DNA of 64,000 nucleotides from Macrotis lagotis (Eukaryota; Chordata; Mammalia; Peramelemorphia; Peramelidae): positions 271,553,944-271,617,943 of the forward strand of contig NC_133662.1 of the NCBI RefSeq assembly GCF_037893015.1, in the 5' to 3' direction. Below the pieces are notes generated by a model, which did no database searches, was not told the origin of the DNA, and saw only the letters and a list, made by a program, of their open reading frames with translations. The position numbers and the translations under genes are program-made. The first letter of the stretch is position 1; each line of letters opens with the position of its first letter. Below are positions 1 to 64,000 of the stretch, in pieces.

Positions 1-1138
1 GAGACTTGGCCAAATTTAAGACCTCTTGGGATTCCATGTCCCATGTAACTGAGTGGGACTCGCAAAGTGGAATTCTCCCCCAACTCTGAAGCTTCCTAAG
101 GGTCTCATGCCCAGGGAAACATGAGTTACCTTGTTGGAATCTCCATTTATCCTGCTTCTACAGAAACATCCATAGTGACCCCAGGGCTCCGGTTGTTTTC
201 TTAGAAATGAGCATGGATTTGTTAAAAAAATCTCTTTACTGATCAGAAGAGCAAAGCCATGGCCATCCTATATATAGAACAATTTAAAATAGTTGATGCT
301 TTTGTTTTTTTCCATTTGTGGAAGCCAGGGAAATCCATTGGGGCTTAGGTGTGGGTCAGTGGCCAGAGAGGCACTCCATGATCTTCCCTTGGACCAGTAT
401 TGGAAGTATTTCTCTGGAGGAGAAAGTGAGGCTGGGGACTTGGCACAACCCACCTTGTTCAAATCCAATTCATGTGTTAGTCAGGGTGTCACCTCCCTGA
501 TATCAGAGTCATCTTTGAGAATGAAGGACAAGCATCATCAAAATTAGGAATTGCTGGGTGCTGGCAAGGGATCTGGGCCCACAAGATTAGTTAAGGTGTC
601 TCCTTGGTCTCAAACCCCTAGTAATGGCAGCCATGCCTGCTGTGCTGTGTGATTCTCAGACATGAAATTGCCTTTATCTAGTGAAGCCTGGTGACTTCTA
701 GGGGAGAGGTTTGCATGATAGGGTGGCACTTTCCCCTGTGAGCTGCAGAAATATGTACAAATTGAGAGGAAAGAGCCCTGGCCTGCAATGAAGACCAGTT
801 AACCCTTCACTAATTCACTGGGTGACCCTTGTCCTCTCGACTTCAACTTGCTTATCTACTAAATGGGGGGGGGATGTTATTGATCTCTAGGGTCAGAGGA
901 TCACATCTAGAAAGGTCGAAGGGACCTTCTAATCCCTTGATGCTACCTCTTTTGTTACAATGAAGACCAAACAAACCCAGGAGAGATGGCAGGGCCTTTC
1001 TCCCCATTTGTGAACTGGGCACCACAATAACTGAAGTGCCTTCCTTAAAGGGTGCCTATATCGAAGCCATGTTCTGGGCAAACATTCTAGGAAAAGGAGG
1101 CACAACTGATTTTTGTGGGGGCCCCCATCTCTTGGCAG
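1..1138 (+). other. FTCD intron 1, 3' part
   Basis: No coding sequence is seen. A short MIR-like stretch lies near 800-870, and a degraded CORE-type fragment lies near 895-1010. The acceptor TTGGCAG ends at 1138. I looked for the exon 1 peptide (human MSQLVECVPNF) and did not find it, so the FTCD promoter lies outside the window. Confidence 0.7.
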
Positions 1139-14582
<13,444 letters not shown>

Positions 14583-14910
14583 AGAGGCTGGCACCATCCA
14601 TGGAGAAGCACACCAACCCATTGCTCCATCCACCCATCGTCCATCCATCCATCCATCCATCCAGTTACCTGTCCTGCCCATCCACCTTTCTCCGTCCATC
14701 CTTCCATCCACCCATCCATACCCCTGTCACCATCCATCTACCTGTCCATCCACTCCTCCATTCAGTCCTCCATCTATCCTTCCATGTCTGACCCTGTCCC
14801 TAACTCAAAGACAAGCCCCCTGGCTCCACTCTTCCTTCTCAGAGGCGATAAGAAGAGAACAGTGGGGGGGGCAGGGTTTAAAAATAAACTTGTGATCAAC
14901 ACCTGAAGGG
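14583..14910 (+). other. FTCD: FTCD 3' UTR with poly(A) signal
   Basis: The 3' UTR follows the TGA at 14580-14582. It contains an ATCC/CCAT-rich tandem stretch (about 14625-14780) and then a canonical AATAAA at 14883-14888, the first after the stop. The cleavage site is expected 10-30 bases further on. Confidence 0.75.
14625..14782. repeat. Degenerate (CCAT)n tandem repeat in the FTCD 3' UTR
   Basis: Repeated ATCC/CCAT units with scattered changes are pure only at about 14639-14662. Being inside the presumed 3' UTR, the tract should be transcribed. Confidence 0.85.
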
Positions 14911-15009
14911 AAGCAGCTTCTGAGAGTGACCTGATGGTCAAAGGTTGTTTACTTGGCCATGCTTCCCTGTCCTGAGATTCTGCTCTTTATAAAGAATTTG
15001 ATCCAAACA

Positions 15010-15215
15010 AGATCACTTCCTTCTCTTCCTTCTCCCTCTTCTCTTTTCTCTTCTTCCCTCCCCTCCCCCTCCCTCTCACCCCCCACTTTCTTGTTCTCCC
15101 TCTCCCTTTTCATCTCCCCCCTCCTCCTCTCATCCACTTCTTCCTTCTCCACATTCTCACACTTCTTTCTCCTTCTATCCCATCTCTTCTGCCTTCTCTG
15201 TCTCCTTTCTCCACA
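15010..15215. repeat. Pyrimidine-rich (CT)-type low complexity
   Basis: More than 200 bases consist of C and T with few purines, just after the FTCD end. Open frames in this stretch come only from its composition. Confidence 0.9.
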
Positions 15216-15499
15216 CTTATGACCTGGGGTAAAGTCACTTCACCTCCTTGAACCTGTTTCCCCTTCTGTAAAACATGGTGGCTGGACCCAGTGGTGGCCA
15301 GACTCAGTGGTGTCCAAGGTCCTTTCCAGGTAGATCCTTTGAATCTCAGATTCCCCATACTTGATGCAGGGCAGACACTGAACCCGTTTTTGTGGAATTG
15401 AACTCCCTGGTGGGATCTGCCAGTCCCAGGGAGTGCCCACCCTCCTGGTCGACTCAGACTTCACATAAAATCAGATTTGACTAGCCTTAGTGTTTTCCA

Positions 15500-15660
15500 G
15501 GTGAGGGCGCTGACCTTTGATGGAGACCCGCCCAGAGGAGGGGAGGGTGGGGCTGCTCTGTGTCACCTGTGAACAATCAACTGACCTGTGACCCCCAGCT
15601 CAGGCAGGGGGTCCAGTGCAAGATTTAAGGTGTGTGCGGAGGTGCTCTGCCTCCCACAGA
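15500..15660 (+). promoter_or_regulatory. Possible regulatory segment downstream of FTCD
   Basis: A less repetitive stretch carries GCTGACCTTTGATGG at about 15508 (a nuclear-receptor/HNF4-like half site on the complement) and AACAATCAACTGACCTGTGA at about 15571. It also has a TATA-like AGATTTAAGG at 15621-15630. FTCD is a liver gene, so a liver element is conceivable. This is motif reading only. Confidence 0.2.
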
Positions 15661-15806
15661 GATCCCCCCACCTTTGCAGGGGTGCCTGGAATTCTATGTT
15701 CAATGCTTAGGACCCATGGCTCGCTATCTCAAGGACCTGCAAGAGGCCTGTCCTGCATCCCTTCCCTGATCATTTTGTCTTCATTTTGGGCAGTGCGGTG
15801 TGGGGT

Positions 15807-15940
15807 GGTGCACTCTCAGGATGCCCACTGATGGAGATTCAGGCAGAGAGGCCCAGCTGCAGAGCAGCCAGGGCTGAGGAGGTCCTTCCTACAGAGACCA
15901 CGCTGTCCATCTGAAAGGGGGAAACACAGGCAGGAGCCCC
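15807..15940 (+). repeat. Inverted repeat, left arm
   Basis: About 134 bases match the reverse complement of 16771-16905 with roughly ten differences. Example: AGCAGCCAGGGCTGAGGAGG here, and its complement at about 16829-16848. The spacer is about 830 bases. Neither arm matches a repeat family I know. Confidence 0.9.
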
Positions 15941-16770
15941 AAGGAGAAAGCCCCCCCACCCCGAGACCTCCTGAAGTAGCCAGAGACCACTTTTGAAAGT
16001 ACCAAGAACTCCAACTGGAGGCATTGTGATGATGGGGGGGTGACTGGACAATCATGGCCAAGGACCCACTGGGCTGCTAAATGAGGAAGCCTGGTGTTCT
16101 GGTGTTCTGGTGTTCTGATGGATACTTTTTGTGAAGTGAGCCCTATCTCATAATGAAAGGAGAGGGTGACGCCAAGGTCACCAACCTCGAGGAAGCCCAC
16201 TGTGAGCTAGGTGCTGGGGAGGCAGACAAAGGGGGTGGACAACAAGGCAGAATGGGGGACTAGATCCCCACAGGACCTGTTGCCCACTTTTTGACTTTGC
16301 GGTCCTCTTTTGTTAACCGGGGCAGGGTTTCATGGGGGACTCTTGGGGAGGGACAGTGATGACACAAAGTCGAGTCATACTGATCCACTATCAAAAAGGG
16401 TAGAGGCAGAGGGTGGGGGCTCAAGGGTCAGGGAATGGGTTGGGCTCCTGGGGGATGTGTTCTGGTTACAGTCACAGGCAGAGGACTACTAGAGCTGGGA
16501 CTTCAGAGACCACCGAATCCTGCCCTTATTTCACACAGGAGGAAACGGAGGCCTAGAGGGGAAGTCACTCACCCCCAGCCACTAACTAGAAGAGAGGAGC
16601 ATGGCATTTGGAGTTGGAAAGGACCTTGGTGGTCATCTAATGCAGCTCCTTTATTTGACAAATGTATAAACTGAGGCACAGGGTCACATCCATTTGGCCC
16701 TCTGTCGTTGTGTTCCTCCTTTTCACCACAGCAAACATCAGGTACCCCCTTCCTAGCCTGCTGATTAGAA

Positions 16771-16905
16771 GGGGCTCCTGCCTGCGTTTCTCTCTCTCAG
16801 ATGGACAGCGTGGTCTCTGTAGGAAGGACCTCCTCAGCCCTGGCTGCTCTGCAGCTGGGCCCCTCTGCCTGAATCTCCATTGGTGGGCATTCCTGAGAGT
16901 GTGCC
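16771..16905 (-). repeat. Inverted repeat, right arm
   Basis: This is the partner of 15807-15940. On the + strand it starts GGGGCTCCTGCCTGC and ends CTGAGAGTGTGCC. It holds an acceptor-like TCTCTCTCAG just before ATGGACAGCGTGG, and the same ATG and a 23-codon open stretch occur in both arms. I do not call it a gene. Confidence 0.9.
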
Positions 16906-17170
16906 ATCCTTCCTTTGGTGGTATAGCTGCCCCCTCCTGCCATGCTGTGTTGTGGGTCCCTTCAGGGCCCACTGGGGGCCTGCCCAGGGTGTGAGTCTCT
17001 TCTTATCAGAGGCCCTGCGGTCAGGTGGATGTGAGTGTTGGCACTGCTGGCACACGCCCTTCTTGGTATAATGCAGGGGCCGCTCCCTTCCTTCACCTTG
17101 TCTAAGGGTGTCCAGCCTGGGCGTCCACTTCCTTGCAGCAGATCAGATCTGGGCCCCTCTTTTCTGAGTC

Positions 17171-17300
17171 TTTTGATTGGCTGAGAGAGGCTGCCTCTGG
17201 AGGCCAGCTCCAGCATTTAAGGGGAGACCAAGCTGAGAGCAGGAGGCTGCCCGGTCCTGCCTGCTGCCTCTGCTCTCATCACTCGGTGGAGGCCCCTGAG
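17171..17300 (+). promoter_or_regulatory. Candidate promoter and non-coding first exon
   Basis: An inverted CCAAT box (GATTGG, 17175-17180) lies about 33 bases before a TATA-like CATTTAAGG (17214-17222). A GC-richer stretch of about 55 bases then ends CCCCTGAG at 17300, followed by GTATTT, a possible splice donor. It lies 4.7 kb before the ATG exon of the PRR13-like gene and has the same strand, so it could be that gene's 5' UTR exon. No transcript evidence is available. Confidence 0.3.
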
Positions 17301-18967
17301 GTATTTCTTGATTTTATTTGTATTATTGAGTGGAGTTGTGAGGAGTACAGGGGCTGCTATCTGTGGGAGTGGAGAGAAAAGCTAGGGAATCCAGGGGCGT
17401 TAAAGTCTTGCGCCATATTGGTGAATTGTGGGCTGTTGCCATGGTTTCCATCCTGGCTCAGTGACTTCTAACCCCTCTTTCCCCTTCTCCAGTCCCCTCC
17501 CCTCTTGGGCTCAGTCTCCCTTCCCTAAATCATAGGGATCAGATTGGGTCATTTCCACATCCCTGAGCTTGGTTCAGTCCAGACATTGCTGCCATCTTGC
17601 CTGGACATGGCACCCTCGTGACTTGGAGGCTCAGCAGGGACACAGGAACAGTTGGGTCTGTTTCTACATTGGTTGGGGGGGGGCAGCCCTTGCCGCTGTT
17701 ACGTCTCTACTGTAGAAAGAGACAGTTGGCTATCTCTGCTCGGGTGCCATCTGAAAAGTAGGGTTGAACCACTGGGACTGTTGACTAGGAGAGAAGGCTC
17801 AGGGGTCAATGAGAACTGTCTGGAAGTGAAGGAGTGTGGACCCCCAGATGCCACAACCAGGGACAATGGTGCCACATTTCAAAGAGGTCAGTGTAAACTA
17901 GATTAAGAAAGTGAGTGGTTTGGAAGGGGAATGGGCTTCCTCAGGAGGTAATGAGTTCCCATCCCTGGATGTATTCAAGCAGAAGGTGGATGACCCCTTG
18001 TCTAGAATGTTGGGAGGAGACTGGCATATTGGTCTCTGAGGTCCCCTCTCACTTAAAATTCCCACATGTAGACACCTTGCCTTATTCTTGGAGGGGAGGG
18101 CCCAGGTAGATTTGAGAGCCCCAAGAAGGCTCCCTTTGAAGGGGAGCCTTGCATTGTCTCAGTTTGTCAGGGAGGGACTACAGGTTCTCTAAGTATGGGG
18201 CAGGGACCACAGCCCTGATGGGTCCCACCAAGTCCAAGGAGGGTCAGAGCCAGGCCCAGGGCTCTGTCCTATTCTGCTTGGCCCAGGACCCAGCTTGTTG
18301 ACATTGGGGGCTCATTGTGGCCAGAAGGCTGCCTCACTGGGAAAGGACTGCTCCCAGCAGAGCAGGAGGACTAAGGCACAGAGGGTTTGGGGTCTGCATT
18401 CATGGAGGGAGGACCCAACAATGAGGCAACGTTGTAGTTGTCGTTCTCTACTCGAATTCCTTTCTCCATTCAGCACAATTCATTTCAATTCATAGGTTTC
18501 AAGACAGAATTAGAAGGGATGTTGGAGGTCCTGGAAACCGAGACCTAGAGAAATGAATTGACTTATTCAGGGATATCAAGTAAATCTCTGTGCCAAGATT
18601 CAAACCCAGGTCTTCCTGATTCTAAGTCCAGGGTGCTATCCATTGTCCCACACTTCCCCTCTGTTCCATTCAATGCGAATGACCTTCATGGAGCTCATTG
18701 AGCTCCCTCTGCTTCAGTAAATAGATAACCATGTAAAAATGTACAGAGGTGCCTGGTGCTGGGGGTACGGGGAGACCTGGGCTCCTGGCTATCACTTGGA
18801 AGATAAACAACTGACATCATTAGTGCCTGAAGTCCCTGAGGCAACTCTGAGTCTACTAATTTGCCCTCCCCAAGAGCACTGGCAGCTCAGCACCCTCCCA
18901 TTCTTCCCTCCTCAGCTTGAGGATGGGGTAGGCTCCTGAGCCCCCTCTTTCCTCAGCTTCTGTGGCT

Positions 18968-19069
18968 GTGGTGTGTGTATGTGTGTGGGGTGTGTGTGTG
19001 GGGGTGTTTGTGGGTGTGTCTGTGGGTGTGAGTATGTGTGTGAGTGCGTGTATGAGTGTATTTGTGTGG

Positions 19070-19112
<43 letters not shown>

Positions 19113-19152
19113 CATGTATGGGTGTGTCTCTGTGTGTGTGTGTGAGAGAGAG
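18968..19152. repeat. Imperfect (TG)n tract
   Basis: A long TG-rich tract has GGG, GA and AC interruptions. It is pure only near 19071-19111 and ends in GAGAGAGAGA. Confidence 0.95.
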
Positions 19153-20495
19153 AGACATTTTGCTTTTATTTTTGTTAACCTTGGCTCCAGTCAATCCATA
19201 AAACTGACTGTCAACTTGCCCATCATGAGCCTGCAGGGGTTAGTGTGAGGTGGGCTAGCTGCAGAGTTGGCCCACGTTAAAATTCCACACTCTGGCATCT
19301 GTTATCCATGAGCCTGGGCGATCCATTCCCCACTTGGAGCTTCAGTTTTCCTTATCTGCAAAATGGGAATAGTAACTTCTCTATAGCACCATCTCTTTTT
19401 CAAGGTGATTTACGTATCTTACCTTATTGATTAAACAAGAGATGATCATGATATCGCCTGTGCTGCAAGATCTGGTCATTTAATCAATAGTTAATCCAAA
19501 TACAGAATTGGTAATTCTGAATTGGCTCCACTCAACTGTCCTCTAGGTCACTTGTCTCCATCTTGTCTGCAAGAAAAGCAGGAGAGACTGCATCTTTGTA
19601 AGATGAAGGCCAATTCTGCCTCCAGGATTTCATGAATCTTGGCATGGTCTCTTTGTGATGAAGTCATACCAGGTCTTTGGGTTCACTGCTTCCTTTTCTG
19701 TGTGCCCACAAACCATCCCTTTAATAATGTGCTTTGGAATTTGACTGAAAGTCAAGGTTGAGCATGGGGCCTGAAGTTTTCAGACTCCATTCTCTTCCCA
19801 TTTTGGAACACTTGAATACTGCCCTTCTACAGACCTCTAGCATGTCTTACCTCAACAGTCCTGCCTGCCAGCTCTCTCAGGGTGGGTGAGTGCTATTTAC
19901 CTGGGTCAAGCGACTGGAACTTATCAAGTATGGCCAGGTATTTTCTTACTATCGCCTGCTTATCTCCATTAACTAAGTCCTTTGTGAGGCCAGCCTTGTT
20001 CTGTCCTTTCTAGTCCAAAGTTCACTTTGCTCAGCAGAGAAAGAACAACTTAAGAGCTGCTCCCTTAGTGTTATTGCACTATTAGCTGAGAGGGGTTGGA
20101 AGGCTCTGATTCATCTGATTGGTTCCATGGTACTACCCATGTCTCAGAGCCAAGTCCCAAGAGATCAAACCAATGGGTAAATGGACTTGAAGGTCAGTGA
20201 GATTTTCAGAGAGGTTATTGAAGGAAGAAAGGCATCAGGAAAACCCTGGATAACCTAGGGTCAATAATTCCCAAATGGAGGTGGGATGAGGCCCCAACTT
20301 TGCTTTCTCCAGAACTTGCCCCTTAGGGGTCCTGGTCTGTGATACAGGGTGGAATTCACCAAAATTTCCAGAGATGATGTGCCCAGGAGGACTAGGGCCA
20401 GGGGGAATGCCATCTGTGGCTTCATCAGCATGGTGCCCTCTCCATCAATGTCTTTCTCAATGGATATCCTTTCTTTCTCCTAATCCCCTTTTTTA

Positions 20496-20498
<3 letters not shown>

Positions 20499-20546
<48 letters not shown>
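20499..20546. repeat. (TG)n microsatellite
   Basis: A pure TG run follows TTTTTATAG. The surrounding 19.2-21.99 kb shows no gene that I can support. Confidence 0.95.
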
Positions 20547-20548
<2 letters not shown>

Positions 20549-21994
20549 TTGGTTTCGTATCCTCAGGGCCTAACACAGGACTTGATTCAGAGCAATCACT
20601 TGTCTGTTGGTAAGGCCAGAAAGATTCTGGTCTGAGCTTTTCCAGACTCAGGGGCCTGGCCCACCCAAAGACAGACTGCACTGACTGACCAAGACAGGAC
20701 CTGGAGCATTTCCAACTTGGTAGAGCCTCCCTGAGCCTGTACCACACTGGCATAGCTTCACAAAGAGCAGGTCTTGCCCTCATGAAAAGAGAAATATCCA
20801 ATTCACACATAAACACACACATTCCAGGGGAGGGTAGAAATAGGTTCAAAGTCCACAATGGGCATGGGAGGGGTTACACCAGGGCAGGACTTCCAGGGAG
20901 GGCACGTTCATCTTCTCTACCCTTGACTCATGGCCAGCCCTGCTTTTTAACATGCACCTGGAAACCTGATCCAGGTCTTCTAAATCCTCACCTGTCTTTT
21001 TCCAACTTCCTCTTGGTCCAAGCTGAGTGCAGGTAATCCTGAGGCCTCTTTTCTTATTCACACCTTCCATGTGGCTACTCTTACTCAAGTACCAAGATTC
21101 TACTTCCAACCTCTTTGTAATTTTCCTGTTCTTTCCCTCCTCTTCTGCTTCTTAAGTCAGAGTTGAGGTCTCAGATTGAGCTACCTTGGTCCATGAGCCA
21201 AACTGTAGCAGAGGCCACTGACATTCTGGTGACTGTGCCACTATAAGACTAGATTGCAGCTCAGTTGAGGTAGACCAGCAGGCCCCATAGTAGGACCTTC
21301 TCTTACTATTTGCAGATGATAAAATATTATTGACCTGAGCAATGATTGAAGTCTGTGATCATGGGAATGGTTCATTGAGCACACAAAAGGGAGCAGAACC
21401 CTTATAGATACAGAGTGGGTCTTGGGGTCCTACCAGCCAGGAGCACTGCCAGCATAATCTAGGGTAGAACTAATACTCTGAAGATAGGCATCTGACTTAC
21501 ATTCTGCTAACTGCTGGAGCCAACCTGGAAAGAATTCTGCCTCTCAAGGCCTTTCTTTCCGATGGCTGCTGCTTCTATCACTTTCCAGGGAATTGGAAGA
21601 GTTGGAGGATTCAGAATGAACCTGCTGAGCTGGGTGTGTTTTTGACCACACTACCAGTGGGGAGGTCTCAGTTTCTTCATCTCTAATGTGGGAATAATTT
21701 ACCTAGTGATAGATTTGCTGATAGGGAATGTTCTTTCCTTCTCTACTGGGACACTCATTCCTCTTCTTTATTCTAGCTGTTGTCCATGATCATGGAAAAC
21801 CTGAGCATTTCTAAGTGATAAAGATGAAAAAAGACTGGTTGTAGAAGGCAGGTTAGAGGCTGTTGAGAGAAGGCCCTTTGAAAGACTAAGTGTTTTTCCT
21901 AATGTGCGTAAGATATTACTCCATGGGGGATGGGGTAAGTTAGAAGCAGGAGGATTTTGCATCCTGATAACCACAAGGTACTTCTGTATTTTAG

Positions 21995-22016
21995 GTGACA
22001 AAAGGAGGGGGCGGAT
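21995..22016 (+). other. 5' UTR part of the PRR13-like ATG exon
   Basis: An acceptor-like CTTCTGTATTTTAG ends at 21994, followed by 22 bases to the ATG at 22017. The base at -3 is G, which is adequate for initiation. This suggests an upstream non-coding exon, perhaps the one at 17.2-17.3 kb. Confidence 0.5.
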
Positions 22017-25000
22017 ATGTGGAATCCCAATTCAGGTATGGTTTCAAAGATCTGCCTCTTCTCTGAAAGATGGGATGTGAGGGGCACAGGATTCTTTTGG
22101 GGATGCCATATCTTATTTAAAGTTGGCAAATTCAGGGAGCTCAGGTAGGTCTTTGATCAGTGATTTGGGGGTACCATAAGGAAGGCTTTTCATGAACTGA
22201 TAATCTTATCTTTTTTATAATTTCCATCAAATAACAGACAACTCATGAGGTACTCTAATGCAAAATAGTCGTTACACAGTGGCCTTAGAGTCCAGAAGAA
22301 TTGAGTTCAAGGCATATCTCTGACACATCTTGGGTGTATGACCTTGGGAAAGTACTCAGTCTTCTTTTTCCATCGTCACCTCTCCAAGGTCGAGACTCTG
22401 GTGTCTGTGTCTTAGACCCACTGTGGGCAATCTGGAGAAGCCTGGGGACCCTTCTCAGAATCATGTCTTTTAAACAATATAAAGAAAAGCTGAATCTTAG
22501 AGGTTAGTGAAAATACTGATGGAGTTGTTTTCCAGCCAAGTTCACAGGCCCCTTCCACAGACCCCTAAATCCATGGAAGAATTGTACTCACTGCAAGGAC
22601 ATGTCCAGTCTCAAATAGGAGGGTGCTGATGTTTGGATTAGAAAGTGATTTTCCAGTGATGATCTAGGATCTGACTTTTCAGCATCTGCACCACCATGTT
22701 AAGTTTCCAGGACTTGTGATTTCTTGGGGCATGGAGGAATGCCTCGATTTACAAGGTCAGGTTCCACCAACACAGATTCCATATGAGTTCTAGAGTCAGA
22801 AGGGATCTCAGAGGATATCTAACCCACCCCCCTCCTTTACATATGAGGAAAGTGAGGCCCAAAAGGCTAAATGGTTTTCCCAGGGTCACACAGGCAGGAA
22901 GAGGTCAAGCTAGTCAGACAATAAACATTTAATATGGTGCCAGGTACTGTTAAGTGATGGGGATACAAAAAGAAAACCAAAAGGCAACCCCTGCTCTCAG
23001 GGAGTTTACTGTCTAAAAGGTGAGACAAAAGACTAAGTAGAAATGACCAATTTATGAGAAAAATGGGAAGTATTCCACAGAGGGATGGGAAAGGAGCTGA
23101 CTTTGGGACCAGAGTCTTTGCCAAGTCCTGTTCTCTTCCTGTTGTGACAAACTACCTTTCCGGATAGTCTTCTATGGTGGCCACCCTGGTGGGTATCCTC
23201 TTCACCCTTTTCTGAATCTGTCTTTTGGCAGCCCACACACAGCCAGTCCATCCTTGGACTCCGACTCTGGGTCCTTCCAGCCAAATAGAGCCTTCCAGAT
23301 TTGGATTTGGGGACATCATTCTGGAGAACCCAGCACCACCTGTATTGCACCAGCAGATAGTGAAGGGGTGAAGAGATTGGACAGAGGGACAGATTGTTCA
23401 TCCTCAGGAAGCCTGAGAATGTCAGCTATAGAATGTAACTTGTTTGACTTCCAGCCACTGGGCCCAGGAAGATTGGACTTTTTGGTCTTATGTCAAGGTC
23501 TAAAAAGTACAATTTGTTTTTGGAGATCATTATCCTCTCATTTTATCAACAAGCAAATGGGTGATATCACTTACTCTCTATCACCCATCATAGCTAACAT
23601 ATGGTGCTCAGGACTCAGACCCAGATTTTCTGTCTCCATACCCATCACTCTCCTTCAGAAAACAGATTTTTTCCTGAAGTCTTTCTAGGCAAGTGAATGA
23701 ACTCTTTCACAAACATTCATTTATTGTTTTACTCTTAAAAACAATAATTAAGGGAAAAGCATTGTACATAACTTTATTCCTGTGTGATCTTGGGAAAGAC
23801 CCTTCTGCTTCAACCTCAGTTTCCTTATCTGTAAAATGAAGAGAGGTGGCCTCCAAGGTAGCTTCCAGTTAGTTCCTGCTCTGGGATCTTAGTTTTCTTC
23901 TAGGTACATCATCCTGATCTTCAGATTAGGAAGAATACTATAATTCTTGGAATGGACACGTGCACCTTTGGCAGATAAAGGCAGGTTAAGACATGGAGGC
24001 TCATAAGGCTAAGGTAGTTTTCTCCAGAAACTTCCAAAAGCTGCCTCAATTCCTGGAGGAATGGCAGCTTCCTATGGCTTAGTGGGTCCCATGAGTCTCG
24101 GTGTGGCAGGCAGTCTCTTGGATTGCAGAAGTTTCAGCATTGGGGTAGCTGGGTGGGTCTGATCTTGGATCTCATGGAACATGGTGGAGGTTGAATAAAA
24201 TCACATAGGTAAAGGGTTTGAGGGTTTGTAGCATCTGAGGATGGAGGGAGCCTCAGAGAAGGATGAGTGAGGTCAGCTCTGTAAATTTGTAGATGAAAAT
24301 TATCAGCCTCTAGAGGGGAGTTGATGTGGTCTGGGATGCCAATCAAGGTCCCTTTTGAATTTATTTAGGTGGGAAGAGTAGAAAATTGTGAATGATCTTA
24401 CCAGTGTTCTTCTTTTTTTAAAAATAGGAATACCACCACCACCATATATCCAAATCTGTCCTCCTCATCCATCCTCGGGGCCTAATACAGCACCAGGTCC
24501 CATGCCAGGTTATCTTGGATCAACTCCTTATCCACCTAATGTTCATCCTGGTGGTGCCCCTGGGCAAAGTGGCCTCCCTTCTCATGGCCACCACGGTCAT
24601 GGCCACCATGGCCACGGCAATGGCTACCATGTTGGCCAGGTACCACCATGTCCCCCAGGAATGAACCCAGGACCACCCGCCTGCCTGTCCCCCCAGCCTG
24701 GCTACTCTTCTACTCCAGGTGGCCATTCTGGGCCACAGCATCACAAACATAATAAACATGGTCCTGGACACCACTGCCATAAGGTAAGTATCCAGTGTCC
24801 TCAGAAGGAAGCATATTATAGACATCTGAAGGTTTTGAGGAATGGAGAATGACCTCAAAGACAAAGCGTCCCCTGACTATCTCTTGCTGCCTCTACTGCT
24901 GAGCTTCTAAAGACAGCAAGTCCCTGTCCTGTCCCATGCTTACCACTGGCCAGCCCTCTCCATGGCCTTCTTCCCAGTAGACTCTCTCCTCATTCTTGTG

Positions 25001-27387
25001 GCTTTTTTTCTGGTCCCCTCCATGGACCTTTTTCTTCTCCTTGGAGGACCAAGGATCCTCCATGATCCTTCTCCTAAGTGGGTCACTATTGGCTGTGCTT
25101 CTTTCCCTTCCTTTCTGTGGCCCAGCTGCTCCTTGTCTTTCTCTCTTGAGAACTTGGCTTTCACTCCTGGTCCCCCAGACGGGGGCATCTCGCAGACTCT
25201 GTCCTCCATCCTTTTTTATTATTTATTTTTTAAATTTTATTACCTGTTTCCATATCATATACCACTAGGAGAATATAGGGTCCTTGAGGGAAAGCATCAC
25301 TTTTTCTATTTAGTCTGTGCCTTTCACATAGCACACATTTAATAAATATTTATAGTAATAATTAATTTAAAAACTTAGAAGTAGTTTTAGATAAAATGGT
25401 TCATTTGGTCTACACAAAAACAAAACTGTGAAATAAATATTATTATTATCCCCTTGTGCAAATGAGGAAACTGAACTTAAGAGAAAGTAAGTGATTTCTC
25501 AAGGTCACACATCTGATACATGTTTGAGGCAGGATTTGGAATCAGGTTTTCCTGACTACAAATTTAGTTTTCTAAGGACTGCCTGGGACCTACCTAGTAG
25601 GTGTTTAATAGTTACATATTAATTGGTTGACATGAGTTGTTATTTGTACAGGAAACTCCTACCTGAAGAAAATTCTTCTGGAATACAAGCCAGACTATTG
25701 AGATATTACATAGGTTGCTTGGGGTGGTGCAATGGATAGAGCACTGGACCCAGAGTCAGTAAGCCCAAGTATAAAACTGGCGCCAGGCACTTCACTTCGG
25801 TCTCCTCATCCGTAAAATAGGGATCATAAGAGAACCCACCTCCCAAGGTTATCAGGGGGTCAATTGGGATGGGATTGTAAATGACTAGCACATAAGAAAA
25901 TACCTGTTAATAAAATACTTGTTCCCTTTTCCTTCCCTTGAGTGATTTGCAAGATGTTGCTTGAACCCAAGTCTCCCTGACCTTGAGGCTGGCTTTCCAT
26001 CCACTTTGGCCTCTGTAGCCCAGACAGAAACTGGTTTATAGAAGAGTGAGAGGCAGTTCCTGCTTCTAATTCTTTCTCATGAAAACACGGTTTTTATGGA
26101 ATCTAGTTTCGAAAAGTTAGGCGATGATCTTGGAATTAGCAAGAAGTCAAGTGAAAATATAGCAAATATATGCTAATTTAAAGTAAAATGAAAACTAATG
26201 CAATCTTTGACTGAATTAAAAGAAGACTGTGAAGGACTATTTAGGCAATAGTTCATTTCCCCTAATAGATCACATATGGCGATTGGGTTCTATTCCAAAC
26301 AAGGGGAATATTGATAAACGAGAGAGCCTCTCAGGAAGGCAACCAGAATGGGGAAGAGGCCCAAATTTATGTTTTCTGAAGACTTACTGAAGGAACTCAA
26401 AAGGTTTTGCTTAGGAAAGAAGAGACTTGGGAGGGCATAACTGCCTCCACATATTTTAAGAGTTGTCTATGTGTAGTCGCTGGCTACTTGGGTTCAATTC
26501 TGCCTATGAAGAATCATTATTCAGACTGGGAAAGCATGGATGGAAATAAAACAAAAATCTATTAAAAAGGTTAGGGGAGGCTAGGTGGAGCAGTGGATAG
26601 AGCACCAGCCCTGGAGTCAGGAATACCTGAGTTCAAATCCGGCTTCAGACACTTAATAATTACCTAGCTGTGTGGTCTTGGGCAAGCCACTTAACCCCAT
26701 TGCCTTGCAAAAAAAAGTAAAAAAAAGGTTACAAGACATAGGAAGAGCTAGAGAGAAAAAGATAAAAGAACAGCCAAGTAGCCTTGGCTGGGCCATTGTC
26801 AGAGAAGACTGCAGGCCCCTCCATCCTTTTTTAAAATCCTCTTTTCAAACATTTCTGGAGATCCTGTACGGTTCCAGGGAGGCAATGATTGATCAGCTCT
26901 CTGAAGATGACTCCCAAATCCCCATGTCCTTCATGATTTCTCCCAGAGCTACAGGCCTTCATCTCAACCTCTCTCCTGGGTATCTCTTCCAGAATGTCCT
27001 GCTGACATTGCAAATTGAACTCATCTCTTTCTCTACACTGTACTCTCTTCCCCCCTTTCTATTTTTGTTTTCATCAGGAGCCAGGTTCTTCATTTGCAAT
27101 CATCTTTGATTCTTATTCTTTATTGCCATCGCCATCCATCTTTAAGTCTTTTCTGACCTGAAGTCCCAGTGTCCTCCAGAAGGCTATTTCAGAGTTTTTC
27201 TGAAACAGAGTAACATTACCTGCTCCCCTGACCCTTTGTTTCTGGCTTCTGGGTTGCCAGGGCAAACCCACTGGACAGTGCCCTTCATGGCCCCAGGCAC
27301 TGGCCAGGCTTGATCCAGAGACTCCTCAAAATGCCTCTCTTTCAGCATCATCACCGGCCCTGTAGCTCAGACTCTGATTCAGACTGA
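22017..27387 (+). CDS. PRR13-like proline/glycine/histidine-rich protein (three coding exons)
   Basis: Exons are 22017-22035, 24428-24783 and 27346-27387. They give 138 residues. Exon A encodes MWNPNS plus one base and ends at GTATGG. Exon B opens after TTTTTTTAAAAATAG with GA and ends HHCHK before a strong GTAAGT. Exon C opens after CTCTCTTTCAG and encodes HHHRPCSSDSDSD and a stop. Phases agree at both junctions. The body is rich in P, G and H: TPYPPNVHPGGAPG, a HGHHGHGHHGHG run, VPPCPPGMNPGPP, then HHKHNKHGPGHH. Human PRR13 (148 aa; a nuclear protein tied to THBS1 repression and taxane response) starts MWNPNAG, has PYPPN, ends in a basic His/Lys stretch and closes SSSDSD. The shared start, end and layout point to a PRR13 family member; its own function is unknown. 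It has no signal peptide or membrane segment. Human PRR13 lies on chromosome 12, so this is a paralogue or moved copy. Introns argue against a retrocopy. Confidence 0.75.
25717..25925 (+). mobile_element. MIR/CORE-related SINE in the PRR13-like intron 2
   Basis: A tRNA-like head (GGTGGTGCAATGGATAGAGC) is followed by a body with CCTCATCCGTAAAATAGGGA and CACCTCCCAAGGTTATCAGG. This is a full-length but old MIR-type marsupial SINE in sense. Confidence 0.7.
26574..26726 (+). mobile_element. tRNA-type marsupial SINE, sense, in the PRR13-like intron 2
   Basis: The head GGTGGAGCAGTGGATAGAGC (first G at 26584-26585), body and A-rich tail are all present. Flanking AAAAAGGTTA on both sides (about 26564 and 26722) looks like a target site duplication. 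It appears complete. Confidence 0.85.
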
Positions 27388-27545
27388 GGTGTGACAGCCA
27401 GCCAGTGGAGCCTGGAGGAGGAGAGAAGCCAACCACTACCTTATGGATCTTCCTGTGACTGGATCTGCTCCTGCTCTGCCTACTCTCCCACAATGACTAA
27501 AGCTGTCTGCACTGAAATTAAAATGAGGTTCCTTTGGGAGCTCTG
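27388..27545 (+). other. 3' UTR and poly(A) signal of the PRR13-like gene
   Basis: The UTR is short and ends with ATTAAA at 27517-27522, 130 bases after the stop. A T-rich stretch follows at 27563-27572. Confidence 0.6.
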
Positions 27546-29984
27546 ATTACATTTCAGCATGGTTTTTTTCTCCCCATGTAACCCTTGAGTTGGAGACCAT
27601 CCTGTGGGATGAAGAGCCCAGGGACATATAGAGAGGCTGGGTGCCCCCTTAGCTCACATCCCAGTGCCCCCTAGAAGCCTAGGAAAATTCACTGTGGGAG
27701 CATCATTCAGGAGACTTTGCTTGTGCCCTGGAGTATGAGATGACAATAGCAGAAGGCAGTTTTCTTACAAGGTGGAAAACAAGAGCAGATTTCTAGGAGT
27801 AAGACTTAGTTCCAACTTTAAGATAGGGCTGACCCAGGAGAGGCCATTCTTTATAAGCCTGGGTTGGTTCATTGCTCCTTAGGCTGAATCCTATATTCCA
27901 AGGAAGGACCTGAGAATGGTGGGGGAGGGGGCGGGGGGGGCATCCTTCTCTCTGTTCTTCCCTTCTCCTTTTCTCCTCTCTTCCTTTATGCACATTCTCT
28001 TTTCTTCTTTATCCCTTCTTCCCTTTTTCCTTCCTCTTTGCTTCTCCTTTTCAGTGCTACCTCCTCTTTCCATGATTAGAGCAAAAGAACTTCCAGAAGA
28101 TGCCCTTTCTTCCCTGGTTGCCCTTGTCTTTCCCTGAGATTGCTACCCCTAAAATTTCTTTAGTCTCCTCCTGGTTACCAGTCAGATCCATCATCATTCC
28201 TGTCCTTTGAGATGGACCGTCTTTATTTTTCTCAGTTATGCAAATGGACAGAGAAGGAGGATGGGGTAAATATTCCAGGACAGTCTGCTCTAAAAATAAG
28301 GGGAAAGACAAATGAATACAAAACCCAAAAGTTGACCAATCCTGTGAATTGGGTGTGGGGGGGAGATTTCCAATCTCTGGAGAATCCTAAGTAAACTGTG
28401 AACTTAGATTCTATGGTTCTGTGTCCAAGTTACAGATCTGCTACAGACTTTCTGGGAGATGTGATTCTGTCAAATAGTTGTTTTACTTTCCATCCTTCAG
28501 CTGCAAAATAGAGATGATGCTTGAGTCACTAGGTAAGAGCAAAAGATAAGATTGAACAAAAACACTATTACAGAAGTAGTGTTGTGTAATTGAGAGCTAA
28601 CATCAAGGTCAAGGAGACCTGGATTCAAGTCCTGCCCCAGACACATAGGGCTGTATGACCTTGGATAAGTCTCTCCCCCACTCAGTGCCATAGAAAATTC
28701 CCACCCTACAATCCAACCCCACCTCCACATCCACCGAAACCCCATTATTGAATACTCTGGAAGACCACCTTGGACTTAGAGACTGGGGCAGTGAAAAAGA
28801 ACCCTTCATATTGTCAGCATCCCATTGGATGCCACATTACATTGTATTGAAGTCACATGCAACAAACAGTGAGCACCCAACAGGTGTGTGCTCAGGTGAC
28901 TTCCTAGATCTCTCTTCTCTTGGCAGCTGCATGGAGGAGCTTGGAAGTAACAAAATATGGGTTTGAATTCTGCCTCTGGTGCCCGGGAAAGTCATTTCCC
29001 CATGTCTGCCTCATTTTCCTCATCTGTCAAAAGGAGATGATTAAAGCCCCCATTTCCCATTGCTGTGAGGAGTAGACGAGCCACTAACAAGAATGCACTA
29101 TGGAAACATCAGTTGTTATTGCGGTCAGAACATTGGTATGGTCCCTGGTTGTGCCCACTGAAAGCATCTGTTGGCTAATATAGAAATTTGTTGCATTTTT
29201 AGCTTTCCTTTAGGAATTTTTCAGTTCACCCACTAGCAACAAGGACCTGATAAGCACCTGAAGACAGACCAAACTTGTTATATAGCATTTAAGGAACAGA
29301 AATGAGATTCACCTATTTTTAAGTCGAGTTATTAAGGAACAATTAAAAAACCACCAGCTGCAGGGGAAGTCTCAGAAGTGTGAGTGGAGTTGGGGGGTTG
29401 CAGGGAAGGCAGGACCCAGGCATCTCCTTTTGTGGCCACCTTTTTCAGGAGACTGGGCACCGTGTTAGTGGGCACACAGTCAGTGTAGGAGAAATACTTA
29501 GTGGTTGAATGGCTGCCCACTTTTCCTGAGAGCATGCCTGGTAGGCCTCCAGCTTATCTCCTGACTTGGCTCAAGAACCCTTGGCACTGCCCTGAAGCTG
29601 CTGCATCTGCCGTGCCCGTAGACTCCACAAGCTCACCATGGCCCAGATGTCCTGCCATTTCTGCACATGCTTCCCTTCCTTCCCAAAGATATTCTACTCT
29701 TTTCCATTCAACTTCTGCCCCTAGAGATCATGGCATTGGAGACCAACATTTAATCTAACATGGGAAGAGATCCAAAGTTTGGATAAGTCACTGTATCTGC
29801 ACTCCCAGATGGAGCTCCCAGGCTAGAAGATACTGTCTGGGAATGGAATTTGTTTCTAAACCAGAGTATTCAAACAGGAGTTATGAGCCCCTTGCCAAAG
29901 AAAAGAACAGTTAATAGTAAAAAATGGAATCTTGGAAACCTAATGAAAATCCTCAAAGCACTTTACTGAAAAATAAAGGGAAAT

Positions 29985-30170
29985 TGCTTAAAAATGACTA
30001 CATTTTTTGTACCCCTTGGCTCAGCAATGGGCATATTTACCAAGGAGGACAAAAACTAGAAAAAAGAAGTCCCATATAAGCCAAAACATTCATGGCAGCA
30101 TTTTCTATGATAGCAAAGAAGTGTAGTTCCAAATAAGTTCCCAAAATGACTGGATCAAACAACTATGTAT
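29985..30170 (+). mobile_element. L1 ORF2 3'-end fragment
   Basis: Degraded text resembles the end of L1 ORF2. It includes CTTGGCTCAGCAATGGGCAT, then CATTCATGGCAGCATTTTCT and ATAGCAAAGAAGTGTAG. It is a short remnant in sense on the + strand. Confidence 0.55.
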
Positions 30171-30218
30171 TGGTTTTCCATATCGCCTCTAACTCTAATT
30201 CCATCTTTTGTTTTCAGA

Positions 30219-30497
30219 TTTTTTTTTTTTAGTTTTTGCAAGGCAATGGGGTTAAGTGACTTGCTAAAGGCAGGGGTGGCTAGGTGGTGCAGTGGATAGA
30301 GCACCGGCCCTGGAGTCAGGAGGACCTGAGTTCACTTTTTTTTAGGGTTTTTTTTTTTTTAGCAAGGCAATGGGCTTAAGTGGCTTGCCCAAGGCCACAC
30401 AGCTAGGTCATTATTAAGTGTCTGAGGCCAGATTTGAACTCAGGTCCTCCTGACTCCAGGGCCGGTGCTCTATCCACTGCCACCTAGCCGCCCCCCA
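30219..30497. mobile_element. Nested/inverted cluster of three tRNA-type SINE pieces
   Basis: In order: an antisense tail piece (30219-30272), a sense head piece (about 30275-30336) and a complete antisense copy (about 30337-30497). The sense head (from CTAGGTGGTGCAGTGGATAG) and the third piece are near-perfect inverted copies of about 53 bases with a roughly 100-base loop. Confidence 0.8.
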
Positions 30498-31375
30498 TCT
30501 TTTGTTTTCATTGTCAATTTACTGTATGAGTTGAAAAGTCAAAGTAGTTTTGCTGTTCATTTTCCTTGTTAGTGATTTGGAGCAATCTTTGATGTGGTTG
30601 CTGGTTGTTTGCGAGTCATTTTCTGACCACCTATCCATTAGGGAAGGGTTTTTGCTAGGCCACCTTTTCCTTCATTCCCTCTGGAGCCTCATCAGAGTCT
30701 TACCCCTCCCTCCCTTTTGAGGGATTCTCTCTGGCTCTTAGCTTCTGCTAAAAACAATGAGGATAATGAGCATTTCTATCATCTCTTGCTTAACAAGCAT
30801 TAGCATATATGATCCTCATTGCAACCCAGGGAAGTAGGGGATAATATTATTCCCATTTTTTGGATGGGAAAATTGAGGCAGACAGAAGTCAAGTGACTTG
30901 CATAGACTCCATCCACCTCCAAATGCCAAGATCTTTTTCGACCCATCTATTCATGGGGTAGCTCTCCTTTCCAGTTCTATGCCACTTGCCAGTTTGATAA
31001 GCCTGCCTGCCAGTTCTGCCTTCCTCCATATCATCGGTTGGACAGCACAGATTGCTGGGCACTACCCTGAAGACCCCCACCCAAGGTGATCCATCTCTGT
31101 GTTTTTTGGCTCCAGTCAGTCTATGGAGTCTGAGTTTACCCAGCTACCCAGCATTGAACACACAGGATGAGAATAGGAGATGGGTCATCTGTGGATGAAT
31201 GGGAGTGGGATGTGGAATTTCTGGGTTATTTAGCCAAGTGACCCAGGATTCTCTGTGGGAAGAACACAGAAAGCCAGGTCAGCTAATAGAAAGATCACCA
31301 GGGTCTCAGACCCTCTCACCCTCTAGAACCAATCAAAACACTGTACTCTAATTTGTATTGGGAGGTAAGAAAAAG

Positions 31376-32966
31376 TTTATTGGTCAAATGTCACAATGTT
31401 TCCAGAAGAAATGTGCTGGATTTTAATTCTACGACTGAGCCTGTTGCCCCCATTGGCCTAGGTAACTCAGAGGAGCAGATGGGGATCCCCCAGCTTCTCC
31501 AGGAAGGGGATCAAGGACAGGCCAAAGGAAAGCTGAAGAGGAGGTCTGCAGCCTGAGTGGGATGGTGGGAAGGTGGTGGGGGAGTTGAAGGGTCCTCACT
31601 AGAGCAAACAAAGGATTGGGTGATGTTCCCAGGACCTGGGCAGTGACAGTGGGAGCTTAAAAGTCTGCCCTCCAGCCTCCCACCATGTTTTCTGAGGGAG
31701 GTCAGGTTCACTCTTAAGGTCACATGGTGGCCATGTGAGGGAAGGCAGATCCAAGGGCAGGGAGGGATCAAGAGACCAGCAGAGGTGCCCAACTCTGGCT
31801 AAGGACAAGACTCTCCTTGGCTTGTGGTGGAGCAAGGGGGTGAATCAACAGCACTTATGGAGCACCGAGTGTATGCAGTGCTTCTCCATGACATGAGAAG
31901 GATGGAATCTTGTCTCTGCTCTCAGAATCGAGGTGAGATAGGAGAGGCAGGTGGAAGGAAAGGGCTAAAAGAAAGGTACCAAGCAGCTCTCTCAGCAAAC
32001 AGGGACCCTGCAGGGGAGGCCTCCATGAGCACTAATAAGGCAGGGAGCCAACCAGATGGGAATATGTCCTTGGTGCTGGAATTCCCAAGGGCTATTGGGG
32101 TGAGTGGAGAGGACCTGGGGGAGCAACCCATGCTGGGAAGTAGGGGGGTGGAGGAAGAGGACCCATGCATGGGGGGAGTAGTGATCTTGGGGCCAAGATA
32201 CTCATATGGGAGGGGGCAGAAGAGACATGGATGAACTCCAACAGGGCTTGATGTAGGGAGGCCATGAGTTGACAATGGTAATTTAGGAAAAGCTTTCCAA
32301 CCTGTTCATGGGATAGATTGGAGGTTGACCAGGCTTCCTACCCACACAGATCAGGGATGCCCAGATTCTGTGTCTGGAAGCTCTGCATCCACCTCTGCTG
32401 GGAGGGCCCAGGGAAAATGAGAATTCATCTCAGGGATAGGAGTAGAAGGTCTATAATCTGGACTTCACCAGTCTAGTGTGGGAATGAGGAAGGGGAAACC
32501 CTTTGAGAGCATCCTGACTTGTGACACCCCTTTACCTCATGTTGGGGGGGGATGCTGAGGTCTCTCCTCTAAAATGACTCTGATCTGGATCTTTCTTGTA
32601 CCCATGCACATTTATACATACACACACAGAGTGGGGAACTATTTGATACTTGAAGAAGCATTGGAAAGGTTTTGCTATGGCTCTGAGGCCTTCTGGGTTC
32701 TTGTTCTGTAGTAGCACCATTAAAAGTTCAGAACTATTTACTGCTTGTTGTTCATCATGAAAAATCCAGATCCATTCCTTCCTGGCCTGTAGGGGTTTCA
32801 GGGAAGTCCCACCAGGCCAAATTGTGGTTACCCGTCACTGGCTGAAATCAAAGGAGAGGAGGACCGCATCTCACGTGTTTGAGTATATCTGTGTTCAGGG
32901 GTCAGGATGGGGTGGGGGTGAGATGTAATGATTGGGACATGTGCCTTCTGAAACCTTGGGTGAGAG
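31376..32966 (-). other. COL6A2: COL6A2 3' UTR with two poly(A) candidates
   Basis: The first candidate is the variant hexamer AGTAAA at 32742-32737, 225 bases after the stop. The first canonical AATAAA is at 31381-31376, giving a 1.6 kb UTR. I cannot tell which is used. An old interspersed-repeat-like stretch (about 31,840-32,080) lies between them, which favours the nearer site. Confidence 0.35.
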
Positions 32967-60589
<27,623 letters not shown>

Positions 60590-60829
60590 CTGCATAGGAA
60601 CAGAAGGTTATGGCCATCATCAGTGCCAACAATAGCTGCCATTTCTGTGACCCATTCTATATATTATATGCATCAATATCCATGGGTGTGTGAGGTTATT
60701 TCCTGCCTCAAGGAACATCTACACAGACGAACACAATACACCCAGGCTCAATGATTATCTCTTTGCATGATTTTCAGATCTACATATTCAACCTTGGCCT
60801 CTCTTCTTCTGAGGAGTTTACAGTCTAAT

Positions 60830-61217
60830 TGGGGAGATGCATGCAAACCTGCACATATGGAGCTAACTGCATCCAGGATAAATAGGAAGTAATTCACAGA
60901 AAGAAGGTACCACAATGAAGAGGTTAATGAAGGCTTCCAGTCAAAGATGAGATTTGTGTAGTGACTTAAAGGAAGCCAGAGGGCATCAGTGATCAGAGCC
61001 CAGGATGGAGAGAGGTTCAGGGGGATGGCCAACAAGAGTGCCCAAAGCTGAGTTGATGGAGGGGCTTGTTTGTGGGAAAATCAGGAAGACAGGGTCACTG
61101 GGTCAAAGAAAGCTGTCAGAGCCTGGAGAGAGAGGAAGGGGGTGGGTGATAAAGACCTTGGAATGCTGAGCAGAGCATTTTGTATTTTATCCTGGAGGCA
61201 ATAAGGAACCACTAGAG

Positions 61218-61269
<52 letters not shown>

Positions 61270-61350
61270 CATGGTTGGACCTGTGCTTTCAGAAAATCAT
61301 TTTGGTGGCTGAGTAGAGGATAGACCGGAGTGGGGAGAGACTTGGGGCAA
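60830..61350 (+). repeat. Ancient interspersed repeat with (TG)n, COL6A2 intron 2
   Basis: This is the most complete copy of the family in the window. It includes TCCAGGATAAATAGGAAGTA, AGCCCAGGATGGAGAG and TTTTGTATTTTATCCTGGAG. Then come (TG)n at 61219-61268 and AAAATCATTTTGGTGGCTGA. Family not named. Confidence 0.55.
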
Positions 61351-62242
61351 CAGCATCATTTGCCTTTTGGATGTTTCAAGTTGGCTTGTCTTGCAAACAT
61401 CTCAGGTCCCAAACAGACCTCATTCTCTGTCTCCTGCATCCCCTTTCCTACCTTCTAAACTCCTCTATGGCTATCAAGGGCACTAACATTCCCCCAGGAG
61501 CCAAGTCGGTCATGTGACTGTCATCCTGGACTCCCTTCTTGAGCTCACTCCACGTACTCAATCTGTTGTCAAGTGCAATCATTCAGACTTCTGCAATATC
61601 ACTTGGGTGTCTCTTCTCTATCTCATCCCCGTTTAGGTTTGGATACTCAGCACCTTCTTGCCCCACTCAGTTGCCTCTACATTGTGTTTGGGGGGGCTGG
61701 AAGGTGGAGAATTGGGGAAGATGCCTGGAGTCTTCCTCTATAGAGGATTCTCAACTTTTCCTAGCAGCTCTGCTGGGCTCCAACCCCATGGAACACGGCA
61801 CCTCCACACTGGATGACCCCCTCCCCTTTGCAGCTTCCTTTTGTGTGCTGCCTTCCCTGAGTAGACTATAAGCTTCTGGAGGGCATCCCCATCACTTAGG
61901 ACAGTGCCTGTTTCTGGAATTGAATGACTGAATTGAACATCTCCATCTCTGGTAGAGATCATTGGGAGCCAGGGCCATGCCACTTTCTTTCCAACCAACA
62001 GCAAACATTTCTAAAATGGCTCCATTGGTGTGGGGAGAGGGGCATTCTCTTCTTGTTCCAAAGGTATAAGCATGAAGACAGGGCACTGAGCTATCTTGTT
62101 TCTGGGTAAGGATGTCCATTGGGCTCTTCTCCATTCTTCTGGAACTGGCTCCTTGTCTTGTTGTGTGTAGGGCAGTGTGGTGCAGTGAATCGGGAGCAGG
62201 TTTGGAAGGAGGACCTTGGACCCCAAATCTGGCAGCTTTACA

Positions 62243-62294
62243 GAGCAGAGCATTTTGTATTTTATCCTAGAGGCAATAAGGAACCACTAGAGGG

Positions 62295-62373
<79 letters not shown>
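62243..62373 (+). repeat. Short copy of the same repeat ending in (TG)n(GA)n
   Basis: The stretch 62243-62293 is almost identical to 61169-61218. It is followed by (TG)n 62296-62334 and (GA)n to about 62373. The repeat text does not resume after the tract. Confidence 0.8.
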
Positions 62374-62378
<5 letters not shown>

Positions 62379-63489
62379 AGAGACTGATTGAAGCATCAGT
62401 TGACTCCCAATGGCAGAACCTTCCCTTTCCCTCTCTTTTGTTGTCTCTACGCTTGGCCTGGAGAACATGTGGCTTGCTCGGCTGTTTTGTAGGGCAATGC
62501 TGCTCTTTATCCAGAGGCACCAGATGGCACAACTATCCCTGTCATATTGTGGCCCAGCCTTTGTTTGAAGAGCTCCAGAGAGAGGGAAGCCACGACCTGC
62601 CAGGTGGCCCCTTCTTTGGGCCGGCTCCACTTTCCATCAAGCCCCAGTTTGTGTCATTCCATCTTCTCTCCGTCATTTGGAGCTCTGCCTCCTGGGACTA
62701 ACCAGAATCAGTGCGAGGCCTCAGTCACAAGAACTACTTTTCAAGTGGTGTGGGAAGACTGCACATCTTGCCATTCTTTCAAATCTAGGGAGCCTTCATA
62801 CAGTGGGTGTTTAATAAGTGCTTATGACTGATTGCTTCATCATCCTGCCTACCTTGCTGTGAGATTACTACATTCAAACTTTCTGAAGACAGAGCTCTCA
62901 GCCCTGAGCATCATTAAGGACAGAATTCAGTGGCACCCTGAGCACCATCCCTCTGAATGGCTGGCCCAGGTGGCACTGACATTTCTGGTTGCATGTCCAT
63001 TGGAGGTTATACCATGTTTGCCATCTGCTAAAATCACAGCATCTTTTCTAGGTGTCCAGGAAGTCTCTGCTATTTTGTGAAGCTGATGTGCTGAATGCAC
63101 CATTTATCCAAATTAAATTTCACCTTATCAGATTTGATCCAAGATTGTAACTGGTTAATCTCCTTTGCATCCTGATACCACTCGCCCTCCTCCATCAAGG
63201 AAACTTTCCTACCCAGGTGCATGCCCTGAGAAATCCACAGATGACCACAGTTAAGGGCAGCTCTCTGGGGGCACTGCACTGGAGATGTCCACCAGTGGGG
63301 TGCTGGTCAATATTTAACAAGAGGCTCCCCAAAAAGATATAGCTTAACCTGCAACCTCAACATTCTCTCTATCACTCTCCTAAGCCCGGCAAGTAAGCAA
63401 ACAAAAACTCAAGTCCTGATCATAGAGTTTGCTGATCTCTAAGGTGTCAGTGCTTACATCGACTATTTAACAACCTGTAGGATTGTACA

Positions 63490-63690
63490 AGGGGGAGCAC
63501 CCTAGGGACAGGAAGACTCGCCTTTCTGATTTCAAATCCAGCCTGAGATACTTTTCATTCATTGTAGCCAGTGTGACCCTGGGCAAGTCACTTTGCCCTG
63601 TCTGCCCAGTTACCGCATCTGTCAAAGGACTTGGTGAAGGAAATGGCAAACTGCACCAGAGTCTAATCCTAATTGGGGCCCCAAAGGTCA
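63490..63690 (+). mobile_element. MIR-headed SINE with RTE-like tail
   Basis: AATCCAGCCTGAGATACTT, GTGACCCTGGGCAAGTCACT and then GGAAATGGCAAACTGCACCA. The last word resembles marsupial SINEs whose 3' end is shared with RTE LINEs. A further piece with ACTAGGTGGCGCAGTG at about 63766 is a separate SINE head. Confidence 0.5.
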
Positions 63691-64000
63691 AATCATTAAT
63701 GCCTGCTCTTTGGCTGTGGCTGTTGGATTCATTGTTTGGATGTCATGTATACTTACATACGGACACTAGGTGGCGCAGTGGGCCTGCAAGTAGAGCTGAG
63801 TTCAACCCTTGGTTGGTCTCTTTCCCTATCGCTAAAAGTGAAGCTAGCCTCCACCTCCCCGGGTTGCTGCTTCTATTATTGTTATTATTATTATCTTCCA
63901 CCTTAACGATTTGTGGGTGCACTTGTGCCCCATCAGTGTTGCCCTTGCTCACCCTATACTCCTGCTTGCCAAGGAGATCCAATGTTTACTGACTCAGTCA

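Follow-up and report, generated by a model that had tools for sequence, protein, structure and literature searches.

The genome of Macrotis lagotis carries, between FTCD and COL6A2 on C5, an intact spliced gene that is a further member of the known PRR13 family and is here called PRR13L. It is very probably a functional protein-coding gene and the second PRR13 copy left by an early-vertebrate duplication of a chromosome block (ITGB2/ITGB7 - PRR13 - PCBP2/PCBP3), a duplication that was most likely 2R. PRR13, or TXR1, is proline-rich protein 13, a little-studied nuclear protein that lowers thrombospondin-1 expression and that published reports link to taxane resistance and to the control of thrombospondin. 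To our knowledge, it has been treated as a single-copy gene. In the literature searched, no paper mentions PRR13-like or PRR13L under either name or a spelled-out form, and the papers that name PRR13 together with marsupial or gene-loss terms include none on PRR13L by title or abstract start. A match to the string MWNPN, judged from the part of the source available, concerned an ACHE peptide and not PRR13L.

Gene model

The window is the whole stretch of 64,000 nucleotides that was analysed, and PRR13L occupies positions 22017 to 27387 of it. Three plus-strand exons (22017-22035, 24428-24783 and 27346-27387; 19, 356 and 42 nt, the last including the stop) join in phase through GT-AG introns into a coding sequence of 417 nt, or 138 codons and TGA, giving a 138-aa protein, MWNPNSG...SSDSDSD. 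The frame has no stop and no frame change, and all four splice ends are canonical. A sequence-only reading had proposed an intact PRR13-like gene here, with three exons in phase, usable splice sites and 138 aa, and its coordinates proved exact; the MWNPNS start and SSDSDSD end are both confirmed in the joined translation. It also named the flanking genes correctly, with FTCD (plus strand) ending at 14580-14582 and COL6A2 (minus strand) ending at 32967. The features are as follows.

1136..14582, plus strand: FTCD, upstream neighbour on the same strand as PRR13L; FTCD_N match to stop codon
21995..22016, plus strand: 5' UTR portion of the exon with the start codon, preceded by acceptor TATTTTAG/G
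22017..22035, plus strand: PRR13L coding exon 1, MWNPNS plus 1 nt, phase 1; the same 19-nt exon is found in PRR13
22036..24427, plus strand: PRR13L intron 1, 2392 nt, GT-AG, phase 1
24428..24783, plus strand: PRR13L coding exon 2, with Pro/Gly-rich body, HHGHG tract and His-rich end
24784..27345, plus strand: PRR13L intron 2, 2562 nt, GT-AG, phase 0
27346..27387, plus strand: PRR13L coding exon 3, HHHRPCSSDSDSD plus TGA
27388..27545, plus strand: probable 3' UTR of PRR13L, with ATTAAA at 27517-27522
32967..60656, minus strand: COL6A2, convergent downstream neighbour; VWA domains, best PDB match collagen VI alpha 2

The FTCD span represents partly mapped exons, and earlier ones may precede 1136. 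It is identified by FTCD_N, by FTCD_C in 5 of 51 ORFs and by the PDB entry for FTCD, 1tt9; its last exon and stop codon were recognised from what we take to be the FTCD sequence. The span given for COL6A2 begins at its stop codon and extends to the limit of the open frame that contains the first VWA domain.

Splice sites were scored with matrices of general consensus values. Donor 1 (CAG/GTATGG after 22035) lies in the top 1.3% of the 3302 GTs of the window and donor 2 (AAG/GTAAGT after 24783) in the top 0.06%, while acceptor 2 (CTTTCAG/C before 27346) is in the top 3% of window AGs. The weakest site is acceptor 1 (AAAAATAG/G before 24428), which is mediocre, in the top 13% of 5238 AGs. A further acceptor (top 2.6% of AGs) ends at 21994, 22 nt 5' of the ATG at 22017, and PRR13L would therefore have a further non-coding exon upstream. 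That first exon was not located, and no CpG island was found between FTCD and the gene, where CpG o/e reaches at most 0.49 at 41% GC. An acceptor-like AG also precedes the ATG of PRR13, by 19 nt as judged by eye, and at both genes this feature is read from sequence only. At the other end, the ATTAAA at 27517 is 129 nt beyond the stop, and intron 2 contains, around 26583-26715, what is presumably a SINE-like repeat.

Evidence for a coding gene, probably under selection

When all 64 kb are translated in six frames, MWNPN and SDSDSD followed by a stop each occur once, both at PRR13L, on the plus strand, in order and in phase. The open frame of exon 2 is weak evidence by itself, as 375 of 5000 dinucleotide shuffles remain open; its codon-position composition was matched by none of the 5000. 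The best 25 of 2122 overlapping positions in a scan for codon periodicity fall in three places only, namely COL6A2 VWA exons (32.9-33.2 kb and 43.8-44.0 kb) and PRR13L exon 2, whose own frame ranks 19th of the 2122. Within the HHGHG tract the third base varies among the repeated His (CAC/CAT) and Gly (GGC/GGT) codons. We infer that PRR13L is transcribed and under purifying selection.

When neutral decay of the coding sequence was simulated at an indel rate assumed to be 0.08 per substitution, 18 of 3000 copies were intact at 0.1 substitutions per site and none of 3000 at 0.2 and above. Without indels, the intact copies (each out of 3000) numbered 316, 38, 6, 1 and 0 at 0.1, 0.2, 0.3, 0.5 and 1.0 substitutions per site. 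The genome also provides a comparison in two processed PRR13 pseudogenes (C2:269.86 Mb and C5:78.34 Mb), retrocopies that derive from PRR13 and align with it across both exon joins at 84% and 80% nucleotide identity. Both contain in-register stops and frame-changing gaps, whereas in PRR13L the introns are present and the frame is unbroken. The true PRR13 with its introns (L014), included in this alignment as a control, showed three small gaps, taken as an intron-edge artefact.

These results bear on the possibility that PRR13L is a unitary pseudogene of the ancient paralogue, lately inactivated or in the course of dying, its frame open by luck and no functional protein made. The missing CpG island, the mediocre acceptor 1 and the relaxed, repeat-rich body would fit such a fate, and a very recent death would leave the copy intact, as in the 316 copies that survive 0.1 substitutions per site when indels are left out. 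Against this, there is no stop or frame change and four splice ends are canonical, both retrocopies are already broken at 84% and 80% identity, and in the simulations with indels hardly any neutral copy is still intact at 0.1-0.2 substitutions per site. We regard a unitary pseudogene as unlikely.

Database searches placed no other relative beside the 138-aa protein in Pfam, PDB sequences, viral contigs or prokaryote contigs, as would be usual for a disordered protein of a vertebrate. Rfam gave nothing above its cut-offs over 14500-32900. A search of the 3.66-Gb genome with exon 2 matched a single place at E <= 0.001 (19 of 19 candidates scored), and exon 3 with the 3' UTR likewise matches the genome once. 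No retrocopy of PRR13L, which would have hinted at transcription, turned up in these genome searches.

Relationship to PRR13

The true PRR13 is separately present in the same genome, on C2, so that PRR13L is a distinct spliced member of the family, as had been claimed. Coding exons measure 19/365/45 nt in PRR13 and 19/356/42 nt in PRR13L, with phases 1 and 0 in both. Family features found in PRR13L include a first coding exon of 19 nt that encodes MWNPN and ends in phase 1, one large Pro-rich exon and, after an intron in phase 0, a short last exon that starts with His and ends in Ser-Asp repeats. The proteins are nearly equal in length (138 aa and, for PRR13, 142 aa) and share the MWNPN start, a Pro/Gly-rich body, an HKHxKHG motif before the tail and a Ser-Asp C-terminus. 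They differ in the segment before the His/Ser tail, where PRR13 has KKxKKxKKAHKK and PRR13L lacks a lysine cluster (K+R 4 versus 12). His makes up 21 of 138 residues in PRR13L versus 8 in PRR13, and Cys 3.6% versus 0.7%; PRR13L has a short SSDSDSD end where PRR13 has a poly-Ser run.

BLASTP of PRR13L against a presumed human PRR13 sequence gave no match, probably due to low-complexity sequence, and plain alignments with shuffle controls were therefore used instead. PRR13L shares 52 of 128 aligned residues (41%) with the PRR13 of its own genome, on a different chromosome, and 51 of 129 with the presumed human PRR13; the two PRR13 proteins share 89 of 136, again with the human sequence as presumed. 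The global score against the same-genome PRR13 was attained by none of 3000 whole-sequence shuffles, by 2 of 3000 shuffles in 24-aa blocks and by 29 of 3000 in 12-aa blocks. Against the presumed human PRR13, 12-aa block shuffles attained the PRR13L score in 30 of 2000 cases globally and 211 of 2000 locally, and whole shuffles in local mode once in 2000. At the nucleotide level PRR13L and PRR13 align with a score of 40, the best of 300 shuffles reaching 39. By these alignments, the similarity of the body would be mostly one of composition.

Probable duplication of a chromosome block

Both genes have a PCBP gene in their neighbourhood. PRR13 lies directly beside PCBP2 (15 kb) and near ITGB7, with integrin-beta exons 0.32 Mb away, whereas PRR13L has a PCBP3-like gene with introns at a distance of 298 kb and ITGB2 at 1.36 Mb. 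The genome (3.66 Gb) holds 19 PCBP matches, and in three loci only do two exons appear as separate matches at intron distance: the one near PRR13, the one near PRR13L and one on C8. The chance that a random place would fall as near to either of the other two PCBP loci is about 3e-4, a figure computed post hoc with the distance known. The PCBP3 label is based on 75-77% identity and on position, and the integrin loci are named by their best PDB match, which is beta-7 near PRR13 and beta-2 near PRR13L.

The PCBP pair and ITGB7/ITGB2 are thus further paralogues shared by the two blocks. PCBP2/PCBP3 and ITGB7/ITGB2, which we take to be 2R ohnologue pairs, occupy the same two chromosome regions as PRR13 and PRR13L. 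The blocks are not collinear: PRR13 and PCBP2 share a strand, and the PCBP3-like gene lies on the strand opposite to PRR13L. In the one exon compared among ITGB2, ITGB7 and ITGB1, identities were 53/82, 51/82 and 45/79, and on this sequence the pairing of ITGB2 with ITGB7 does not stand out clearly against the pairing of either with ITGB1. The exons of the ITGB1 locus, on C7, are arranged in a similar way.

The shared architecture and parallel neighbours imply that PRR13L is neither a retrocopy nor a tandem copy of PRR13; a retrocopy is ruled out, as introns and phases are kept. Nor is PRR13L the PRR13 orthologue, having no Lys-rich segment and not lying beside PCBP2. A marsupial-specific PRR13 duplicate that moved beside FTCD and evolved fast could owe its apparent age to long-branch evolution of a low-complexity protein, and the gene order that is not collinear would suit it. 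We consider this quite unlikely, since the retained introns and phases leave no room for a retrocopy, paralogues of the genes around PRR13 are found close to PRR13L, and the distance of PRR13L from the same-genome PRR13 equals that from the presumed human PRR13. That PRR13L is no gene at all, and merely a chance join of a GC-rich low-complexity frame with two tiny exon-like motifs, is hardly credible: open frames are not rare among shuffles (375/5000) and the pattern ATGTGGAAYCCNAAYNNNGGT recurs at two further places (C3 and C4), but the two end motifs, each once per 64 kb, stand in order and phase, exon 2 has coding periodicity, and the architecture is that of PRR13 with parallel PCBP/ITGB neighbours. 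The C3 and C4 matches were set aside as chance, no PRR13-like exon being recognised in about 9 kb downstream of them in a scan for frames of at least 45 aa rich in P/H/G or of more than 120 aa, and for acidic tails.

Probable loss in the human line

Human 12q13.13 lists ITGB7...AMHR2, PRR13 and PCBP2 (PMC5477234), and human 21q22.3 lists ITGB2, PCBP3, COL6A1, COL6A2 and FTCD (PMC12779367), so that, as far as these excerpts go, human retains both blocks. The excerpted 21q22.3 list contains no PRR-named gene, and the human line has therefore probably lost PRR13L. PCBP2/PCBP3 and ITGB7/ITGB2 are retained in human, in contrast to PRR13L, which is absent from that list; this one list, in the part available, points to a loss between FTCD and COL6A2 in the human/eutherian line. 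It had been suggested that the gene was either a lineage-specific paralogue or one lost in eutherians. The first option is disfavoured and the second is the better reading, because PRR13L is equidistant from both PRR13s and its flanks were duplicated in parallel.

Possible function and significance

PRR13L may, with low confidence, be a small disordered adaptor. The MWNPN motif and acidic Ser-Asp tail could be docking ends common to PRR13L and PRR13; the tail has, by motif, two sites that we take to be of CK2 type. In the linker, the Lys-rich and probably nuclear-targeting segment of PRR13 would have been replaced by a segment rich in His, Gly and Pro, with a possible role in binding Zn, Ni or Cu or in sensing pH. 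PRR13L might thus keep PRR13's partners and act elsewhere or under different conditions. We tentatively suggest a fuller history, doubtful as a whole, in which PRR13L is as old as 2R, remains under selection in marsupials and possibly in further non-eutherian lineages, disappeared from the eutherian stem as the FTCD-COL6A2 interval shrank, and has changed from a Lys-rich nuclear protein into a His/Cys-rich metal- or pH-sensing partner in the PRR13 pathway. If this were true, one branch of the PRR13/thrombospondin control would be missing in eutherians.

With its ends conserved and its middle exchanged, an intact ohnologue can serve as a natural experiment on the functions of the parts of PRR13, and PRR13L offers a candidate case of gene loss in eutherians in a region, 21q22.3, that is well mapped. 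With coding exons of 19 and 42 nt and no Pfam domain, it is also the kind of gene that escapes annotation. A predicted locus for it may already be listed in RefSeq, Ensembl or a similar gene database.

Gene model and coding signal

The sequence-only reading had placed an intact PRR13-like gene, here called PRR13L, between FTCD and COL6A2, and both its position and its three-exon structure were borne out. The gene lies on the same strand as FTCD, with COL6A2 beyond it on the other.

Up to 14580, + strand, FTCD (stop at 14580; FTCD_N; FTCD_C in 5 of 51 ORFs; PDB 1tt9)
22017-22035, 24428-24783 and 27346-27387, + strand, coding exons of PRR13L
Down to 32967, - strand, COL6A2 (stop at 32967)

The last FTCD exon, whose final ten residues are followed by the stop at 14580, was recognised by comparison with the known FTCD sequence. 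The window has a CpG observed/expected ratio of 0.14, and values this low are typical of marsupials.

GT-AG joins give a coding sequence of 417 nt and a protein of 138 aa, MWNPNSG...CSSDSDSD. With consensus splice matrices, donor 2 (AAG/GTAAGT) falls in the top 0.06% and donor 1 in the top 1.3% of GTs in the window. Acceptor 2 ranks within the top 3% of AGs, and acceptor 1, within the top 13%, is a mediocre site. An acceptor-like site (top 2.6%) ends 22 nt 5' of the ATG, and an ATTAAA lies 129 nt 3' of the stop. In six frames of the 64-kb window, MWNPN and SDSDSD followed by a stop each occur once, at PRR13L. Searches of the animal's own genome (3.66 Gb, 607 contigs, numbered here with the prefix C) returned a single match for the protein and a single match for exon 3 with the 3' UTR. 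Intron 1 also holds a 195-aa stop-to-stop open frame (23101-23688, +) with no Pfam match, which is probably due to chance.

An open frame of the length of exon 2 is not rare given such composition, as it stays open in 375 of 5000 dinucleotide shuffles. Its base composition at the three codon positions stands out: none of 5000 shuffles matches it. In a scan of 2122 overlapping positions, the best 25 scores all fall within the VWA exons of COL6A2 (32.9-33.2 and 43.8-44.0 kb) or PRR13L exon 2, whose own frame ranks 19th. In the HHGHG tract the third codon base varies among repeated residues, and Tandem Repeats Finder picks out two short repeats of two copies each at 24591-24631, within exon 2.

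Intactness

The genome contains two processed copies of PRR13, 84% and 80% identical to it in nucleotides, which implies present or past transcription of PRR13 in the germ line.

C2:269863392-269863795, processed PRR13 copy, decayed (matches L015, L017)
C5:78336755-78337173, processed PRR13 copy, decayed (matches L016, L018)

Both carry in-register stops and frame-changing gaps. PRR13L has neither, though it is far more diverged from PRR13. Neutral decay of PRR13L was simulated in 3000 copies. Assuming 0.08 indels per substitution, 18 copies survived undamaged when substitutions reached 0.1 per site, and none when they reached 0.2; without indels, the numbers were 316 and 38.

Comparison with PRR13

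A first-exon pattern of the PRR13 type occurs at four places in the 3.66 Gb: PRR13L, PRR13 itself (C2:253.61 Mb) and two others, downstream of which no PRR13-like exon was recognised. Both genes have phases 1 and 0. In PRR13 the coding exons measure 19, 365 and 45 nt and encode 142 aa, with an AG 19 nt upstream of the start codon; in PRR13L they measure 19, 356 and 42 nt and encode 138 aa, with an AG 22 nt upstream. The proteins are identical at 52 of 128 aligned residues. Against human PRR13, identity is 89 of 136 residues for the animal's own PRR13 and 51 of 129 for PRR13L. None of 3000 full shuffles reached the protein alignment score, but when shuffling was confined to blocks, the score was reached 2 times in 3000 at a block size of 24 aa and 29 times in 3000 at 12 aa. 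The nucleotide score of 40 is barely above the best of 300 shuffles (39). The protein body by itself would not prove homology; the case rests on the two protein ends, together with exon structure and neighbouring genes.

PRR13L keeps both ends of the PRR13 protein. It has 4 Lys/Arg and 21 His, compared with 12 and 8 in PRR13. PRR13L may act as a disordered adaptor with the docking ends of PRR13, and its linker could be metal- or pH-responsive.

Neighbouring genes and probable age of the proposed duplication

PRR13L is proposed to be the surviving partner of PRR13 after duplication of a block with ITGB2/ITGB7 and PCBP2/PCBP3. At a distance of 15 kb from PRR13, and on the same strand, are two exons of PCBP2; used as queries, they gave 19 matches genome-wide. 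At three loci the exons are separated by intron distance: PCBP2 itself on C2, a locus on C8 (62-68% identical) and one at C5:271.88 Mb, which is 75-77% identical and lies 298 kb from PRR13L. The remaining 13 matches cross the exon join or form adjacent pieces, like processed copies.

The integrin-beta VWA family gave 38 matches at about eleven places. Integrin beta-7 is the best match of an exon located 0.32 Mb from PRR13 at C2:253.93 Mb, with a repeat at 254.00, and integrin beta-2 is that of an exon located 1.36 Mb from PRR13L at C5:272.95 Mb. A third exon of similar layout, on C7, best matches integrin beta-1. This exon alone does not pair beta-2 with beta-7, since identity is 53/82 for ITGB2-ITGB7, 51/82 for ITGB2-ITGB1 and 45/79 for ITGB7-ITGB1.

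Human 12q13.13 carries ITGB7, PRR13 and PCBP2 (PMC5477234), which are grouped likewise in a sheep list (PMC12717993). Human 21q22.3 carries ITGB2, PCBP3, COL6A1, COL6A2 and FTCD, and the excerpted gene list has no word starting with PRR (PMC12779367). A turkey list, as excerpted, places ITGB2, FTCD, COL6A2, COL6A1 and PCBP3 together in a single region of chromosome 7; PRR13 is not named in that region, but the list covers named genes only (PMC8470100). Because human has both blocks, the duplication most likely happened before marsupials and eutherians diverged, and if human lacks PRR13L, it would have lost the gene. The two blocks are not alike in strand order, which requires at least one rearrangement. 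Our literature search found no paper naming PRR13-like or PRR13L and, by title, none on this gene alongside marsupials or gene loss.

Several further matches were seen. PCBP2-exon matches across the exon join lie at eleven further places on C1, C3, C4, C8 and C9, some of them free of stops, with open frames as long as 280 aa; that at C9:336504962 is 96% identical to the 83-aa PCBP query. These are probably PCBP1 and processed copies. The ITGB7-like exons near PRR13 are doubled (C2:253927338-253931750 and 253999811-254004224) with equal scores and an exact spacing of 72473 bases, reflecting either a tandem or an assembly duplication. Integrin-beta exon matches at C509:73130-77646 equal in score those at C7:71324050-71326976 (ITGB1 by best PDB match), with some matches differing, and C509 is probably an unplaced haplotype contig.
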